The position numbers and the translations under genes are program-made. From positions 1 through 64,000 of the forward strand of contig CANHVU010000009.1 of assembly GCA_947464275.1 (NCBI GenBank): 64,000 nucleotides of DNA, read 5' to 3'. This document shows, piece by piece, positions 1 to 64,000 of this stretch; position 1 is the first letter of the stretch, and every line of letters starts with the position of its first letter. Under the pieces are notes generated by a model. The model searched no databases. It worked only from the letters and a program-made list of their open reading frames with translations, and was not told the DNA's origin. The stretch is from Bacteroidota bacterium (lineage in GTDB: Bacteria; Bacteroidota; Bacteroidia; UKL13-3).

Positions 1-201
1 GGAAGTAATTTTTATTGGTTCTTTTTTTCTCTCAACCTGCAAATTTACTTTGTTGTCTATTGTGTTAATTGTGTCGCGGTTTAAAATAATCTTGCTCGGT
101 TCAGTTGTATAAATAGTTATGTTCTTATGCGACTGGTTCATAATTGTCGCACAAGAAGTCAAAAGAATTGAAACCGTCAAAATGTAAAGTGTCTGTCTCA
201 T
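1..201 (-). CDS. Lipoprotein, C-terminal part outside the window
   Basis: The first 67 codons of a leftward gene are present; the rest lies beyond base 1. It starts at the ATG complementary to 199-201. The N-terminus has a basic residue, a short hydrophobic stretch and a lipobox ending LLTSC, so the product is expected to be an acylated lipoprotein. The residues after the cysteine (CATIMNQ) resemble a motif common at the start of small Bacteroidota lipoproteins. The gene is divergent from the XRE regulator at 861, with a 660-bp repeat-rich spacer between them. Function is unknown. Confidence 0.6.
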   Translation of the reverse strand, partial: MRQTLYILTVSILLTSCATIMNQSHKNITIYTTEPSKIILNRDTINTIDNKVNLQVERKKEPIKITS

Positions 202-369
202 ATTATGGCAGGTAACTAGTATATATGGATGCATTTTGCATCCTTTTACCTCCAATTTAGGTACATAAAGAATGTATTTTTGCATACTTTTCAAACATAC
301 TTGTTTTTTCATAAATCCTAATAATCAAATAGGCTTTTATTGACGCTAGCAATTTATTCCTACACAAAG

Positions 370-398
370 ACGTGACAGGTTTTAAAAACCTGTCACGT
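370..398. repeat. Perfect 29-bp palindrome (GACAGGT...ACCTGTC)
   Basis: Two 14-base arms (ACGTGACAGGTTTT and its complement) are separated by one base. A shortened version with 11-bp arms lies at 1197-1223, on the other side of the XRE gene. It looks like a REP-type intergenic palindrome or a bidirectional terminator. Confidence 0.6.
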
Positions 399-467
399 CT
401 AATACCTCGCTAGTAATAACCATTAAACCATTTAGCACGTTACTAATTCTTTGGATAGATAATTTTT

Positions 468-765
468 ATTACAAAAAATTGTCGCTCCATTACAGAACAG
501 TAAAATTCATTACAACAATTTGTTCGCGCCTTAGTCGGCTGTAAATCTCATTACAAAAATTTGTCCGCGCCTTAGTCCGCAGTAAATCCCATTACAACAA
601 TTTGTTCACGCCTTAGTCGTCAGTAAATTGCATTACAACAATTTGTTCCCGACTTAGTCGGCTGTAAATCTCATTACAGCAATTTGTTCCCTACATCGTC
701 AGCAGTAAATATATTTACATTTATTTGTACCTAACATTGTCGGATACAAATAAAATTACCATTTT
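468..765. repeat. 41-bp tandem repeat array, about seven units
   Basis: Units begin at 468, 509, 550, 591, 632, 673 and 714, always exactly 41 bp apart, and a degenerate eighth starts at 755. Each begins ATTACA followed by an AACAAnTTGTT-type palindrome and ends with GTAAA. Every junction therefore forms an inverted repeat, GTAA-N6-TTAC; the last junction (704-717 area) is nearly perfect. The spacer 202-860 otherwise holds no plausible gene. The array ends about 100 bp before the XRE regulator, so an operator role is the simplest inference. Confidence 0.75.
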
Positions 766-860
766 GTTATTATTAATTACCATTTTGGCAATATATTTTA
801 CATTTATGGTATTTTAAATGACGGGTTAAGTATTATTTTTGTATAAAAACCATACTTACC

Positions 861-1175
861 ATGAACGAAAACAAGAATATGCCTCATAATGGGCAGCTGC
901 TTAAACGCCTTATGGACGAAAGGCGCTATACGCAATCGCAACTGGCTTACGAACTAGGTACGCAAAATGTAACCGTATTTAGGTTGATAGAAAAAGAAAG
1001 TATTAGCAGCCATTACCTTTGGCAACTTAGCAATGCTATGAATATAAATTTGTTTACGGTATTGGCTCAACTACACCCTGTAAACACACCAACTGCCAAG
1101 GAAACAGAACTTGAAAAACAAGTATTGGATTTACAAAAGGAAGTAGCCATTTATAAAGAGTTACTAAGGAAATAA
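861..1175 (+). CDS. Small XRE-type helix-turn-helix regulator
   Basis: A 104-residue protein. Residues about 10-65 match the HTH_3/XRE fold: a first helix, then YTQSQLAYELG, then the recognition segment NVTVFRLIEKES, then a helix of the SSHYLWQLSNAMNIN type. Residues about 80-104 form a short charged, probably coiled helix suited to dimerisation. There is no enzymatic domain, so it is most likely a DNA-binding repressor or activator acting in the cytoplasm. It stands alone, preceded by the 41-bp operator-like array and followed by a hairpin (1197-1223). Autoregulation through the array is inferred only from position. Confidence 0.8.
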   Translation: MNENKNMPHNGQLLKRLMDERRYTQSQLAYELGTQNVTVFRLIEKESISSHYLWQLSNAMNINLFTVLAQLHPVNTPTAKETELEKQVLDLQKEVAIYKELLRK

Positions 1176-1196
1176 AACCTTTTCCTAATAAAAAAA

Positions 1197-1223
1197 CGTG
1201 ACAGGTTCTAAAAACCTGTCACG
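1197..1223. terminator. Hairpin with CGTGACAGGTT arms
   Basis: Arms of 11 bp (1197-1207 and 1213-1223) enclose a 5-base loop 21 bp after the XRE stop codon. It is the same sequence family as the palindrome at 370-398. No strong T-run follows, so termination is possible but a repeat-family origin is as likely. Confidence 0.45.
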
Positions 1224-1265
1224 GTTGATATTGGTGTTTTAACCACTTCGCTTTGCAGTATTAAG

Positions 1266-1691
1266 TTACCTCATATCAAAGTCCACCATCCATTCAATAC
1301 CAAATTGATCTCTCAACATACCAAAATAGCTACCCCAAGGACTTTCTTGTATAGGCATTTCTACTTGCGCACCTTTTGAAAGGCCATTAAATATTTTATC
1401 GGCTTCTTCTTTGCTTTCTGCATTGATAGAAATTTTGCTTCGGGTTTCCACTTCGCTGTGTTTTCCCATTTGCTCAGGGGTATCGCTACCCATTAACATA
1501 CTGTTTTTGCCAATGGGCAATACAATATGCATAATTTTTTCAGCTTCCTTTTCAAAGTTAGGAGCGCCTTCAAAACTCATATCTTTAAAACGAACAACGG
1601 TAGCAAATTCGCCACCAAATACTGATTTGTAAAAGGTAAATGCTTCTTCTGCATTACCGTTAAAATGAATGTAAGGATTAATTGATGCCAT
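1266..1691 (-). CDS. VOC/PhnB-like metalloprotein-fold protein
   Basis: A 141-residue protein of the glyoxalase/bleomycin-resistance/dioxygenase (VOC) superfamily, PhnB-like branch. The start MASINPYIHFNGNAEEAFTF and the end (PWGSYFGMLRDQFGIEWMVDF) are characteristic: a beta-alpha-beta-beta-beta half, then the family's closing strand with a glutamine and tryptophan. Members usually bind a metal or small ligand as a dimer, but substrates vary, so no reaction can be given. The ATG at 1689-1691 is a clear start. It is a single-gene unit convergent with the XRE regulator. Confidence 0.8.
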   Translation of the reverse strand: MASINPYIHFNGNAEEAFTFYKSVFGGEFATVVRFKDMSFEGAPNFEKEAEKIMHIVLPIGKNSMLMGSDTPEQMGKHSEVETRSKISINAESKEEADKIFNGLSKGAQVEMPIQESPWGSYFGMLRDQFGIEWMVDFDMR

Positions 1692-1910
1692 GGTTTTTAT
1701 ATTTTTTGTTTCATAATGCTATTACAATCCTATTGTATTTTTTCATTTTTAGCAAGTCATATTTACCAATTATATCACTGTAATACTTGAAAAAATTTTG
1801 TAAAAAATGTCACGTTTGGTGTTTCATAAATTGATGTTGGCAAAGACGCACAACATCGGCTGGAGGAATAAAACTCAATAACCCAGCAACCCATAACTCA
1901 AACAACTTTA

Positions 1911-1950
1911 AACTATCAACTATCAACAGACAACTATCAACTAAACTAAC
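1911..1950. repeat. Low-complexity AACTATCAAC repeat
   Basis: Several imperfect copies of ACTATCAACT occur in the 322-bp gap between the VOC gene and uvrA. I see no gene in this gap; it also holds AT-rich sequence and, at its right end, a promoter for uvrA. Confidence 0.5.
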
Positions 1951-1984
1951 TAAATTTAAATCCATTAATACAAAACAAAGTGCT

Positions 1985-1992
1985 TATTTTTG
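1985..1992 (+). promoter_or_regulatory. Bacteroidota -7 element for uvrA
   Basis: TATTTTTG fits TAnnTTTG and would place transcription start near 1999, about 15 bases before the first ATG of uvrA. The -33 TTTG is poor. Confidence 0.45.
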
Positions 1993-2013
1993 TAGTTACT
2001 AAAGTAAATACTG

Positions 2014-4944
2014 ATGCTTTTAGCAAACTTGTGTAACAGCAACTTGCCAGAGGCTAGTAGCAGTAGCCAGCCGCAAAAAATGACAAATAATCAAACGGAA
2101 AACACCACACATTTAGAAGACGAGTTTATAGAAATACTTGGTGCAAGGGAGCATAATTTAAAAAACATTGATGTAAAAATTCCTCGTAATAAGCTAGTTA
2201 CCATTACTGGCTTAAGCGGAAGTGGTAAATCATCGTTAGCTTTCGATACTATTTTTGCAGAAGGTCAGCGCAGGTATATGGAAAGTTTTAGCGCTTATGC
2301 CCGTCAGTTTATTGGCAATATGGAGCGCCCCGATGTAGATAAAATAAATGGACTTTCGCCCGTTATAGCCATTGAGCAAAAAACGGTAAACAAAAATCCA
2401 CGTTCTACCGTGGGCACCATTACCGAAATTTACGATTTTTTACGTTTGCTTTATGCCCGTGCTGCCGATGCTTACAGTTACGAAAGCGGAGAAAAAATGG
2501 TAAAAATGACGGAAGAGCAAATTATTACCGGCATTATTACCCAATTTGAAAATAAAAAAATTAGCATTTTAGCACCTTTGGTAAAAGGGCGCAAAGGCCA
2601 TTACCGTGAGCTTTTTGAACAAATACGCAAACAAGGTTATACCAAAGTTAGGCTTGATGGCGAGGTAAAAGAAATAGCGGCTAAAATGCAAGCCGACCGT
2701 TATAAAATACACGATATAGAAGTACTGATAGATAGAATTGAGGTACGCAAACCCGATAGAGTGCGCGTAGCCGAAAGTGTAAAAAGTGCTTTAAAAATGG
2801 GTAAAGGAACCATGGTTTTGCTCGATAACGAAACCAACCAATCCTACCATTTTAGTAAATACTTAATGGATCCAAAAAGTGGTATCAGTTACGATGAGCC
2901 GCAGCCCAATTCATTTTCGTTTAACTCGCCTTACGGTGCTTGCCCTACTTGCGATGGTTTGGGAGTAAAAAGTATTATTGACGAAAATGCCATTATTCCT
3001 GATAAAAAACTGAGCATTAACAAAGGTGCTTTAACGCCACTTGGCGAAATAAGAGAAAACTGGACTTTTCTTCAGCTGCGCGAAATAGCCAAAAAATACA
3101 AATTCAGTTTTGCCGATCCGATTGAAAAATTATCGAAAGAAGCATTGGATGCCATTTTACATGGTAGCGATGAAGCCTTGGTAATTCCTTATCAATATGC
3201 CAGCGGTTACACCCAAAACTACAATAGCCATTGGGATGGATTGATTCCTATTATTACCAAAAACTATTTAGAAAAAAGCAACGATTCTATTTCAAAATGG
3301 GCAGAAGAATTTATGCAGCTCCTACCCTGCCCTGATTGTAATGGCGCTAGGTTAAAAAAGGAATCGTTACATTATAAAATTGGCGATAAAAATATTGCAG
3401 ATTTAGCCCAAATGGAAATTACTGCTTTGGGCCATTGGTTTAATAACGAAGTAGATAAGTTATTAGATAAAAAACAAACCATAATAGCTGCCGAAATTTT
3501 AAAAGAAATTCGCAGCCGTATTCAGTTTTTAATTGGCGTTGGCATTGATTATTTAACTTTAAACTCACCTTCCAAAACCTTGAGTGGGGGAGAGGCACAG
3601 CGTATTCGTTTGGCTACACAAATTGGCTCACAACTAGTAGGTGTGTTATATATTTTAGATGAGCCAAGTATTGGTTTGCATCAGCGCGATAATAACCGAT
3701 TGATTAATTCTTTAAAATCGCTGCGCGATGTAGGCAATAGCGTTATTGTGGTGGAACACGATAAAGACATGATGCAGGAAAGTGACTATATTTTAGATAT
3801 TGGTTACGGAGCGGGTATTCATGGTGGGCACATAGCTGCGCAAGGCACTTGGGACGAAATTATAAAATCAAATTCGGTTACTGCGCAATATTTAAATGGT
3901 ACCAAACAAATTGAAGTACCCAAAACAAGGCGCAAAGGCAATGGTAAAAAATTAGTTTTAAAGGGTGCCACAGGCAATAACTTAAAAAATGTTACTGTAG
4001 AGTTTCCATTAGGAAAACTAATTTGTGTTACTGGTGTAAGTGGTAGCGGAAAATCTAGTTTAATTAACGAAACTTTATACCCCATTTTACGTCAGCACTT
4101 TTACAATTCGCATCAAAAACCTTTGACTTATAAAGAGTTTAAAGGCATTGAACATATTGATAAAGTAATAGAAATTGACCAATCGCCAATTGGGCGTACA
4201 CCACGCAGTAATCCTGCCACTTATGTAGAAGTTTTTTCAAATATTAGAGATTTATATGCTGCTCTTCCTGAGTCAAAAATTAGAGGTTATAAACCTGGAA
4301 GATTTTCGTTTAACGTAAAAGGTGGTCGCTGCGAAACTTGCCAAGGTGCAGGTATGCGCACCATTGAAATGAATTTTTTGCCCGATGTATATGTTAAATG
4401 CGAAACTTGTAATGGTAAACGTTATAACCGCGAAACATTAGAGGTAAGGTTCAAAGGCAAATCTATTAACGATGTGTTGGACATGTCGATAGAAGATGCA
4501 GTTAAGTTTTTTGAAAACACACCACAAATATTGCGCAAAATAGAGGCCTTAAACGATGTAGGTTTGGGTTATATAACGCTGGGTCAACAAAGCACTACTT
4601 TAAGTGGTGGCGAGGCGCAAAGGGTAAAACTAGCTACCGAATTAAGTAAGCGCGATACCGGAAATACTTTTTACATTTTAGACGAACCAAGTACAGGTTT
4701 GCATTTTGAAGATGTAAAAGTGCTGCTTGATGTAATTAATAAATTGGTTGAAAAAGGAAACTCTGTTTTGGTTATTGAGCACAATTTAGACATTATAAAA
4801 GTAGCAGATCATATTATAGATGTAGGACCAGAAGGAGGTAAATATGGTGGGCAAATATTGTGCGAAGGCACACCAGAACAAATTTGCAACGAACCCAAAA
4901 GCCATACAGCTAAATTTTTAAAACCAGAATTAGGCTTAAAATAA
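2014..4944 (+). CDS. uvrA: Excinuclease ABC subunit A
   Basis: UvrA is the damage-recognition ATPase of nucleotide excision repair; it loads UvrB on distorted DNA. The 976-residue protein has two ABC ATPase halves. The first Walker A (GLSGSGKSS) is near residue 66 and its signature [12 protein letters not shown] is near 524, followed by [10 protein letters not shown]. The second Walker A (GVSGSGKSS) is near 674, with [12 protein letters not shown] near 864 and [10 protein letters not shown]. Zinc-binding CxxC pairs are visible (CPTC/CPDC in the first half, CETC/CETC in the second). The first 22 residues are not family-like; the ATG at 2080 is an alternative start. It stands as a single gene. 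Confidence 0.97.
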
Positions 4945-5007
4945 AAACCTAAATTAATTTCACTATATTAAATAAAACACCTTTCATAGAAAAAAGGCTG
5001 AAAAGCA

Positions 5008-5037
5008 AAAAGGCTATCTTAAATAAGATAGCCTTTT
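5008..5037. terminator. Bidirectional terminator between uvrA and rplY
   Basis: Perfect 14-bp arms (5008-5021 and 5024-5037) with a 2-base loop, an A-run before and a T-run after. It sits between two convergent genes and can serve both. Confidence 0.85.
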
Positions 5038-5056
5038 ACATTTATTAAGTCGTTAA

Positions 5057-5644
5057 TTATTTTTTCTTACCTTTAGCATCTTCAGTTGCTGCTGAAACTG
5101 CTGCTCTAGTAGTTTTAACTGTAACTACAGGATTATTAGGTGAGTCCATTAAAGTAATATTTGAAACTGTAATATCACCAACTTTAATTGATTTACCAAT
5201 TTCTAATGTTTCGATATTGATTTCGATAGATTCAGGTAAATTAGCTGGAAAACCTTTAACTTTTAATTTTTGTTGTTTAACCATCAATTTACCACCTTGA
5301 CGAACACCAACTGAATTACCAACACATTTAACAGGAATCAAAATGTCAATTTGTTTAGCTTCATCTAATTCCATAAAATCAGCATGGATAATAGAATCGT
5401 TAACTGGATGATATTGAATATCTTTTAAAACTGCTTTAAATACTGAACCATCAATATCTAATTGCACTTTATAAGTATTTGGAGTGTAAACTAAAAGTTT
5501 GAAATCAGCTTCATACATAGTGAAGTGAATATGCTCTTTACCACCATATAATACACATGGTACTTGACCTGCAGCTCTTACTAATTTTGTTGCTGCTTTT
5601 CCTAAATCGTTACGTTTGTAACCAAACATTGCTACTGTTTTCAT
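5057..5644 (-). CDS. rplY: 50S ribosomal protein L25 (CTC/TL5 form)
   Basis: A 195-residue two-domain L25. The N-terminal 5S-rRNA-binding beta-barrel spans about residues 1-90 (VPCVLYGG near 28-35, then the IQYHPVNDSIIHADFMEL segment). The C-terminal TL5 domain follows (VPVK-type strand, GGKLMVKQQKLKVKGFPANLPE), with a lysine- and alanine-rich tail. It binds 5S rRNA in the central protuberance of the large subunit. It lies 92 bp downstream of prs on the same strand, and the two probably form one transcript that ends at the hairpin 5008-5037. Confidence 0.95.
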   Translation of the reverse strand: MKTVAMFGYKRNDLGKAATKLVRAAGQVPCVLYGGKEHIHFTMYEADFKLLVYTPNTYKVQLDIDGSVFKAVLKDIQYHPVNDSIIHADFMELDEAKQIDILIPVKCVGNSVGVRQGGKLMVKQQKLKVKGFPANLPESIEINIETLEIGKSIKVGDITVSNITLMDSPNNPVVTVKTTRAAVSAATEDAKGKKK

Positions 5645-5736
5645 TCTTTGTTTTCTCCTTTTTACTTTTTAAAAAATTTGGCAAAACCCATTTTGGAATC
5701 CCAATACTAATTTTGCTTTTTGGTTTATAATTTATT

Positions 5737-6684
5737 TTATTTTTTCAAATCGAATAATGAACTGATACTACCATGTTCATTTACATTTCTAATAGCTTCA
5801 GCAAATAAATCGGCCGAAGTTAATACTTTAATTTTTGCACTTTCTTGTTTTAAAGGAATGGTATCGGTAACCACTAACTCATCAATTACTGAATTTTCAA
5901 TAGTTTCGTAAGCTTTTCCTGATAAAACTGGGTGAGTACAGAAAGCTCTCACACTTAAAGCGCCTTTATCTTTCATTAATTGTGCAGCTTTGGCTAATGT
6001 ACTTCCAGTGTCAATAATGTCATCTACCATTACTACGTGCTTTCCGTTCACGTCACCTATTAAGGTCATTGCAGCTATTTCATTAGCTCTTCTTCTTTCT
6101 TTATCGCAAATTACCATATCAATTCCTAATGCTTTTGCATAAGTTCTTGCTCTGGTAGTTGAACCCATATCGGGCGAAGCAATAATTAAATTACCAACAT
6201 TAGCTAAATTTTTAATATATGGTAAAAATATTACCGATGGATCCATGTGATCAACCGGAATTTCGAAAAATCCTTGAATTTGAGGTGCGTGTAAATCCAT
6301 TGTCATTACTCTACTTGCACCAACAGCTGTAAGCATATCAGCAACCACTTTTGAACCAATAGCTACACGGGGTTTATCTTTTCTGTCCTGACGAGCCATA
6401 CCAAAATATGGAATAACAGCAGTAATATAATGAGCAGATGCGCGTTTTGCAGCATCAATCATTAATAATAACTCCATTAAATTATCAGAATTGGCAAAAG
6501 TAGATTGAATTAAAAAAACATCGCAACCACGAACACTTTCATTAAAACTTGGCTGAAATTCGCCATCACTAAATCGGGCAGTAGTACAATCTCCAAGTGG
6601 CTGACCAAAGGCGTCAGCAATTTTTTCAGCTAAATAACGTGAATTTGTTCCTGAAAATAATTTGACTTGATTATTATTTGCCAT
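5737..6684 (-). CDS. prs: Ribose-phosphate pyrophosphokinase
   Basis: Makes PRPP from ribose 5-phosphate and ATP, feeding purine, pyrimidine, histidine, tryptophan and NAD synthesis. The 315-residue length is normal for class I enzymes. Visible motifs are the N-terminal FSGTNSRYLAEKIA, the FSDGE loop near 39-43, the flexible-loop region YFGMARQDRK near 105 and the PRPP-binding VVMVDDIIDTGST near 218. The start is the ATG complementary to 6682-6684. It is preceded by tRNA-Gln on the same strand with a promoter beyond it (6873-6880) and followed by rplY, so tRNA, prs and rplY may be co-transcribed. Confidence 0.96.
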   Translation of the reverse strand: MANNNQVKLFSGTNSRYLAEKIADAFGQPLGDCTTARFSDGEFQPSFNESVRGCDVFLIQSTFANSDNLMELLLMIDAAKRASAHYITAVIPYFGMARQDRKDKPRVAIGSKVVADMLTAVGASRVMTMDLHAPQIQGFFEIPVDHMDPSVIFLPYIKNLANVGNLIIASPDMGSTTRARTYAKALGIDMVICDKERRRANEIAAMTLIGDVNGKHVVMVDDIIDTGSTLAKAAQLMKDKGALSVRAFCTHPVLSGKAYETIENSVIDELVVTDTIPLKQESAKIKVLTSADLFAEAIRNVNEHGSISSLFDLKK

Positions 6685-6770
6685 GATTTTGAATTTATGA
6701 AACCCTTAAGTAAACAATTAGCTTACCTAAACATTGTTAAGTAAGCTAACTATTAATTAAAACTAAATTG

Positions 6771-6843
6771 TTGTCCGACTAGGGCTCGAACCTAGACTCT
6801 ACTGAACCAAAATCAGTTGTGTTGCCAGTTACACCATCAGACA
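6771..6843 (-). tRNA. tRNA-Gln (anticodon TTG)
   Basis: A 73-nt cloverleaf read on the reverse strand. The 7-bp acceptor TGTCTGA/TCGGACA has one G-U pair; the D-arm is GTGT/ACAC; the anticodon stem ACTGA/TCAGT holds the loop TTTTGGT with anticodon TTG; the T-arm CTAGG-TTCGAGC-CCTAG is perfect. The discriminator is A and CCA is not encoded. Confidence 0.95.
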
Positions 6844-6872
6844 ATTTCTCAATTCTTCCGTTTTGAGGAGTG

Positions 6873-6880
6873 CAAATGTA
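6873..6880 (-). promoter_or_regulatory. -7 element for tRNA-Gln/prs/rplY
   Basis: CAAATGTA on the plus strand is TACATTTG on the minus strand (TAnnTTTG). It predicts transcription start about 20 bases before the mature 5' end of tRNA-Gln. Confidence 0.6.
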
Positions 6881-7043
6881 AAATCTTTTTACAGATTGTA
6901 AAGCATTTTTAAAAAAAAATTTATTGATAAAAAGCAACTTAATAAAAACCAGCGTATAAAAAAATTAACGGCTGTGCAAATATTGTGGCTAAAGAATGCA
7001 ATAATAATAGAACTTTTGTAGTTGTAATAATAATTACAACAAA

Positions 7044-8237
7044 TTGAACAATATATTAACCATAGCGCTCATTTCGCCTTATTCTGGAAATAGATTTGCC
7101 ACCTATTTGAATTACTATGCCGAAAATTTACTTAAAAAAGGTAAAAAGGTAATTGTAATTAGCCCCGAGTTTTCTGAAATAGCTGAATACGTAAAACTAA
7201 AAGTTCCTCGCTATTTAGATAATTTTACCGCTTTGCCGCTTGATGAAAAAATATTTAGCGATAACCGTCCCAATTATTTTGAACTTTTAGGCCGTTGGAA
7301 TGCTATTAACAGTAAAATTAAACAAGCTGAAAAAATTGTAAATGCCGAAGTTGATTTTGCATTCTTCTCTCCTATTGATCCTTTTATTCGTGAATCGGTA
7401 AATCTTTTTTTGCTAGATTTTGTATTCAGCTACAAATGGAGTGGCATTTATTTTAACCCAAAACCATACAGACTAAAACAACTAAAATTAAATGTGGACC
7501 CTAAATTTTTGGAACCCGATTATTTGTTTAGATCAAAAAACTGTGTTGGCGTTTGTGTTTTAGATAGATTTATAACCGAACCACTAAAAAGTAGGGTTTA
7601 TAAAAAAGTAGTGGTATTTCCTGAAATAAGTAATGTGAGTATTCAAAAAAAGGAATCGGTTTATAGCAAACAAATAAAAGAAATGGCCAAAAGCCGTGTA
7701 GTAGTTGGCTTGCTTGGTGTAGAGCAAAACGAAGGGATTACGGCTTTAATTAGGTTAATAAAAAAAGTGGATACTGATAAATACTTTTTTGTATTTGCAG
7801 GCAAACTTGATTTTAAAATAATGGACGAAAAACAGCGTCAAGAAGTTGAACTGTTTATGAACGACCATGCGCCAAATATTCTTTTCATCTTACAACCATT
7901 AACTGAAGAGGAAATCAACCAAATTTATAAGGAAATTGATATTAGCTACTTATATTTTTACAATTACGTTTCTTCCAATAATTTACTGACCAAGGCAGCT
8001 TATTACCAAAAACCAATTTTAGCCAATAAAGATTTTTGCGTTGGCGATACGGTAAAAAAATTTAAAATTGGTTTAAGTGTTAACGGTAAAATGGAGGAAA
8101 GTGTAAATGCGCTTGAATTTTTAAGGCTGGAACGACTTGACTTCAACGTCTTTGATAAAGAAGCATTTAGCGAATATTATGCTTTACAAAGCGATTCTTT
8201 TTTAACAAATGCCTTCGAGGAAATTATGTTCTTTTAG
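7044..8237 (+). CDS. GT4-like glycosyltransferase
   Basis: A 397-residue protein with a two-Rossmann GT-B layout. The N-terminal half has ALISPYSGNRFATYL...KKVIVISPE, and the C-terminal half starts with VVVGLLGVEQNEG near 222, with a nucleotide-sugar-domain-like stretch (FVFAGK, then SYLYFYNYVSSNNLLTKAAYYQKPILAN). The usual EX7E motif is not obvious, so donor and acceptor cannot be named. No ATG is available at the N-terminus; the frame starts at TTG (7044). It stands alone. A sugar-transferring role in the envelope is likely but not shown. Confidence 0.6.
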   Translation: MNNILTIALISPYSGNRFATYLNYYAENLLKKGKKVIVISPEFSEIAEYVKLKVPRYLDNFTALPLDEKIFSDNRPNYFELLGRWNAINSKIKQAEKIVNAEVDFAFFSPIDPFIRESVNLFLLDFVFSYKWSGIYFNPKPYRLKQLKLNVDPKFLEPDYLFRSKNCVGVCVLDRFITEPLKSRVYKKVVVFPEISNVSIQKKESVYSKQIKEMAKSRVVVGLLGVEQNEGITALIRLIKKVDTDKYFFVFAGKLDFKIMDEKQRQEVELFMNDHAPNILFILQPLTEEEINQIYKEIDISYLYFYNYVSSNNLLTKAAYYQKPILANKDFCVGDTVKKFKIGLSVNGKMEESVNALEFLRLERLDFNVFDKEAFSEYYALQSDSFLTNAFEEIMFF

Positions 8238-8320
8238 TACCTCATCTGTTTCTAAACAAGGTGAACTGTTGCATTAATGCATAAAAAGGCTTAATTCGTA
8301 AAAAATTAATTTAAAAAATA

Positions 8321-8935
8321 GTGAATAGTTTTTGGGATTTATTTAAGCCACAAGAGTTAATAGAGTTCGGAGGTTTTGCCTTAGTGCTTGTCATTATATT
8401 TTTAGAAAATGGCGTTTTCTTTGGCTTTTTTCTACCTGGTGATTCATTGCTTTTTACAGCCGGATTAGTTTGCACTACTATTTTAAAAATAACCTTAACT
8501 AAACTTATAATTGGTATAGCCTTGGCAGCAATTGCTGGTTATTATTTTGGTTACTGGTTTGGCTGGAAAACAGGTGACAATATTTATAATAGAAAAGAAA
8601 GCATTTTTTTTAAGAAAAAATACATTGAAACAGCACAAGAGTTTTATAAAAAATATGGTGGAATAGCCTTAATTTTAGGTAGATTTTTGCCTATAGTAAG
8701 AACTTTTGCTCCTATTTTAGCGGGCATAGTTCGTGTAAATCCTTTCATATTTTTTATTTACACACTGGTAGGTGCATTTTTATGGCCATTGATTGTTTGC
8801 GGTGCAGGTTTTTATGTAGGTCAAGTTTTTCCTCAAGCCATCCATTATTTAAATTATATCATTATTGGGTTTATAGTTGTAACCAGCATTCCTGTTATTA
8901 AATCGCTCACTAAAAAGAAAAAAATCGCTGATTAA
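8321..8935 (+). CDS. DedA family (SNARE-associated/VTT) membrane protein
   Basis: A 204-residue integral membrane protein of the DedA/VTT family, linked in other bacteria to undecaprenyl-phosphate or phospholipid flipping and envelope homeostasis. Family landmarks are ENGVFFGFFLPGDSLLFTAG near residue 27, the re-entrant region GYYFGYWFGWKTGDN, and the conserved GRFLPIVRTFAPILAG near 125, which contains the functional arginine. At least four hydrophobic spans are visible and the tail is lysine-rich. The start is GTG at 8321; no ATG lies nearby. The neighbouring genes do not define a pathway. Confidence 0.9.
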   Translation: MNSFWDLFKPQELIEFGGFALVLVIIFLENGVFFGFFLPGDSLLFTAGLVCTTILKITLTKLIIGIALAAIAGYYFGYWFGWKTGDNIYNRKESIFFKKKYIETAQEFYKKYGGIALILGRFLPIVRTFAPILAGIVRVNPFIFFIYTLVGAFLWPLIVCGAGFYVGQVFPQAIHYLNYIIIGFIVVTSIPVIKSLTKKKKIAD

Positions 8936-9015
8936 CGGATTGAGTGATTTAACGGATTTAATTCTAGATATAATTAGATTGTGTATGTTTATTATAAAAA
9001 AATTTCAAGTTCATT

Positions 9016-9408
9016 ATGGAACAAGATTTAAAACATAAAGATATTACTGAAAAAATTATTGGTGCTTCTTTCGAAGTTCATAAATTTTTGGGAAACGGAT
9101 TCCCAGAGGTAATTTATCAACGAGCTTTAGCATATGAATTAGATAAAGCAGGCTTGAACTTTAAAAAAGAAATTGAGCAACAAATTTTTTATAAAGATTT
9201 ATCAGAACCAATTGGTACGCGAAGAGCTGATTTTGTTGTGGAAGATAAAGTTTTGATTGAAATGAAAGCTATTTCAGAAATTACAGATGCGCATTATGCA
9301 CAGTCATTAAATTATTTAAAAATTTATAGATTAGAGGTAGGCTTACTAATAAATTTTGGTTCAAAAAGTTTAACTTTTAAACGACTGGCTTATACTCCAA
9401 AAACCTAA
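9016..9408 (+). CDS. GxxExxY protein (PD-(D/E)XK-like fold)
   Basis: A 130-residue member of the GxxExxY family (PDDEXK_3). The signature is visible as LGNGFPEVIYQRALAYEL, followed by RRADFVVEDKVLIEMKA, which carries the acidic residues and lysine of a PD-(D/E)XK-like site, and a terminal NFGSKSLTFKRL strand. The biochemical role of the family is unresolved; nuclease activity is assumed only from the fold. The gene sits between dedA and rsmI, flanked by repeated phrases (AACGGATT to the left, AATCTGTGA twice to the right) of the kind seen around this mobile-looking family. Confidence 0.85.
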   Translation: MEQDLKHKDITEKIIGASFEVHKFLGNGFPEVIYQRALAYELDKAGLNFKKEIEQQIFYKDLSEPIGTRRADFVVEDKVLIEMKAISEITDAHYAQSLNYLKIYRLEVGLLINFGSKSLTFKRLAYTPKT

Positions 9409-9507
9409 AACAAGAACCAATATTTTACCTCAAAAAATAAGAGTTAAATTAACTAGTTTTGCCAATAAAAAAATCTAATCTGTGAAATCAATTAATCCTA
9501 TAAATCT

Positions 9508-10182
9508 GTGATCGGTATACTTTTTATTGTTCCAACGCCCATTGGAAATTTGGAAGATATTACGCTTCGAGCCCTTCGTATCTTAAAAGAAGTGGATTTA
9601 ATAATAGCTGAAGATACCAGACAAAGCATTAAATTATTAAACCACTACGAAATAAAAAAGCCTTTACAAAGCTACCATATGCATAACGAACATAAGGTAT
9701 TGCAACATTATGTAAATGAATTACTAGACGGAAAAAATATTGCGTTAATTAGCGATGCAGGCACTCCCGCTATTAGCGACCCTGGATTTTTATTGGTGCG
9801 CGAAAGTTTAAAAAACAGCATTAAAGTTGATTGTTTACCGGGTGCTACTGCATTTGTGCCAGCTTTGGTAAAAAGTGGTTTACCAGCAGATAGCTTTTGT
9901 TTTGAAGGATTTTTGCCTGAAAAAAAAGGCCGACAAACCATGTTAAAGAAACTTTGTGAGGAAGAACGTACCATTATTTTGTATGAAAGTCCACATAGAA
10001 TTGTAAAAACCCTAAAACAGTTTATAGAATATTTTGGCGCAGAAAGGCAAATAAGTGTAAGCCGCGAGTTAACCAAAACTTTTGAGGAAACTGTTAATGG
10101 AACGGTACAAGAAGTATTAAATCATTTTGAAAACAACACTGTAAAAGGTGAATTTGTAATAGTTATAGATGGTAAAAAATAA
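9508..10182 (+). CDS. rsmI: 16S rRNA (cytidine1402-2'-O)-methyltransferase
   Basis: RsmI methylates the 2'-OH of C1402 in the decoding centre using SAM. The 224-residue protein has the tetrapyrrole-methylase fold: VPTPIGNLEDITLRALRIL at the N-terminus, AEDTRQ near 35, SDAGTPAISDPGF near 82, the GFLPEKKGRQ segment, ESPHRI, and the closing KGEFVIVIDG. No ATG is available; the GTG at 9508 places the family motif at residue 8, as expected. It overlaps lnt by 14 bases, so the two are translated from one mRNA. Confidence 0.93.
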   Translation: MIGILFIVPTPIGNLEDITLRALRILKEVDLIIAEDTRQSIKLLNHYEIKKPLQSYHMHNEHKVLQHYVNELLDGKNIALISDAGTPAISDPGFLLVRESLKNSIKVDCLPGATAFVPALVKSGLPADSFCFEGFLPEKKGRQTMLKKLCEEERTIILYESPHRIVKTLKQFIEYFGAERQISVSRELTKTFEETVNGTVQEVLNHFENNTVKGEFVIVIDGKK

Positions 10183-11770
10183 CACATTAAGGTGGCTGTT
10201 ATACGGCCTTGGGGCAGCCATAAGTTTTGGCTTAGCTTGGGTTCCTTTTAATATTACTCCTTTAATTTTTGTGAGTTTCTTTTTGCTTTTATTACTCGAG
10301 CAAGAAATGCGTTTACAAAAAATTCATACTGGAATTTTTGTTTCCATCATAGTTATTAGCAACTTATGTCTAAACTTATTTACCACTTATTGGATTTGGA
10401 ATGCTAGTCCTGGAGGTGGCGTATTTGCTTGGATTTTTGATACTTTTTTAATGACCATTCCTTGGTGGATTTTTTATGGTATCAATAAAAAACAGCAACG
10501 TGCTAATTACTGGTTTTTTATTGCCTTATGGATTGGAGTTGAATTATTGCATACCCGTTGGCAATTTGCTTACCCTTGGTTAACCTTGGGAAATGTATTT
10601 GCAGCTTGGCCACAAATAATTCAATGGTATGAATACACAGGCGTTTTTGGCGGAAGTTTATGGGTTTTACTAGTTAGCGTAGCCGCTTTAAAAATTTACA
10701 ATTTTAAAAAGGAATTTGGTTCAATCCCAACCAAGAAAATATTCAATCAATTGTTTATTTATATTTTAGCACCACTATTTTTATCGTTTTACATATTAAA
10801 TGGACACCATAACAATAATGCAACTGCAGATAAATCAAGAAAAGCCGAAATTACCATTGTTCAACCAAACTTTGACCCTTATGAAAAGTTTGAAAGCATA
10901 GCTCCATACCAGCAAATGCAGCAAATTTTAAATTTAACAGCCAGCAAATTAAACCCAACAACACATATAGCACTAATACCTGAAACTGCTATTACTGAAG
11001 ATATAGATGAACGAAATTTTAACCAAAACAACTCTGTAAATTTATTAGATACATTTATTAATAACCATGCTGGATTGAGTATTTTAAGTGGTGCAAGTAC
11101 TTTTAAATTCTATTTCGATAAGAATGAAGTAACCCCTACAGCAAGGTTTTATCAAGATAATATTTACTACGATTATTACAACACAGCAGTGTTTAAAAAC
11201 AGCCAATCAAATTGGCAAGTTTACCATAAAAGTAAATTGGTTCCTGGGGTTGAAAACATGCCTTATGTAAATGTGTTTAGTTTCCTAAAAAAGTTTGTTA
11301 TAAATCTTGGTGGTACGAGCGGTGGATTAGGAAAAGACAAAGAACCTAGCAACTTTACTGATGTAAATAAAGTACAGTATGCCCCTGTAATTTGTTACGA
11401 AAGTGTGTTTGGTGAATATGTAACAGATTATGTAAAAAAAGGAGCAAACGTTATTTGCATTATAACCAACGATGCGTGGTGGGGAAATACTGCTGGTTAT
11501 AGGCAGCATTTTGAGTATGCTAAATTACGTGCTATTGAAAACAGAAGATATGTGGCAAGGTCTGCCAATACAGGCATTTCGGGCTTTATAGATGATGAGG
11601 GAAACACCATTCAAAAAACCAAATGGAATGAAGCCACTGCAATAAACGGAGCTGTAAAAGTAAATTATGAAATTACTTTTTATACCAAGTATGGTGACTG
11701 CATAGCTTATATGGCTGCAATTTATTTATTATTTAATTTGCCTGCACTTTTAGTACGAAGAAAAAAATAA
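10169..11770 (+). CDS. lnt: Apolipoprotein N-acyltransferase
   Basis: Lnt transfers an acyl chain from phospholipid to the N-terminal cysteine of diacylated lipoproteins, the last step of lipoprotein maturation. The 533-residue protein has about seven N-terminal membrane spans, then a nitrilase-like periplasmic domain and a final span. The catalytic triad is visible: E272 in IPETAIT, K356 in HKSKLVPG and C409 in VICYESVFGEYV. The AWWGNT stretch that follows is also typical. The ATG at 10169 lies inside the end of rsmI. Many lipobox proteins in this window are possible substrates. Confidence 0.94.
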   Translation: MVKNNTLRWLLYGLGAAISFGLAWVPFNITPLIFVSFFLLLLLEQEMRLQKIHTGIFVSIIVISNLCLNLFTTYWIWNASPGGGVFAWIFDTFLMTIPWWIFYGINKKQQRANYWFFIALWIGVELLHTRWQFAYPWLTLGNVFAAWPQIIQWYEYTGVFGGSLWVLLVSVAALKIYNFKKEFGSIPTKKIFNQLFIYILAPLFLSFYILNGHHNNNATADKSRKAEITIVQPNFDPYEKFESIAPYQQMQQILNLTASKLNPTTHIALIPETAITEDIDERNFNQNNSVNLLDTFINNHAGLSILSGASTFKFYFDKNEVTPTARFYQDNIYYDYYNTAVFKNSQSNWQVYHKSKLVPGVENMPYVNVFSFLKKFVINLGGTSGGLGKDKEPSNFTDVNKVQYAPVICYESVFGEYVTDYVKKGANVICIITNDAWWGNTAGYRQHFEYAKLRAIENRRYVARSANTGISGFIDDEGNTIQKTKWNEATAINGAVKVNYEITFYTKYGDCIAYMAAIYLLFNLPALLVRRKK

Positions 11771-11943
11771 TGATAGCTTTTGAGGAAATAGAACTCAATT
11801 GAAAAAAAATTTATCAGATTAGTATAATTGTCATAATACAAAATTATACTCCTAATAATGATTTGTCTTCCCAAACATCTTCATAATTATTTTTGCAACT
11901 ATAAAGAATCTAAATCCCGGAGGTAAACCAAACAATTTAATCC

Positions 11944-12285
11944 TCAATACCCTACTAACTCTTCCCAATACTCAACAGCTCTGCGGGTATGCGGAATAAC
12001 AATGGTTCCACCAACAATATTGGCTACTGCAAATATTTCAAACATTTGCTCTGTTGTAACACCTGCTTCGTGACATTTACCCAAATGGTATTTTATACAA
12101 TCATCGCAACGCAAAACCATGCTAGCTACCAAGCCTAACATTTCTTTTACCTGACTGCTTATTGCGCCATCTGCATAAGTATTGCTATCTAAATTAAATA
12201 AACGCTTTAATACCAAGTTTTCTGAACCTAATATTTTTTCATTCATTTTTTCGCGGTAAGTGTTAAATTCTTCTACTTTATTCAT
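11944..12285 (-). CDS. AhpD-like carboxymuconolactone decarboxylase-fold protein
   Basis: A 113-residue all-helical protein of the CMD/AhpD family. The redox-type motif CDDCIKYH (CxxC followed by H) sits near residues 55-62, the arrangement found in alkylhydroperoxidase AhpD-like proteins, followed by GVTTEQMFEIFAVANIVGGTIVIPH. A peroxide-related or disulfide-exchange role is plausible but the partner is unknown. The start is the ATG complementary to 12283-12285. It is followed by 173 bp without a gene, and the 157-codon frame upstream on the same strand may be co-transcribed. Confidence 0.85.
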   Translation of the reverse strand: MNKVEEFNTYREKMNEKILGSENLVLKRLFNLDSNTYADGAISSQVKEMLGLVASMVLRCDDCIKYHLGKCHEAGVTTEQMFEIFAVANIVGGTIVIPHTRRAVEYWEELVGY

Positions 12286-12363
12286 ATTATTTAGTGGCTT
12301 GTTTCAAGCTGTTTGCTTCAAGTTTCTTTTGTAATTTATTTTAAAATATTTGTGCCAATAGTA

Positions 12364-12816
12364 TTAGTTATTTTTTAAATAGGTTTCTAACTCCTCTGGT
12401 TTTTGAGTTCCAATTAATATCCTATCACCATTTTTTAAAACCAACTGCAAACCCATATTTCCCGACACATTATAGGCTTTACCATTTTTAAAACCATATC
12501 TGTATCCCCAACCGCCATATTCCTTTATGGGCGAGTATTTTCTAACCTCAATGGAAGCTACTTCGCTCCAAGTAATTAACCTTCCTTTAAACTGAAAAGG
12601 GAATAATTGAAAATAAACACCCTCTTTATTTATTTTAGTATTTAACCTTAAGGCTATTAAAATCAAATCGGCCAAAAAAGTAACCACCAAAGGCGAAACA
12701 GAAGCAAATGAAGCCGGCATTTGTACATAATTAATAGCCGCAAAAATGGTAACAGTTACCATTAATACTATTACCCAAGCTTGCTTCACTTTTTGGGTTT
12801 CGATAAATTCATTCAT
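12364..12816 (-). CDS. Small two-span membrane protein, function unknown
   Basis: Two hydrophobic segments near residues 13-55 (AWVIVLMVTVTIFAAINYV and SPLVVTFLADLILIALRL) are followed by a soluble beta-rich part (YFQLFPFQFKGRLITWSEVASIEVRKYSPIKEYGG), reminiscent of small bacterial PH-like domains. A GTG seven codons upstream (12837) is possible, but the ATG at 12816 gives a better N-terminus. It is about 80 bp from the AhpD-like gene on the same strand. I recognise no specific family. Confidence 0.6.
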   Translation of the reverse strand: MNEFIETQKVKQAWVIVLMVTVTIFAAINYVQMPASFASVSPLVVTFLADLILIALRLNTKINKEGVYFQLFPFQFKGRLITWSEVASIEVRKYSPIKEYGGWGYRYGFKNGKAYNVSGNMGLQLVLKNGDRILIGTQKPEELETYLKNN

Positions 12817-13014
12817 ATTATTTACTAATTTAACCACAATAATAATTGGGTTTTATTTAATAAACCTAACTAACTTATGGATGTTTATTTAAATTATTTT
12901 AACAATACATTTATTCATTAAAATATCTTTTAAGTTAATGTGTTTTAAAAAAAGTTTTTTTTACCATTTAAATTGTTACTTTGCAATTCACAACAGTAAA
13001 GTGACAGTTAGCAT

Positions 13015-15039
13015 ATGAAAGCACTTAATACATATTTTATTATAATTATAAGCATAGTACTTTTCTCAGGCACCATTACTGTTAAGGCCGAAAAAACTGA
13101 TAGTATAAAGATTGAAAAAAGAATAGATTCAGTTTACAAAAACACGAATGATTCAGTTTTTGCTTTTTCAACTGTTTTCGATGCAATAAAACAATCACAA
13201 GAAATTGGATTCAAAGCTGGAGAGGTTTCTGCCATGCATTTGTTGGGCTATTTGTTTATTGAATATGGTTATCTAGACTCCGCAAAAAAATACTTAATAC
13301 TCTCGCACGAGCTTACTAAGGGTATAAATAATGATAAGGTTATTGCACAAAACTACAGGCTATTAGCTATTTATTACGAATCGACTGATAATTTTGATAA
13401 AGCCTTAGATTTACTTTTTAGAAGTTTAATAATTAGGAAAAGAATAAAGGATGAAAAAGGCGAATATGCCACCTATATTAGTATTGGAGTTATTTATCAA
13501 CGTTTAAACTTAGACTCAAAAGCAATTATTTATTACAATAAAGCGTTAAAGTATTTTGAAAGGGTTAAAAATGAAGCGGCTGTTACTTCTATTTACTCTA
13601 ACTTAGGTGCTATTTATAACGGCATAGGCAAAATTGATTCAGCTATAATTTATTTAGAAAAAGTAATTGAATTTAAGTCTAAAATTGGCGACAAAATAAG
13701 CTTAGCAAAAGCTTATCATAATATTGGAACTTCCTATTCCTATTTAGGAAAATATACTAAAGCTATTAGTTATTTCAATAAAGCTATTGAATTAAAAGCA
13801 GGTAGTGATAATAATTTTAATATTGCCAACGATTATACCATGTTAGGAAGGTGTTACTTAAAATTGAAAAACTACGCTGATGCAGAAAAATATTTATTAA
13901 TTGGAGAGAAAAATCTTAAAGCAAACAATGGCCTAACCAGTTTGACTGAAACCTATCAATTTTTGGCAGATTTATATGAAGAGAAAAAAGATTTTACAAA
14001 ATCCGTTTATTATACTGCCAGTTTAAATAGATTAAATGATTCATTAGAATTGGTAAGAAACAAAAGCTATATTTCTGAATTTGAAACCAAGTTTAAAACA
14101 CTGGAAAAAGAACAAGAAAATGAGCTTTTAAAGGCTCAAAACCAATTGCTTGAAAGTGAGTCGAAAAACAACACCTTATTGGCTATTTCATTATTGGTTG
14201 TGTTGTTTATAAGTATTTATCTGGCCTTTAATTTAAAATTAGTTAGGAAAACAAAAAATAAATTGATTAATAAAAACAAAATAATTGAGTTAAAAAATCA
14301 AGAGGTAGCTAATCAAAACAAAAACTTAGCACAATTAATTGAAGAAAATCAATCGTTAATGGGGATTTTAGCCCACGATTTAAGATCACCTTTTAATAAA
14401 ATTAGTGGCCTTACTCATTTATTAGAAGAAGAAAAAGACGAAAATGAAAAAGCTATTTTTATTAACTATATCAATACTATTTGTAAAGATTCTCTTCAGT
14501 TAATCCAAGATACAATTGACATAAGCGAAATTTTTAATGATAAGCATACCGTCACATCTGTAAAATTTGAAAAATTTTCTCCTAGCGGTGTTTTAGATAA
14601 TTTAATGAATAGTTTTAGAGTTATTGCTAAAGAAAAATTGATTGATATTGAGGTGATAAATGCAATTGAAAGATTAGAAATTACGAACTCAAAAGATTAT
14701 TTAACCAGAATTTTGGATAATTTATTAAGTAATGCAGTCAAATTTTCGCCAATTAAATCACAAGTAATATTTACAGCTACTTTGTTAAATAACAATTTGG
14801 TATTTAGTATAAAAGATAATGGTCCTGGATTTACCGAATTAGATAAACAGCAGTTGTTTATGCGTTTCAAAAAATTATCGGCAAGACCAACAGCCAACGA
14901 GGCTTCAAGTGGTTTAGGATTGTTTATTGTGAAACAATTAACCAATTTAATGCATGGCGATATTCAGGTAATAAGTGAGTTTGGAAGAGGAAGTGAATTT
15001 GTATTAACTATACCTGTAAAATTACCTAATAATGCTTAA
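13015..15039 (+). CDS. TPR-containing membrane sensor histidine kinase
   Basis: A 674-residue protein with a signal peptide (residues 1-25), about seven tetratricopeptide repeats across 60-345, a coiled coil, one membrane span near 388-408 (LLAISLLVVLFISIYLAF), a second coiled coil, and a histidine-kinase core. H454 lies in LAHDLRSPFNKI; the N box is NLLSNAVKFS, G1 is KDNGPGF and G2 is GLGLFIVKQL. The periplasmic TPR region is probably the sensor. No response regulator is adjacent. It is closely related to the kinase at 24082, with an almost identical LSARPT.NEASSGLGLF stretch. Confidence 0.92.
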   Translation: MKALNTYFIIIISIVLFSGTITVKAEKTDSIKIEKRIDSVYKNTNDSVFAFSTVFDAIKQSQEIGFKAGEVSAMHLLGYLFIEYGYLDSAKKYLILSHELTKGINNDKVIAQNYRLLAIYYESTDNFDKALDLLFRSLIIRKRIKDEKGEYATYISIGVIYQRLNLDSKAIIYYNKALKYFERVKNEAAVTSIYSNLGAIYNGIGKIDSAIIYLEKVIEFKSKIGDKISLAKAYHNIGTSYSYLGKYTKAISYFNKAIELKAGSDNNFNIANDYTMLGRCYLKLKNYADAEKYLLIGEKNLKANNGLTSLTETYQFLADLYEEKKDFTKSVYYTASLNRLNDSLELVRNKSYISEFETKFKTLEKEQENELLKAQNQLLESESKNNTLLAISLLVVLFISIYLAFNLKLVRKTKNKLINKNKIIELKNQEVANQNKNLAQLIEENQSLMGILAHDLRSPFNKISGLTHLLEEEKDENEKAIFINYINTICKDSLQLIQDTIDISEIFNDKHTVTSVKFEKFSPSGVLDNLMNSFRVIAKEKLIDIEVINAIERLEITNSKDYLTRILDNLLSNAVKFSPIKSQVIFTATLLNNNLVFSIKDNGPGFTELDKQQLFMRFKKLSARPTANEASSGLGLFIVKQLTNLMHGDIQVISEFGRGSEFVLTIPVKLPNNA

Positions 15040-15722
15040 ACCAGTTTTTTTGCTACAGTACCAATAAAATCTTTTAAGTAATAAGGCTCAAAGTAAGCCA
15101 CATCCTCAAAAATATTTTGGATAAAAGCATCATATGCTAATTGGCTCAAATAACTTGCATTACACCTTACAGAAACTTCAAATTTTGCTTGAGTATGGAC
15201 AATGGTATTTTGGCATTTGGCAGCGCCATTTCCAATAAATACAATTTGGTTTTGACTTAACTGTTCAACAAATGATTCTTCATCTATTATCTTGGCTTGA
15301 GTTGGCAGCACTTCGTGCAACGTTTTGTTGAACAAAGCGCAATAAACTTCCATTCTGCGTGCATCAATCATTGGGCAAACCAAACCAGGATAATTTGGAT
15401 TATTTTGCCAGAAGCCATTTGCTAAACTTTGTAATGTATTGATAGCAATTAAAGGGATTTGTAATGCATAGCAATAACCTTTTGCAGCCGATACACCTAC
15501 GCGTAAACCTGTATAACTTCCGGGGCCTTTGCTTACGGCCACCCCTTGTAAATCAGAAAAATGTAAGTTGGATTGCTCAAGTGCTTTTGCCACTAAAATA
15601 TGCAGTTGAGATGCATGGTTATTACCTTGCGTATCTTCAACTAAAGCTATGGTTTCGCCATTTTTAGTAATTGCTACTGAGCAAATTTCAGTAGCAGTTT
15701 CTATGCATAAAATATGGGTCAT
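15036..15722 (-). CDS. tsaB: tRNA threonylcarbamoyladenosine biosynthesis protein TsaB
   Basis: TsaB is the scaffold partner of TsaD in making t6A37 on ANN-decoding tRNAs. The 228-residue protein begins with the ASKHA-fold pattern ILCIETATEICSVAI, followed by HASQLHILV and the family signature SKGPGSYTGLRVGVSAAKG near residues 65-83. The end overlaps the convergent kinase gene by 4 bp. It lies 3 bp after the E1 dehydrogenase gene on the same strand, so they probably share a transcript. Confidence 0.93.
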   Translation of the reverse strand: MTHILCIETATEICSVAITKNGETIALVEDTQGNNHASQLHILVAKALEQSNLHFSDLQGVAVSKGPGSYTGLRVGVSAAKGYCYALQIPLIAINTLQSLANGFWQNNPNYPGLVCPMIDARRMEVYCALFNKTLHEVLPTQAKIIDEESFVEQLSQNQIVFIGNGAAKCQNTIVHTQAKFEVSVRCNASYLSQLAYDAFIQNIFEDVAYFEPYYLKDFIGTVAKKLV

Positions 15723-15725
15723 TAA

Positions 15726-17777
15726 TTAGTAATTTAATAGTTCGTTTAATTTATCAGCTACCTTATTAGCGTTTGGTAACATTTCTGCTTCTAAACCCAT
15801 ATTTAAAGGCACTGCAGGCAAATTTTTTGAACCAATTGTCATTACTGGAGCATCTAATTTGGTAAAACATTGTTGCATAATACGCGCAGCTAAACTTTCA
15901 GCAAACGAATTTAATAGAGGCTCTTCTGTAACAATTAAGCATTTACCATGTTTGGTTACACTTGCCATTATGGTTTCTTCGTCTAATGGTTGAAGTGAGC
16001 GTAAGTCAACTATTTCAACTCTGCCAGCAAATTGTTTGGCAGCTGTTAAACTCCAATAAACGCCCATACCCCAAGTTATAATGGTACAACTTTCGCCATT
16101 TTCAATAGCATCTTCGCTTGCTTGCAATACTATATTGGCCTTGCCAAATGGTAATACATAATCTTCATCGGGCTCAATGCAACGAGCCAATTCAGTTCCT
16201 GGATTTTTACTCCAATACAAACCTTTGTGCTCTAGCATTATACAAGGATTGCCATCGTAATAAGCAGCTTTCATTAAGCCTTTCATATCGGCAGCATTAC
16301 TTGGGTAAGCTATTTTTATTCCTTTTAAAGTAAGTAAAGTTGACTCAATACTTCCACTGTGGTAAGGGCCACCGCCTCCATAAGCACCAATTGGAATTCT
16401 GATTACACAACTAACGGGAAATTTACCCATAGTTAAGTAACTTGATTTGGTTATTTCGCAAACCAATTGATTTACGCCACTCCACACATAATCGGCAAAT
16501 TGAATTTCAACAATTGGTTTAACACCAACTGCACTCATTCCTACTGTAGAACCTACAATATATGCTTCTTGAATTGGAGTATTAAATACGCGGTCATCGC
16601 CATATTTTCCTGCTAAAGTAGCCGCTTCACGAAAAACTCCACCTAATCTTGCTCCTACATCTTGTCCATAAAAAATGGCTTCTTTATGCTTACGCATAAT
16701 TTCGTCTACAGCATGTAAAGCCGCATCTACCATTACACTTGGTTCTTTGCCTTCCGGAGTTCTATTTCCAACTTCTTCTGCAGCTTGCGAAGGTGCAAAA
16801 ACGTGGTTTTCTAATGTGTCTAAACTTGGCTCAGGTGCATTTACTGCATCGTTAAATTGTGAAGCAACATAAGTATTTGCTTCAGTTATTAAAGTTTCAA
16901 GTTCTTGTTCTGTAGCAATGTTGTTATTTAAAATATGGTATTTTAATTTTTCAAAAGGATCGTTGGCGATGTGTTTTGCCATGTCTTCTTCAGTTCTGTA
17001 CCATTCTTTTCTTACACCTGATGTATGATGGCCTAACAAAGGTACCTTAGCACAAATTAATAAAGGAGCTCTATGAATTCTAACATAGTTTAAGCTCTCT
17101 TTTACAATATTATACGAAGCTTGAAAATCGCTTCCATCAACTCTTCTACGTTCTAAACCTGTAAAGCCTGCTGCATAATCGTAAGCATCCATAGCGCGCA
17201 TTTCTTCACCACTAGCACTAATTCCCCAATTATTATCTTGTACAAAAAATATAATAGGTAATTTTTTCAAAATGGCCATTTGCAATGCTTCTGCAATTTC
17301 ACCTTCAGTTACTGAACCATCGCCCAAACTACAAATTACAACAGGTTTTTCGTTTGGATTGTTTAAACCTTGACTTTCTTTATAAGCTACTCCATGCGCC
17401 ATACCTGTAGCGGGAATTGCTTGCATACCTGTTGCGCTACTTTGATGTGGCATAACAGGAATACCTTCTCTGCGTAACGATGGATGAGAATAATAGGTTC
17501 TTCCTCCCGAAAATGGATCATCGGCTTTAGCCAATAATTGCAACATTAATTCGTATGGAGTTAAGCCCATTCCTAAAAGCATACTTTCATCTCTGTAGTA
17601 TGGCGATACAAAATCGTAAGATTTTAATTGGAAAGCCAGTGCCAATTGCACCGCTTCATGACCTTTACTAGTTGAGTGTACATACTTGGTAACATTACGA
17701 TTAGCATCGTAAATATCGGCCATGGCACGCGCAGTGCTCATTAGTTTAAAGGCTTTTAAAAATACTGAGTTTTCCAT
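15726..17777 (-). CDS. Fused E1 alpha/beta 2-oxoacid dehydrogenase
   Basis: A thiamine-diphosphate-dependent E1 with alpha and beta halves fused in one chain of 683 residues, a form common in Bacteroidota. In the alpha half, the ThDP/Mg motif runs from GDGSVTEGE near residue 157 to DNNWGIS. The beta half starts near 355 (AIFYGQDVGARLGGVFREA), with GAYGGGGPYHSGSIE and a C-terminal transketolase-like domain. It decarboxylates a branched-chain 2-oxoacid or pyruvate and hands the acyl group to lipoyl-E2; neither E2 nor E3 is in the window. A TTG six codons upstream (17795) is possible, but the ATG at 17777 is preferred. Confidence 0.9.
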   Translation of the reverse strand: MENSVFLKAFKLMSTARAMADIYDANRNVTKYVHSTSKGHEAVQLALAFQLKSYDFVSPYYRDESMLLGMGLTPYELMLQLLAKADDPFSGGRTYYSHPSLRREGIPVMPHQSSATGMQAIPATGMAHGVAYKESQGLNNPNEKPVVICSLGDGSVTEGEIAEALQMAILKKLPIIFFVQDNNWGISASGEEMRAMDAYDYAAGFTGLERRRVDGSDFQASYNIVKESLNYVRIHRAPLLICAKVPLLGHHTSGVRKEWYRTEEDMAKHIANDPFEKLKYHILNNNIATEQELETLITEANTYVASQFNDAVNAPEPSLDTLENHVFAPSQAAEEVGNRTPEGKEPSVMVDAALHAVDEIMRKHKEAIFYGQDVGARLGGVFREAATLAGKYGDDRVFNTPIQEAYIVGSTVGMSAVGVKPIVEIQFADYVWSGVNQLVCEITKSSYLTMGKFPVSCVIRIPIGAYGGGGPYHSGSIESTLLTLKGIKIAYPSNAADMKGLMKAAYYDGNPCIMLEHKGLYWSKNPGTELARCIEPDEDYVLPFGKANIVLQASEDAIENGESCTIITWGMGVYWSLTAAKQFAGRVEIVDLRSLQPLDEETIMASVTKHGKCLIVTEEPLLNSFAESLAARIMQQCFTKLDAPVMTIGSKNLPAVPLNMGLEAEMLPNANKVADKLNELLNY

Positions 17778-17968
17778 CCGTTTTAAGAACCGCAAGATTA
17801 AAGGTTTAAATTAGTTTTAGCAATATGTTTTTAGTTTAAACATTACAAAATTTAATATAAATCTTAGCCCGAAATTTTGTGTGTTTTATTCAAAAAATCA
17901 ACCAAATATCAACACACTTTTAAGTGTCTAATAAAACACTCACATTGCAGACAATTAATTGAATAAAA

Positions 17969-19336
17969 ATGAGTAAAATTTTAATTATTGATGATGAAAA
18001 GGCTATTCGCAATACTTTGAGAGAAATATTGGAGTACGAAAGTTATCAAGTAGATGAGGCTAGTAATGGTGAAGAGGGATTAGAAAAACTTGAAGTTGGG
18101 GAATATGCAGCTGTACTTTGCGATATAAAAATGCCTAAAATGGATGGCATAGAGGTACTAACTCGTGCTCAAGAAATGGATGACGACATTCCATTTATAA
18201 TGATTTCAGGAAATGGTACCATTGAAACAGCAGTTGAGGCAACAAAAAAAGGTGCTTACGATTTTATTTCTAAACCACCTGATTTAAACCGTTTACTAAT
18301 TACTCTTCGTAATGCAATAGATAAAAAGTCGTTGACTGTTGAAACTAAAGTTTTACGTAGAAAAGTTACAAAAACCAGAGAGATTATAGGAGATAGTCCT
18401 GCTATACAAAATATAATGAGTACCATTGATAAAGTAGCTCCTACTGATGCTCGTGTATTAATTACTGGTGAAAACGGAACAGGCAAAGAATTGGTGGCTA
18501 GATGGATTCATGAAAAAAGTAACCGTGCTAAAAATATGTTAGTAGAGGTTAATTGCGCTGCTATTCCTACTGATTTAATTGAATCAGAATTATTTGGGCA
18601 TGAAAAAGGTGCATTTACTTCTGCTATTAAACAACGTATAGGTAAATTTGAACAAGCAAATGGTGGAACATTATTTTTAGATGAAATTGGCGACATGAGT
18701 TTAGCTGCACAGGCCAAGGTTTTGCGTGCTTTACAAGAAGGAAAAATCACTCGTGTAGGCGGAGACAAGGATATTGATGTTGATGTACGCATAGTAGCAG
18801 CTACAAACAAAAATTTATTACAAGAAATTGAGAGAGGTAATTTCCGAATGGATTTATACCATCGTTTAAGTGTAATTTTAATTCATGTTCCGTCACTTAA
18901 CGACAGAAAAGAAGACATACCAAATTTAGCTGAAAAATTTATTAAGGAAGTTTGTGAAGATAATAATTTCCCTAGGAAAATGTTCTTGCCGCAAGCTTTA
19001 GATGAACTTAAAAAATTAGACTATTATGGTAATATTCGCGAGTTACGAAATGTGGTAGAACGTTTGGTTATTCTTGGTCAACAGCGAATTACTATTGAAG
19101 ATGTAAAAAAATTCGCTAGTCCTTTAAGCGCGCGCGAGGAGGAAAAGAATATCTACGAACGATTTAGCACTTTACAAGATTTTAAAGAGTATGTTGAACG
19201 TATTTTCATTGAAGAAAAACTTAAGAAAAATGGTTGGAATGTGGCTAAAACAGCCTTAGAAATAGATATTCAAAGAAGTCATTTGTATAATAAAATTGAA
19301 AAATACACCCTTAAAAGAGGTGAGTATATTGATTAA
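17969..19336 (+). CDS. NtrC-type sigma-54-dependent response regulator
   Basis: A 455-residue three-domain activator. The receiver domain (1-120) has the DDE acidic pair and phosphoacceptor D52 in CDIKMPKMDG. The AAA+ domain has Walker A GENGTGKE from residue 167, the sigma-54-contacting GAFTSA from 214, and FLDEIGDM as Walker B. A Fis-type HTH follows at the end (AKTALEIDIQRSHLYNKIEKY). It opens promoter complexes of the RpoN holoenzyme (rpoN is at 60155). No histidine kinase is adjacent, so its input is unknown. It is divergent from the E1 gene. Confidence 0.95.
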   Translation: MSKILIIDDEKAIRNTLREILEYESYQVDEASNGEEGLEKLEVGEYAAVLCDIKMPKMDGIEVLTRAQEMDDDIPFIMISGNGTIETAVEATKKGAYDFISKPPDLNRLLITLRNAIDKKSLTVETKVLRRKVTKTREIIGDSPAIQNIMSTIDKVAPTDARVLITGENGTGKELVARWIHEKSNRAKNMLVEVNCAAIPTDLIESELFGHEKGAFTSAIKQRIGKFEQANGGTLFLDEIGDMSLAAQAKVLRALQEGKITRVGGDKDIDVDVRIVAATNKNLLQEIERGNFRMDLYHRLSVILIHVPSLNDRKEDIPNLAEKFIKEVCEDNNFPRKMFLPQALDELKKLDYYGNIRELRNVVERLVILGQQRITIEDVKKFASPLSAREEEKNIYERFSTLQDFKEYVERIFIEEKLKKNGWNVAKTALEIDIQRSHLYNKIEKYTLKRGEYID

Positions 19337-19379
19337 ATTATAGCTATCTTTATTCAATAAATTCTATCTCCCAAAAACC

Positions 19380-19415
19380 AAATGGGCCACTTATCTTTTG
19401 ATAAGTGGCCCATTT
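19380..19415. terminator. Bidirectional terminator
   Basis: Perfect 16-bp arms (19380-19395, 19400-19415) with a TTTT loop, lying between the convergent NtrC-type regulator and 2OG oxygenase genes. Confidence 0.85.
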
Positions 19416-19447
19416 AGTTTTATAATAAACTTTTTATGTTACTTCTT

Positions 19448-20236
19448 TTAAAAAGTAATTCCCATTTTTCTTAGCTGGCGTTTTATAAAGTTTTTTGCAC
19501 CTTCTTTTATAGGTGTTAAAGCTTTTTTCGCTGCACTATCAGTAGGGCGAGCTTTAAATACTGTATCGTGGTATTTTGCTGCATCGCCTCTTAGTTCGGT
19601 GTAGTAATAAGCGTAAAACGATTTACGGCTAATTCCTTCAGGTAATTTTATTTTATCGTAACCATGGTAGCTTATTTCGTTGGTTTCAAATATCAAGCAG
19701 CGGTTCATGGCCGGGAAAACTTTTTTATCCAAATGTGTCATATCGGCATTCCAAAGTTCGGTATGTCCTCCGTATTCTTCTTTCCAATCTTTATTAAAGA
19801 AAATAAGTAAGTTTATACGTCTGTGAATGCCTCTATCGGCATGAATATTAAAGTCGATGTGAATATCTAAAAAACTGCCATTTCCACCTTGGTGTAAACC
19901 GCCTCCTAAAGCATCTTCAACCGAAAATAAAGCATCAATGCCAGTAATTTTGCTCATTATTTCACACCATTCTTTGCTGTGCAATTCTTGGCGCATTTGT
20001 GTAAACACTTCTGGAAAATCTTCAAAATTTGAACCTTCTGCCTTAAACTCGTTTACACCTTTATATTTTTTGTTAAATACATCTTCCTTCGGAAAATTAT
20101 TAAACATAAATTCGGCTGTTTCGGCATTTAAAAAGTTGTCAATTACCAAATGGCGATAAGGCTTGGCAGTGTTAAACTCATCGCGCATTTTTTCAATGCT
20201 TTCAGCATTAAATAAATTACTGTTTACTAATTTCAT
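19448..20236 (-). CDS. 2-oxoglutarate/Fe(II)-dependent oxygenase (prolyl-hydroxylase-like)
   Basis: A 262-residue protein with the double-stranded beta-helix signature: an HxD metal motif in LDIHIDFNIH, GGHTELW in the core, a distal histidine in ETNEISYHGYDK, and an arginine in SRKSFYAYYYT suited to bind 2-oxoglutarate. Such enzymes hydroxylate a protein side chain or small molecule; the substrate cannot be read from sequence. The start is the ATG complementary to 20234-20236. The gene is monocistronic, with the hairpin 19380-19415 downstream. Confidence 0.85.
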   Translation of the reverse strand: MKLVNSNLFNAESIEKMRDEFNTAKPYRHLVIDNFLNAETAEFMFNNFPKEDVFNKKYKGVNEFKAEGSNFEDFPEVFTQMRQELHSKEWCEIMSKITGIDALFSVEDALGGGLHQGGNGSFLDIHIDFNIHADRGIHRRINLLIFFNKDWKEEYGGHTELWNADMTHLDKKVFPAMNRCLIFETNEISYHGYDKIKLPEGISRKSFYAYYYTELRGDAAKYHDTVFKARPTDSAAKKALTPIKEGAKNFIKRQLRKMGITF

Positions 20237-20470
20237 TATAAGTTTCGTGTTTTGGGCAAATGTATTAGTTGTTTAGAATATTTCTAAATAAAATTTTGTA
20301 AATTTATAGTTCTATTTTCAATGTCGATTAGATAGGCTTTTTTTCTCATATTGATATTCGTTTCGACTTCGCTCAACGACCGCGTAAATTGAGAGAAGCC
20401 AGAAAGCTTTCAGACGAAATATATTTCCTTTAACTAAACGACATTGGTTGCATTTTAACTAATTGAATAA

Positions 20471-21133
20471 TTAATCGGTACACTCCATTAATAGTAAATT
20501 CCCCGATTCGAAGTTAATCGTAACCAATCCTTCTTCTTGAGTTTTGTTACTGCTGCTAGTGCGCTGCCCAAGGTGCAAATCTTCTTTATTTAAATTGTAC
20601 TGCAAACCTGTGGTTGTTAAGCCATGCACGCTTCCTAGTGGAATAAGCGAAATATTATAATTGGTAGGATACCATTTGGTGAAATGATTGGATAGGTTAA
20701 ATATTCGTGAGTGGTCGTCAAGCATTACAATGGTAATTTGGTTTTTATATTTTACCAAAGTACTTAAATTATTAATAGCATGATCGGCACGTTTTCCAGT
20801 AGCCCAAAGAATATTTACTGCTTTATGGCCTTTGGCTATTAAATAATCCAATCCTTTTTCTAAATCGGTTTTGTTTTGATCAGGAGTATGAACCACTTCT
20901 ACAGGATGTTGGTCGGCTAAAAGTTCTTCCCAATTTTCAGTTTTATCAAAATCACCAAGAACCACATCTATTTTTATTCCAAGTTCTAGTACACGGTGAA
21001 TAGCACCATCAAGCACCATAACTATTGGGCTCCATTCCAATAATTGTCCCATTAGCTCAAAGCTACAAATTTGTCCATTTGCAATTATTAGTGCTGGTTC
21101 TTGCTCGTCTCTAACTATGTGGTGGCTCGACAT
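20471..21133 (-). CDS. Thiamine pyrophosphokinase
   Basis: Converts thiamine and ATP to thiamine diphosphate, the cofactor of the E1 enzyme at 15726. The 220-residue protein shows the family's LGDFDKTE near residue 60, DQNKTDLEKGLDYL near 84-97, and ATGKRADHAINNL near 110. The C-terminal beta domain holds the LIPLGSVHGLTTTGLQYNL stretch. The start is the ATG complementary to 21131-21133. It follows the broken toxin gene on the same strand, only 5 bp apart. The 234-bp stretch downstream (20237-20470) holds no gene that I can see. Confidence 0.9.
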   Translation of the reverse strand: MSSHHIVRDEQEPALIIANGQICSFELMGQLLEWSPIVMVLDGAIHRVLELGIKIDVVLGDFDKTENWEELLADQHPVEVVHTPDQNKTDLEKGLDYLIAKGHKAVNILWATGKRADHAINNLSTLVKYKNQITIVMLDDHSRIFNLSNHFTKWYPTNYNISLIPLGSVHGLTTTGLQYNLNKEDLHLGQRTSSSNKTQEEGLVTINFESGNLLLMECTD

Positions 21134-21138
21134 GTGGT

Positions 21139-21468
21139 TTATGTGCTTCTTTTATTTCGTGTTTTTATTTTTTGGGGATTTTGTTTTGAATGAAATATAT
21201 CTGTAATAATTATTTCATTACCATTGTATTGGTAAATTATTTTATAATTTCCTTCTATAATGTATCTACTATTTTGATTTAATTTTTGCAATAAAGGTTC
21301 AACTTGTCCTGCCTCGGGTTGAGTTGCTAAAAACTCTACACTTTCTAAAAGTTATATGCAATAATTATTGGCTACAGTTTCAGATTTTGACTCTTCAAGT
21401 AAGTATTCATAAATTTCTACAAGACAATTGGATGCAAATACCGTCCAAAGAATTTGCCGTTTTTTCAT
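21139..21468 (-). pseudogene. RelE/ParE-family toxin with an in-frame stop at codon 39
   Basis: The frame opens with the ATG at 21468-21466, which overlaps the antitoxin stop as ATGA, and runs 109 codons to TAA at 21139-21141. It is interrupted by TAA at 21352-21354 (codon 39). Beyond the stop, reading continues in the same frame with typical ParE features: LATQPEAGQ, then SRYIIEGNYKIIYQYNGNEIIITDIFHSKQNPQKI. There is no frameshift, so one base change would restore it. The toxin is therefore probably inactive, or the stop is a sequencing error. A downstream restart would lack helix 1. Confidence 0.85.
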
Positions 21469-21701
21469 TTTGATTTTGAAAACTGTTTTTTCAAAGAAGT
21501 ATGCCTAACTAAATTGCCATTTTTGATATCTTTTTGCGAGGTTGCGTTCCTTTTTAAAAACTCGGCTTCTGTCATAAGAACAATGGCTTTTTTAGTGCTA
21601 CTTTTTGATTTTAAAATGGTGTAAACAGCCTCTAATATTGCATTGTCGTTAATGGCGTCAATGGTTTTATAAAGTTCTTTTTTTAGTGCTGCGTTAGTCA
21701 T
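21465..21701 (-). CDS. Antitoxin of a ParE/RelE-type module
   Basis: A 78-residue protein starting MTNAALKKELYKTIDAIND, a pattern shared with small antitoxins that sit just upstream of ParE/RelE toxins in Bacteroidota. The N-terminal half is helical; the tail (RHTSLKKQFSKSK) is basic and probably disordered until it wraps the toxin. The stop overlaps the toxin start by 4 bases, the classic coupling of a toxin-antitoxin operon. Since the toxin has a nonsense codon, this may be a solitary antitoxin. The DNA-binding domain is not obvious. Confidence 0.7.
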   Translation of the reverse strand: MTNAALKKELYKTIDAINDNAILEAVYTILKSKSSTKKAIVLMTEAEFLKRNATSQKDIKNGNLVRHTSLKKQFSKSK

Positions 21702-21820
21702 ATTATGTTTTAAAATTCAAATATAGTAAAAGTAATTTTGAAAGCTATTTACTAATTTAGAAAAACAAATTTTTTAATTAATAAGCTTAAAACCATATTT
21801 GCTGCAAATAAAATCTAAAA

Positions 21821-22627
21821 GTGAAATTTTCTATCATCAAAATAAGTTTTGTAGTTTTAACTGCTATTTTCTCTTTATCGGCATGTAAATCAAAAAAGGG
21901 AATTGGTACACCATTACCAACTGCCATTCAAGGTAAAGCTGGTGAAGCTAAAAACGATTATAGCCTATTGTTTAATAACATTAAACAGCAAGAAAATAAT
22001 TACAACTTTTTAGCTTGTAAAGGTGAGTGCGAATACAATGATGGTAAAAATACCTATAATTTTGATATTCAACTGGAGATGGAAAAAGGTAAATTTATAT
22101 TTATAAGAGCTACTTATTTATTGGGTATTGAGGTGGCTAAAATGTACATAACTCCTACGCAAATTCAAATTTTGAATCATTTAGAAAAAACCAATACAGT
22201 AGCTAGTTATGATTATTTAAAAAAGTTTAGTTCAGCTAATTTGCAGTTCGAAAATTTAGAGAATTTAATTTTAGGCAATGCACTTTTTAGTCAAGGAATT
22301 GGGGTAACTTTAATTGATTCAAATGCAACACAATATATTTTAAAAACATTAATTGAAGGGGCTTCGCAACAATGTTTTTATGGCAAAAACAAGGTGGCTA
22401 AATTAGAAGCAAATCAATTGCAGGATGCAGTTAAAAATCAAAACTTTGAGGTAAAGTACAATCAATATACTGCAAATGGTACAAATTATTATCCAAGTGA
22501 GCTAGCTATCAACATTAGGGCAGAAAAAAATTTAGGTTGCTTAATGAAACTATTCAATTTTGCATACGAAAAAAAGAAAGACCCTCAAATACGTGTACCA
22601 GCTAGTTATAAAACCATTACTTATTAA
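21821..22627 (+). CDS. DUF4292-type lipoprotein
   Basis: A 268-residue lipoprotein. The signal peptide ends in the lipobox LSAC (cysteine near residue 22), followed by a lysine-rich spacer. The body (YNFLACKGECEYNDGKNTYNFDIQLEMEKGKFIFIRATYLLGIEVAKMYITP) fits the DUF4292 family, which resembles LolA/LolB-like beta folds. In Bacteroidota this family regularly lies directly before an EnvC-like M23 gene, as here. Translation starts at GTG. The role is unproven; a job in outer-membrane lipoprotein or wall handling is inferred from fold and neighbour. Confidence 0.8.
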   Translation: MKFSIIKISFVVLTAIFSLSACKSKKGIGTPLPTAIQGKAGEAKNDYSLLFNNIKQQENNYNFLACKGECEYNDGKNTYNFDIQLEMEKGKFIFIRATYLLGIEVAKMYITPTQIQILNHLEKTNTVASYDYLKKFSSANLQFENLENLILGNALFSQGIGVTLIDSNATQYILKTLIEGASQQCFYGKNKVAKLEANQLQDAVKNQNFEVKYNQYTANGTNYYPSELAINIRAEKNLGCLMKLFNFAYEKKKDPQIRVPASYKTITY

Positions 22628-23945
22628 GTTTTTTGCCAGCAGTAAACCTTTTTTACTGTTAGTAATATTCGCCTTTTTTACTCAAATTGCGGTAGCACAA
22701 AAAACCACTCAAAAGCGCAAACAATTAGAAAACGAGCGTAAAAACTTATTGGCGCGCATTGGCGAAACTAAAAAAGTAATAGCCGAAACAAAAGAAAAGG
22801 AAAACACCAAACTTACTCAGCTTAAGGCAATCAATGCACAAATAAAAACCCGCGAAAAGGTTATCAATAATATTGGCCAAGAAATTTTTGAAATATCGGT
22901 AGAAGTAGATGAAAGCAAACGTACCATTGATACTTTAAATGCACAGTTAAAGCGATTGAAAACAGATTATGCTAAAAACATGGTGCTTATTTATAAAAGC
23001 AAAAGCAATGTAAACGATTTGGCTTTTTTATTTAATGCAGAAGGTTTTAACGATGCTTACAAACGCATAAAATATTTAAATAAACTTTCGGAATACAAAC
23101 AAATGCAAGCACGCTTGATTGTTAATATTCAAAAATCGATAGAAGCCGAAGTGAATAATATGTTGCACATAAAGAAACAAAGTGAGCAGCTTTATTCAGT
23201 AAAAGAAGGGGAAAAAAAGGAATTAGAAGCCGATAAAAAGGTAGAAACCAAAGTGCTTACTTCATTGCAACAAAAGCAAAAAGAACTGCAAGAAGAGTTG
23301 GCTCAAAACGAAAAAAACTATCAAAAACTTACTCAAAAAATTGCTGATTTAATTCAAAAAGAAATTGAAGAAGCTCGTAAACGCGAAGAAGAACGCAGAA
23401 GAATAGCAGAAGAAAAGGCTGCCAAAGTAAGAGCAAAATTAATTGCTGAAAACAAAAAGAAAGGAATTGTTACTAAGCCAGAACCTAAAAGTGTACCAGC
23501 ATCTAATCTTTCGCCCGATGATTTAAAAGCCAGTAATGATTTTGAAGGTATGAAAAATCGTTTGCCTTGGCCTGTTAATAATGGCTATATATCGGAAGGT
23601 TTCGGGACACACCAACATCCAACATTAAAGGCTGTGAGAACTACTAATAATGGAGTAAACATAGCTTGCAAAAAGCAAACCCAAGTTAAGTGTGTTTTTA
23701 AAGGAAAAGTAAAAGCTATTTTTGAAGTTCCAGGAATGGAAAAAATTATTTTAGTGAAGCATGGTGAGTATTTTACGGTATATGCTAAACTGCAAGATGT
23801 TCAGGTGAAAATTGGTCAGGAAATAAATGCTGGTGATATACTAGCTACTGTATTTACAAACGATTTTGAACAAAAAACAGAACTTCATTTCGAAATTTTT
23901 AAATCAAAACAAGCGTTAAATCCAGAATTGTGGTTAAGAAATTAA
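22593..23945 (+). CDS. EnvC-like M23-domain murein hydrolase activator
   Basis: After a signal peptide (LLLVIFAFFTQIAVAQ) comes a long coiled coil, about residues 40-275 from the chosen start, rich in K, E and Q. A LytM/M23 domain follows (GYISEGFGTHQHPTLKAV, NGVNIACKK, VLVKHGEYFTVYAKLQDV, LHFEIFKSKQALNPELWL). The HxxxD and HxH zinc ligands of active M23 enzymes are replaced or missing, as in EnvC, which activates amidases rather than cutting. The start is uncertain: GTG at 22593 is chosen, with TTG at 22560 and ATT at 22623 as alternatives. All overlap the DUF4292 gene. Confidence 0.85.
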   Translation: MYQLVIKPLLIKFFASSKPFLLLVIFAFFTQIAVAQKTTQKRKQLENERKNLLARIGETKKVIAETKEKENTKLTQLKAINAQIKTREKVINNIGQEIFEISVEVDESKRTIDTLNAQLKRLKTDYAKNMVLIYKSKSNVNDLAFLFNAEGFNDAYKRIKYLNKLSEYKQMQARLIVNIQKSIEAEVNNMLHIKKQSEQLYSVKEGEKKELEADKKVETKVLTSLQQKQKELQEELAQNEKNYQKLTQKIADLIQKEIEEARKREEERRRIAEEKAAKVRAKLIAENKKKGIVTKPEPKSVPASNLSPDDLKASNDFEGMKNRLPWPVNNGYISEGFGTHQHPTLKAVRTTNNGVNIACKKQTQVKCVFKGKVKAIFEVPGMEKIILVKHGEYFTVYAKLQDVQVKIGQEINAGDILATVFTNDFEQKTELHFEIFKSKQALNPELWLRN

Positions 23946-24081
23946 TGCTCAAAAACAACTCGCCAACTATTAGCAGCGTCTTAAATGAACTTTTAAACAA
24001 CTAACATAAAAAAGGATATAGTTGCTATGGAATTAAGAGTACAAATGGCTTTATTGTAACAGCTTTTACATACAATCCCAA

Positions 24082-26079
24082 ATGTCAAAAAAATTACTTT
24101 TTTTAATATCATTTTTAATTTTTAATGCTCTCGTTCACTGTGAAACTATTGACAGTATTTCAATAGATAAAAAAATATATGAAGTATATTCACGCAAAAA
24201 TGATTCAATTTTTGCCTTTACTACAATTGAAAAATTAATTAGTCAATCAAAATCTATTAATTATCAAGGAGGCTTTGTATCAGCCATTCAACTTAAAGGG
24301 TATTTATTTCTAAATTATGGCAAGTACAACCTCGCTCAAAAATACATTTTTGAGGCGTATGAGTTATCAAAAAATTTAAAAAACGATAGAGTTCTAGCTC
24401 AAACGAATAGAATAATTGGCACCTATTACGAAAGAAAAGAAGAATATGAAAAGGCACTAGATTTCTTTTTTAAAAGTTTAAACTTAAGAATAAAACTTAA
24501 TGACAGCAAGGGAATTGCCGAGTGCAATGCTTCAATTGGAATAATATTTCATTATACAGGACAAATAAAAAAAGCCATTTATTATTATCAAAAATCTTTA
24601 GCATTTTATTTAGTTGAAAAAAATGAAAAGTCGATTGCAGACATACAATCAAATATTGGTGCTGCATACAATAATTTAGGGAATTTAGATTCGGCTATTT
24701 ATTATTTACAATCTGTTATTTTAATAAAAAAAAGACTTAACGACTATATTGGACAAGGGCAATCATACCACAATTTAGCTACAACTTACTTTTTGAAGGG
24801 TGAATATAAAAAGGCGTTAGAATATTACAACTTAGCCATAACAAACACTGGTGGGGGAGCTGAAAATGATAATAACGGTAGTTCTTATCAACAAGCAGGA
24901 GGTACTTTAATAAAACTTAAACGTTATGATGAGGCAAAAAAATACTTGACGGTAAGTGAAAATATATTAAAACGAAATAACCTGTTAGAGGAGCTAGCAG
25001 AAAACTATATAAAGCAAGCAGAATTGTTTGAAAAAATGGGTGATTTCAAAACTTCTGTGTATTACAATTCACTTAAAAACAGTTTAGTGGATTCGTTAGC
25101 GCAAGTAAAAACTAAATTGTCTTTTGATGAAATTGAGGCCAAGTATAAAGCGGCAGAAAAACAGCAAGAATTGGAACTTTTGATGTCTCAAAATAAGATG
25201 TTGGAACAACAATCAAAATATAATTCCTTTTTAGCTATTGGTTCTTTTTTATTACTTGTAACCTTAATCATTCTTTTATTTTATTTGAAGGAGGTCAAAC
25301 AAACTAGAAAAGAATTAATTCAAAAAAATCAATTAATTGAGGCAAATAATAGGGAAGCTTTTTATCAAAATAAAAACTTAGAAAATTTAATTGCCGAAAA
25401 CCAAACAATTATGGGTGTATTAGCTCATGACTTACGTTCCCCTTTTAGTAAAATACTTGGTTTGGCAAATATCATAGAAGACGAAGATGAAAGAAAAGAA
25501 AGTCTTGCTTACTTAAATTATATCAAAACCATTAGTAAAGATGCGCTACAACTAATTCAGGATACAGTTAATATAAGTCAAATTTATAATGAGGATGCTG
25601 AAAGTTTACAAGCCAAAGTTCAACCAATTAATTCTACCCAAATAATCGAAGAAACGGCATCAGGATTTGTAGCAATAGCAAAAGAAAAATCTATCGCTAT
25701 TGTTGTAAATAATAATTCAGATAATCTAATTTTCTTTAGTTCGAAAGAATATGTTAGGCGGATTTTAGATAATTTGATTAGCAATGCTATCAAATTCTCA
25801 CCTTCAAACTCTAGAGTTATATTGAGTTGTTCTCAAATTAATAATAATGTGGTTTTTAGCATTAAAGATAATGGACCGGGCTTAACTGAAGCTGACCAAA
25901 AACAACTTTATATTCGATTTAAAAAATTATCGGCACGACCAACAGGAAACGAGGCTTCAAGCGGATTGGGTTTATTTATTGTTAAACAATTAGTTGATTT
26001 ATTGGGTGGAAATATTTCTGTAATTTCTGAAAAAGGAAAAGGTTGCGAATTTATTGTTGAATTTAAAATTAAAAATTAG
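24082..26079 (+). CDS. TPR-containing membrane sensor histidine kinase (paralogue)
   Basis: A 665-residue paralogue of the kinase at 13015, with the same order: signal peptide, TPR region (about 60-340), coiled coil, membrane span near 383-402 (FLAIGSFLLLVTLIILLFYL), coiled coil and kinase core. H449 is in LAHDLRSPFSKI; N box NLISNAIKFS; G1 KDNGPGL; G2 GLGLFIVKQL. The catalytic core is much more alike than the TPR region, suggesting different signals for a shared output. Its end overlaps the convergent arfB by 11 bp. No response regulator is adjacent. Confidence 0.92.
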   Translation: MSKKLLFLISFLIFNALVHCETIDSISIDKKIYEVYSRKNDSIFAFTTIEKLISQSKSINYQGGFVSAIQLKGYLFLNYGKYNLAQKYIFEAYELSKNLKNDRVLAQTNRIIGTYYERKEEYEKALDFFFKSLNLRIKLNDSKGIAECNASIGIIFHYTGQIKKAIYYYQKSLAFYLVEKNEKSIADIQSNIGAAYNNLGNLDSAIYYLQSVILIKKRLNDYIGQGQSYHNLATTYFLKGEYKKALEYYNLAITNTGGGAENDNNGSSYQQAGGTLIKLKRYDEAKKYLTVSENILKRNNLLEELAENYIKQAELFEKMGDFKTSVYYNSLKNSLVDSLAQVKTKLSFDEIEAKYKAAEKQQELELLMSQNKMLEQQSKYNSFLAIGSFLLLVTLIILLFYLKEVKQTRKELIQKNQLIEANNREAFYQNKNLENLIAENQTIMGVLAHDLRSPFSKILGLANIIEDEDERKESLAYLNYIKTISKDALQLIQDTVNISQIYNEDAESLQAKVQPINSTQIIEETASGFVAIAKEKSIAIVVNNNSDNLIFFSSKEYVRRILDNLISNAIKFSPSNSRVILSCSQINNNVVFSIKDNGPGLTEADQKQLYIRFKKLSARPTGNEASSGLGLFIVKQLVDLLGGNISVISEKGKGCEFIVEFKIKN

Positions 26080-26488
26080 ATCCCTCTATTTTTTTATTTC
26101 TTAATTTTTTTATGTTGGATAATAATTTCTTGCCTGTTAATCGTTTCTCAATACTAGATTTTGTAGGCTTTGACGCCTTTCTATGTTTAATAACCACAAA
26201 ACACTTATTTATAATTGAATAAATTTTTTTAAGGGCAATTATTTTATTCGCTAACTGACTTCTTTCCGTTTGTGCAATTACTTGTAAAATTCCCTCATTG
26301 CTTAATTTATTCGCCAATTTTTCTAATAAGATGGCTTTGTCAGATTCTGAAAGTTGTAATGAATTCTTTATATCAAAATCAATTTGAACTTTGGTAGCCA
26401 CTTTATTTACATTTTGTCCGCCAGCACCTCCACTCCTACTTGTTTTAAAAACAAATTCAGTATTTAAATATGGTGGTTGGAATTTCAT
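26069..26488 (-). CDS. arfB: Alternative ribosome-rescue factor B (peptidyl-tRNA hydrolase)
   Basis: A 139-residue release-factor-like protein with the catalytic GGQ at residues 23-25 in RSGGAGGQNVNKVATKV. The C-terminal tail is basic and lysine-rich (RKASKPTKSSIEKRLTGKKLL), as expected for insertion in the empty mRNA channel of stalled ribosomes. It hydrolyses peptidyl-tRNA on non-stop complexes without a stop codon. The gene is monocistronic and its 3' end overlaps the convergent kinase gene. Confidence 0.93.
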   Translation of the reverse strand: MKFQPPYLNTEFVFKTSRSGGAGGQNVNKVATKVQIDFDIKNSLQLSESDKAILLEKLANKLSNEGILQVIAQTERSQLANKIIALKKIYSIINKCFVVIKHRKASKPTKSSIEKRLTGKKLLSNIKKLRNKKIEGSNF

Positions 26489-26517
26489 ATAGATTGTATT
26501 TAAAAATTTATACTATT

Positions 26518-26558
26518 GTCAGACGCATACAAGACCTTTGTTGGGATTGCGTCAGACG
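26518..26558. repeat. Short GTCAGACG repeat pair with GACGCA/TGCGTC hairpin
   Basis: GTCAGACG occurs at 26518 and 26551 as a direct repeat, and GACGCA (26522) pairs with TGCGTC (26548). It lies in the gap upstream of arfB. It may be a small intergenic repeat; no function is visible. Confidence 0.35.
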
Positions 26559-26608
26559 ATTTAATTAAATTTCAATTGTTAAACATTTTTGATTAATCGA
26601 AAATCTGT

Positions 26609-29230
26609 TTAAGTAATGTTATCTGAATTACCCTTTTCTTGTAAATCTTGATTACTTAAAGCCTCAGCGGTTTCTTCCTTATATTCATTTTCTAGATAAT
26701 AAGTAACAACAAACGTTTCCTTAACTCTTTCCGATTTTAAATAATATGGAATCCAAATTGCACCCGAAATCAGCACTTTTGCAAATGCACCATAAATTTC
26801 GTTTAAGATGGAAGAATCTGAAGGGTTAATAACATTTAAAAATATAATTTCCATTAAATAAAAAGCTGCTACCCCAATATAATTAATGATGATTAATCGT
26901 GGTAATGAACTTCGTTTTTTAACAAACAAAATAATTAAAAGTACTTGAAAGGAAATCATTACAATTAAACAAATCATTTCTAAAACAACAAAAATTCCAG
27001 CTAAAGGACTGTAAGTTGAACCACTAGTAAAAAAGGTAAGAATTGAAATACCAAAATATTCGCCTTTAAACAAATTAAATAAGCCAATAAATGGTGCAAC
27101 CAATACACCAATAAGTGATAAAACCAACCAACCTCCAATTTCCATGTTATGATCAGGGTAAAGCGGTTTTACATCAAATTTATAAAGTTTATTTAATAAG
27201 AAAATGCTTAAAACAAGAATAATCAAGGCTATTGCAACCATCAATCCAGTTGAATTTGATTGAGTTGCAACATTTTCGGATGTGGTGTTTTTTGTATCAG
27301 TTAAAATTACTTGGTAAATATTGAATTTATTTACTTCTTCCAAATCTTTTACATAAGCATTCATTCCCAAAACACTCACTTCATTGGTTTTGGTTTTAAA
27401 TTCATAATTTAACTCAAAACTATTTTCGTCTTCGCCAAAATAGGTATTATAGTTGTAATCAAAATAATCATTAGAAATGTTACTATTTTCGGGCGAAAAA
27501 TTCCAATGCTCGGGCATTTTAATTATTATTTTCTGTATATAATGATAGGGGTTATTTATGGCATAAGGGTAATCTCTTTTTATTGATTTTGGTATTGTTA
27601 AATTACCTAATAATGCATCGTGATAAATTTGCAATTGTTTTTGCCCACCTTCCTCAATCTGCATTTCAGGTAGTTCATATTGTTCAAAAGTTATAAATAC
27701 ATTATTTTCTATATCATCTTTTACATTAATTTCTCCAATTAAATTGGTAGTTTTATATAGCCTAGAATAAAAATCAATATAACTTTTTTCAATATCGGCT
27801 TTACTATTGGTTTCAAATTTATACCTTGCGTCATCGGCTTCAACTCCTTCGTACCTAGTAGTAACCACTAAATCAATAGGTGTTTCTAAGTTTTTATAGG
27901 TAAAAATTTCCTTTGTGGTTATTTTTCGTAAGGCATTTGTTAAGTTAATTTTAGTTAGCTCCTTCATACCAGGTTTAATTACCAAAGTATAACCATAATT
28001 TACATACTGAATACTATTTAAATTTCCACCTTGATGTGAACTTGTTGGATCCAACCAATAAGTTAAATTGTTTAATTCTACACAAACAGTAACATGATTA
28101 AAATGTCCAGGAGATGGCAATACGTTAGTGACATTTGCCATAGTATAGGTATTTACCAAATTGGGGTAGGCATTAACTCCTATTTCTTTAAGCATTCTGC
28201 AAAATAAATAGGCTTTATCTTTACAATCTCCAAACCTGTTTTCAAATACTTTATTGGGTTCGTGTGGCTGATGAGAATTAACTCCAATTTCAAAACCCAT
28301 GTACCTAATTTCGTTTTGAACGAATCTAAAAATAGCTACAATTTTATCGTCTATTGAGGCCTTATCTTTTGTTAGTTCTTCTATTCTATTTTTTAATTTT
28401 TTACTGATTGGTGAATTAAATTGATAAATAGCGGTTCCCCAGTTTACAACCTCTTCCCAACTATTATATTCAGTTATATCAACTATTGGAAAAGGATTAT
28501 ACGTGGTTGGAACATTTTCTTCAAAATCAAGGGGTTCATTACAATTGGTTTTCCATTCATAGCTAATCAAATTATTTTGAGTAGTTATTACAGGTTTAAT
28601 ATCTAATTTACCTAGTGTTTTAAAATTCAGTTTTCTGTTACTGGGACTAACAATTTTATTATAAATAATTGCCACAGGCGAACTATACGCCATATCAAAA
28701 GTGGTAAAATACTTATTATTAAATATTGGATTTCTACCTTTTATGGTATAGGAATATTCAATAATATCGCCAAGCCTTATATCTGACAAGGATAAATAAG
28801 CCGTTAATGAACCATCATAAATTTTCGACTCTAGGTTATCTTCACGTTGAATAACTTTAAATTCCTTTTCCTTGTATTTATTTATTACTTCATCATTTCT
28901 TTTTATCCTAATAAAATGAAATGAGATGGTTTCATAAGCAGGATCAAACGAAATATTAATTTCTGAAGCATTTTGAACACCAACATTATTAACCACTTTT
29001 ACGGCATAATGAGCATACGTTTCTTCTGTTTGAATATTGATTTGTCTACTGCTTAGCAGATAATAAAATCCTTCGGTAATTTTCCTTTCGTTTACTTTAC
29101 TATTTACAGGTAATTCTAATGCAGTAACCCACCCCGGCACTTTGGTTAATTTGGGTGTATTTGCTGCCTTTAAAAAGCTAAACAACAGCAGAAAAAAAAC
29201 AGTAAAGTAGAAAAACTTGAATTTATTCAT
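26609..29230 (-). CDS. DUF3857/transglutaminase-like membrane protein with DUF2569-like C-terminus
   Basis: An 873-residue protein. After a signal peptide, residues about 60-230 match DUF3857, followed by a transglutaminase-like core with the triad C in FGDCKDKAYLFCRML, H in GHFNHVTVCV and D in YWLDPTS. A beta-rich segment follows. The C-terminal quarter has about five membrane spans, including GGWLVLSLIGVLVAPFIGLFNLF, which resembles DUF2569. It is probably anchored in the envelope with the catalytic part outside the cytoplasm. Substrate is unknown. It lies 4 bp after the carboxylase gene on the same strand. Confidence 0.85.
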   Translation of the reverse strand: MNKFKFFYFTVFFLLLFSFLKAANTPKLTKVPGWVTALELPVNSKVNERKITEGFYYLLSSRQINIQTEETYAHYAVKVVNNVGVQNASEINISFDPAYETISFHFIRIKRNDEVINKYKEKEFKVIQREDNLESKIYDGSLTAYLSLSDIRLGDIIEYSYTIKGRNPIFNNKYFTTFDMAYSSPVAIIYNKIVSPSNRKLNFKTLGKLDIKPVITTQNNLISYEWKTNCNEPLDFEENVPTTYNPFPIVDITEYNSWEEVVNWGTAIYQFNSPISKKLKNRIEELTKDKASIDDKIVAIFRFVQNEIRYMGFEIGVNSHQPHEPNKVFENRFGDCKDKAYLFCRMLKEIGVNAYPNLVNTYTMANVTNVLPSPGHFNHVTVCVELNNLTYWLDPTSSHQGGNLNSIQYVNYGYTLVIKPGMKELTKINLTNALRKITTKEIFTYKNLETPIDLVVTTRYEGVEADDARYKFETNSKADIEKSYIDFYSRLYKTTNLIGEINVKDDIENNVFITFEQYELPEMQIEEGGQKQLQIYHDALLGNLTIPKSIKRDYPYAINNPYHYIQKIIIKMPEHWNFSPENSNISNDYFDYNYNTYFGEDENSFELNYEFKTKTNEVSVLGMNAYVKDLEEVNKFNIYQVILTDTKNTTSENVATQSNSTGLMVAIALIILVLSIFLLNKLYKFDVKPLYPDHNMEIGGWLVLSLIGVLVAPFIGLFNLFKGEYFGISILTFFTSGSTYSPLAGIFVVLEMICLIVMISFQVLLIILFVKKRSSLPRLIIINYIGVAAFYLMEIIFLNVINPSDSSILNEIYGAFAKVLISGAIWIPYYLKSERVKETFVVTYYLENEYKEETAEALSNQDLQEKGNSDNIT

Positions 29231-29234
29231 ACAC

Positions 29235-30854
29235 TTACGCCCTAATCACTCCTGGTCTAAACTCTTTGGTAATAGGCGCGTGGTTAGCAGCTTCTATGCC
29301 CATACTTACCCATTTGCGCGTATCTATTGGATTGATAATAGCATCAATCCATAAGCGTGCTGCTGCATAATAAGGTGATGTTTGTTTGGTATATCTATCA
29401 GTAATGGTTTTAAGTAATTCTTCTTTTTTCTCATCCGTAATTACTTCACCTTTGGCTTTTAAACTTGCTTCTTCTATTTGTAATAAAACTTTTGCGGCTT
29501 GTGCACCTCCCATAACTGCTATGTTAGCATTTGGCCAAGCAGCAATTAAACGTGGATCGTACGCTTTGCCACACATGGCATAATTTCCGGCACCATAACT
29601 ATTCCCCGTAATAATAGTAAATTTGGGAACAACAGAGTTGGCTTGTGCATTTACTAGTTTTGCTCCATCTTTTATAATTCCTCCATGCTCGCTGCGGCTG
29701 CCAACCATAAAACCGGTTACATCTTGCAAGAACAATAAAGGAATTTTCTTTTGGTTACAATTCATAATAAAGTGCGCTGCTTTATCGGCACTATCGCTAT
29801 AAATAACCCCACCAATTTGCATTTCTACCGGATTATCGGCTGCGCTTTGTTTAGGTTTTTTGGCTTTAACCACTTGGCGATTATTGGCCACAATTCCTAT
29901 AGCCCAACCATCTATTCTGGCATAACCACAAGTAATGGTTTTTCCATATAATTCTTTGTAAGCATCAAAACTACCAGCATCTACCAAACGTTCAATAATT
30001 TCCATTACATCAAATGGTTTGGCAAAATTTGCTACAGCTTCGTAAACATTATCCATGCTTTTTGCTGGAGCAACTGGTTCAATTCGGTTAAATCCAGCTT
30101 TATCAAAATCGCCAATTTTGCTAATAATGCTTTTTATTCTATCTAAACAATCGGCATCGTTGGCAAATTTATAATCAGTTACACCACTAATTTCGCAATG
30201 GGTAGATGCACCACCTAATGTTTCATTGTCAACATCTTCGCCAATGGCAGCTTTAACCAAATAACTTCCTGCCAAGAAAATAGAACCTGTTTTATCAACA
30301 ATCATGGCTTCATCGCTCATAATAGGCAAGTAGGCACCACCAGCTACACAACTTCCCATAACGGCAGCTATTTGAGTTATTCCCATGCTGCTCATTACCG
30401 CATTGTTTCTAAAAATTCTACCAAAATGTTCTTTATCCGGAAAAATTTCATCTTGCATAGGCAAATAAACGCCTGCACTATCTACCAAATAAATAATAGG
30501 CAATTTATTTTCAATCGAAATTTCTTGTGCTCTTAAATTCTTTTTACCAGTAATTGGAAACCAAGCGCCTGCTTTTACTGTAGCATCATTTGCCACTACA
30601 ATACACTGCTTGCCGCTAATATAACCCATAACTACCACTACGCCACCACTAGGACAACCGCCATGTTCAGCATACATATCTTGACCAACAAACGCACCAA
30701 TTTCAATTTGAGGTTTATCTTTATCTAATAAATATTCCACACGTTCGCGAGCTAGCATTTTGCCTTTTTCTTTTTGTTTGGCAGCTGCTTTTGCTCCTCC
30801 ACCTAAATATACTTTAGCTAAATTTTCGTTTAATTGGTTTACTAGTTCGTTCAT
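29235..30854 (-). CDS. Acyl-CoA carboxylase beta (carboxyltransferase) subunit
   Basis: A 539-residue carboxyltransferase of the methylcrotonoyl-/propionyl-CoA carboxylase class; it moves carboxyl from biotin to an acyl-CoA. The methylcrotonoyl type is favoured by GRIFRNNAVMSSMGITQIAAVMGSCVAGGAYLPIMSDEAMIV and the LGGASTHCEISGVTDY region. The oxyanion glycines of the crotonase fold are visible in the C-terminal half (TGNSYGAGNYAMCGKAYDPR). The biotin carboxylase/carrier subunit is not in the window. The start is the ATG complementary to 30852-30854. Confidence 0.88.
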   Translation of the reverse strand: MNELVNQLNENLAKVYLGGGAKAAAKQKEKGKMLARERVEYLLDKDKPQIEIGAFVGQDMYAEHGGCPSGGVVVVMGYISGKQCIVVANDATVKAGAWFPITGKKNLRAQEISIENKLPIIYLVDSAGVYLPMQDEIFPDKEHFGRIFRNNAVMSSMGITQIAAVMGSCVAGGAYLPIMSDEAMIVDKTGSIFLAGSYLVKAAIGEDVDNETLGGASTHCEISGVTDYKFANDADCLDRIKSIISKIGDFDKAGFNRIEPVAPAKSMDNVYEAVANFAKPFDVMEIIERLVDAGSFDAYKELYGKTITCGYARIDGWAIGIVANNRQVVKAKKPKQSAADNPVEMQIGGVIYSDSADKAAHFIMNCNQKKIPLLFLQDVTGFMVGSRSEHGGIIKDGAKLVNAQANSVVPKFTIITGNSYGAGNYAMCGKAYDPRLIAAWPNANIAVMGGAQAAKVLLQIEEASLKAKGEVITDEKKEELLKTITDRYTKQTSPYYAAARLWIDAIINPIDTRKWVSMGIEAANHAPITKEFRPGVIRA

Positions 30855-31025
30855 TGGTTAATTAAGTTTAGAGTTAATAAGTTGATTGGTTTTAAAAACA
30901 ACAACTATTGCCACAAAACTATTATAGTTAAAGGATTTTCAAAATATATTTTAAAACTAAATAAAACTATTTTATCACTAGTAATCAAGGTGAAAAGGCA
31001 AACAAAAACTTATTTTAATTAATGG

Positions 31026-31056
31026 TTTGTATAAAATAGAAAAAAAGTTACTTTTG
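31026..31056 (+). promoter_or_regulatory. Consensus promoter of the SRP RNA
   Basis: TTTG (31026-31029), a 19-bp spacer and TACTTTTG (31049-31056) match the Bacteroidota -33/-7 consensus. Transcription is predicted to begin near 31062, at the first base of the RNA's terminal stem. Confidence 0.8.
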
Positions 31057-31061
31057 CGCTC

Positions 31062-31157
31062 GGGTGAGCCCTGTACGACCAGCTCCTTTTAATCCCCCAG
31101 GTCTTGATCGAAGCAAGGGCGTAAAGTTGTAGCGGTGCGATGCAGTAAGCTTGCCCT
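31062..31157 (+). ncRNA. ffs: Signal recognition particle RNA (small bacterial type)
   Basis: A roughly 96-nt hairpin RNA. The 5' GGGTGAGC pairs with 3' GCTTGCCC (31149-31156) with G-U wobbles. The apical domain IV reads CCAGGTC-5 nt-CGAAGCAAGG, the same spacing as the E. coli 4.5S core AGGTC...GGAAGCAG that binds Ffh. A T-run (31157-31162) ends it, and an exact promoter precedes it. The rest of the gap 30855-31163 holds nothing else. It targets ribosomes making membrane and secreted proteins, with Ffh and FtsY. Confidence 0.88.
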
Positions 31158-31163
31158 TTTTTA

Positions 31164-31961
31164 TTAACCTTTATTCATGAAATCATATTTAGGATTGTGA
31201 GTTTGATGCCAATGATGAAATATTTTAGTTTTATTTCTCACTATCGTAAATTGGCTTTTGTGAAAACGTTCCCAAAGTTCAGTATCCTCATTTCCCCAAA
31301 TAACATACGTTTCGTTTAATCCACCTATCAAATCCCAATCTTTTTTTAGGCAGGCAAGCATTCCTTTACTTCCGTAAAGCTCCCATTCACCATTTACCTT
31401 CGATATGGTTTTGGGTTTGTTTTTATACAAAAAGAAAAATATTGGATACCAAACTCGTTTGTGACTTACAAAAAAGTTGCAGTAGGTAACAATGTTTTTT
31501 GGTAATGATAAATCAGCATCACAAATAAAAATAATTTCGGTTTCGCTTTGTTTTACCGCTTTGTTGAAGGTGTACGACCGACTAAAGTTAATATTTTCGC
31601 TATTAAAAATGAGTTTTCCATTCCAAAGTTTTCTAATTTCTAACTCAAGGTTTTCAATATCATACGAGTTACAATCAAAAACAGAAAGCGTTATTAATTC
31701 CTTATTTTTAGCTTCATTGATGCTTTGTAATAAATAGTTTAAATAATTATCACTGCGATTATAAATACCTGTACAAATAGTGATTGGCTTAAGTGTTTTA
31801 AATGGAAACAAACTATACCAAATGTAAACACCAATTCCTTTCAAGTCGCGATAAACACTATTAGAAGAAAAACCACGTTGAGGTGCTTTTAACAAATAGT
31901 AAAACGGATACTTTATGCTATTGGGTATGAACTTTTTTATATAAAAAATCGTGCTATTCAC
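31164..31961 (-). CDS. Family 2-like glycosyltransferase
   Basis: A 265-residue GT-A protein. The N-terminus carries a short membrane-active segment, then KPITICTGIYNRSDNYLNYLLQSI, a nucleotide-binding acidic motif ICDADLSLP near residue 155, and the galactosyltransferase-like GGLNETYVIWGNEDTELWERF near 215, which carries the catalytic ED pair. The 3' end abuts the SRP RNA terminator. It overlaps the next upstream glycosyltransferase by 4 bases (ATGA), so the two are coupled. Acceptor is unknown; envelope polysaccharide or glycolipid is likely. Confidence 0.8.
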   Translation of the reverse strand: MNSTIFYIKKFIPNSIKYPFYYLLKAPQRGFSSNSVYRDLKGIGVYIWYSLFPFKTLKPITICTGIYNRSDNYLNYLLQSINEAKNKELITLSVFDCNSYDIENLELEIRKLWNGKLIFNSENINFSRSYTFNKAVKQSETEIIFICDADLSLPKNIVTYCNFFVSHKRVWYPIFFFLYKNKPKTISKVNGEWELYGSKGMLACLKKDWDLIGGLNETYVIWGNEDTELWERFHKSQFTIVRNKTKIFHHWHQTHNPKYDFMNKG

Positions 31962-32704
31962 TTTTTTATAATGGTTTTTATTTTACGCCAAATCCATTTT
32001 AAATTAATTCCATTCATATACATCCACTGAACTTGAAGTTTTTCCCTAAAAGCATCATTTATATTTTGACTCTTTGCCTTGGCATGGACACGGTAGGCGG
32101 CCATGTGAATATTAATATAGAGAGAAGTACAGTTTTTTAAAATATGTAATATTAATTCATAGTCAAAAGCATAATGAAATTTGGTATCTAAAAAATAGTT
32201 TCGGTTTAACTGGCTTATATTAAAAAAACACGATGGTTGGTAAATATGAGGCAACATACCAATGTTTAAAACCTCTTTAAAATTTACTGGATTTCCAATT
32301 TTAGGTTTGATTTCATTGCCATTTTCATCAATGGTAGAACAATTTCCATGTACCATGGCTATTCCACTATTAATTTCAAAACAGGTTACAGCAGTTTGAA
32401 CTGCATTAGGCATTAAAATATCATCAGAATTAATAAAGCAAACAATTTCACCCTTACACTTTTCAAATGCTTGGTTTATTGCATCAGCTTGGCCCAAATC
32501 TGCTTGGCATTGCCAATAAGTTATTTTTGAATCATACTTTTTTATAATATCTAAACTACCATCTGTAGAGCCACCATCCATTACAAAATACTCAATATTT
32601 TTGTACGTTTGGTTAATCACCGATAAAATAGTTTGTTCCAAAAATTGAGCTTGGTTATAACTTGGAGTAATAATGCTAACTAGTGGATTATTCATACTTA
32701 ACAA
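31958..32704 (-). CDS. Family 2 glycosyltransferase
   Basis: A 248-residue GT2 enzyme. It shows PLVSIITPSYNQAQFLEQTILSV at the N-terminus, FVMDGGSTDGS near residue 40, the aspartates of INSDDILMP near 93, and a C-terminal amphipathic stretch. An alternative ATG three codons in (32695) is equally good. It is translationally coupled to the glycosyltransferase at 31164. Donor and acceptor cannot be read from sequence. Confidence 0.85.
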   Translation of the reverse strand: MLSMNNPLVSIITPSYNQAQFLEQTILSVINQTYKNIEYFVMDGGSTDGSLDIIKKYDSKITYWQCQADLGQADAINQAFEKCKGEIVCFINSDDILMPNAVQTAVTCFEINSGIAMVHGNCSTIDENGNEIKPKIGNPVNFKEVLNIGMLPHIYQPSCFFNISQLNRNYFLDTKFHYAFDYELILHILKNCTSLYINIHMAAYRVHAKAKSQNINDAFREKLQVQWMYMNGINLKWIWRKIKTIIKK

Positions 32705-32748
32705 ATGACGACTTTATTTATAAAAAATTATATAAATGAATATTTTAA

Positions 32749-33966
32749 TTAATCAAACCTAATAGCTTTAATTGGGCTTATTTTACTAATTGAATTAACA
32801 GGAACTAGCAACAAAATAAGGCAAATAATAAAACATGCTGCATTTACAAATATAAAATCATAAGTATTAAAAAAAACAGGAACAGCACTAACATAGTAAT
32901 CTTTTTCCGATAGTTTAATTAAATTAAATTTTTGTTGAATAAATCCTATAGTTAAGGCAATGATATTCCCTAAAAATAAACCTCGAAGAATAATAAATGC
33001 TGCTAAATTTAAAAATATTTTTATAATGTGTTTGTTTTTCATTCCCAATGCCTTCAACATTCCTATCATGTTACTGCGTTCTACAATTAAAATTAGTAAT
33101 GCAGTTATCATATTGATTATGGAAACCGCAGCCATCAGTATTAATATTATCATTACATTAACATCAAGCATATCTAACCAATTAAATATTTCTGGATAAA
33201 TTAAATTAATTGGGGTTATTCCCATTGTGTATGGCATAATGGTGGCTAATAAATCAACCTTATTTTGTAACGAATCAAAATTATTTATAAAAACTTCGTA
33301 ACCAGTGATGTATTCAGAAGGCCAATTGTTCAATTTTTGAATTTGTTTTATATCGACAATTATATACAAATCATCCATTTCTCCGAGATTTGTATCGTAT
33401 ATTCCACACACTTTAAATTTCCTAACTCGTGGCGGATCTTGAATAAAATAAACAAAAATACCATCCCCCACTTTAAAACCAAGTTTGTTGGCAAGTGAAG
33501 CCGAAAGCATTATTTCATTCGACATTTGATTTGAATCAAATTTAGGAATACTTCCCGAAACAATACTTTCTCTTAAAAAGTTAAAATCAAACTGATTATC
33601 AACACCTTTTAATACAATTCCTTGAAAATCATTTTCAGTTTTTATTATACCCGCCTTTATTGCATATTTTTGAAAATGTTTAAATCCATTTTTAGTATTT
33701 AAAAATTGTTCAACATCATTATTACTTTGAATGGGTGCACTTTGATATGATAAATTTAAATCTAAATTATTGATTACAATATCAGATTGAAAACTAGAAA
33801 GTTTTTGGCTTACCTGCTGCTTATATCCGCGCGAAATAGCAATAGCCAAAAGCATTACAGTAACACTTATGGCTACTGCCAAAGTAGCTATACGAACTAT
33901 TAGCTTGCTAAACGAAGTTTGTTTGCTTTGGCTTAACCGTTTTGATATAAAAAAACTTAATTGCAA
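32749..33966 (-). CDS. LolC/E-type ABC transporter permease (FtsX fold)
   Basis: A 405-residue permease with one N-terminal span (LIVRIATLAVAISVTVMLLAIAI), a MacB-like extracytoplasmic domain, and three C-terminal spans with the FtsX pattern (LIVERSNMIGMLKALGMKNKHI near 290). This fits the LolC/LolE family that extracts lipoproteins from the inner membrane or related mechanotransmission exporters. No ATPase is adjacent. No ATG is present upstream; the TTG at 33966-33964 is used, and it shares one base pair with the start of the divergent DUF1343 gene. Confidence 0.82.
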   Translation of the reverse strand: MQLSFFISKRLSQSKQTSFSKLIVRIATLAVAISVTVMLLAIAISRGYKQQVSQKLSSFQSDIVINNLDLNLSYQSAPIQSNNDVEQFLNTKNGFKHFQKYAIKAGIIKTENDFQGIVLKGVDNQFDFNFLRESIVSGSIPKFDSNQMSNEIMLSASLANKLGFKVGDGIFVYFIQDPPRVRKFKVCGIYDTNLGEMDDLYIIVDIKQIQKLNNWPSEYITGYEVFINNFDSLQNKVDLLATIMPYTMGITPINLIYPEIFNWLDMLDVNVMIILILMAAVSIINMITALLILIVERSNMIGMLKALGMKNKHIIKIFLNLAAFIILRGLFLGNIIALTIGFIQQKFNLIKLSEKDYYVSAVPVFFNTYDFIFVNAACFIICLILLLVPVNSISKISPIKAIRFD

Positions 33967-35141
33967 TGGAAATGAAAAATAGAAAGGTCAAATATAATAT
34001 TAGCATTTGTTTTATAGTGCTTTTGCTTTTAAATTCTGAAATAAACGCACAAATAATATTAGGTTCGGCTAGGCTAAACAGCTATTTGCCATTGCTAAAA
34101 AATAAAAAAGTAGGCTTGGTAGTAAACCAAAGTAGTTTAATCGGACAAACACATCTAATTGACACGCTACTGAGCTTAAAAGTAAATGTTACTACACTTT
34201 ATTCACCTGAACATGGATTACGTGGTAATTACTCAGCTGGAGAAAAAATTAAAAGTGGTGTGGATGATAAAACTGGCTTACCCATTATATCGCTTTACGG
34301 AAACAATAAAAAACCAACTGCTGCTCAGCTAAAAAACATAGACATCATAGTATTTGATTTACAAGATGTAGGTGCACGATTTTATACCTATATCAGTACT
34401 TTGCATTACGTAATGGAGGCTTTGGCCGAAAACAAAAAAACTTTAATAGTTTTAGATAGACCAAACCCAAATGGCGATATCATAGATGGACCCATTTTAG
34501 ATACCAACTTTAAATCGTTTGTTGGCATTCACGCAATACCTGTTTTACATGGCATGACCATGGGCGAATATACCCAAATGATTAACGGACAAGGTTGGTT
34601 AAAAAATAAATTAAAATGTAACTTAAAAGTTATCAGTATGACCAATTATACGCATAAAAGTAAGTACATGCCTCCCGTTTTTCCATCGCCTAATTTAAGA
34701 ACTTACAATGCCATTAGGCTTTATGCTAGTTTGTGTTTTTTTGAAGGAACTAATATTAGTTTAGGCCGAGGAACTGATAAACCTTTTGAGTGCATAGGTT
34801 TACCCAATAGCACTATTGGTAATTATGAGTTTACTCCAAAATCTATTCCTGGTGTGGCAGATAATCCTCCTCAAAAAGATATGTTATGTAAAGGTTTTTT
34901 ATTGAGTAATGAAGCTGAAAATATCGGCAAACTTAATTTAAAATGGTTGATTGATTTTTACCAAGCCAGCACGGACACCGCACATTTTTTCATTCCATTT
35001 TTTGATAAACTTGCCGGTAGTAGTGAACTGAGAAATCAAATAATTAAAGGACTTTCGGCTGCTGAAATTGAAAAGAGCTGGCAGCCAAACTTAGTTAAGT
35101 TCAAAGCCATGCGTAAAAAATATATTTTATACAAAGACTAA
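33966..35141 (+). CDS. DUF1343 protein, NamZ-like exo-N-acetylmuramidase
   Basis: A 391-residue protein with a signal peptide ending LNSEINAQ. The DUF1343 pattern is clear: LVVNQSSLIGQTHLIDTL, TTLYSPEHGLRGNYSAGE near residue 80, FDLQDVGARFYTYISTL near 117, LDRPNPNGDIIDGP near 154, and GRGTDKPFECIG near 260. The family includes NamZ, an exo-beta-N-acetylmuramidase that removes terminal MurNAc in wall recycling. It is expected outside the cytoplasm. ATG at 33966 or 33972 can start it. The GT9 gene follows 12 bp later. Confidence 0.87.
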   Translation: MEMKNRKVKYNISICFIVLLLLNSEINAQIILGSARLNSYLPLLKNKKVGLVVNQSSLIGQTHLIDTLLSLKVNVTTLYSPEHGLRGNYSAGEKIKSGVDDKTGLPIISLYGNNKKPTAAQLKNIDIIVFDLQDVGARFYTYISTLHYVMEALAENKKTLIVLDRPNPNGDIIDGPILDTNFKSFVGIHAIPVLHGMTMGEYTQMINGQGWLKNKLKCNLKVISMTNYTHKSKYMPPVFPSPNLRTYNAIRLYASLCFFEGTNISLGRGTDKPFECIGLPNSTIGNYEFTPKSIPGVADNPPQKDMLCKGFLLSNEAENIGKLNLKWLIDFYQASTDTAHFFIPFFDKLAGSSELRNQIIKGLSAAEIEKSWQPNLVKFKAMRKKYILYKD

Positions 35142-35153
35142 AAATATTGCCAA

Positions 35154-36125
35154 ATGAAAATATTAATTATCCGTTTTAGTTCCATTGGCGATATAGTGCT
35201 CACTACTCCAGTTATTAGGTGTTTAAAACAGCAACTTAATGCCGAAATACATTATTTAACCAAACCTAATTTTGCAAGCATATTAAACACCAATCCATAC
35301 ATTGATAAACTGCATTTGTTAGATAAAAGTTTAATAGCTAAAGCCAAGGAATTGCAGCCTGAAAAATATGATTATGTTATAGATTTACACAATAATTTAA
35401 GAACGTTTATTTTTAAAACCACACTTGGTGTAACTGCTTATGCCTTCCCTAAATTGAACTTTGAAAAATGGCTTTTGGTTAATTTTAAAATAAACAAAAT
35501 GCCCCATATTCATATAGTAGAAAGGTATTTTAAACCTGCTGAAATATTAGGAATAACAAACGATGGCAAAGGATTGGATTATTTTTTACCTAGCCATTTT
35601 AACTTTGATTATCCTATTGATTTAAATAAACCTTATTTGGCATGGGCAATTGGTGCGCAACACTTTACCAAACGTTTTCCTATTCATAAAATAATAAGTA
35701 TTTGCAATAAACTAAACATGCCAATATATTTATTAGGCGGAAAAGAAGACGAGGAAAATGGAAACCAAATAGCCAAACAAACACATGACCAAGTAGTAAA
35801 TTTATGCGGTAAATTAAGCTTACATCAATCGGCTTATGTGGTAAAAAATTGCAGCCTTTTAATTACTAACGATACCGGCTTAATGCATATTGGCGCAGCT
35901 TATCAAAAACGTATTATTTCGCTTTGGGGCAACACCACTCACCTACTTGGCATGAACCCTTATTACGGGAATAATGAAGTAAGACAAGCCTTGTTTGAAA
36001 ACAATAATTTATCATGCAGACCATGCAGTAAAATTGGGCATCACAGCTGCCCTAAAAAACATTTTAAATGTATGGAAGATTTAGATATTAAATCTATAGA
36101 AAAAAGGATAGCTGAGCTAATTTAA
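35154..36125 (+). CDS. Family 9 glycosyltransferase (heptosyltransferase-like)
   Basis: A 323-residue GT-B enzyme of the lipopolysaccharide heptosyltransferase family. It begins MKILIIRFSSIGDIVLTTPV, has the acceptor-domain YDYVIDLHNNLRT near residue 77, and the donor-site ITNDTGLMHIGAAYQKRIISLWGNT near 240. Four cysteines cluster near the end (CRPC, CPKKHFKC). It probably adds a sugar to the LPS core from a nucleotide-activated heptose or similar. It lies 12 bp after the DUF1343 gene. The last few codons overlap a decayed duplicate of the terminator region at 37078. Confidence 0.88.
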   Translation: MKILIIRFSSIGDIVLTTPVIRCLKQQLNAEIHYLTKPNFASILNTNPYIDKLHLLDKSLIAKAKELQPEKYDYVIDLHNNLRTFIFKTTLGVTAYAFPKLNFEKWLLVNFKINKMPHIHIVERYFKPAEILGITNDGKGLDYFLPSHFNFDYPIDLNKPYLAWAIGAQHFTKRFPIHKIISICNKLNMPIYLLGGKEDEENGNQIAKQTHDQVVNLCGKLSLHQSAYVVKNCSLLITNDTGLMHIGAAYQKRIISLWGNTTHLLGMNPYYGNNEVRQALFENNNLSCRPCSKIGHHSCPKKHFKCMEDLDIKSIEKRIAELI

Positions 36126-36340
36126 ACAACTAGGCTGGCAAATAAATTTTAATACTTAAAAGTGTTGTGGTTATAAATGGTATTCATTTTTGGGGCAACT
36201 ATTTTAATGTGAAGTTATAATTTACTAAATGGGATTTTAGGTAAGTGCTGGCAATAGAATTTAGTTCAATAGGTTACCTTATAATTTATTGATAAGCATT
36301 AACATTTTCAACTTTTGAAACAGTGGTTAATGAAAACAAT
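36109..36340 (-). pseudogene. Decayed copy of the 3' end and terminator of the CAP lipoprotein gene
   Basis: Bases 36187-36340 align without gaps for most of their length to 37160-37311, the last third of the CAP gene, in the same orientation and codon frame. Matching residue pairs include LT.VSK..N, A..Q and NFTL, but the copy has three in-frame stops. The homology continues to 36109, matching the CAP terminator (37078-37110) with a 2-base length difference. The rest of the gap to 36553 holds no convincing gene, only a 34-codon frame at 36355-36459. Confidence 0.7.
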
Positions 36341-36553
36341 TCAACAAATAACAAATGGAACTAGCTTACTATATTTCTTCAACAATAAAAGACCTAGAAT
36401 CATTAACCGAAATAGAATTAAAACTGAACAACAGAGAGTTAGGAATAGTATTTCAATAAATTCAAAAATTGCAAAATAATACAAAACATTTGTTAAAATG
36501 GTTCTAAGTTTTATATTTACAACTCACATTTAACAATTTAAACCCTCAAAAAA

Positions 36554-36781
36554 ATGGCAGATGTTTTAGCAAAAGTAAAAATTATTATGATGGACAAATC
36601 ATCGGCACCAAGCAATACTATTACACTTGGTCCTGATTTAGGTTACGATGCAAGCAATGCACAGGTAGCTGTTGACGCCATTAATTCTGAATTTGGAACC
36701 ACTATTACTGTAGATCAAGTATTAAGCTTTAATACCATTGGCGAAGTTGGCAATTACGTAGAAAGTATAGTGAATAATTAA
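36554..36781 (+). CDS. Acyl-carrier-protein-like protein lacking the canonical serine
   Basis: A 75-residue protein that aligns over its whole length with acyl carrier proteins: helix 1, a loop, then GPDLGYDASNAQVAVDAINSEFG where ACPs have [21 protein letters not shown]. A final helix (TIGEVGNYVESI) follows. The pantetheine serine of DSL is Ala33 here; Ser34 is one place later. It may be a carrier-fold protein with another task, or be modified at Ser34. It is a single-gene unit with a near-consensus promoter (TATATTTA near 36512) and a perfect terminator. Confidence 0.7.
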   Translation: MADVLAKVKIIMMDKSSAPSNTITLGPDLGYDASNAQVAVDAINSEFGTTITVDQVLSFNTIGEVGNYVESIVNN

Positions 36782-36801
36782 ATCAAATTATTAGCAAACA
36801 T

Positions 36802-36838
36802 AAAAAAGCCCGATTTGAAGTTTAAATCGGGCTTTTTT
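36802..36838 (+). terminator. Terminator of the ACP-like gene
   Basis: Perfect 15-bp arms (36802-36816 and 36824-36838), G+C-rich in the centre, 7-base loop and T-run, 21 bp after the stop codon. Confidence 0.9.
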
Positions 36839-36855
36839 ATGTTTAGGCACCTATG

Positions 36856-36880
36856 TTATTTGTATACTTGAGTAGCCATA
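36856..36880 (-). other. Scrap matching the last codons of exbD
   Basis: 22 of 25 bases match 38134-38158, the stop and final eight codons of exbD, with 16 identical in a row. No reading frame surrounds it. The remainder of 36839-37077 shows nothing I can name. Confidence 0.5.
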
Positions 36881-37077
36881 CTCTCAAAAAGGCATTCAAT
36901 ATATTTATTGGTTACCTGATAGTACTTTAAGCATTTTAAAATTAAACCTATATATATTCGAAGTGTGACCTAGAATACCCAACAAAAAAAATTATATCAA
37001 TGAAAGGTTTTTATTAATCAAGGAAGCTAAAAGTATTTTCAGCCTAACACTAAAATGACCAATAAAATTTTCAAAAA

Positions 37078-37110
37078 AATAGCCGAGCTGTTCTAAACAA
37101 CTCGGCTATT
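37078..37110 (-). terminator. Terminator of the CAP lipoprotein gene
   Basis: Arms AATAGCCGAG (37078-37087) and CTCGGCTATT (37101-37110), extended inward by a partial TGTT/AACA pairing. The A-run on the plus strand gives a T-run on the minus strand. Confidence 0.75.
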
Positions 37111-37127
37111 CAAATATATTGATATTA

Positions 37128-38099
37128 TTATGGATTAATAATATTTACATCATACTCATACTTTTTGGCAACTCCATTTAATGTGAAGTTATCAACTACA
37201 ACATGGTATTTTACATCAGCGGTAGAGGTTGTATTTATTCCCACAGGTTCCCAAACAATTGTTTGATCAGCATAGCCATTATCAGTTTTTGAAACAATGG
37301 TTAATGGAACATCTCCACCTTGTGAATCAGTCATTTTTATAGTAGCTGCCGACAAATCAACTCCGGAAAAAAACGAATTAGGATTTGTAACCGCTAATGA
37401 CCAACGAGCAAAGACTAAACTTTGTGGAATGTAAGCAGGTGGATAAGCAATATATGCCGGTGAATTAGCTGGTAGTGGATCGGAAGTGTGTTCTATGCAA
37501 TGTAATACAGAAGAGCCCGGAGTACAACCTAAACCATATTCCTTTGCTCTCGAAAACAAAATCCATCTTCTGTGTCCTACAGTATAATTACTTGCACCAT
37601 CATCTTCAACCCAACCTGTAATGGTACGAGATGAATGATAACTAGGCGAACCAAGCGCAATATTACTTATTCCAGCTGTAGTGTATCCTTCTTGAGAAAA
37701 ACACTTCCAATTATTTGGTGGAAAATGACTTAATGAATTGTTAGCATACATCATTAATGCTGCTTTTTGGCAACCACTAAACCAACTTTCATTCCAAACC
37801 ATATTAGAAGGTAAGCCGCAAATTTTTCTGAAATAATTCAAACGAACCAATGACCTATCCAATGCAACTTTTGAAATACTTCCTTCATTACAATTTGCAC
37901 TGTTACCTGTCCAAGCCAATTCGGCATCAGTAACTCCAGTAGTTAAATACATTTCTTTGTAATCTTTTACTGCTTGTTCTCTTGCTGTTAAATTTGTTGG
38001 TTGCTGTGAAGTAGTGTTACTCGTTTCTTCTTTTGAACAGCCAATAGTTATTAGTATTGTTCCTACTAAAACTACGGCCAATTTACTTATTTTATTCAT
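37128..38099 (-). CDS. CAP-domain (SCP/TAPS) lipoprotein
   Basis: A 323-residue lipoprotein: signal peptide with lipobox LITIGC, a Ser/Thr/Gln-rich spacer, then a CAP-type domain about residues 75-205. Its landmarks are ALDRSLVRLNYFRKICGL, AALMMYANNSLSHFPP and VGHRRWILF. A C-terminal beta domain (about 215-323) follows, ending ADVKYHVVVDNFTLNG. CAP proteins are secreted and their roles vary; none can be assigned. Several cysteines suggest disulfides. It is 34 bp downstream of exbD on the same strand. A broken copy of its end lies at 36109-36340. Confidence 0.8.
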   Translation of the reverse strand: MNKISKLAVVLVGTILITIGCSKEETSNTTSQQPTNLTAREQAVKDYKEMYLTTGVTDAELAWTGNSANCNEGSISKVALDRSLVRLNYFRKICGLPSNMVWNESWFSGCQKAALMMYANNSLSHFPPNNWKCFSQEGYTTAGISNIALGSPSYHSSRTITGWVEDDGASNYTVGHRRWILFSRAKEYGLGCTPGSSVLHCIEHTSDPLPANSPAYIAYPPAYIPQSLVFARWSLAVTNPNSFFSGVDLSAATIKMTDSQGGDVPLTIVSKTDNGYADQTIVWEPVGINTTSTADVKYHVVVDNFTLNGVAKKYEYDVNIINP

Positions 38100-38133
38100 T
38101 TATTATTAAAAAATTATTTTGCAATAATAACCA

Positions 38134-38532
38134 TTATTTACCTACTTGAGTAGCCATAACAATTCGTATTTTTAATCGTGTTCCTATTGATAATATGTCA
38201 ACCAATTCTTGAATATTTAATTTAGCATCCATACGCAAAACTATGGTTGGGTCTTCAACTCCGGTAGTTTTTTCTTTTAACACTTGCTCCAAATTAGTTG
38301 CATCTATTAACTCCCTATCGAAATAGTATTCTTTATTTTCTTTTACAGTTAATGAAAATTGCTTTTTGTTTAAAGTTTGACTTTTTTCTGCCTTTGGCAA
38401 TAATACCTTAATTACATTGGGGTTAGCAATGGTTGAAATAATTAAAAAGAAAAGCAATAGGAAAAACATAATATCGTTGAGCGAGGAAGTAGCTACTTCA
38501 GCCTCAAACTGCTTTTTTTTGCGTAATTTCAT
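38134..38532 (-). CDS. exbD: ExbD/TolR-type biopolymer transport protein
   Basis: A 132-residue protein with one N-terminal span (SSLNDIMFFLLLFFLIISTIA), including the proton-carrying aspartate in LNDIMF, then a periplasmic domain (VIKVLLPKAEKSQ...VLRMDAKLNIQELVDIL). With ExbB it forms the proton-driven motor that energises outer-membrane transport or envelope tasks. It lies 19 bp after the ExbB gene, on the same strand. No TonB gene is in the window. Confidence 0.9.
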   Translation of the reverse strand: MKLRKKKQFEAEVATSSLNDIMFFLLLFFLIISTIANPNVIKVLLPKAEKSQTLNKKQFSLTVKENKEYYFDRELIDATNLEQVLKEKTTGVEDPTIVLRMDAKLNIQELVDILSIGTRLKIRIVMATQVGK

Positions 38533-38551
38533 TGTTTGGTTTGGTTAAAGA

Positions 38552-39178
38552 CTAACTATCTAAAATATCAATAAAATCAACGGCTGTGCGCTCTAATTTA
38601 GCATTAAATTTATCAATCATGCTATTTAAAAAATGGTACCCTGTGTATGCTACCACACCTACTATTAAACCTGAGCCTGAGGTAATCATTTTTTCGTATA
38701 AACCACCAGCAATTAAACCAATACTAATATTATCGCTCACCGAGATATTGTAAAAAATTTTGATAATTCCCGAAATAGTTCCAATAAAACCAAGCATTGG
38801 AGCTACACCAGCTATAATTCCTAACCAATTGATATTTTTTTCCAAAACACCTGTTTCAATACTAGCCATACTTTCGATACTGCTTTCAATATCTTTAATA
38901 GGTTTACCAATTCGCATAACCCCTTTTTCTATTATTCGGCTAATAGGTGAATTTATACGTTGGCAAAAAGCACGTGCTGCTTTTAAATCGCCTTTGGCCA
39001 ACAAATCTTTCAAATTATTTAAAAAGTTAGCTTCTAATTTTGAAGCATTTCGTATATAAACAACTCGCTCTATGATAATATAAATAGTTATTACAGACAG
39101 TAAGCCAATAGGGATCATTACTGCTCCACCTTTAAAAATTAATTCTAAAAAGTTTAAACCTTCTTGTGTATTTTCCAT
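38552..39178 (-). CDS. exbB: MotA/TolQ/ExbB proton-channel protein
   Basis: A 208-residue membrane protein with three spans: near residues 17-36 (AVMIPIGLLSVITIYIIIERVV), near 118-140 (NWLGIIAGVAPMLGFIGTISG) and near 155-180 (IGLIAGGLYEKMITSGSGLIVGVVAYTGY). The GFIGT segment and the following span are the family signature. It is the channel subunit paired with ExbD (38134). The start is the ATG complementary to 39176-39178. Confidence 0.9.
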   Translation of the reverse strand: MENTQEGLNFLELIFKGGAVMIPIGLLSVITIYIIIERVVYIRNASKLEANFLNNLKDLLAKGDLKAARAFCQRINSPISRIIEKGVMRIGKPIKDIESSIESMASIETGVLEKNINWLGIIAGVAPMLGFIGTISGIIKIFYNISVSDNISIGLIAGGLYEKMITSGSGLIVGVVAYTGYHFLNSMIDKFNAKLERTAVDFIDILDS

Positions 39179-39402
39179 TACTAAAACAAATTTATTATTT
39201 AATGAAACGAAAGTAATTGGTGTTATGTCTAAAGCATTCTAGCATTTATAAACACTATGTATAAATTTCTGCTCCTAATTCTAATAAACTGTTCAATGCA
39301 AATCTTAAATTTATCAAAAAATAAACGTTACAATTAACTTATTTGATTAACAATAGATTACACAAAAACCATAAACATTTAATAATCAGCAATTTTAAAA
39401 TC

Positions 39403-39433
39403 TTTGCATTTAAGTACTCAAAACATATATTTG
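39403..39433 (+). promoter_or_regulatory. Consensus promoter of secDF
   Basis: TTTG (39403-39406), 19-bp spacer, TATATTTG (39426-39433). It lies in the 356-bp gap 39179-39534 and predicts a leader of about 95 nt before the secDF ATG. I see nothing else defined in the gap. Confidence 0.75.
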
Positions 39434-39534
39434 CGCTCCTTTGTTATTTTAGCGTTGTGCTAAATAGTCAAAGGATAAATTTGAACAAACAAATTTTAAA
39501 ATATTGAAAACTAAATAGAATACATAAATACAAA

Positions 39535-42480
39535 ATGAAAATTAAAGGAGCAGTTAAGTTTTTTACCATTGCCTTAGTGATAGTGTCGTTATTTCAGCTA
39601 TCATTTTCGTTGGTAACTTACCGAGTAGAGCAAAAAGCAAAAGCATTTGCTAATGGTGATTTAGAAAAAGAAAGAGCGTTCATTGATTCAATTGGCCGCG
39701 AAGTGGTGTACAATATAGGTGTTAAAAAATACACTTATTTACAATGCAAAGCCCATGAATTAAACCTTGGATTAGATTTACAAGGTGGTATGAACGTTAC
39801 TTTAGAGTTAAGTCAAGATGAGTTATTAAGAGGATTATCGAATAATAACACTGATGCGAACTTTAACAAAGCAGTAGCAATGGCTTCAGAAGCTCACAAA
39901 ACCAGTCAAAAAGATTTTGTTGAATTATTTGGTGATGCATACAAACAAGTTGACCCAAATGGTATGTTAGCTGCTATTTTTGCTAATTCAAGCAATAAAG
40001 AAAGAATCAAATTAACATCAAGTAATGCAGAAGTATTGCAATACTTAAAAGTAGAAACTGACTTAGCTATTGAGCGTTCATTTAAAGTATTACGTACTCG
40101 TATTGATAAATTTGGTGTAACACAACCAAATATTCAAAAATTAGAGGGAACAGGTAGAATTATTATTGAATTACCAGGTGTTGATAATCCTGCTCGTGTT
40201 CGTAAATTATTACAAGGAACAGCTAAATTAGAGTTCTTTCAAACCTACGACAATCCTGTTGCTTACGGCTTTTTAAGTCAAGCTAATGATTTGTTGAAAA
40301 AATTAAAAACTACTACCGCTTCAGCAGATACTGCTGTATCTGATACCACTACTGCAAAAAATGCTTTAGCTGATATTGGTGGTGCTAAAGCAAAAACTGA
40401 TAGTACTGCAAAAGCAAAAAAAGATACTACCGATAAAAATAAAATGACTGCTGAGCAGTTCCAAAAAGAAAATCCATTATTGGCTTTAATTATGCCTGTT
40501 GCTGACGAAAAAGGTCAATTATCACCTAATGGTTCTTGGTGTGGAACTGCAGCAATTAGAGATACTGCTAAAATTAATGCCATGTTAGCTCGTCCTGAGG
40601 TTCGTGCTATTATTCCTTCTGATGCAAAATTTGCTTGGGAGTATAAAGGAATTGGTGAAAATGGTGGTGCAGTTCGTTTACATGCTTTAAAAGCTGAACG
40701 TAATGGTGATGCTGCTATGAGTGGTGAAAGAGTTATTCAAGCTAATCGTGATATTTCGCAAGTTACAGGCCAAGTGGAAGTAAACATGGCAATGGACGGA
40801 CAAGGAACTACTGAATGGAAAAATTTAACTAGACAAAATGTTGGTCATTCAATAGCTATTGTGTTAGATAATTTAGTTTATTCATCACCAAATGTACAAA
40901 ACGAAATTCCTAACGGACGCTCTGTAATAAACGGTGGTTTTACTGATGAAGAAGCACTGGATTTATCAAACGTATTGAAAAGTGGTAAATTACCTGCTAC
41001 TACACGTATAGTTGAAGAAGCAGTGGTAGGACCAACTTTAGGAGCTGAGGCAATTAGCCAAGGCTTATGGAGTATGATTGTTGCTACTATCATCATTTTA
41101 ATTTTCATGGTATTGTACTACAATAACTCAGGTTATATTGCCGATTTTGCAGTATTGTTAAATGTATTCTTTATTATAGGTGTATTGGCCTCATTAGGAG
41201 CAGCATTAACTTTACCTGGTATTGCTGGTATCGTATTAACAATTGGTATGGCAGTGGATGCAAACGTGTTAATTAACGAACGTGTTAAAGATGAATTACA
41301 AAATGCACGTAGTTTAAAAAATGCTATTGCTGATGGTTACCAACATGCTAGTTCTTCTATTATTGACTCTAACTTAACTACATTATTAGCAGGATTTGTA
41401 ATGTATATTTTTGGTACAGGTCCAGTTCAAGGTTTTGCTATCACTTTAATTATTGGTATTTTATCATCTATGTTTACTGCTGTATTATTTACACGTGTAG
41501 TAACTGAATGGTGGATGGATAAAGGCCATGAAGTAAAATATGCTACTGCCAAAACAATGAATGCGTTCAAAAACTTCCATTACGATTGGGTTGGTAACCG
41601 TAAAAAGTTCTATATCTTCTCAAGTGCCATTATTATTTGTGGTTTCATATCTATGTTTACTAAAGGATTTACTTTAGGTGTTGATTTTAAAGGTGGTTAC
41701 ACTTATGTAGTTCAGTTAAGTAAGCCAGTTGAAACGATGGATATTCGCAAATCGTTAGAAACAGTTTTAGGAAGTGCACCTGAGGTTAAACAATTTGGCA
41801 CTGATAATAAAGTTAAAATTACTACTACTTACCGTATTGAGGATATCACTCCAACAGTTGCTGATGAAGTTCAAGCTAAAGTTGTAGAAGGTTTAACTAA
41901 GGTTGATGATAAAACAACCATATTAAGTTCGGCAAAAGTAGGACCAACCATTGCAAATGATGTTAAAACAGGTTCATTCTGGGCCGTTATTATTTCATTA
42001 TTTGGAATTGGTTTATACATTTTAGTTCGTTTCCGTAAAATTCAATATACCATTGGTGCTATTATTGCCTTAACCCATGACGTATTGATGATGTTAAGTT
42101 TCTACTCAATTTTTGACGGAATTTTACCATTTGCCATGGAAGTAGATCAAACGTTTATAGCGGCTATTTTGACCATTATAGGTTTCTCTATTAATGATAC
42201 TGTGGTAGTATTTGACCGTATTCGTGAGTTCTTAAACATTCACAAACGCGAAGAAGACACTGCTTCAATTATCAATAACGCTTTGAACAATACTTTAAAT
42301 AGAACCATTATTACTTCATTAACTGTATTTATGGTAACTTTGGTATTATTTATATTTGGTGGAGAAGTAATTAGAGGATTTACATTCTCATTATTAGTTG
42401 GTATCGTATTTGGTACTTACTCTTCATTAGCAATTGCAACTCCAATTGTTATTGACTTTGATAGAAAAGCAAAAAAATAA
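39535..42480 (+). CDS. secDF: Fused SecD-SecF protein translocase subunit
   Basis: A 981-residue fusion of SecD and SecF that uses the proton gradient to pull secreted proteins across the inner membrane. The SecD half has one N-terminal span, LGLDLQGGMNVTLE near residue 77, the large P1 domain with a low-complexity Ala/Thr/Lys insertion near 260-305, then six-span bundle motifs (VLTIGMAVDANVLINERVKDEL). The SecF half starts near 680 with VDFKGGYTYVVQLS, and ends with IIGFSINDTVVVFDRIRE and a final span. It is a single gene between a strong promoter and a strong terminator. Confidence 0.96.
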   Translation: MKIKGAVKFFTIALVIVSLFQLSFSLVTYRVEQKAKAFANGDLEKERAFIDSIGREVVYNIGVKKYTYLQCKAHELNLGLDLQGGMNVTLELSQDELLRGLSNNNTDANFNKAVAMASEAHKTSQKDFVELFGDAYKQVDPNGMLAAIFANSSNKERIKLTSSNAEVLQYLKVETDLAIERSFKVLRTRIDKFGVTQPNIQKLEGTGRIIIELPGVDNPARVRKLLQGTAKLEFFQTYDNPVAYGFLSQANDLLKKLKTTTASADTAVSDTTTAKNALADIGGAKAKTDSTAKAKKDTTDKNKMTAEQFQKENPLLALIMPVADEKGQLSPNGSWCGTAAIRDTAKINAMLARPEVRAIIPSDAKFAWEYKGIGENGGAVRLHALKAERNGDAAMSGERVIQANRDISQVTGQVEVNMAMDGQGTTEWKNLTRQNVGHSIAIVLDNLVYSSPNVQNEIPNGRSVINGGFTDEEALDLSNVLKSGKLPATTRIVEEAVVGPTLGAEAISQGLWSMIVATIIILIFMVLYYNNSGYIADFAVLLNVFFIIGVLASLGAALTLPGIAGIVLTIGMAVDANVLINERVKDELQNARSLKNAIADGYQHASSSIIDSNLTTLLAGFVMYIFGTGPVQGFAITLIIGILSSMFTAVLFTRVVTEWWMDKGHEVKYATAKTMNAFKNFHYDWVGNRKKFYIFSSAIIICGFISMFTKGFTLGVDFKGGYTYVVQLSKPVETMDIRKSLETVLGSAPEVKQFGTDNKVKITTTYRIEDITPTVADEVQAKVVEGLTKVDDKTTILSSAKVGPTIANDVKTGSFWAVIISLFGIGLYILVRFRKIQYTIGAIIALTHDVLMMLSFYSIFDGILPFAMEVDQTFIAAILTIIGFSINDTVVVFDRIREFLNIHKREEDTASIINNALNNTLNRTIITSLTVFMVTLVLFIFGGEVIRGFTFSLLVGIVFGTYSSLAIATPIVIDFDRKAKK

Positions 42481-42495
42481 GTTATAATTAATAAC

Positions 42496-42533
42496 AAAAA
42501 AGCCCGTTACAGTAACTTGTAACGGGCTTTTTT
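42496..42533 (+). terminator. Terminator of secDF
   Basis: Arms 42496-42510 and 42519-42533 (15 bp, perfect), 8-base loop and T-run, 16 bp after the stop. Confidence 0.9.
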
Positions 42534-42658
42534 TATGAACAATATTTTAAATTAAGAAATCACCTTATGTAATAAATATTAATTCACTCCCATTTTATAC
42601 TGTTAACTTAGGGGTTTCATACAAATTTGGTAAATAAATAGAAGTATAATTCATAATA

Positions 42659-42693
42659 AAAAAGCCCAACTGAATTTTTCAGTTGGGCTTTTT
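42659..42693 (-). terminator. Terminator of the cold-shock gene
   Basis: Perfect 16-bp arms (42659-42674, 42678-42693) with a 3-base loop, downstream of the leftward cold-shock gene; it could also act on the plus strand. Confidence 0.85.
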
Positions 42694-42726
42694 AGTATTA
42701 TCAATTTACAATTAAACTGCTTATTC

Positions 42727-43257
42727 TTATTCGGTAGGCTTTTCTGGGCTAACCTCTGTAATTGCTTCAGTAACATCAGCAGTTACTGGTTTTACTTTTT
42801 CAACTATTTCTAATTTTACTTTTACAGCACTTGCTCCTTTGTGGGTCATTTCTGTTTCAAAAGTTACTTTATCACCTTCCTTCACTTTGTCTAAAATACC
42901 ATTTATGTGCACAAATACACTTTCTTGGCTTTTTAAATCTTTAATAAAACCATATCCTTTTGATTCATTAAAAAAAGTAATAACACCTTTTCTAATCAAA
43001 TCTTGCGGCTCAGCTGCTACTTGTTTGGCTACACCAATAAGCATATCCTCTGCATTAACCACTCTCTTTTTCTTTGGATCTGGCGGGGTTGTAGTAATGT
43101 TTCCATTTTCATCTACATAAGCAAACATTTCTTCAAGGCTTTGACCTTTTACTGCGTTAGCCTTACGCTCCTCTCTCTTTTCCTCTTTTTCTTTTCTTTT
43201 CTTTAGTTTTAATTTTTCTTTTTCTTTTTTACTAAAAGTTTCTTGTGATTTGGCCAT
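42727..43257 (-). CDS. Cold-shock-domain protein with charged N-terminal extension
   Basis: A 176-residue protein. Residues 1-40 are almost only K, E and R (probably disordered or helical and RNA-binding). A linker follows, and a cold-shock domain spans about 88-150, with KGVITFFNESKGYGFI (RNP1 KGYGFI) and SVFVHINGI (RNP2). The tail is acidic, rich in V, T and E. The fold binds single-stranded RNA or DNA and acts as an RNA chaperone. The 273-bp gap upstream (43258-43530) may hold a long 5' leader, as is common for cold-shock genes. Confidence 0.9.
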   Translation of the reverse strand: MAKSQETFSKKEKEKLKLKKRKEKEEKREERKANAVKGQSLEEMFAYVDENGNITTTPPDPKKKRVVNAEDMLIGVAKQVAAEPQDLIRKGVITFFNESKGYGFIKDLKSQESVFVHINGILDKVKEGDKVTFETEMTHKGASAVKVKLEIVEKVKPVTADVTEAITEVSPEKPTE

Positions 43258-43530
43258 TATTTATTATTAAATTGTTATTGCCCTAGTATTTTTTGCAGGG
43301 CTTTGGCTTAATTAATAAGATTGGCAGTGAAAAAATTAAAGGTTGTCAAAGGTAATTTATTCTAGCACTTTTTTACTAAAAATATTTATATCAGTAATTT
43401 AAACACTTAAGTGCTGTAAAAACTAACCATGTCAAAAAAACCTTATCTATTATTTCTCAAAAAAATTAATATTTTTGAGCAAAATCAAATATGGTATGAT
43501 GTTTGATTTTTAAAAAACACCGCACTTAAA

Positions 43531-44931
43531 GTGAAAACTAAACTACTATTTATATTATCGGTTACAGGTTTTTTTATCCTGTCATGTGGCACTTCAAAAA
43601 ATGGGGTTAACCGCAAAGATAGAAGCAAACAACCTGATTGGGTGCAACAACGTCCGATAAATTCAAATTATTATGTTGGAATAGGTTATGCTAACAAAAC
43701 TTTAAACCCAACCGACTTCCAGCAAATGGCCAAAAAGCGTGCTTTAAACGACATGATTGGCGAAATAAAAGTGGTGGTTTCAAGCAATTCTATTTTATCA
43801 CAATATCAAAACAATGCCAACTATAATCAAATTTTTGCTACAGAAACTCAAGTGAATGCCCAAGCAATGGTAGAGGATTTTGAAGTGATAGATAGTTGGG
43901 AAAACAAAACCGATTTTTATATTTACTACAAACTTTCGAAAAGTGATTATGAAGCGGCTAAACGCAGAAAACTGCAAGCTGCCATCGAACAATCGATTAA
44001 CTTTTTAGATAATGCAGACGAACTTTCAATTAAAGAAAACTTTATGCAAATAATGCGTTTGCGAATAAAAGCTTTAGGTGCTTTACAAAATTATATAAAT
44101 GAAGATGTAGCAACTGAATATAAAGGCAAACAGGTTTATTTGGTAAACGAAATTGTAAATCAAATTCAAAACCAGTTATACAAACTGCAAGTTAAAACCG
44201 ATGTGGTAGAGCTAAAAGGTAAAATTGGTAAACCCATCAGCAATCCTTTTACTGCCAGCGTTAAACTTGCTTCAAACAACTCTTTAGTGCCTTTTGTACC
44301 ATTAACATTAAAAGCCAATCAAACCAAATTTGATTATGGAAACAGTGCTGAAACGGATCAAAATGGAGTGGCTACTTTTTCATTAAATAAAATTTTAGCT
44401 AAAGACCCTATTCAACAAGTAAAAATTATGGTGGATATTGCCACCATTATTAAAACCGATAGTTTAAATGGATTATTAAAAGGTATTTTAACCAATATTG
44501 ATGCACCAAGTACCAATTTTAGATTGGTAGTAGAACCTATTAAGATTTACACCAATAGCCAAGAACAAATTTTAGGCAAAACTTTGGAATTTAATATCAT
44601 TGAGCCTTTGCTTAAACGCAGGTTAGTTGAAAGTGGATGTAACTTTGTAACTGATAAAAAAATTGCGGATTACGAAGTAAAAATAATAGCCAACACCACT
44701 GATTTAGGGGTTATGTGGGGAAAAATGCTTCAGGCTAATATTAATATGGATATCAGCATAGTGGATGCAAGAAATAACCAAGAAATTTATAAAAATGCAC
44801 TAAAAGACATTAAGGGCTTTCAACTAACACCTGAAAATGCTAGCAAAGATGCTTACAACAACATGCTTGCTAATTTTTGGGAAAAAGTTTACCCCGAATT
44901 TTTAAACGAACTTTTATTAGCAGACCATTAG
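43531..44931 (+). CDS. LPP20-family lipoprotein
   Basis: A 466-residue lipoprotein starting at GTG; lipobox FILSCG (cysteine near residue 19). Residues about 35-150 match the LPP20/FlgO-like domain: PDWVQQRPINSNYYVGIGYANK and AKKRALNDMIGEIKVVVSSNS, the common SHS2-like fold. A central Ig-like carboxypeptidase-regulatory-type segment and a C-terminal domain with IVDARNNQEIYKNALKDIKGF follow. It is probably an outer-membrane lipoprotein of unknown role. The next gene is convergent and ends 3 bp away. Confidence 0.78.
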   Translation: MKTKLLFILSVTGFFILSCGTSKNGVNRKDRSKQPDWVQQRPINSNYYVGIGYANKTLNPTDFQQMAKKRALNDMIGEIKVVVSSNSILSQYQNNANYNQIFATETQVNAQAMVEDFEVIDSWENKTDFYIYYKLSKSDYEAAKRRKLQAAIEQSINFLDNADELSIKENFMQIMRLRIKALGALQNYINEDVATEYKGKQVYLVNEIVNQIQNQLYKLQVKTDVVELKGKIGKPISNPFTASVKLASNNSLVPFVPLTLKANQTKFDYGNSAETDQNGVATFSLNKILAKDPIQQVKIMVDIATIIKTDSLNGLLKGILTNIDAPSTNFRLVVEPIKIYTNSQEQILGKTLEFNIIEPLLKRRLVESGCNFVTDKKIADYEVKIIANTTDLGVMWGKMLQANINMDISIVDARNNQEIYKNALKDIKGFQLTPENASKDAYNNMLANFWEKVYPEFLNELLLADH

Positions 44932-44933
44932 AT

Positions 44934-45401
44934 TTATTCGGTGCTTTTTAAAAAGTTAATACCTGCCATTGGAAACTTATCACACCTTAACTCTGCTGCC
45001 ATAATTCCATTTTTAATTGGGCTAAGCCATATTTCTACACTTTTAGATTCTAGAGGGTCATTATTGAAAATTTTACCAATTTTACCACATCTAATAATAT
45101 AAGCTATTCCCGATACTGATGGAGGTAAACCATAATTTTTTTCAATAACCCCGCCTTCAAATTTAGCCATTCCTATATTTCCATTTACATATTTATTGTT
45201 TCTAATTTCTATATTAACAACTGCTTTTTCTGATACAAAATTAAAATGCATCAATTTGGGTTCTGTTCGAACTGTAATTTTGGTATTTGTTGCATGCCAC
45301 CTACCTATCAATTCAGTTGGCAAGTTCCACTTGCAGCTGTTGCAAGAAACAAACAATAATATTGTTATAATTATTGTCCCTATTTTGATAAATATTTTCA
45401 T
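44934..45401 (-). CDS. Small lipoprotein, function unknown
   Basis: About 155 residues from the ATG complementary to 45399-45401, which places a signal peptide and lipobox (LLFVSCNSC) right at the N-terminus. The longer frame, which begins at 45515, runs back through the pepT terminator and is not credible. The body (LIGRWHATNTKITVRTEPK) has a lipocalin-like GRW feature and short beta strands, but I do not recognise a family. It is downstream of pepT on the same strand. Confidence 0.65.
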   Translation of the reverse strand: MKIFIKIGTIIITILLFVSCNSCKWNLPTELIGRWHATNTKITVRTEPKLMHFNFVSEKAVVNIEIRNNKYVNGNIGMAKFEGGVIEKNYGLPPSVSGIAYIIRCGKIGKIFNNDPLESKSVEIWLSPIKNGIMAAELRCDKFPMAGINFLKSTE

Positions 45402-45410
45402 GATAATTAT

Positions 45411-45447
45411 AAAAGGGTCAATCAATTTAAAAATTGTTGACCCTTTT
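45411..45447 (-). terminator. Terminator of pepT
   Basis: AAAAGGGTCAA pairs with TTGACCCTTTT, extended by CAATTT/AAATTG with one bulged T; 14 bp past the pepT stop on the minus strand. Confidence 0.75.
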
Positions 45448-45460
45448 TTGAAATGAACTT

Positions 45461-46702
45461 TTACGCTTTCTGTTCCCAAACTTGAACTAACTCCACCAAT
45501 ACATCTACTGCGCATTGCATATCTTGCACACTCACATATTCTTGCTTGCTATGAATGGCCATTTCGCCAGTAAAAATATTAGGACAAGGCAAACCCATAA
45601 ACGAAAGTCTTGAACCATCAGTTCCACCTCTAATATTGGTTTTTACTAAATTTAAACCAGCGCGTGTATAAGCCTCTTCAGCATTGGCCATTACTTGAGG
45701 GTATTGGTCTAAAATTTCTTTCATGTTGCGGTATTGTTCAGTTACTTTAATTTCATAAGTAGCACCTTCAAACTTAGCAACTGTTTGCTGAGCCAATTGA
45801 GCTAACAAAGCTTCGTGTACTTTTAATTGCGCAGTATCAAAATCACGAACAATAAATCCAACTGTAGCTTTCTCAACCGTTCCTTCTATTGAAACAGGAT
45901 GAACAAAACCTTGGTAACCATCAGTTTTTTCAGGACACATGGTATTGGTTGGTAACAATGTAGTAAAATACGATGCTGCTTTTATAGCACTTACCATTTT
46001 ATTTTTAGCATAACCAGGATGAGCACTAATGCCATGAAAAATTACTTTACAACCATCAGCACTAAAGGTTTCGCCTTCTAAATGCCCGCGTTCGCCACCA
46101 TCTAAGGTATAACCAAAATCTGCATTTAGTTTTTTCATATCAATTTTATCAACCCCCTGCCCTATTTCTTCATCAGGTGTAAACAATATTCTAATATCAC
46201 CATGTTTAATTTCGGGATGAGCTAAAAGTAATTGTGCCAAATCCATAATAATTGCCACACCCGCTTTATCATCGGCACCTAATAACGTTAAACCACTAGC
46301 AGTGATAATATCATCGCCAATTCTTTCTTGTAAATAAATATGGTTTTTAGCCGATAGCACTACCGAATTATCATCAGGCATAACTAAATCGCTTCCATTC
46401 CAATTTTTATGTAAAATAGGTTTTACATTGGTTCCACTACAATCAGGACTGGTATCTACATGCGAACAAAAACATATTACCGGAACTTTTTTATCAGTGT
46501 TAGAAGGTATAGTAGCATATACATAACCAAATTCATCTGTTTCTGCATTTAAGCCCAATGCAATTAATTCATTGCATAAAAGTCGGCTTAAATCTTTTTG
46601 TTTTTCACTACTAGGATTTGAAGTGCTGTTAGGGTCGGCAGTGGTATCAATTTGCACATAGCGCATCAATCTTTCGGCTACGGTATAATTATAATTTTTC
46701 AT
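45461..46702 (-). CDS. pepT: Peptidase T (tripeptide aminopeptidase)
   Basis: A dizinc M20 aminopeptidase that removes the N-terminal residue from tripeptides in the cytoplasm; 413 residues from the ATG at 46702. Visible parts: VPVICFCSHVDTSPDC (zinc H and catalytic D), LLGADDKAGVAIIMDL (zinc D), TPDEEIGQGVDKID (catalytic E and zinc ligand), and NIRGGTDGSRLSFMGLPCPN near the end. The family starts just before RLMRYVQIDT, so the 44 extra codons of the longer frame are rejected. Confidence 0.94.
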   Translation of the reverse strand: MKNYNYTVAERLMRYVQIDTTADPNSTSNPSSEKQKDLSRLLCNELIALGLNAETDEFGYVYATIPSNTDKKVPVICFCSHVDTSPDCSGTNVKPILHKNWNGSDLVMPDDNSVVLSAKNHIYLQERIGDDIITASGLTLLGADDKAGVAIIMDLAQLLLAHPEIKHGDIRILFTPDEEIGQGVDKIDMKKLNADFGYTLDGGERGHLEGETFSADGCKVIFHGISAHPGYAKNKMVSAIKAASYFTTLLPTNTMCPEKTDGYQGFVHPVSIEGTVEKATVGFIVRDFDTAQLKVHEALLAQLAQQTVAKFEGATYEIKVTEQYRNMKEILDQYPQVMANAEEAYTRAGLNLVKTNIRGGTDGSRLSFMGLPCPNIFTGEMAIHSKQEYVSVQDMQCAVDVLVELVQVWEQKA

Positions 46703-46914
46703 TGTACAATAATTGTAAATTAAACTGACGAATTGCACTAAAATTTTAGTGGCACCATGATATTTTAGTATTAAACATTTACTTAATTGTGTTAAAAGGA
46801 AAATTTCCAGACCTCCATTAAAATTAAAATACACTCATAATGAGGTTGTTTCAAAATTATTAAAATAAATTATGACGAAAATTTGATAATATGACTTTTG
46901 TTAGTAAATTTGAT

Positions 46915-46922
46915 TAAACAAT
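46915..46922 (+). promoter_or_regulatory. -7 element upstream of the ECF sigma gene
   Basis: TAAATTTG fits TAnnTTTG. The -33 TTTG is not at the ideal distance, so support is moderate; the leader would be about 85-95 nt. Confidence 0.4.
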
Positions 46923-47023
46923 AAAACTAAAATTCATCGCCTATAAAGTATAAACCTTTACACTAACCAATTAATTATAACTGTTTGCTAAAAAAACTAC
47001 TGAACCAATTAATGCTTACAATT

Positions 47024-47641
47024 ATGCAAACCTCAAAAGTTAGTGACGATGAATTGATACTGATGTATCTTAATGGCGATGTGCGTAGTTTCGAAACATT
47101 GCTAAGAAGGCATAAAAATGCCGGCTTTTCAATCATTTTACAAAAAGTAAAACATAGAGATGTTGCGGAAGAAATTTTCCAAAATGTTTTTATCAAAATT
47201 ATTGAAGTTTTAAACGATGGCCGTTATACCGAAACAGGAAGGTTTAAACAGTATTTAATGCGCTTATGCAATAACTTTTCAATTGATTATTTGCGCAAAA
47301 ACGCCAAAAAGAAAGAGTTTCTTTTCTCTAACTTTATGAGCACCGATGCTGAAGACGAAAGCTACTCGTATTTTGACAATTATGCAGACGAAAAAGTACG
47401 CGCTCCTTTCGAAGATTTTGAAGCTGAAAAAGAAGCTACACTTTTACGTAGTTTAATTTTACAATTACCTACTGAACAACAAGAAGTGATTATTTTAAAA
47501 CATTGGGGCAATTTAAAATTCAGAGAAATAGCCGATCAAATTGGCGAAAATATCAATACCGTTCAAGGTAGATTTAGATACGGAATTAAAAAATTGAAAG
47601 AGCTAATTAAACAGCATCAAATTGAAATTTCATTGAATTAA
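47024..47641 (+). CDS. ECF-type RNA polymerase sigma factor
   Basis: About 205 residues. Region 2 (SDDELILMYLNGDVRSFETLLRRH...AEEIFQNVFIKII...FKQYLMRLCNNFSIDYLRK) and region 4 (LPTEQQEVIILKHWGNLKFREIADQIGENINTVQGRFRYGIKKLKEL) are both clear, joined by an acidic linker. ATG codons at 47012 and 47024 and a TTG at 46985 are all possible; 47024 puts the family start in the usual place. No anti-sigma factor is adjacent. The DUF4294 gene follows after 35 bp, but with its own promoter-like sequence. Confidence 0.9.
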   Translation: MQTSKVSDDELILMYLNGDVRSFETLLRRHKNAGFSIILQKVKHRDVAEEIFQNVFIKIIEVLNDGRYTETGRFKQYLMRLCNNFSIDYLRKNAKKKEFLFSNFMSTDAEDESYSYFDNYADEKVRAPFEDFEAEKEATLLRSLILQLPTEQQEVIILKHWGNLKFREIADQIGENINTVQGRFRYGIKKLKELIKQHQIEISLN

Positions 47642-47676
47642 AATACTTTTGGCATTATTTTTTCAATAATATTTTT

Positions 47677-48201
47677 ATGAAAATCAGAAACCTTTTTATT
47701 TACTTATTCCTATTTGGCTCAATAACTATTAAAGCTCAGGATACTTTAAAAAACGTTACCCTTCCTGACTTTATAGTTACTGCCCAAAAAGATCCTGAAT
47801 ACGAAAAAAAATACCAACGTTTGGTTTATAATGTAAAAAAAGCGCTTCCTTATGCAAAGTTAGCTGCTTTTAGGTACCAAATGTTGGAGCAAAACCTACA
47901 GCTTTTACCTACCGAAAAGGCTAGAAAGGCATATTTAAAGAAAACAGAAGCCAATATAAAAGACCAATTTATGGACGATTTGAAAGGCTTAACTGTAAGC
48001 CAAGGCAAAATACTAATTAAGCTAATTTATAGAGAAACAGGGCGAACAACATACGATTTATTAGAAACCTATAGAGGTAATTTTACAGCCTATTTTTGGC
48101 AAGGAATGACCAAGTTTTACGGAGGGAATTTAAAAGATGAATATAACCCAATAGAAGATTGGCAAATAGAGCAAATAATAAAACAGTTAGGCTTTGAATA
48201 A
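47677..48201 (+). CDS. DUF4294 family secreted protein
   Basis: A 174-residue protein with a signal peptide (LFIYLFLFGSITIKAQ). The body matches DUF4294: LVYNVKKALPYAKLAAFRYQMLEQNLQLL, KDQFMDDLKGLTVSQGKILIKLIYRETGRTTYDLLETYRGN and a C-terminal NPIEDWQIEQII. The family is Bacteroidota-specific and its function is unknown. A TACTTTTG element at 47644-47651 may drive it separately from the sigma gene. Confidence 0.85.
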   Translation: MKIRNLFIYLFLFGSITIKAQDTLKNVTLPDFIVTAQKDPEYEKKYQRLVYNVKKALPYAKLAAFRYQMLEQNLQLLPTEKARKAYLKKTEANIKDQFMDDLKGLTVSQGKILIKLIYRETGRTTYDLLETYRGNFTAYFWQGMTKFYGGNLKDEYNPIEDWQIEQIIKQLGFE

Positions 48202-48252
48202 TTAAATAATTTGCAAGCTTAACGAACTAATTTATTTTAACACTTTGCCCCT

Positions 48253-50151
48253 TTATTGAAAGGCATTTCCTAATTTTCTGCTACTAAGTTTTAGTTCTAT
48301 TTCAGTTAAAGATTCAGGATATTCAATGGTTGAGGGGATGTTATAGGCCAATCCATCTGCAATATGCCTAATGGTTTTGCGTAAAATTTTCCCCGATCGA
48401 GTTTTAGGTAAACGCTTTACTACAACAGCATTTTTAAATACAGCCACAGCACCAATTTTTTCTCTAATTAAAGCCACCAATTCGTTTTCCAATATTTCTT
48501 CAATACATTCAATACCATCTTTTATTACTACCAAGGCAATAGGTCTTTGTCCCCTTAATTCATCGGCAATTCCAAGCACAGCACATTCAGCTACACTTGG
48601 ATGTGCAGCAATTAATTCTTCCATTTCTCCCGTGCTTAATCTATGGCCAGCTACATTTATCACATCGTCTATCCTTCCCATTATATAAAAATAGCCATCT
48701 TCATCTTTATAACCGCCATCTCCAGTTAAGTAATATCCTAAAAAATGCTCTAAATAACCTTTTCTAAAACGCTCATCGTTGTTCCATAAAGTGGGTAAAC
48801 ATCCAGGAGGTAATGGTAGTTGAATGGTAACAAATCCTTCTTGGTTTGGTCCTAGTTTTTCGCCTTCTTCTGAAAGTATTTGAATATCGTATCCGCATAC
48901 TGGTAATCCTGCTGAACCTGATTTAGCCTCAAATTGTTCTACTCCCATCATAATGCCAATCATAGGCCAGCCACTTTCGGTTTGCCACCAATGGTCAATT
49001 ACTGGTTTTTGTAATAAGTTTTTTATCCAACTAAAAGTTGCAGGGTCTAATCTTTCACCAGCTAAAAATAAGGTTCTTAGCGATGACAAATCGTATTGTT
49101 TTAAAATTATACCTTCATCATCTTCCTTCTTTATGGCTCTTATGGCTGTTGGAGCGGTAAACATTAAGTTAACTTTATGTTGTTCAATTACACGCCAAAA
49201 GCCTCCACTATCTGGTGTTTTTACTGGTTTTCCTTCGTATAAAACAGTGGCACATCCATTTAATAATGGTCCATAAACTATATAACTATGACCTACTACC
49301 CAACCCACATCGCTAGCTGCCCAAAACACATCACTTTCTTTGGCATTGTAAAAATGGGTCATGCTAAATTTAAGGGCAGTGGCATAACCTCCTGTATCTC
49401 TCACTATTCCTTTTGGCGTTCCTGTGGTTCCCGAAGTGTAAAGAATATAAAGCGGATGTGTAGCTTCAACCGCGACAAAGTTAACAGGTTCCGATTGGTT
49501 TATTAGTGTTTCAAAATCAATTTCGTTAGCATGATTGATGGTGTCATTACCATTTGTTCTCCTATATAAAATGGTATAACTTGGTTTGTGGTTTGCTTCA
49601 TCGATGGCTTTATCCACTAAATGTTTGTAATGAATCACTTTATCTACTTCTAAACCATACGAAGCAGTTACAATAGCTTTAGGCTTTGCATCGTCTATGC
49701 GCATGGCCAATTCATGAGGAGCAAAACCACCAAAAACAACTGAGTGTATAGCACCTATTCTAGCACAAGCCAACATAGCAATTACTGCTTGCGGAATCAT
49801 GGGCATATAAATTACCACAGTATCGCCTTTGGTTATGCCTAATTTTGTTAAGCCTCCAGCAAATTTTGAAACTAAATGGGTTAGTTCATTGTAGGTAAAA
49901 TGTTGAACAATTAAAGTAACAGGTGAATCGTAAATTAATGCTACTTCATTACCTCTGCCTGCTGCTATATGATCATCTAAACAAAGTGCCGACATGTTAA
50001 GTTCTCCATCGGTAAACCATTGGTAAAAGCCTTTTTCGTTAACTGATAAAGTATTAGTTGGATGCTTTAGCCAATTTATTGCTGTGGCTTGTTTAGCCCA
50101 AAATGCTTCTTTATGGTTTATGCTATCTTGGTATAGTTCTGAGTATTTCAT
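48253..50151 (-). CDS. Propionyl/acetyl-CoA synthetase (PrpE-like)
   Basis: A 632-residue ANL-superfamily ligase that activates a short acid to acyl-AMP and acyl-CoA. Motifs: A3 P-loop YTSGTTGTPKGIVRDTGGYA near residue 237, WWQTESGWPM near 392, A7/A8 YYLTGDGGYKDEDGYFYIMGRIDDVINVAGHRLS near 479-513, and the acyl-lysine in LPKTRSGKILRKTIR near 599. The VRDTGGYATALKFSM context is closer to PrpE than to Acs. It would feed propionyl-CoA or acetyl-CoA metabolism. It is a single gene; prpBCD are not in the window. Confidence 0.87.
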   Translation of the reverse strand: MKYSELYQDSINHKEAFWAKQATAINWLKHPTNTLSVNEKGFYQWFTDGELNMSALCLDDHIAAGRGNEVALIYDSPVTLIVQHFTYNELTHLVSKFAGGLTKLGITKGDTVVIYMPMIPQAVIAMLACARIGAIHSVVFGGFAPHELAMRIDDAKPKAIVTASYGLEVDKVIHYKHLVDKAIDEANHKPSYTILYRRTNGNDTINHANEIDFETLINQSEPVNFVAVEATHPLYILYTSGTTGTPKGIVRDTGGYATALKFSMTHFYNAKESDVFWAASDVGWVVGHSYIVYGPLLNGCATVLYEGKPVKTPDSGGFWRVIEQHKVNLMFTAPTAIRAIKKEDDEGIILKQYDLSSLRTLFLAGERLDPATFSWIKNLLQKPVIDHWWQTESGWPMIGIMMGVEQFEAKSGSAGLPVCGYDIQILSEEGEKLGPNQEGFVTIQLPLPPGCLPTLWNNDERFRKGYLEHFLGYYLTGDGGYKDEDGYFYIMGRIDDVINVAGHRLSTGEMEELIAAHPSVAECAVLGIADELRGQRPIALVVIKDGIECIEEILENELVALIREKIGAVAVFKNAVVVKRLPKTRSGKILRKTIRHIADGLAYNIPSTIEYPESLTEIELKLSSRKLGNAFQ

Positions 50152-50306
50152 GAGTAAAAATTTTTTATAAAATTATTCATCTTTAATCATAAAAAATAGG
50201 TTTAGTATATCAATTTAGCAAGATTTTGGAAAAACTGAGTAAAATATAGAGTGTTGCTTTAGGGAATTGTCAATCAAAAAATAATAAAATCATTCATTCA
50301 AAGGTT

Positions 50307-50314
50307 TATATTTG
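50307..50314 (+). promoter_or_regulatory. -7 element of ettA; rules out the upstream TTG start
   Basis: TATATTTG (TAnnTTTG) predicts transcription start near 50321. The TTG at 50312 lies inside this element, so the ATG at 50342 must be the real start of ettA. Confidence 0.65.
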
Positions 50315-50341
50315 CCATCCTTATTTTTAAAAATAAAAAAC

Positions 50342-52015
50342 ATGTCAGATCATAAAATTATATTCTCCATGGCGGGTGTTAGCAAAACACATCCACCACA
50401 AAAACAAGTACTTAAAAACATTTACCTTTCGTTTTTCTATGGTGCCAAAATTGGTGTTTTAGGTTTAAATGGTTCAGGTAAATCAAGTTTATTAAAAATT
50501 ATTGCTGGAATTGATAAAAGTTTTCAAGGCGAAGTAGTTTTTGATAAAGATTATAAAATTGGTTTTTTAGAACAAGAACCAACTTTAGATGAAACCAAAA
50601 CCGTTGTAGAATGTGTGAAAGAAGGTGTTAAACACATCACAGATTTACTGGAAGAGTTTGAAGAAATTAACAACAAACTAGCCGACCCTAATTTGGATGG
50701 TGATGAAATGATGAAAATTTTGGATAGACAAGCTACCGTAATGGAATTGCTTGACCAAAACGATGCATGGGAGTTAGATACTAAATTAGAAAAGGCCATG
50801 GATGCATTGCGTTGCCCTGAGCCTGATCAAATGGTAAATGTACTATCGGGTGGAGAGCGCAGACGTGTAGCTTTATGCCGTTTGTTATTAAGCAATCCTG
50901 ATATTTTATTATTAGATGAGCCTACCAATCACTTAGATGCTGAAAGTGTAGATTGGTTAGAACAATATTTAAAAAACTTCCCTGGTACCGTTATAGCAGT
51001 AACGCATGATAGGTACTTCCTAGATAACGTGGCAGGTTGGATCTTAGAATTAGACCGTGGTGAAGGAATTCCTTGGAAAGGAAATTACAGCAGTTGGTTG
51101 GAACAAAAAGCTAACAGGTTAAAAGCCGAAGAAAAAGCCGAAGGCAAACGCGCAAAAGCTTTAGAACGTGAGTTAGATTGGGTTCGTCAAGGTGCTAAAG
51201 GTCGTCAAACAAAGCAAAAAGCACGTTTGAATGCTTACGACAGAATGTTGGGTGAAGATCAAAAAGAAAAAGAGCAAACATTAGAATTGTTTATTCCACC
51301 AGGACCTCGCTTAGGTGATGTAGTAATAGAAGCACAAGGTGTAAGTAAATCTTACGGAAATAAACTATTATATGAAAACCTTAATTTTAGTTTACCAAAA
51401 GGTGGAATTGTCGGAATAATAGGGCCTAATGGTGTGGGTAAAACTACTTTATTCCGAATGATGATGGGATTGGAACAACCTGATGCCGGAACATTTAAAG
51501 TAGGCGAGACAGTAAAAACAGCTTACGTTGACCAAAGCCATAAAGATTTATTGCCTGATAAAACTGTGTATGAAGTAATAAGCGGAGGCACAGATTTGAT
51601 TCAAGTTGGAACTCAGCAAGTAAATGCAAGAGCTTATGTTTCGAAGTTTAATTTTGGTGGAAGTGATCAAGGTAAAAAAGTTAGTGTACTTTCAGGTGGG
51701 GAGCGTAACCGCGTGCATTTAGCCATTACTTTAAAAGAAGGTGGAAACGTTTTGTTATTAGATGAGCCAACCAACGATATCGATGTAAATACATTGCGTG
51801 CATTGGAAGAAGCTATCGAAAACTTTGCAGGTTGTGTGGTAGTTATTTCCCATGATAGATGGTTTATTAACCGTATTGCAACCCATATTTTAGCTTTTGA
51901 AGGCAACTCGCAAGTGTATTTCTTTGAAGGCGATTATAGTGCTTATGAAGAGAATAAAAAGCAACGCTTAGGCGATTCTGCTCCTCATAGAGTTAGGTTT
52001 AAAAATATAAACTAA
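50342..52015 (+). CDS. ettA: Energy-dependent translational throttle protein EttA (ABC-F)
   Basis: A 557-residue ABC-F ATPase that binds the ribosomal E site and gates the first elongation steps by ATP/ADP status. The two ABC domains have Walker A GLNGSGKSSLLK and GPNGVGKTTLFR, signatures LSGGERRRVALCRLLL and LSGGERNRVHLAITL, and Walker B LLLDEPTNHLDA and LLLDEPTNDIDV. The arm insertion in domain 1 and the linker with DWVRQGAKGRQTKQKARL match EttA. It is a single gene with its own promoter and terminator. Confidence 0.94.
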   Translation: MSDHKIIFSMAGVSKTHPPQKQVLKNIYLSFFYGAKIGVLGLNGSGKSSLLKIIAGIDKSFQGEVVFDKDYKIGFLEQEPTLDETKTVVECVKEGVKHITDLLEEFEEINNKLADPNLDGDEMMKILDRQATVMELLDQNDAWELDTKLEKAMDALRCPEPDQMVNVLSGGERRRVALCRLLLSNPDILLLDEPTNHLDAESVDWLEQYLKNFPGTVIAVTHDRYFLDNVAGWILELDRGEGIPWKGNYSSWLEQKANRLKAEEKAEGKRAKALERELDWVRQGAKGRQTKQKARLNAYDRMLGEDQKEKEQTLELFIPPGPRLGDVVIEAQGVSKSYGNKLLYENLNFSLPKGGIVGIIGPNGVGKTTLFRMMMGLEQPDAGTFKVGETVKTAYVDQSHKDLLPDKTVYEVISGGTDLIQVGTQQVNARAYVSKFNFGGSDQGKKVSVLSGGERNRVHLAITLKEGGNVLLLDEPTNDIDVNTLRALEEAIENFAGCVVVISHDRWFINRIATHILAFEGNSQVYFFEGDYSAYEENKKQRLGDSAPHRVRFKNIN

Positions 52016-52098
52016 TAAAATTAAAAGCCTGTGCAATCAATGCAAGGCCAACTTCAAGTTTTAAGTTTTATTACATTTATACTTAAAGGACTTTCATA

Positions 52099-52134
52099 AA
52101 AAAACCGCTTTAACTAAAACTAAAGCGGTTTTTT
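52099..52134 (+). terminator. Terminator of ettA
   Basis: Perfect 14-bp arms (52099-52112, 52121-52134) with T-run, about 85 bp after the stop codon. Confidence 0.85.
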
Positions 52135-52170
52135 ATTTTAATCTCCTATTGAAAATCTTGAGTAAATAAA

Positions 52171-52201
52171 AAAGGCTTATAAGTTAAACTTATAAGCCTT
52201 T
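52171..52201 (-). terminator. Probable original tRNA-Phe terminator, now separated from its gene
   Basis: 15-bp arms (52171-52185, 52187-52201) with a one-base loop, and a T-run when read on the minus strand. It lies just outside the left att copy. In the uninterrupted chromosome it would stand directly behind tRNA-Phe. Confidence 0.6.
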
Positions 52202-52209
52202 GATTTAAG

Positions 52210-52223
52210 TGTGGTGTAGGAGG
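52210..52223. repeat. Left attachment-site copy (14 bp)
   Basis: TGTGGTGTAGGAGG, identical to 57107-57120, where it forms the 3' end of tRNA-Phe. The two copies enclose the integrase and its cargo. Confidence 0.8.
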
Positions 52224-52338
52224 TACTACAACAATTATATTTCAATAAATCAATTACTACCAATTCACACACAAATGTATTATAATTAGGCTTATATACA
52301 ATACTTTTGAAAGTAAACAAAAGTAATTGAAAGTAATT

Positions 52339-52365
52339 TTTGTTTCAGTATTGTTTCAGTATTAC
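52339..52365. repeat. Left copy of the 27-bp end repeat (two GTTTCAGTA motifs)
   Basis: Differs at two positions from 57027-57053, same orientation. The half-motif GTTTCAGTA occurs twice in each. Likely integrase arm-type binding site, or an excisionase site. Confidence 0.65.
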
Positions 52366-52390
52366 TATATTTGAAGAAAAATTTAAATAT

Positions 52391-53599
52391 ATGGCTATTA
52401 CCTATAAACCTGAAATAAACAGCAAACCTAAAAAAGATGGAACTTGTTTAATTATGCTTAGGATAACAGAAAACAGAAAAATTAAAAGAATTTCTACTGG
52501 TGTTTTTGTTAGCTTTAATGCATTTAACAAAGAAGCTAAAGAAGGTTACTGGATAAGAAAAAGCAATCCTAATCATAAAAAACTTAATTCAGATATTCAA
52601 GATTTTATTGATAAAGCAAAAAAAGCAAGTAAAACCATTGAAAAAAACAATCAAATTGTTTCAGCAAAAAGTATAATTAATGAAGTAAATAACAAAAATA
52701 CTGGCAGCTTTACAGATTACTTTAAGGCTAAACTTGAAACCTACCTTACAACTCATGCAGCTGGTTATTATAAGCACCTTAAATCAAAGCTAAACAACTT
52801 AAATGAATTTAATAGCAATATACTTTTTACAGAATTAAATGTTTCACTACTGAATAAATATGAAGTACACTTAAAGAAAAAAGGTTTGAATGATAATTCA
52901 GTTACTTCTAATTTAAGAGCAATAAGAACTATTTTATATGAAGCAATCAAAGAAGATTTATTTGAAGGAAAGAATCCTTTTACAAGTAAAACACTAAAAG
53001 AGTTTAAGACAAACAAAGAAAAACTTTCACTTGAAGAAATAAAGAAAATTGAAGGATTAGAACTTGAAGAAAATTCAATTCTTTGGAATGTGAAAAATTA
53101 TTTTCTGTTTGCCTATTATGCAGCTGGAATAAGAATTGGTGACTTCATGCAATTACAATGGAAAAACATTGTTGAAGATACTTTAATTTACAATATGGAT
53201 AAAACAGCTTCAGCACATGAAGTAGTATTGATTCCAAAAGCAAAAGCTATTCTTAAATTATACCAAACTAAAAATACTAATAGTGAAAATTATATTTTTC
53301 CAATTTTGAAAAATGAACTACTAAAAGCTGATAAACTAAAACTAAATTCAGCAATAAGTAGTAAGAATGCAGTAATAAATTTGAACTTAAAAAAAATAGC
53401 ATTGAAAGCTAAAATAAATAAGAATCTTACTTTTCATATAAGTAGACATTCATTTGCTGATATTCTTAGGCAACAAGATGTTTCAATTTATGATATTAAG
53501 GATTTACTAGGACATTCAGATATAAAAATTACTCAAAACTACTTGAAAAGTTTTGATAGAGATTCAGCAAACAAAGCACATAGTAAAGCAGTATTGTAG
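52391..53599 (+). CDS. Tyrosine recombinase (integrase) of the element
   Basis: A 402-residue site-specific recombinase. The N-terminus (MAITYKPEINSKPKKDGTCLI...KIKRISTGV) is the arm-binding domain typical of Bacteroidota integrases, then a SAM-like core-binding domain (about 100-195) and the catalytic domain. Catalytic residues are visible: R248 in AGIRIGD, H349 and R352 in HISRHS, H375 in LLGHSD, and nucleophile Y384. The ATG at 52391 gives the family start; the longer frame would run through the 27-bp repeat. All arginines use AGA/AGG. A terminator follows at 53647. Confidence 0.95.
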   Translation: MAITYKPEINSKPKKDGTCLIMLRITENRKIKRISTGVFVSFNAFNKEAKEGYWIRKSNPNHKKLNSDIQDFIDKAKKASKTIEKNNQIVSAKSIINEVNNKNTGSFTDYFKAKLETYLTTHAAGYYKHLKSKLNNLNEFNSNILFTELNVSLLNKYEVHLKKKGLNDNSVTSNLRAIRTILYEAIKEDLFEGKNPFTSKTLKEFKTNKEKLSLEEIKKIEGLELEENSILWNVKNYFLFAYYAAGIRIGDFMQLQWKNIVEDTLIYNMDKTASAHEVVLIPKAKAILKLYQTKNTNSENYIFPILKNELLKADKLKLNSAISSKNAVINLNLKKIALKAKINKNLTFHISRHSFADILRQQDVSIYDIKDLLGHSDIKITQNYLKSFDRDSANKAHSKAVL

Positions 53600-53609
53600 A
53601 TTAAGCAGA

Positions 53610-53625
53610 TAAGAAATCTTATCCA
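53610..53625. repeat. 16-bp motif TAAGAAATCTTATCCA, copy 1
   Basis: Identical to 55682-55697 (upstream of the small-terminase-like gene). The core is a dyad, so it is a candidate operator for a protein of the element. Confidence 0.6.
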
Positions 53626-53646
53626 TTTTTTAGCATAAATTATTTT

Positions 53647-53683
53647 AAAAAAGACCTTAGCAGAACTTGTTAAGGTCTTTTTT
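53647..53683 (+). terminator. Terminator of the integrase gene
   Basis: Perfect 13-bp arms (53647-53659 and 53671-53683), 11-base loop and a T-run. Confidence 0.85.
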
Positions 53684-53951
53684 TTGCTTTTAAATGAAAA
53701 TTAGTTTTCAACAAAAGTGTGAATACTTGATATACTATTAATAAACAAAGGGTGCAGAAGACATTTCAACAAGTTAGCCACTATCCATTGCACCAAATCA
53801 TTTAATACAGTCCTTTGCAAAGGGTATTTAGCTATAAATGAATGACAATCTATAAAGCAAATTAAATTTAATCTTATATTTTAAAGTAGGCTAATGTAAA
53901 TAGTTACAACTTTATAAAAATAGGAATATCAATTTTGAAAAATCTAAAATC

Positions 53952-54230
53952 ATGAATATAACAGCAATTGAAAAAGAAGAATTAGAAAAATTAACAAATG
54001 CAATCTTTGAAATAAAGGATTCACTTGTAAAAAGAGATGAAGAAGAATTTAGTTCTTCAATCATTGAATCAAAAAAGATTCCAAAACTATTAGGAATTAG
54101 CCCAAAAACATGGCAAAATTACAGAGATAAAGGAGTAATTCCATTTATTCAATTAGGTGCTAAAATTTGGGTGAAAAGAAGTGACATTGAAACTTTTTTA
54201 AACAATCACTATATTAATAAAACTGCTTAA
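53952..54230 (+). CDS. Excisionase-like helix-turn-helix protein
   Basis: A 92-residue protein with an N-terminal coiled helix (KEELEKLTNAIFEIKDSLVK) and an HTH_17/MerR-like domain: KIPKLLGISPKTWQNYRDKGVIPFIQLGAKIWVKRSDIETFL. This winged-helix pattern is shared by excisionases and small mobilisation regulators next to Bacteroidota integrases. It may direct excision together with the integrase, or act as a transcription factor. It starts an apparent operon with orf156 (2 bp apart) and the rep-like gene. Confidence 0.85.
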   Translation: MNITAIEKEELEKLTNAIFEIKDSLVKRDEEEFSSSIIESKKIPKLLGISPKTWQNYRDKGVIPFIQLGAKIWVKRSDIETFLNNHYINKTA

Positions 54231-54232
54231 AT

Positions 54233-54703
54233 ATGAATACTGAATTTATAAAATTAAAGCATGAAGTATTTACTTATCAATTAAAAGAAGGAACTAAAAG
54301 CAGTTACCTATTAATTGAAGGAAAGAAAAATTTATTTACTGAAAGATTATCTTTTTTACCATACAAAGGAAAGACTGGAATAAGGACTGCAAAATATCAA
54401 ATTGATGGATATTATAAGAAGAATGATTTAGGACTTTATAAGGCTTTAAATAGTGGTAAAATACATACTAAAATTATGAAAGCAGATGACTTTCCAATGT
54501 TTGTTGGTTGGGGTGAAATAGATGAAAGAAAAAATGTATATGATTTAATTATAATTTACAGTACTAACAATTGTAAAGAATCATTTGAAGTTCACCTATT
54601 TAAAGGATTAGCAAAGATTGAATTTCATAATGAAGTATTCAGCTATTTACAATCATTTATTAATAATAGAAGCACTTTTAATTCATTAAATGAAGTAGCA
54701 TAA
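54233..54703 (+). CDS. Element protein of unknown function (156 aa)
   Basis: I do not recognise this protein. It is a mixed alpha/beta protein without signal peptide or membrane span; lysine is frequent. A central stretch (KADDFPMFVGWGEIDERKNVYDLIIIYSTNN) is strand-rich and the end is helical. It lies 2 bp after the excisionase-like gene and 1 bp before the rep-like gene, so it is almost certainly co-translated with them. A replication accessory or single-strand-binding role would fit the place but is only a guess. Confidence 0.75.
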   Translation: MNTEFIKLKHEVFTYQLKEGTKSSYLLIEGKKNLFTERLSFLPYKGKTGIRTAKYQIDGYYKKNDLGLYKALNSGKIHTKIMKADDFPMFVGWGEIDERKNVYDLIIIYSTNNCKESFEVHLFKGLAKIEFHNEVFSYLQSFINNRSTFNSLNEVA

Positions 54704-54704
54704 T

Positions 54705-55655
54705 ATGAACTATGATTTTACTAGTTTAATAAAAAATGTAAGTAAGGATAATTTATGTTTTAACTATTTGGACCATGAAGCAAGTTATAGTCAAGGCAAA
54801 GAAAAATATATTCTCAAAGGTGTTAAAAATATTGAAGTTTATCACAATCCTTCTTCTTCAGAAATTAGCCTTAATGCAAACTTTCCTTATTTTATACAAG
54901 GACATAATTTTGCTTTTAGTAGTGAAAAAATGAAAGAAGCAATTCAATATACTTCAGAACTATTAAACATTAATTTGTTTAGTTCTTTGGTAAAATCATT
55001 TGAGTTTGGTAGCATAATTGAATTAAACTTTCCTATTGATGAATTTTTATCAAATCATATTAGCTTAATAGGCAAATCAACACAACCATATTTAACACAA
55101 AACAAACTAACTGGTAAATATTTTAAAGATGGAATAATGGTCCATAAATTATACAATGCTGGTGCAAATATCAAAAGCAAACTTTCAAGCACCATAAGAG
55201 AAGATTTAAGCCATAATCATGGCTATGATAAGGCTAAGAACTATTTGAAAATAGAAAATCATTATATGAAGCCTAATGTTCATTTTAAGAAAAGAAATTT
55301 GTATTTAAATGAAGTGCTAAGTAATAGCTTTATGAATGAATGCAAAGAAGATTTAATCACAACCTATAAAAGCATAATGAAAACTGGAATTATAAAATTA
55401 CCTGAAGATAAAAAAGATTTAAATGCTGGAACTATTCCATTAATAATTTTAAAAGAACTAGAAGCACTATTTCCTTTTAATTCAGAAGAACTTATTTTTG
55501 GTAAGCTGAAATCTATTCCTGAAGAAATCTTGAACAAGAATGATAAAAAAGCTAGAAAAGCAATTTTAAGTTCAAACTTTGACAAAATAAACAACAATGC
55601 TAATTTGAGTAATTATGATATTACTTCAAAACTTGAAAGTACTAAAATAAATTAA
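54705..55655 (+). CDS. Possible phage/plasmid replication protein (gene II/X-like)
   Basis: A 316-residue soluble protein. A segment with FIQGHNFAFSSEKMKEAIQYTSELLNI resembles the LQGHN...SEALL...L stretch of filamentous-phage gene II proteins, and is followed, as in those, by an EFGSIIELNF strand and later by YLKIENHYMK, which parallels the LRFEARIK strand. The correspondence is seen by eye and is weak; a nicking site was not identified with confidence. If right, the element replicates by rolling circle. It closes the xis-orf156-rep operon; a short hairpin (55657-55681) follows. Confidence 0.5.
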   Translation: MNYDFTSLIKNVSKDNLCFNYLDHEASYSQGKEKYILKGVKNIEVYHNPSSSEISLNANFPYFIQGHNFAFSSEKMKEAIQYTSELLNINLFSSLVKSFEFGSIIELNFPIDEFLSNHISLIGKSTQPYLTQNKLTGKYFKDGIMVHKLYNAGANIKSKLSSTIREDLSHNHGYDKAKNYLKIENHYMKPNVHFKKRNLYLNEVLSNSFMNECKEDLITTYKSIMKTGIIKLPEDKKDLNAGTIPLIILKELEALFPFNSEELIFGKLKSIPEEILNKNDKKARKAILSSNFDKINNNANLSNYDITSKLESTKIN

Positions 55656-55681
55656 CCCTTTTTATTAAGTATATAAAAAGG

Positions 55682-55697
55682 TAAGAAATCTTATCCA
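55682..55697. repeat. 16-bp motif TAAGAAATCTTATCCA, copy 2
   Basis: Identical to 53610-53625; ends 9 bp before the ATG at 55707, a position suited to repression of the following genes. Confidence 0.6.
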
Positions 55698-55706
55698 AAC
55701 ATAAAA

Positions 55707-56150
55707 ATGATTAAACCAATTGAACTTGAACAATTATCTTATAAATATATTGATGAATGCTTAAACCATAAAAAAGAGCATGCTTCTGCTTCAGGTAGAA
55801 TTGTATTGATAACTGAAAGAAAAATTCCAACAATTGATTTTTTTCTTAGAATATGGATTCCAATTCAGAACAAAGAAACAATTTGCAGAAGAACTTATTA
55901 TAACTGGTTAAATGGTAATAATGAAGAAAAAATGCACACTATAAAAAGGATTAGTGATTTATTTATTGCACTTGCAATTGATATAGTAGCTAATGAAGCA
56001 AAAGGAATATTTTATGCTAAAAATAGATTAGGCATGACTGACAAAGCAGTAATTGAACAGCAAGAAATAAAACCAATAATTATAAATTTAGGTAGTGGAA
56101 TAAATCCAAAAGAAGATGACAACTATAAATACTTACAGCCAGCTAATTGA
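55707..56150 (+). CDS. Possible small-terminase-like DNA-binding protein
   Basis: A 147-residue, largely helical protein. The pattern TICRRTYYNWLNGNNEE near residues 60-76 looks like a helix-turn-helix, and the later ANEAKGIFYAKNRLGMTDKAVIEQQEIKPIIINLG follows the usual build of phage small terminase subunits (a helix, AIFxxKNRxGxxDK, then an extended tail). This is a judgement by eye; a transcription regulator is the alternative. A small terminase would let the element redirect a helper phage's packaging. It is preceded by the 16-bp motif copy 2. Confidence 0.45.
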   Translation: MIKPIELEQLSYKYIDECLNHKKEHASASGRIVLITERKIPTIDFFLRIWIPIQNKETICRRTYYNWLNGNNEEKMHTIKRISDLFIALAIDIVANEAKGIFYAKNRLGMTDKAVIEQQEIKPIIINLGSGINPKEDDNYKYLQPAN

Positions 56151-56340
56151 TTTTATAAGGGCTAACAACCTAAGTATAAAACAAACTAATGAAATAATTA
56201 CAGCAAGTTTAAATGTTATTGTATTAGAAGATTATAACACAAAAGAAGATTTATTAAAAGCAATAGAAACCTACTGGAATAAATGGAAAAACATAAAGGA
56301 AAGACCTATTTTTATAGGATTAGATATGGATGTTAAGTAA
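56116..56340 (+). CDS. Small element protein, unknown (74 aa)
   Basis: A 74-residue frame that starts inside the last 35 bases of the preceding gene. The sequence is helical (TYSQLIDFIRANNLSIKQTNEIITASLNVIV...LLKAIETYWNKWKNI) and has no signal peptide. The overlap and the good end near the convergent lipoprotein gene make it plausible, but I recognise no family. Confidence 0.5.
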   Translation: MTTINTYSQLIDFIRANNLSIKQTNEIITASLNVIVLEDYNTKEDLLKAIETYWNKWKNIKERPIFIGLDMDVK

Positions 56341-56354
56341 ATTGAATGTATATC

Positions 56355-56909
56355 TTATGGTAGCTTTGGTTTTTCATTCTTAAATTGAACATATTCATAA
56401 GCAAAGTTAGGTTCTGTATCTTGGCTTACAATTTCCTGCATTTCATTTTCTGAAATTTTGCAAATTATCTTGCCTCCTCCAATTATATAATAATTTAATA
56501 CTGATGTTTTAACTTTCATTACTGGTATTTCAACTCTATAAAAAGCCTTAGCAACTTCATATAAAATATCATCCTTATTCAAAGACTTAAGTTGTTTAAA
56601 TCTGTTTTGTTGCCATTTATACCAATTATATTGTTCACTTCTTTTAAGGTTATCAACATCCATAAAACGATTTATGAGAGTGTCAATATTTCCTTCACCA
56701 TTTAATTCTTTTTTTATCCAATAATTTGTTACATTATCTACTGAAAATTTACCAACAAAAACAATGCTATCAATTTCAGGTTTAATATCAACCCCTAATG
56801 CATTTTCTATAATATTTGCTTTAATAATTTCTTTGTAAGGACTTTTATCATTGTTGCAAGCAAACAAAAAAAGAAATAAGACAAAAATTGAATAATTAGT
56901 AGTTTTCAT
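56355..56909 (-). CDS. Lipoprotein cargo gene of the element
   Basis: A 184-residue lipoprotein with a short signal peptide and lipobox LFACN (cysteine near residue 18). The mature part is soluble, with no motif I can assign. It runs opposite to the other cargo, as moron genes often do, and holds the only CpG inside a gene of the element (56668). Lipoproteins in prophages and satellites often block superinfection; that role is a suggestion from context alone. Confidence 0.75.
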   Translation of the reverse strand: MKTTNYSIFVLFLFLFACNNDKSPYKEIIKANIIENALGVDIKPEIDSIVFVGKFSVDNVTNYWIKKELNGEGNIDTLINRFMDVDNLKRSEQYNWYKWQQNRFKQLKSLNKDDILYEVAKAFYRVEIPVMKVKTSVLNYYIIGGGKIICKISENEMQEIVSQDTEPNFAYEYVQFKNEKPKLP

Positions 56910-57026
56910 AGGTTTAATATTTATTTCGAATGTATAGTTTATTTTTGATTATCCAAAAACTGAAAATATAATAATTTTAGCTACTAACTATTAGAAAGAA
57001 AAGCTAAAAACAAAGCAAACTTCAGT

Positions 57027-57053
57027 TTTGTTTCAGTATAGTTTCAGTAATAC
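57027..57053. repeat. Right copy of the 27-bp end repeat
   Basis: 25 of 27 bases match 52339-52365; same orientation; 53 bp inside the right att copy. Confidence 0.65.
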
Positions 57054-57061
57054 AAATAAAA

Positions 57062-57093
57062 AAAGCATTGAATAAACTAGTATTCAATGCTTT
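57062..57093 (-). terminator. Replacement terminator behind tRNA-Phe, carried by the element
   Basis: Perfect 13-bp arms (57062-57074 and 57081-57093), T-run on the minus strand, 16 bp after the tRNA-Phe 3' end. It lies inside the element. Confidence 0.75.
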
Positions 57094-57106
57094 ATAAGTT
57101 TTTTAA

Positions 57107-57120
57107 TGTGGTGTAGGAGG
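57107..57120. repeat. Right attachment-site copy (14 bp)
   Basis: Same 14 bases as 52210-52223; 57109-57120 is the 3' end of tRNA-Phe. Confidence 0.8.
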
Positions 57121-57181
57121 GAATCGAACCCCCGACACAAAGATTTTCAGTCTTTTGCTCTACCGACTGAGCTACTGCACC
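57109..57181 (-). tRNA. tRNA-Phe (anticodon GAA), attachment site of the element
   Basis: A 73-nt cloverleaf on the minus strand. The acceptor GGTGCAG/CTACACC has one mismatch (C5-A68). The D-arm is normal, the anticodon stem AAAGA/TCTTT holds CTGAAAA (GAA), and the T-arm is GGGGG-TTCGATT-CCCTC. CCA is not encoded. The last 12 bases are part of the 14-bp att repeat. Confidence 0.93.
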
Positions 57182-57195
57182 GTTTTGTGGGAGCG

Positions 57196-57203
57196 CAAAA
57201 GTA
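57196..57203 (-). promoter_or_regulatory. -7 element of tRNA-Phe
   Basis: CAAAAGTA on the plus strand is TACTTTTG on the minus strand; a CAAG (CTTG) at 57223-57226 sits at the correct 19-bp distance for -33. Confidence 0.65.
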
Positions 57204-57382
57204 ATTTATTTTGTCTTTTGTGCAAGTAAATATTATTTTATTTTTCATTATAAATAAAAAATCACTTCAAAACTATTCATTTTCAGGGACAAAACATTTT
57301 ACTATTAGCTTTATTTTTTTTCAATTTAACCTTATATCTTTATGTAAATATTATTATTATTGCCCTAATTCAAATCTTATAT

Positions 57383-58687
57383 ATGATAGCACAGATACTT
57401 TTTATATTAATTGCAGGAATTGCCACCTATTTTTTTGTAAAGAACTTAGGTAAAATAAGACGTAATATTTTATTAGGTAAAGATATAGATCGTACAGATA
57501 ATAAATCCGCTCGATTAAAAACAATGCTTCGTGTAGCTTTTGGCCAAAGCAAGATGGGGACAAAACCTGTAGCAGCTTTTTTCCACTTTATCATTTACGT
57601 AGGCTTTGTGCTCATTAATATTGAAGTTTTGGAAATATTAATTGATGGAATTTTTGGCACCCACAGAGCTCTTTCGTTTTTTGGACCAATTTATAATGTA
57701 GCAATTGGTTTCTTCGAAATTTTAGCATTTGGCGTATTGGTTGCTTGTGTAGTGTTTTTATCAAGACGCTTTATTATTAAACTACCTCGTTTTCAAAGTG
57801 CAGAGTTAAAAGGTTTTGCCACCAAAGATGCAGCTACCATTTTATTTGTAGAAATAATTCTAATGGGAGCCTTATTAAAAATGAATGCAGCTGATCAAAT
57901 TTTACAAATGCGTGGTGCTGCACATTATATCAATGCAGGTTCATTCCCAATTAGTTCATGGTTATTAGTCCCTTTTTTCGATACTTTTTCAACTGATACT
58001 TTAATAGCATTTGAACGCATTGCATGGTGGTTTCATATTATAGGTATTTTTCTTTTTATGAACTACTTACCATTCAGTAAGCATTTTCATATTATTTTAG
58101 CTTTTCCCAATACCTATTACTCCAATTTAACTGCTAAGGGTAATTTGAACAATATGGAATCGGTAACTCAAGAAGTAAAATTAATGCTTGATCCAAGTGC
58201 AACGACCCCTGAAGGTTACGAACCTCCTGTAAGTTTTGGAGTGAAAGATGTAACTGATTTAACCTGGAAAAATTTGATGGATGCCTATAGCTGCACTGAA
58301 TGTGGAAGATGTACCAGTAGTTGCCCACAGAACCAAACGGGTAAATTGCTTTCTCCTCGTAAAATTATGATGGATACACGCGATAGACTGGAGGAGGTTG
58401 GAAAAAACATTGATGATAATAAAGGCACTTTTGTTCCTGATGATAAAAATTTACACAGTTTGATTAGTGAAGAAGAATTGTGGGCATGTAATACATGTAA
58501 TGCTTGTGTAGAAGCTTGTCCAATAAACATTAATCCAATGGAAATCATTGTAGAAATGCGTAGGTATAAAGTAATGGAAGAAACCAAAGCGCCCAATTCT
58601 CTTAATAGCATGTTTAATAACCTAGAGAATAATCAAGCACCATGGCAGTTTAGTCCAATGGATAGAGCTAATTGGACACAAGAATAA
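57383..58687 (+). CDS. Membrane (Fe-S)-binding oxidoreductase subunit
   Basis: A 434-residue protein with about five membrane spans in residues 1-240 (first at 3-22), a NarI/HdrE-like layout, and a C-terminal domain with two 4Fe-4S motifs: CTECGRCTSSCP near residue 303 and CNTCNACVEACP near 372. It probably passes electrons between a quinone and a cytoplasmic partner. The usual partner, a CCG-domain HdrB-like protein, is not next to it; rarA is convergent. The start is the ATG at 57383. Confidence 0.85.
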   Translation: MIAQILFILIAGIATYFFVKNLGKIRRNILLGKDIDRTDNKSARLKTMLRVAFGQSKMGTKPVAAFFHFIIYVGFVLINIEVLEILIDGIFGTHRALSFFGPIYNVAIGFFEILAFGVLVACVVFLSRRFIIKLPRFQSAELKGFATKDAATILFVEIILMGALLKMNAADQILQMRGAAHYINAGSFPISSWLLVPFFDTFSTDTLIAFERIAWWFHIIGIFLFMNYLPFSKHFHIILAFPNTYYSNLTAKGNLNNMESVTQEVKLMLDPSATTPEGYEPPVSFGVKDVTDLTWKNLMDAYSCTECGRCTSSCPQNQTGKLLSPRKIMMDTRDRLEEVGKNIDDNKGTFVPDDKNLHSLISEEELWACNTCNACVEACPININPMEIIVEMRRYKVMEETKAPNSLNSMFNNLENNQAPWQFSPMDRANWTQE

Positions 58688-58700
58688 AATTGACTAACAA

Positions 58701-59966
58701 TTAATAGCCATATTTTTCCTTCCACCTCAATTTTAAAAATTGACGTTGTTCGTTTTCGCGTGGATTATTGCCAGGTTCGTAAAACTTTTGCCCTTTTATA
58801 CCATCAGGTAAAAACTCTTGCTCCACAAAATTATTTTCAAATACATGCGCATACTGATAATCAGTGCCATAATTTAAGTCTTTCATTAGCTTAGTTGGAG
58901 CATTACGCAAATGCAATGGAACAGGTAAGTTTCCCGTTTTTCTTACCGTGCTTAAAGCTTCGTCTATGGCTAAATAACTAGCATTACTTTTGGCCGAGGA
59001 AGCCATATAAACAACTGTTTGCGATAAAATAATTCGTGCTTCGGGCATCCCAATCATTTGGATAGCTTGAAAACAATTAGTGGCTAAAAGCAGTGCATTA
59101 GGGTTGGCATTGCCTATATCTTCGCTTGCTAAAATTAACATGCGCCTAGCTATAAACTCAATATTTTCGCCAGCATCAAGCATTCGAGCTAGGTAATAAA
59201 CAGCTGCGTTAGGGTCGCTACCACGCATTGATTTTATAAATGCCGAAATTATATTGTAATGCTCTTCACCATTTTTATCGTAGCTCGCTATTTTTTGTTG
59301 TAAAATACGTGTGGTGTTTTCATTATTAATTACAATTGGTGTAGTATTAGTTTGATTAATAATTAGTTCTAAAATGTTGAGTAATTTACGTGCATCGCCA
59401 CCGCTATGTAAAAACAAAGCTTCGGTTTCCTTAAATTCAATTTGTTTACTTTTTAACCAATCGTCTTTGGCTATGGCGTTGTTAATAATTAGTTGTAAAT
59501 GTTCGGCTTCTAATTCTTTTAAAATATAAACTTGGCAGCGCGATAGCAAAGCGCTGTTTACTTCAAAACTTGGATTTTCGGTGGTAGCACCAATTAATAC
59601 GATTGTTCCATTTTCAACTGCACCAAGCAAAGCGTCTTGCTGGCTTTTATTAAATCGATGTATTTCATCTAAAAACAACAGAACTTTTCCAATTTTTTTA
59701 GCTTCATCAATTATTCGTCTTACATCGGCCACGCCTGCATTAATGGCACTTAAACCATAAAAAGGTAAATTTAATTCATAACCAATTATGCGCGCTAAGG
59801 TAGTTTTGCCAACTCCCGGAGGGCCCCAAAATATAATAGATGGAATACTTTTATTTTGGATTGCTTCGCGTAAAATAGCACCTTTTCCTATTAAGTGTTC
59901 TTGACCCGTATACTCGTCTAGGTTTTGAGGTCTAACACGTTCGGCTAATGGTTTATTTGGGTTCAT
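58701..59966 (-). CDS. rarA: Replication-associated recombination protein A
   Basis: RarA (MgsA) is a clamp-loader-like AAA+ ATPase that works at stalled forks. The 421-residue protein has Walker A GPPGVGKTTLARI near residue 48, Walker B LLFLDEIHRFNKSQ near 95, sensor 1 IGATTENPSFEVN near 127, an arginine finger in LLSRCQVY, and the family's MRGSDPNAAVYYLARML near 246. The C-terminal tetramerisation region has AYQYAHVF-like residues (DYQYAHVFENNFVEQEFLPD). It is a single gene. Confidence 0.95.
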   Translation of the reverse strand: MNPNKPLAERVRPQNLDEYTGQEHLIGKGAILREAIQNKSIPSIIFWGPPGVGKTTLARIIGYELNLPFYGLSAINAGVADVRRIIDEAKKIGKVLLFLDEIHRFNKSQQDALLGAVENGTIVLIGATTENPSFEVNSALLSRCQVYILKELEAEHLQLIINNAIAKDDWLKSKQIEFKETEALFLHSGGDARKLLNILELIINQTNTTPIVINNENTTRILQQKIASYDKNGEEHYNIISAFIKSMRGSDPNAAVYYLARMLDAGENIEFIARRMLILASEDIGNANPNALLLATNCFQAIQMIGMPEARIILSQTVVYMASSAKSNASYLAIDEALSTVRKTGNLPVPLHLRNAPTKLMKDLNYGTDYQYAHVFENNFVEQEFLPDGIKGQKFYEPGNNPRENEQRQFLKLRWKEKYGY

Positions 59967-60133
59967 TTTTTCAGTAATTATGACTGCAATAATAAGCTTC
60001 CCAAATACTAGTTTAACTTATGTATCAATTTATCAATAAATTTTTTGTTATTCATTGTCAATTCTATTCTGTCACACAGTTTTAATTGTTGGTAATATTT
60101 AGTTTTTGGCATAATTTTTATAAAGGAATTTTA

Positions 60134-60141
60134 TATTTTTG
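60134..60141 (+). promoter_or_regulatory. -7 element of rpoN
   Basis: TATTTTTG (TAnnTTTG) puts transcription start near 60148, only a few bases before the rpoN ATG, so the leader would be very short. Confidence 0.5.
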
Positions 60142-60154
60142 AAAATAATATAAC

Positions 60155-61624
60155 ATGTTAAAACAAGGCCTATATCAAAAACAACAGCAAAAGCTATCGC
60201 CTTTGCAAATACAGTTCATTAAGTTATTGCAACTTAATACTGTAGATTTTTTGCAGCGTATTGATTTAGAAATGATTGAAAATCCTGCCTTGCTTAGCAA
60301 TAAAGACTCCGATGCTTCACCAAGTGAAGACCCAAAAACCGAAACTCAAGATACGGATGATTTTGATAAAGATTCAAGCGTAGAAGATTATTTGGCTAGC
60401 GAAAGTTTTGACGTGAAAGAGTATGTTAATGACGAATACGAACCCGATGGTTTTCATTTAAGTGATGAAGGTAATGAAGAACGTAAAGATTCTCCATTAG
60501 CCGAAACATCTACTTTTCATGATGCTTTATTAGAACAATTTAGCGCAGTAGTGACTTCCGAAAAAGAAGAAATTATTGGTAATCAAATCATAGGAACTAT
60601 TGACGATGATGGTTACTTGCGCAGGCCTTTAGATGCTATTATTAATGATTTAGCATTTGCCCAAAATGTGGAAGCTTCAATTGAAGAAATGAAACATGTT
60701 TTAGTTAAAATTCAAAAATTAGATCCTCCGGGAATTGGTGCTACCAGCTTACAAGAATGTTTAATTATTCAGCTAAAACGTAAAGATTATTATAACCGTG
60801 CAATTGAATTAGCCATAGAAGTTTTAGAAAATTATTTTGAAGAATTTAGTAAAAAGCATTACGAAAAAATAGCTAAAGAACTTCATTTAGATGACGAAAA
60901 AATAAAATCAATCATTGGTATCATTACTAAGTTAAATCCTAAACCTGGCGACAGTTACGGTGGGCAAGCTGCTCAATACATAATGCCTGATTTTACTTTG
61001 AACGATGATGGGGGCATGTTAAGTGTGAGTTTAAATGGCCGTAATACGCCTGATTTACGTATAAGCCGAACTTACATGGAAGCAATGCAAGCATACGAAA
61101 AAAGTACCGCACCTACCAAAGACCAAAAGAATACTGTAATGTTTATTAAGCAAAAATTAGATGGTGCTAAATGGTTTATTGATAGTATTAAGCAACGTCA
61201 AAATACATTGCTAACTACCATGAATGCCATTTTGCAATACCAACATAGGTATTTTGAAGATGGTGATGATAGTAAATTAAGACCTATGATTTTGAAAAAT
61301 ATAGCCGACATGACTGGTTATGATATTTCAACTATAAGTAGAGTAGCTAATAGTAAGTATATTCAAACAGGTTGGGGAATCATTCCCTTAAAATACTTTT
61401 TTAGCGAAGGTATTACTAACGATGATGGCGAGGAAGTAAGTAGTCATGAAGTAAAAAATATTTTAAAAGAAGCCATAGATTCGGAAGATAAACACAAACC
61501 TTTACCTGACGAAAAATTAATGGAAATTCTAAAAGACAAAGGTTATAATATAGCACGCAGAACTGTAGCCAAATACCGCGAACAGCTTAATTTACCAGTA
61601 GCAAGACTTAGAAAAGAACTTTAA
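60155..61624 (+). CDS. rpoN: RNA polymerase sigma-54 factor
   Basis: A 489-residue sigma-54. Region I is Gln/Leu-rich (KQQQKLSPLQIQFIKLLQL) and contacts the activator's GAFTSA loop. Region II is acidic. The core-binding domain (about 115-300) and the HTH lead to the diagnostic RpoN box ARRTVAKYRE at residues 467-476, which reads the -24 element. It needs an NtrC-type activator such as that at 17969. aat follows after 6 bp and is probably co-transcribed. Confidence 0.97.
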   Translation: MLKQGLYQKQQQKLSPLQIQFIKLLQLNTVDFLQRIDLEMIENPALLSNKDSDASPSEDPKTETQDTDDFDKDSSVEDYLASESFDVKEYVNDEYEPDGFHLSDEGNEERKDSPLAETSTFHDALLEQFSAVVTSEKEEIIGNQIIGTIDDDGYLRRPLDAIINDLAFAQNVEASIEEMKHVLVKIQKLDPPGIGATSLQECLIIQLKRKDYYNRAIELAIEVLENYFEEFSKKHYEKIAKELHLDDEKIKSIIGIITKLNPKPGDSYGGQAAQYIMPDFTLNDDGGMLSVSLNGRNTPDLRISRTYMEAMQAYEKSTAPTKDQKNTVMFIKQKLDGAKWFIDSIKQRQNTLLTTMNAILQYQHRYFEDGDDSKLRPMILKNIADMTGYDISTISRVANSKYIQTGWGIIPLKYFFSEGITNDDGEEVSSHEVKNILKEAIDSEDKHKPLPDEKLMEILKDKGYNIARRTVAKYREQLNLPVARLRKEL

Positions 61625-61630
61625 CAATAC

Positions 61631-62296
61631 ATGCTGTATTATGTTGTAAATGATATTTTTCCTGAATCGGTTTATACCAGAAGGAAAGATGGATTACTGG
61701 CTATTGGCGGGCAAATGAGTCCTGATTTGGTTTTAAAAGCATACCGAAAAGGTATTTTCCATTGGTTTAATGAAGGTGATTTTCCTATGTGGTTTAGTCC
61801 AAATCCAAGAACAGTGCTTTATCCTAATGCTGTTCATATTTCAAAAAGCATGAAACAGGTAATTAAAAGTAATAAGTTTACTTGTACCATTGATAAAGCT
61901 TTTCCCGAAATAATAAATCTTTGCAGAACAGAAAGACTTAAAGCTGAAGGCACTTGGATTAGCGAAGAAATAGAAGATATTTATAATATCTTACACTTAA
62001 AGGGTTATGCTCACAGCGTAGAGGTTTGGTTCGAAAACCAATTAGTTGGCGGCCTATATGGAGTAGCTTTAGGAAAATGTTTTATGGGCGAAAGCATGGT
62101 TAGTACCATGAGCAACGCTAGTAAAATGGCTATGATTCATTTATCCAAATATTTACAATCGTTCAACTTTCACATGATTGATTGCCAAGTAGAAAACCCT
62201 CATCTAATGAGTATGGGCGCTACCAATATTCCAAGACGCCAATTTTTAGCTGAACTAAATAAAAATATTAAAATTGAAACTGAGGCTTTTAAATAA
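61631..62296 (+). CDS. aat: Leucyl/phenylalanyl-tRNA-protein transferase
   Basis: Aat adds Leu or Phe from tRNA to N-terminal Lys/Arg, making N-degrons for ClpS/ClpAP. The 221-residue protein shows GLLAIGGQMSPDLVLKAYRKGIFHWF near residue 20, MWFSPNPRTVL near 56, and GGLYGVALGKCFMGESMVSTMSNASKMAMIHL near 140. The late IDCQVENPHLMSMGATNIPR stretch is typical. It follows rpoN by 6 bp and ends 1 bp before the convergent outer-membrane gene. Confidence 0.95.
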   Translation: MLYYVVNDIFPESVYTRRKDGLLAIGGQMSPDLVLKAYRKGIFHWFNEGDFPMWFSPNPRTVLYPNAVHISKSMKQVIKSNKFTCTIDKAFPEIINLCRTERLKAEGTWISEEIEDIYNILHLKGYAHSVEVWFENQLVGGLYGVALGKCFMGESMVSTMSNASKMAMIHLSKYLQSFNFHMIDCQVENPHLMSMGATNIPRRQFLAELNKNIKIETEAFK

Positions 62297-63073
62297 TTAA
62301 AAGAAAGATGGACACTTTATTCTTCCAGGTATTCTATAAGCTATGCTAGCAGTGAAAGTCATATACCAATCGTTGTAATTATCGCTTCCTCTTTTTGTTC
62401 CTTTTTGGAAGATATTACTTCCATAAATTTCATAGCTTCTATCAGCAATTTGTTGTGTTCTTAAACTTCCACCAGAGTAGTCAAGGTATTGGGCACTCAC
62501 ATCATCTATATAATCAGTATATGTTTTTCTAATGTTAAAATTACCTTCTAGACTAAAATTTCTCGCAAAAATCCATTTAACACCAACACCAAAAGGTATA
62601 GCAAATGAATATTTATTATAACCAACACCCTCCGTTTTAACATCCCTAAGTGTTACTGTTTCTCCATTGTAAGTTGTTTGCGGATTAAACTGAAAATAAG
62701 AAAACCCTCCAAAAATATAGCCAGTAACTTTGTAATCCAACACACCATAACCAAATGGCACGAAATTATACTCTACTAAACCTGCTAATTCTCTTATATT
62801 ACTTGTAAAATTTAAATTACGTGATTTATTAAATTCGAAGTTTTTATCATTACCACTTACGTTAAATGATGAAAGCTGACCAACCAATGACCATGTATTG
62901 TTAAAATTCAATCTTCCGAATAAAGTTCCGGCAGCATGTGTTTCGTTTAAAGCTAAACTTGGAGCTAAATCTCCCCAATAATTTGAAACACCCAACCCAA
63001 CTCCAACGTCTACAGTTTGAGCGTTTACTTTTAAAATACTAATGAGTGCTAAAAATAATAATACTTTTTTCAA
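62297..63073 (-). CDS. DUF6089-like outer-membrane beta-barrel protein
   Basis: A 258-residue protein: signal peptide (VLLFLALISILKVNAQ), then a beta-barrel pattern of alternating aromatic strands (VGVGLGVSNYWGDL, LAGLVEYNFVPFGYG, GGFSYFQFNP, IPFGVGVKW). The segment GYIFGGFSYFQFNPQT and the late IDDVSAQY match the DUF6089 family. It probably sits in the outer membrane; no transport role is visible. It is 9 bp after a related gene on the same strand, so the two are tandem paralogues. Confidence 0.82.
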   Translation of the reverse strand: MKKVLLFLALISILKVNAQTVDVGVGLGVSNYWGDLAPSLALNETHAAGTLFGRLNFNNTWSLVGQLSSFNVSGNDKNFEFNKSRNLNFTSNIRELAGLVEYNFVPFGYGVLDYKVTGYIFGGFSYFQFNPQTTYNGETVTLRDVKTEGVGYNKYSFAIPFGVGVKWIFARNFSLEGNFNIRKTYTDYIDDVSAQYLDYSGGSLRTQQIADRSYEIYGSNIFQKGTKRGSDNYNDWYMTFTASIAYRIPGRIKCPSFF

Positions 63074-63082
63074 TGAAATATA

Positions 63083-63958
63083 TTAATTAAAAAAGGTTGG
63101 ACATGGTTGACCCTTTGACCTAATAATGTAAGTTAAGGTTACACCAGAAATAATATAAATATCATTTTCAAAAATCTTTTTGTTACTCCTTGGTGCTCCG
63201 TCATCAAAATAACCTGTGCCTAGTTCTGGATAAGCCTCCCAAGATCTGTCTGCTAATAAAGCAGCTATTTCACCACTATTTGATTTTACAACCAAATTGT
63301 CAGCATATTTACCACCCACATCATCCAAGTAGTTAGTTGTTGTAAACCTAATGCCGGTCTCAAAACCTAAATAAAAAGCATCGCTAATCCTTGTTCTAAA
63401 TCCTATACCGAAAGGAAATGAAACTTCAGTTAAATCATACTGTTTCTTATCATTGTATACAGTTGACCCTTGACCCTCAGTTTTTAGTGGTTGTAATTCA
63501 ATTACCTGTTTTTCCCCTGCTTGGTTAACATATTCCGTTTTAGGATTAAATTTAAATACTCCAATTCCTCCAAATACATAAGGTATAAAAGGGCGTGAAT
63601 GCAAGTTTCTTAAATCGTTTTTTAGCAAATTGTATTCAAAATGTAAACTAAATTCATAAATATCTGAATAAAAGTTCAAGTTTCTAACTTTTGAAGCAGC
63701 TAAACTACTTTGTTGATCTGCACCACTTACTCTGCCATATGCAGCCATACCTTTAATAGCTACCTTGTTAGAAAAGTTATACCTGCCAAATAATGAAGCC
63801 GCAAAATAAGTATTGCTAAAATTTATTTTTTCATCACTTAAATCGCCAATATAATGCGATGTACCCAAAAGCATACCAATCTCAATTTGTTGGGCCTTTA
63901 CATGTAAATGGTTTAATGTAATTAGTATAAAAACAGCTAACAGCTTTATTAATTTCAT
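63083..63958 (-). CDS. DUF6089-like outer-membrane beta-barrel protein (upstream paralogue)
   Basis: About 291 residues from the ATG at 63958 (a TTG at 63967 is a less likely start). It has a signal peptide (LIKLLAVFILITLNHL), then the same barrel plan as its neighbour: IGMLLGTSHYIGDLSDEK, FSLHFEYNLL, VFGGIGVFKFNPKTEY, FPFGIGFRTRI and YLDDVGGKYAD. The two share the DUF6089 pattern but differ in length and loops. A CAAAAATA (TATTTTTG on the minus strand) at 63965-63972 would put transcription start at or next to the ATG. Confidence 0.82.
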   Translation of the reverse strand: MKLIKLLAVFILITLNHLHVKAQQIEIGMLLGTSHYIGDLSDEKINFSNTYFAASLFGRYNFSNKVAIKGMAAYGRVSGADQQSSLAASKVRNLNFYSDIYEFSLHFEYNLLKNDLRNLHSRPFIPYVFGGIGVFKFNPKTEYVNQAGEKQVIELQPLKTEGQGSTVYNDKKQYDLTEVSFPFGIGFRTRISDAFYLGFETGIRFTTTNYLDDVGGKYADNLVVKSNSGEIAALLADRSWEAYPELGTGYFDDGAPRSNKKIFENDIYIISGVTLTYIIRSKGQPCPTFFN

Positions 63959-64000
63959 AGCAAACAAAAATATATAATTTTTTAAAAGTACAAAGCTTTT

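Follow-up and report, generated by a model that had tools for sequence, protein, structure and literature searches.

Our searches in and around a 64-kb stretch of DNA from a Bacteroidota bacterium (the window: the whole stretch analysed, part of contig C9 of a 3.40-Mb assembly) indicate that the phased array near its start is probably a private operator platform, cooperatively bound and autoregulatory, of the small XRE (HTH-coiled-coil) protein encoded next to it, a reading drawn from sequence comparisons. XRE-linked arrays of this kind were found in 23 genomes, and like arrays stand beside genes of an unrelated family of ~160-aa proteins.

The array and its surroundings

The whole 41-bp unit is repeated, spacers being absent, and TRF gives 41 as the period with 84% matches and 0% indels, in agreement with a first-pass annotation of this DNA that had described seven units exactly 41 bp apart (Table 1). 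The same annotation placed a GTAA-N6-TTAC dyad at every unit junction, and six such dyads do follow one another at exact 41-bp steps; over the 64 kb of the window this pattern has 10 matches where 1.97 +/- 1.49 are expected, a count reached by none of 100 shuffles, and the array junctions make up six of these matches. A second motif, AACAAnTTGTT, had been assigned to each unit and is exact in only three of the seven (units 2, 4 and 5). The proposal that the units span four helical turns and so present every site on the same side of the DNA stands as to the approximate number of turns, but 41 bp amounts to 3.90 turns at 10.5 bp per turn, a drift of about -34 degrees per unit, and same-face placement of the sites needs a local twist near 10.25. 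Similarly, the array does lie upstream of the 104-aa HTH gene, but to place it just before that gene was loose: the true end of the array is 754 and the gene starts at 861, ~106 bp past the last unit. The repeat was rightly taken to be non-coding, and we rejected a coding repeat, since none of the periods 41, 22 and 44 is divisible by three.

Table 1. Positions of the array, of the features around it in the window, and of the partner gene loci discussed below.
Feature	Position	Strand	Remark
Perfect palindrome GTGACAGGTTTTAAAAACCTGTCAC, odd centre base	372..396	.	5' of the array; probably a bidirectional terminator
Phased array, seven 41-bp units	468..754	+	Unit starts 468, 509, 550, 591, 632, 673, 714
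First 14-bp GTAA-N6-TTAC dyad	500..513	.	At unit junction
Further five GTAA-N6-TTAC junction dyads	starts 541, 582, 623, 664, 705	.	41-bp steps
Two degenerate ATTACC half-motifs (755 and 776), spacing 21 bp	755..795	+	Past the last full unit; TRF period 21, 749-795
Promoter-like box TATTTTTG, fits TAnnTTTG	834..841	+	27 bp before the start codon
104-aa protein with an XRE/HTH_3-like domain at its N-terminus and helix 79-103 at its C-terminus (probable coiled coil)	861..1175	+	
Palindrome of 372..396 again, 1 mismatch	1198..1222	.	Probable terminator, 3' of the XRE gene
Partner gene loci	L178-L227; e.g. L177:3387-3830, L174:948-1448		

The Pfam HTH_3 model matches the window protein weakly (E 6.3e-4, 20.2 bits, below the cut-off of 23). 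A profile of the XRE family searched against the PDB gave SinR (1b0n) as its best match, over the HTH part (30.9 bits, E 2.3e-6), and also matched the 434 repressor chain (weakly, E 0.0016), HipB and C.BclI. A structure prediction from three near-identical sequences (pLDDT 53.4, usable for helix layout only) agrees with a C-terminal helix that is probably a coiled coil.

The in-phase dyads stand upstream of the regulator's promoter-like box, the layout of an autoregulator's operator array. This box fits TAnnTTTG, the Bacteroidota -7 box consensus, and the three other close copies of the gene have a box of the same type too, at -27 or -28. Across the family, such a box was found within 110 bp of the start codon at 13 of 40 array loci versus 3/38, 2/40 and 0/40 in three controls.

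The palindromes on either side of the array and gene are best read as terminators, because the sequence is also found beside unrelated genes: GTGACAGGTTTTNAAAACCTGTCAC (up to 2 mismatches) occurs at eight places in the genome, four of them by the two array-XRE copies, one by an XRE remnant and three by unrelated genes. On the same grounds we rejected a mobile element bounded by the palindromes. The remnant (L023, G000:C16:39337-39408) is the C-terminus of an XRE copy, interrupted by stops, next to a terminator-like palindrome, and no array was seen there. A separate stretch of the flank, 331-356, is repeated near other genes of sister genomes (stretches in L015 and L016) and forms an imperfect attC-like inverted repeat; the integron cassette that this led us to suspect was rejected, as a TIGR02249 integrase scored over the cut-off in none of six genomes.

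The gene has as neighbours in the window a divergent ORF truncated at the contig end, a convergent glyoxalase-like gene on the opposite strand, and an ABC ATPase that we take to be UvrA-like from its sequence. We rejected a type II toxin-antitoxin antitoxin (HigA, Xre-RES), the next gene being the glyoxalase-like one and no toxin, and a plasmid-type partition locus (ParMRC/TubZRC), no motor ATPase or GTPase gene standing among these neighbours. A CRISPR was likewise rejected, with no spacers and, on reading the ORFs of 1-8000, no cas-like gene; nor was a Rep-like gene, as at an iteron origin, recognised on reading the ORFs of this interval, the contig beginning at base 1.

Copies and sites in the genome and genus

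A second copy of the array and gene lies on contig C3 of the same assembly, with nine units and a protein of 98% identity. The gene is present in four of ten genomes of the genus, with an array ahead of all five gene copies, and orthologous arrays were found in three sister species. Unit counts, whose comparison across strains had been proposed as a check in the first-pass annotation, are 7, 9, 5 and 6 in the close copies. Over 27 units, drawn from four gene copies, mean identity is 94.9% in the eight dyad columns and 77.2% in the other columns (column permutation p = 0.0019), so that the palindromic ends are the least variable part of the unit, as had been thought from the window alone. In 23 comparisons of adjacent units we counted 230 substitutions and 0 indels. 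A more diverged 41-bp array, that of G006, stands beside a protein of 53% identity; all five of its units read ATC at positions 3-5, where the other copies read a TAC-like TTAC/ATTAC, and the other dyad arm is GATA in two of the five, one junction being a perfect GATA-N6-TATC.

These comparisons bear on the reading of the array as a neutral tandem repeat, its register kept solely by the duplication mechanism, which the first-pass annotation already disfavoured and which we consider very improbable. Such a repeat could vary in unit number, as seen here, and its middle units could be more alike than its edge units, as they are here and as in concerted evolution; the substitutions without a single indel, the conserved dyad columns, the travel of the array with its gene in five of five cases, and the recurrence of the layout in other families, tied to two gene families and to one period class (79 of 80 arrays, below), all speak against it.

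Further genomic sites had also been proposed as a check. In the window's genome all 13 matches to the fuller motif with at most one mismatch fall in the two self-arrays; there are four scattered places with two mismatches, and matches with three mismatches are about as common as those of a reversed control pattern. In G192, 11 of 11 matches to that genome's own motif fall in its own array. Neither genome thus holds full sites of its motif outside the self-arrays.

Phased arrays across the XRE family

The periodicity scan covered 480 bp upstream of each locus and periods of 14-94 bp, with a threshold of z >= 5. Set A consisted of 92 of the 115 matches listed from 395 genomes of the class Bacteroidia, together with G004 (93 loci, 91 after removal of two with too little upstream sequence). 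The threshold was reached at 41 of the 91 loci, 40 of which have periods of 21, 22, 41, 42 or 44 bp or multiples of these; the remaining one, G403 (period 15), is not of the class and was left out of the 40. Downstream control regions of the same loci gave repeats in 2/91 (periods 72 and 45). By profile score, arrays were found at 10/10 loci of at least 100 bits and 8/9 of 60-100 bits (together 18/19 at 60 bits or more), then at 8/21 of 50-60 bits, 6/25 of 40-50 bits and 9/26 of 30-40 bits, the last bin including the period-15 match.

Set B, searched phylum-wide in 395 genomes, comprised 47 loci, namely the fetched loci not at the same place as a set A locus (G302 apart) and 20 more places. 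It had arrays at seven of nine loci scoring at least 75 bits and at none of 38 weaker XRE homologues, with repeats in 2/47 downstream controls. The two G302 loci are common to both sets and were left out of set B in the tally of 80 arrays given below. The fractions for high-scoring loci are not unbiased, because two of the five proteins behind profile A2 were picked for having arrays, and profiles A3 and A5 were made from array loci only; the 0/38 among weak homologues, the 34/43 non-training loci of the partner family (below) and the distribution of periods are less affected by this.

Other genes gave no such signal. Of 100 genes taken from the window and from four sister loci, six reached z >= 5. 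Five of these are XRE genes and the sixth is a divergent gene sharing an array; the ordinary genes gave 0/94. A gene-blind scan of 178.5 kb of longer loci, mostly selected for arrays, found that all stretches with z >= 7 were such arrays, except one in L014. Among the loci scanned we also noted side-by-side pairs of related XRE genes (G171:C33, G138:C44, G202:C3, G231:C18 and G286:C101), without phased arrays, and, in another small HTH family, numerous paralogues sharing a conserved FRKNIYT-like tail (11 matches in G669 and five each in G347, G609 and G658), also without arrays.

The XRE gene is mostly solitary: by simple ORF calls its downstream neighbour is convergent in 22 of 31 cases, and the upstream gene is co-directional in 28 of 36. 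Several array-linked paralogues occur per genome, up to seven, and both their recognition-helix regions and their unit sequences are highly variable. This variability, the number of paralogues and the patchy occurrence in the genus (four of ten genomes) would fit a solitary immunity-like module, in which a repressor-type protein of fast-changing specificity and a decoy or operator array would act against incoming elements carrying the same operator. We regard this as improbable, as the window protein has no relative in phage records, those of G054 and G601 have none in IMG/VR and that of G054 none in plasmids, the window motif has one exact IMG/VR match, isolated and outside any array, and PADLOC gives weak HTH matches. 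A phage or plasmid origin was rejected on these same searches, and a defence-system link on the weakness of the matches.

Register and unit sequence

We collected 80 arrays, and the period is a multiple of 20.5-22.3 bp in 79 of them; 20 of the 81 periods scanned fall in this class. Odd numbers of turns (31-32, 52-53 or 73-74 bp) were never the best period among the 80. A 21/42-type register free of odd turns is what a two-turn spacing of bound dimers would give. Within this register the unit sequences differ wholly between loci, e.g., CATAG-N4-CTATG, TGAC-N6-GTCA, AGGTTT-N-AAACCT and GGTGTTNAACACC. When folded, 21 of 40 units are significantly palindromic and 19 of 40 have no significant dyad. 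In G184 both dyad arms change together, CAGAG/CTCTG in place of CATAG/CTATG. Intrinsic curvature was rejected as an explanation, an A-tract being present in only 18 of 40 consensus units.

That the array acts as RNA, as a hairpin leader or a small RNA, also seems to us to have very little chance of being right. Its RNA does fold better than shuffles in the window (z -3.44), as is also expected from palindromic repeats, but a search of Rfam gave no match, the promoter-like box stands after the array, and a clustering of periods at multiples of ~21 bp is not needed by RNA hairpins.

Motif similarity does not track protein identity overall (Spearman 0.08, permutation p 0.078), in a comparison that excluded G403, the two set B loci of G302 and four set A loci whose genes are broken or partial. 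Motifs are alike only where the proteins share more than about 55% identity, a pattern equally expected from plain linkage. In G601 an array on contig C11 (L173:1242-1496; 22/44 bp) carries the same motif as two XRE arrays of that genome, with no adjacent XRE gene and no convincing XRE remnant; the genes after it are presumably an antitoxin/PIN-toxin pair.

An unrelated protein family beside like arrays

At 15 array loci the gene directly upstream of the array belongs to a single unnamed family of about 150-170 aa, for which searches of Pfam, NCBIfam, PHROG and the PDB gave no convincing match. This partner family is present in 37 of 395 genomes of the class and absent from G000, G001, G003 and G006 of the window's genus. 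At the 50 loci examined, out of the matches listed, a phased array lies within ~520 bp downstream of the partner gene in 41 (24/30 and 17/20), and in 34 of 43 when the seven loci that defined the family are set aside; on the upstream side z >= 5 was reached at 6/50, two of these at 20 or 21 bp. At G302:C2:303869-304339 (L189) a partner gene has a 21-bp array upstream and not downstream. Among 34 partner-linked arrays outside the XRE sets, 33 lack an adjoining XRE match, and the genes that follow partner-linked arrays, where read, are unrelated to one another. Two partner proteins were not found in plasmids, and one partner protein was not found in phages. A hairpin followed by T residues stands between partner gene and array at 14 of 20 loci (a count with no control set), and on this account the partner-linked arrays look like untranscribed DNA.

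The assignment of the window array, in the first-pass annotation, to an XRE regulator is supported by the tie of such arrays to this XRE clade; as a description of the class it holds less well, and because many like arrays adjoin an unrelated protein family without XRE gene, part of the class may fall outside "operator array of an XRE regulator". The partner-linked arrays suggest that the wider class has a structural role or one resembling partition. Applied to the array in general, this would make it mainly a structural DNA site (an anchor, a centromere-like site or an insulating nucleoprotein scaffold), with the XRE protein as one reader module, the partner as another component and autoregulation as secondary. 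We think this unlikely, if clearly less so than the immunity-like, neutral or RNA readings: same-register arrays following the partner gene, the hairpins that make them look like untranscribed intergenic DNA and the lack, in both genomes checked, of a regulon with full sites all argue for it; against it, the window's genus has no partner, several arrays with differing motifs per genome contrast with the one centromere of a chromosome, and no ATPase or filament protein was seen adjoining the loci read.

Comparison with known systems

The phage 434 repressor and Cro recognise 14-bp dyads with an N6 spacer, several operators standing at the regulator's own promoter, in clusters of three between divergent promoters, and the system has a lysogeny partner. 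The array resembles this system in its 14-bp N6 dyads at the gene's own promoter and in the weak profile match to the 434 repressor chain noted above, and differs from it in having five or more units, a solitary gene and, in our searches, no phage relatives. The plasmid partition centromeres parC and tubC are bound by the HTH or RHH adaptors ParR and TubR. Like them, the loci described here place short repeats in an array immediately ahead of a gene for a small DNA-binding protein, with autoregulation and a higher-order complex as probable further parallels; unlike them, they are chromosomal, have no adjoining actin- or tubulin-like motor gene, and occur as several arrays per genome with differing motifs. 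SinR, the best PDB match for the HTH part, controls a regulon, whereas the window's fuller motif is confined to the self-arrays.

BldC and RdfS belong to HTH families other than the XRE type found here. Both are small DNA-binding regulators linked to direct repeats or to oligomerisation on DNA (PMC6428758; PMC11963761), and the portions of those papers available to us describe no private phased array such as that found here. In Pseudomonas putida the Xre of the Xre-RES toxin-antitoxin pair has, according to the accessible part of the report, two potential DNA-binding sites and acts on a repeat at its own promoter, a palindromic repeat with a suggested secondary site (PMC12204516); what is described there differs from the window locus, where the array is phased and no toxin stands by the gene.

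Interpretation and significance

Our preferred reading, the autoregulatory operator platform, can be put as follows. XRE homodimers would bind the 13-14-bp dyads, one dimer per dyad, and the two- or four-turn spacing would put the bound dimers on one face of the DNA and in contact, either directly or via the coiled coils at their C-termini. The outcome would be a regular, cooperatively assembled nucleoprotein array next to or over the gene's own promoter, allowing a steep setting of the XRE protein's own level, most likely by repression, since in many loci no more than about 20 bp separates the end of the array from the start codon. In the window ~80 bp lie between the end of the last full unit and the promoter-like box, and any action there would accordingly come from upstream. 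We count against the operator reading the 19 of 40 units that are not significantly palindromic, the failure of motifs to track proteins, the arrays without XRE genes and the inexact helical turns of a 41-bp unit.

In the open-access literature we found no description of such arrays; one paper mentions unexplained periodic repeats in prokaryotes and, in the part available, no XRE arrays of this kind (PMC6344855). As the operator array of an autoregulator, the window locus is a variant on a known theme; a phylum-wide element with a partner protein could be a new kind. It is conceivable, and we put it forward tentatively, that Bacteroidota chromosomes carry an undescribed class of element, consisting of phased arrays of locus-specific sequence in a fixed two- or four-turn register together with the ~160-aa protein, with or without an HTH-coiled-coil protein. 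Such elements might form regular nucleoprotein fibres that serve in structure, partitioning or immunity instead of plain gene regulation, the window array being a member without partner.

The wider array class and its partner protein are the more novel part of these findings, and the occurrence of this family by arrays in 41 of 50 loci points to a system absent from the literature searched. Because the unit sequences diverge beyond recognition while the 21/42-bp register is kept, the arrays amount to a natural experiment on helical phasing, and the dozens of protein-array pairs with different sequences could help to decode XRE recognition and to build orthogonal cooperative promoters.

Follow-up and report, generated by a model that had tools for sequence, protein, structure and literature searches.

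An integrated element of about 4.9 kb in the genome of a Bacteroidota bacterium is nearly devoid of the dinucleotide CpG, while the chromosome that carries it is normal in this respect. The element lies in a stretch of 64,000 nucleotides (GCA_947464275.1, CANHVU010000009.1:1-64000), referred to here as the window. The loss is wider than the window and extends to a group of related satellites, to phages with matching terminases and to two cultured crAss-like gut phages. The gene anatomy of the element is that of a probable minimal integrative phage satellite in a tRNA-Phe gene, and the evidence leans towards selection against CpG in a phage-infected or packaged stage common to satellite and helper.

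CpG content of the element and of the host chromosome

The region 52128-56667, a run of 4,540 bp, holds no CpG where 72.6 are expected from base composition, as the original prediction had claimed. The CpGs flanking the run are at 52126, 56668 and 56927; the first downstream position had been predicted correctly and the second had been placed at 56937. The whole att-bounded element (52210-57107) contains 2 CpGs against 76.6 expected, an observed/expected ratio (o/e) of 0.026, and apart from the run no CpG-free gap in the window exceeds 442 bp. With attL at 52210-52223, the run begins 80 bp outside the element, so its description as part of the element is right for all but this stretch of host sequence. 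Of the seven genes it was said to span, six are covered whole and the seventh only in part.

Neighbouring host DNA had been described as normal, and a 400-kb sample of the genome, drawn from 11 other contigs, has a CpG o/e of 0.772 and a longest gap of 637 bp. At a host-like o/e of 0.77 the run would hold 56 CpGs, and the Poisson chance of none is thus about e^-56. The loss is specific to CpG rather than a product of low G+C: the same run keeps 122 GpC, and twelve 1-kb host windows with G+C <27% have a mean CpG o/e of 0.67, so that host DNA of similar composition is not equally poor in CpG. Recoding the proteins of the element with host codon usage gives 82 +/- 7 CpGs in coding sequence, against 1 observed, and under the element's own codon usage the codon junctions alone predict 26 +/- 5 (minimum 14 in 300 simulations). 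The noncoding part (798 bases) has 1 CpG against 10.6 expected. No NCG codon is used, as predicted; AGA/AGG make up 32 of 33 arginine codons, one short of the complete use that had been claimed. The near-total absence of CpG is confirmed as a real and extreme feature of the element.

Anatomy of the element

The features of the element and its integration site are listed below.

52210-57107: integrated element, putative phage satellite, ~4.9 kb (att repeats and CpG counts)
52210-52223: attL, TGTGGTGTAGGAGG (exact 14-bp direct repeat)
52340-52366: probable integrase arm-type site, left, TTTCAGTATTGTTTCAGTATTAC (from direct reading of the sequence)
52391-53599, plus strand: tyrosine integrase (Pfam Phage_integrase 3.4e-19, SAM_5, Arm-DNA-bind_5)
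53952-54230, plus strand: HTH_17 regulator or excisionase with an AlpA-like role (Pfam HTH_17 3.9e-9)
54233-54703, plus strand: protein X, 156 aa, kept within the satellite family and without known homologue
54705-55655, plus strand: probable Rep, 316 aa, distantly related to G2P-type rolling-circle initiators (indirect link via L238)
55707-56150, plus strand: terminase small subunit TerS, 147 aa (~60% identity to the gene that immediately precedes TerL in phage contigs)
56116-56340, plus strand: small ORF, 74 aa, whose start lies inside terS
56355-56909, minus strand: probable lipoprotein, 184 aa, cargo (LFACNN lipobox read directly)
56668-56669: first CpG of the element, inside the lipoprotein gene (count)
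56927-56928: second CpG of the element (count)
57027-57052: probable integrase arm-type site, right, GTTTTGTTTCAGTATAGTTTCAGTAA (from direct reading of the sequence)
57108-57121: attR, TGTGGTGTAGGAGG, 3' end of tRNA-Phe (exact 14-bp direct repeat)
57108-57181, minus strand: tRNA-Phe(GAA), integration target (ARAGORN)

The first ATG of the integrase is at 52391, and a longer TTG ORF opens at 52340. The arm-type motif GTTTTGTTTCAGTATAGTTTCAGTAA is also repeated at either end of the related element L223. The predicted structure of protein X has a pLDDT of 62.6. The 316-aa protein has no direct Pfam match and only a weak profile match; it is probably a Rep related to G2P, because the protein of L238 bridges the two profiles, matching both the 316-aa protein (1.6e-5) and the 309-aa proteins of sister elements (1e-26). 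The 309-aa proteins of L223 and L224 in turn match filamentous-phage G2P (Pfam Phage_CRI) at 2e-21 and 4e-20. The predicted structure of the 316-aa Rep is too poor for use (pLDDT 42). Sequence searches of the PDB with Rep and TerS return no match, no relatives of the 316-aa protein occur in the phage and plasmid records searched, and none of this protein or of the integrase in viral contigs. The 147-aa protein is named TerS because of its synteny with phage TerL (Terminase_6N large subunit), and relatives likewise have a comparable small ORF after terS. The 184-aa lipoprotein has no family match, no capsid, tail or lysis gene is recognised among the seven ORFs, and in PADLOC the element has only a weak HTH match to mad1 and no defence system.

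The element shares with TerS-type PICIs (PMC6092414) an integrase, att sites, an AlpA-type HTH regulator, a probable replication gene, a TerS homologue, cargo and the absence of recognised structural genes. Among the PICI criteria, the integrase with att sites, an AlpA/MerR/Stl-type regulator (the HTH_17 match at 3.9e-9), the TerS homologue and the lack of capsid, tail and lysis genes are all found; for the primase/Rep criterion no primase is seen, and a G2P-type Rep is indicated through L238. The element differs in its length of only 4.9 kb, a Rep probably related to G2P instead of pri-rep, its Bacteroidota host and its near-total CpG loss. Judged by its genes, it would work like a TerS-type PICI cut to a minimal gene set. 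PICMI minimal satellites, which consist of int, alpA and a DUF3987/DUF5906 primase, with fis-adjacent integration in the prototype as an optional marker (PMC10803314), also have a minimal gene set, an integrase with an AlpA-like HTH_17 protein and a helper that is apparently not a resident prophage. In contrast with PICMIs, the element lies in tRNA-Phe and not at fis, and carries TerS; its assignment to PICMIs is rejected because the defining primase is absent and the Rep is of another kind. The similarity to filamentous phages is direct for the Rep of L223 and L224 and indirect for the window element, through the weak profile match and L238; no filamentous coat genes or assembly ATPase are found in the element, and its packaging gene is of the tailed-phage type.

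Conservation of CpG loss among satellites

Three further genera of the host family carry relatives of the element, at 53-67% protein identity. CpG counts are 10 of 104 expected in L010 (0.096), 16 of 103 in L011 (0.155), 0 of 51 in L009, which is cut by a contig end, and 0 of 28 in the integrase relative L007. A related element from another host family (G325) is divided between two contig ends, with 0 of 27 in one part and 15 of 64 in the other. In yet another host family, L224, with a clearly different integrase and a G2P Rep, has 0 of 94; L223, with partly different modules, has 30 of 115 (0.26), and L240, with a second TerS type, 20 of 115 (0.17). Homologous integrases and related elements, which had been proposed as a check, are therefore also depleted (0-16% of expected), and satellites whose integrase, Rep or TerS is of another type, two further host families included, hold 0-26% of expected CpG. 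Because protein identity is only 53-67%, silent sites have been replaced repeatedly, which suggests that low CpG is actively maintained across the diverged satellites. The earlier view of an element not adapted to this chromosome, as a recent arrival from an odd host, is doubtful given that these relatives in three genera of the family are all depleted.

Sister elements are found at tRNA-Phe and tRNA-Glu, each with its own repeats, and att repeats lie at tRNA ends for three elements. Several contigs of metagenome-assembled genomes (L007, L009, L016/L017) break off inside satellites, which would be expected of copies present at multiple sites or outside the chromosome in the samples. The trait is not universal among satellites with the same TerS: L222, from the same host genus as the window and a partial element, has an o/e of 0.63, and L023 is normal at 0.75. 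The latter (L023:1-7164), a contig from a virus collection, has a TerS 67% identical and an AAA/DnaB-like replication gene, and is apparently circular, since its terS is split across both contig ends, which hints only indirectly at induction, replication and packaging of such satellites by a helper. A larger integrative element (L018:7032-14013), normal in CpG (0.85), encodes a protein distantly related to the 316-aa Rep together with DNA polymerase-like and primase/helicase-like proteins.

CpG loss in phages

The first TerS type sits directly upstream of a Terminase_6N TerL in tailed-phage contigs of ~32-37 kb (family 1). In this family 71 contigs have a CpG o/e <0.6 (range 0.08-0.59), and the first 80 loci pooled contain 7280 CpGs against 28807 expected; most of these contigs are near relatives and thus represent few independent events, not 80. 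The sister clade (L110, L131, L132, L136, L139, L143 and L145) is CpG-rich, with an o/e of 1.2-1.8, and in a tree of TerS and TerL the low and high states divide at one branch. Within the CpG-rich clade CCGG reaches 2.96 times and ACGT 0.53 times its expected frequency, a skew opposite to that of the low clade. In family 2 the gene for the second TerS type (80-85 aa) immediately precedes a P-loop TerL-like gene, and 80 of 80 contigs of this family are CpG-depleted (0.23-0.67). Depletion in phages with the cognate TerS types supports the proposal that the cause belongs to the helper or infected-cell stage and not to the chromosome.

Satellite genes other than TerS have no match in family 1 or family 2 phages. 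The best TerS identity to phage contigs is ~61%, which implies that the real helper of the element is not among these phages. A search for a resident-prophage helper in 62 relatives yields no family 1 TerL and one weak 35% match. Just upstream of terS, L020:2303-4811 encodes glycosyltransferase-like, 242-aa and PP-loop (QueC/PAPS-reductase-like) proteins, and this trio is present in nearly all CpG-poor family 1 phages; as the CpG determinant it is rejected, since the CpG-rich L143 carries two of the three genes and the split is a single branch. An N6/N4 DNA methyltransferase occurs in a few members of both CpG-poor families (L064:3233-3883, G780:13033-13683, L248:992-1642) and was probably exchanged, being ~70% identical between families against 27-40% for other shared proteins. 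In CpG-poor phages the tail region has short segments richer in CpG (L047:19000-19875, L081:17000-18000), possibly recent imports.

Twelve cultured Bacteroidota phages, not picked at random, 11 of them as 20-30 kb parts, show how the trait is distributed among isolates. Ten have a CpG o/e of about 0.5-1.2, and crAss002 (0.69), Cellulophaga phi14:2 (0.51) and B124-14 (1.21) are accordingly not CpG-free. The Bacteroides crAss-like phage DAC15 (MT074136, L337-L339) has 74 CpGs against 3412 expected over 99 kb (0.02), and crAss001 (MH675552, L331), also a Bacteroides crAss-like phage, has 39 against 818 over 30 kb. B124-14, crAss002, DAC15 and crAss001 all infect Bacteroides hosts, yet their CpG ratios are very different. 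DAC15 has a single weak match to family 1 and no match to family 2, and no relative of the satellite genes is found in this phage. No description of the CpG loss in crAss001 or DAC15 was found in the literature covered, which includes few subscription journals.

Possible causes of CpG loss

The explanation somewhat favoured here is that a stage common to satellite and helper selects against CpG. The integrase and the HTH protein would excise the satellite from tRNA-Phe, its own Rep would replicate it and its own TerS would direct its packaging into capsids made by a tailed helper phage; CpG-containing DNA would be at a disadvantage when it replicates in the infected cell, is packaged or enters the next cell. 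We infer an agent that recognises CpG in DNA, possibly an activity that destroys CpG-containing DNA. The structure of the element, the synteny of TerS, near-zero CpG across diverged satellites and depletion in TerS-matched phages support this explanation. The CpG-rich sister clade of family 1, with no clear gene difference that explains the split, and the CpG-normal satellites with the same TerS count against it, and no CpG-directed agent was found.

The sequence context of the loss limits the kind of agent. In low-CpG phages all 16 NCGN contexts are reduced to 0.16-0.35, so the target is the dinucleotide itself; arginine codons, NCG codons, and within-codon and junction positions are all depleted. 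This pattern disagrees with avoidance of type II sites of at least 4 bp and still fits a 2-bp specificity. Noncoding DNA of family 1 is less depleted (0.48) than coding DNA (0.26), and an RNA- or coding-level cause is therefore also possible.

Two explanations that name a source for the agent are each rather unlikely, to a similar degree. One is a patchy host-encoded defence, a 2-bp restriction system or sensor, that recognises CpG in DNA as it enters or replicates and drives phages and satellites to avoid it. Unrelated phage families have converged on depletion, as have satellites of differing module content from several Bacteroidota families, and avoidance of recognition sites is a known response to restriction (PMC4687349). 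However, same-genus phages differ as widely as B124-14 and DAC15, L222 from the genus of the window host is near normal, and the hosts have no common C5 methyltransferase in a survey confined to C5 enzymes. The other source is the helper, which would encode an activity directed at CpG that degrades or silences the host's DNA at takeover, with phage and satellite CpG-poor in order to survive. Depletion does behave as a trait of phage lineages, with one family 1 clade low and the other high, and among the cultured phages on Bacteroides hosts B124-14 (1.21) and crAss002 (0.69) contrast with DAC15 and crAss001 near zero. Yet no gene shared by all depleted lineages was found, as the near absence of matches between DAC15 and the two families illustrates, and among complete contigs the genes restricted to the low clade are mainly the glycosyltransferase-like and PP-loop genes, both of which the CpG-rich L143 carries.

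Mutational loss is improbable as the cause. Under this explanation, a host or phage enzyme methylates CpG at C5 during the phage phase and deamination then converts it to TpG/CpA in the absence of selection, as the original prediction had offered for methylation. A CA/TG ratio of 1.38 in the low-CpG phages of family 1, against 1.03 in the CpG-rich clade, is in its favour and makes a partial mutational contribution possible. CpG methyltransferases are also linked to CpG scarcity in Mollicutes, with 0.46-0.5 in M. agalactiae, and are reported as described in bacteria only from that class (PMC9465063). The Mollicutes with M.SssI/M.MpeI-type enzymes share with the present case a CpG-specific underrepresentation in an AT-rich bacterial setting, but there the host genome is depleted, whereas here only mobile DNA is, at 0.00-0.26 and without a deamination signature; ratios of 0.00-0.03 are far under the Mollicute values. 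In the element AG/CT rises more (1.15 against 0.90 in the host) than CA/TG, which is barely raised (1.15 against 1.08). DAC15 and crAss001 have CA/TG of only 1.09-1.14 despite near-zero CpG, and depleted phages show no preference for NCA over NCT (TCN 2.15 vs 2.33, GCN 1.01 vs 1.86). The signature of C5 methylation, an excess of CpA/TpG with a shift from NCG to NCA, is thus absent, CA/TG being raised in family 1 phages only, and simple deamination is disfavoured. The proposed check for methyltransferases in hosts of relatives is divided: C5 enzymes are carried by G000 and G062, and G022 and G050, hosts of depleted elements, have no match, for which reason a resident C5 methyltransferase is rejected as the common cause. 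Integrated copies share the enzymes of their hosts, so the normal flanks and the two hosts without a C5 methyltransferase argue against the integrated state as the cause and place the pressure in the phage stage.

An agent encoded by the element, in which X or Rep acts on CpG-containing helper or host DNA and the CpG-free element is self-protected, is very improbable: X and Rep are carried by those satellites that are poorest in CpG, and same-TerS satellites with a DUF6371-type or AAA-type replication module are CpG-normal, but L239 with Rep and a weak X match is normal (1.02), as are several G2P-Rep loci, the X of L223 and L224 has no detectable similarity to that of the window, and DAC15 is near CpG-free without relatives of the satellite genes. 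The G2P-type Rep is also rejected as sole determinant, L239, L245 and L246 being normal.

Implications for Bacteroidota mobile elements

The dinucleotide use of phages is usually similar to that of their hosts. In several unrelated Bacteroidota mobile lineages CpG is nearly absent while the host is normal and no clear methylation scar is seen, which implies a strong CpG pressure on bacterial mobile DNA. Literature searches on phage CpG and dinucleotide avoidance, with few subscription journals covered, found no description of such a pressure. Suppression of CpG in vertebrate and plant viruses is likewise an avoidance on the virus side (PMC7029135); the present case differs in concerning bacterial DNA elements, in having no known sensor and in being far more extreme.

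The depletion makes CpG composition a cheap clue for pairing satellites with helper phages, and the cultured pair of DAC15 and Bacteroides thetaiotaomicron makes the pressure directly testable. A more specific proposal, held tentatively and with less confidence than selection itself, is that some Bacteroidota cells, or phages in them, possess an activity that recognises bare CpG in mobile DNA, a 2-bp discrimination of self from non-self. If true, such discrimination would be strong enough to strip CpG almost wholly from unrelated tailed phages, from crAss-like phages and from satellites, and would leave the chromosomes of their hosts normal.
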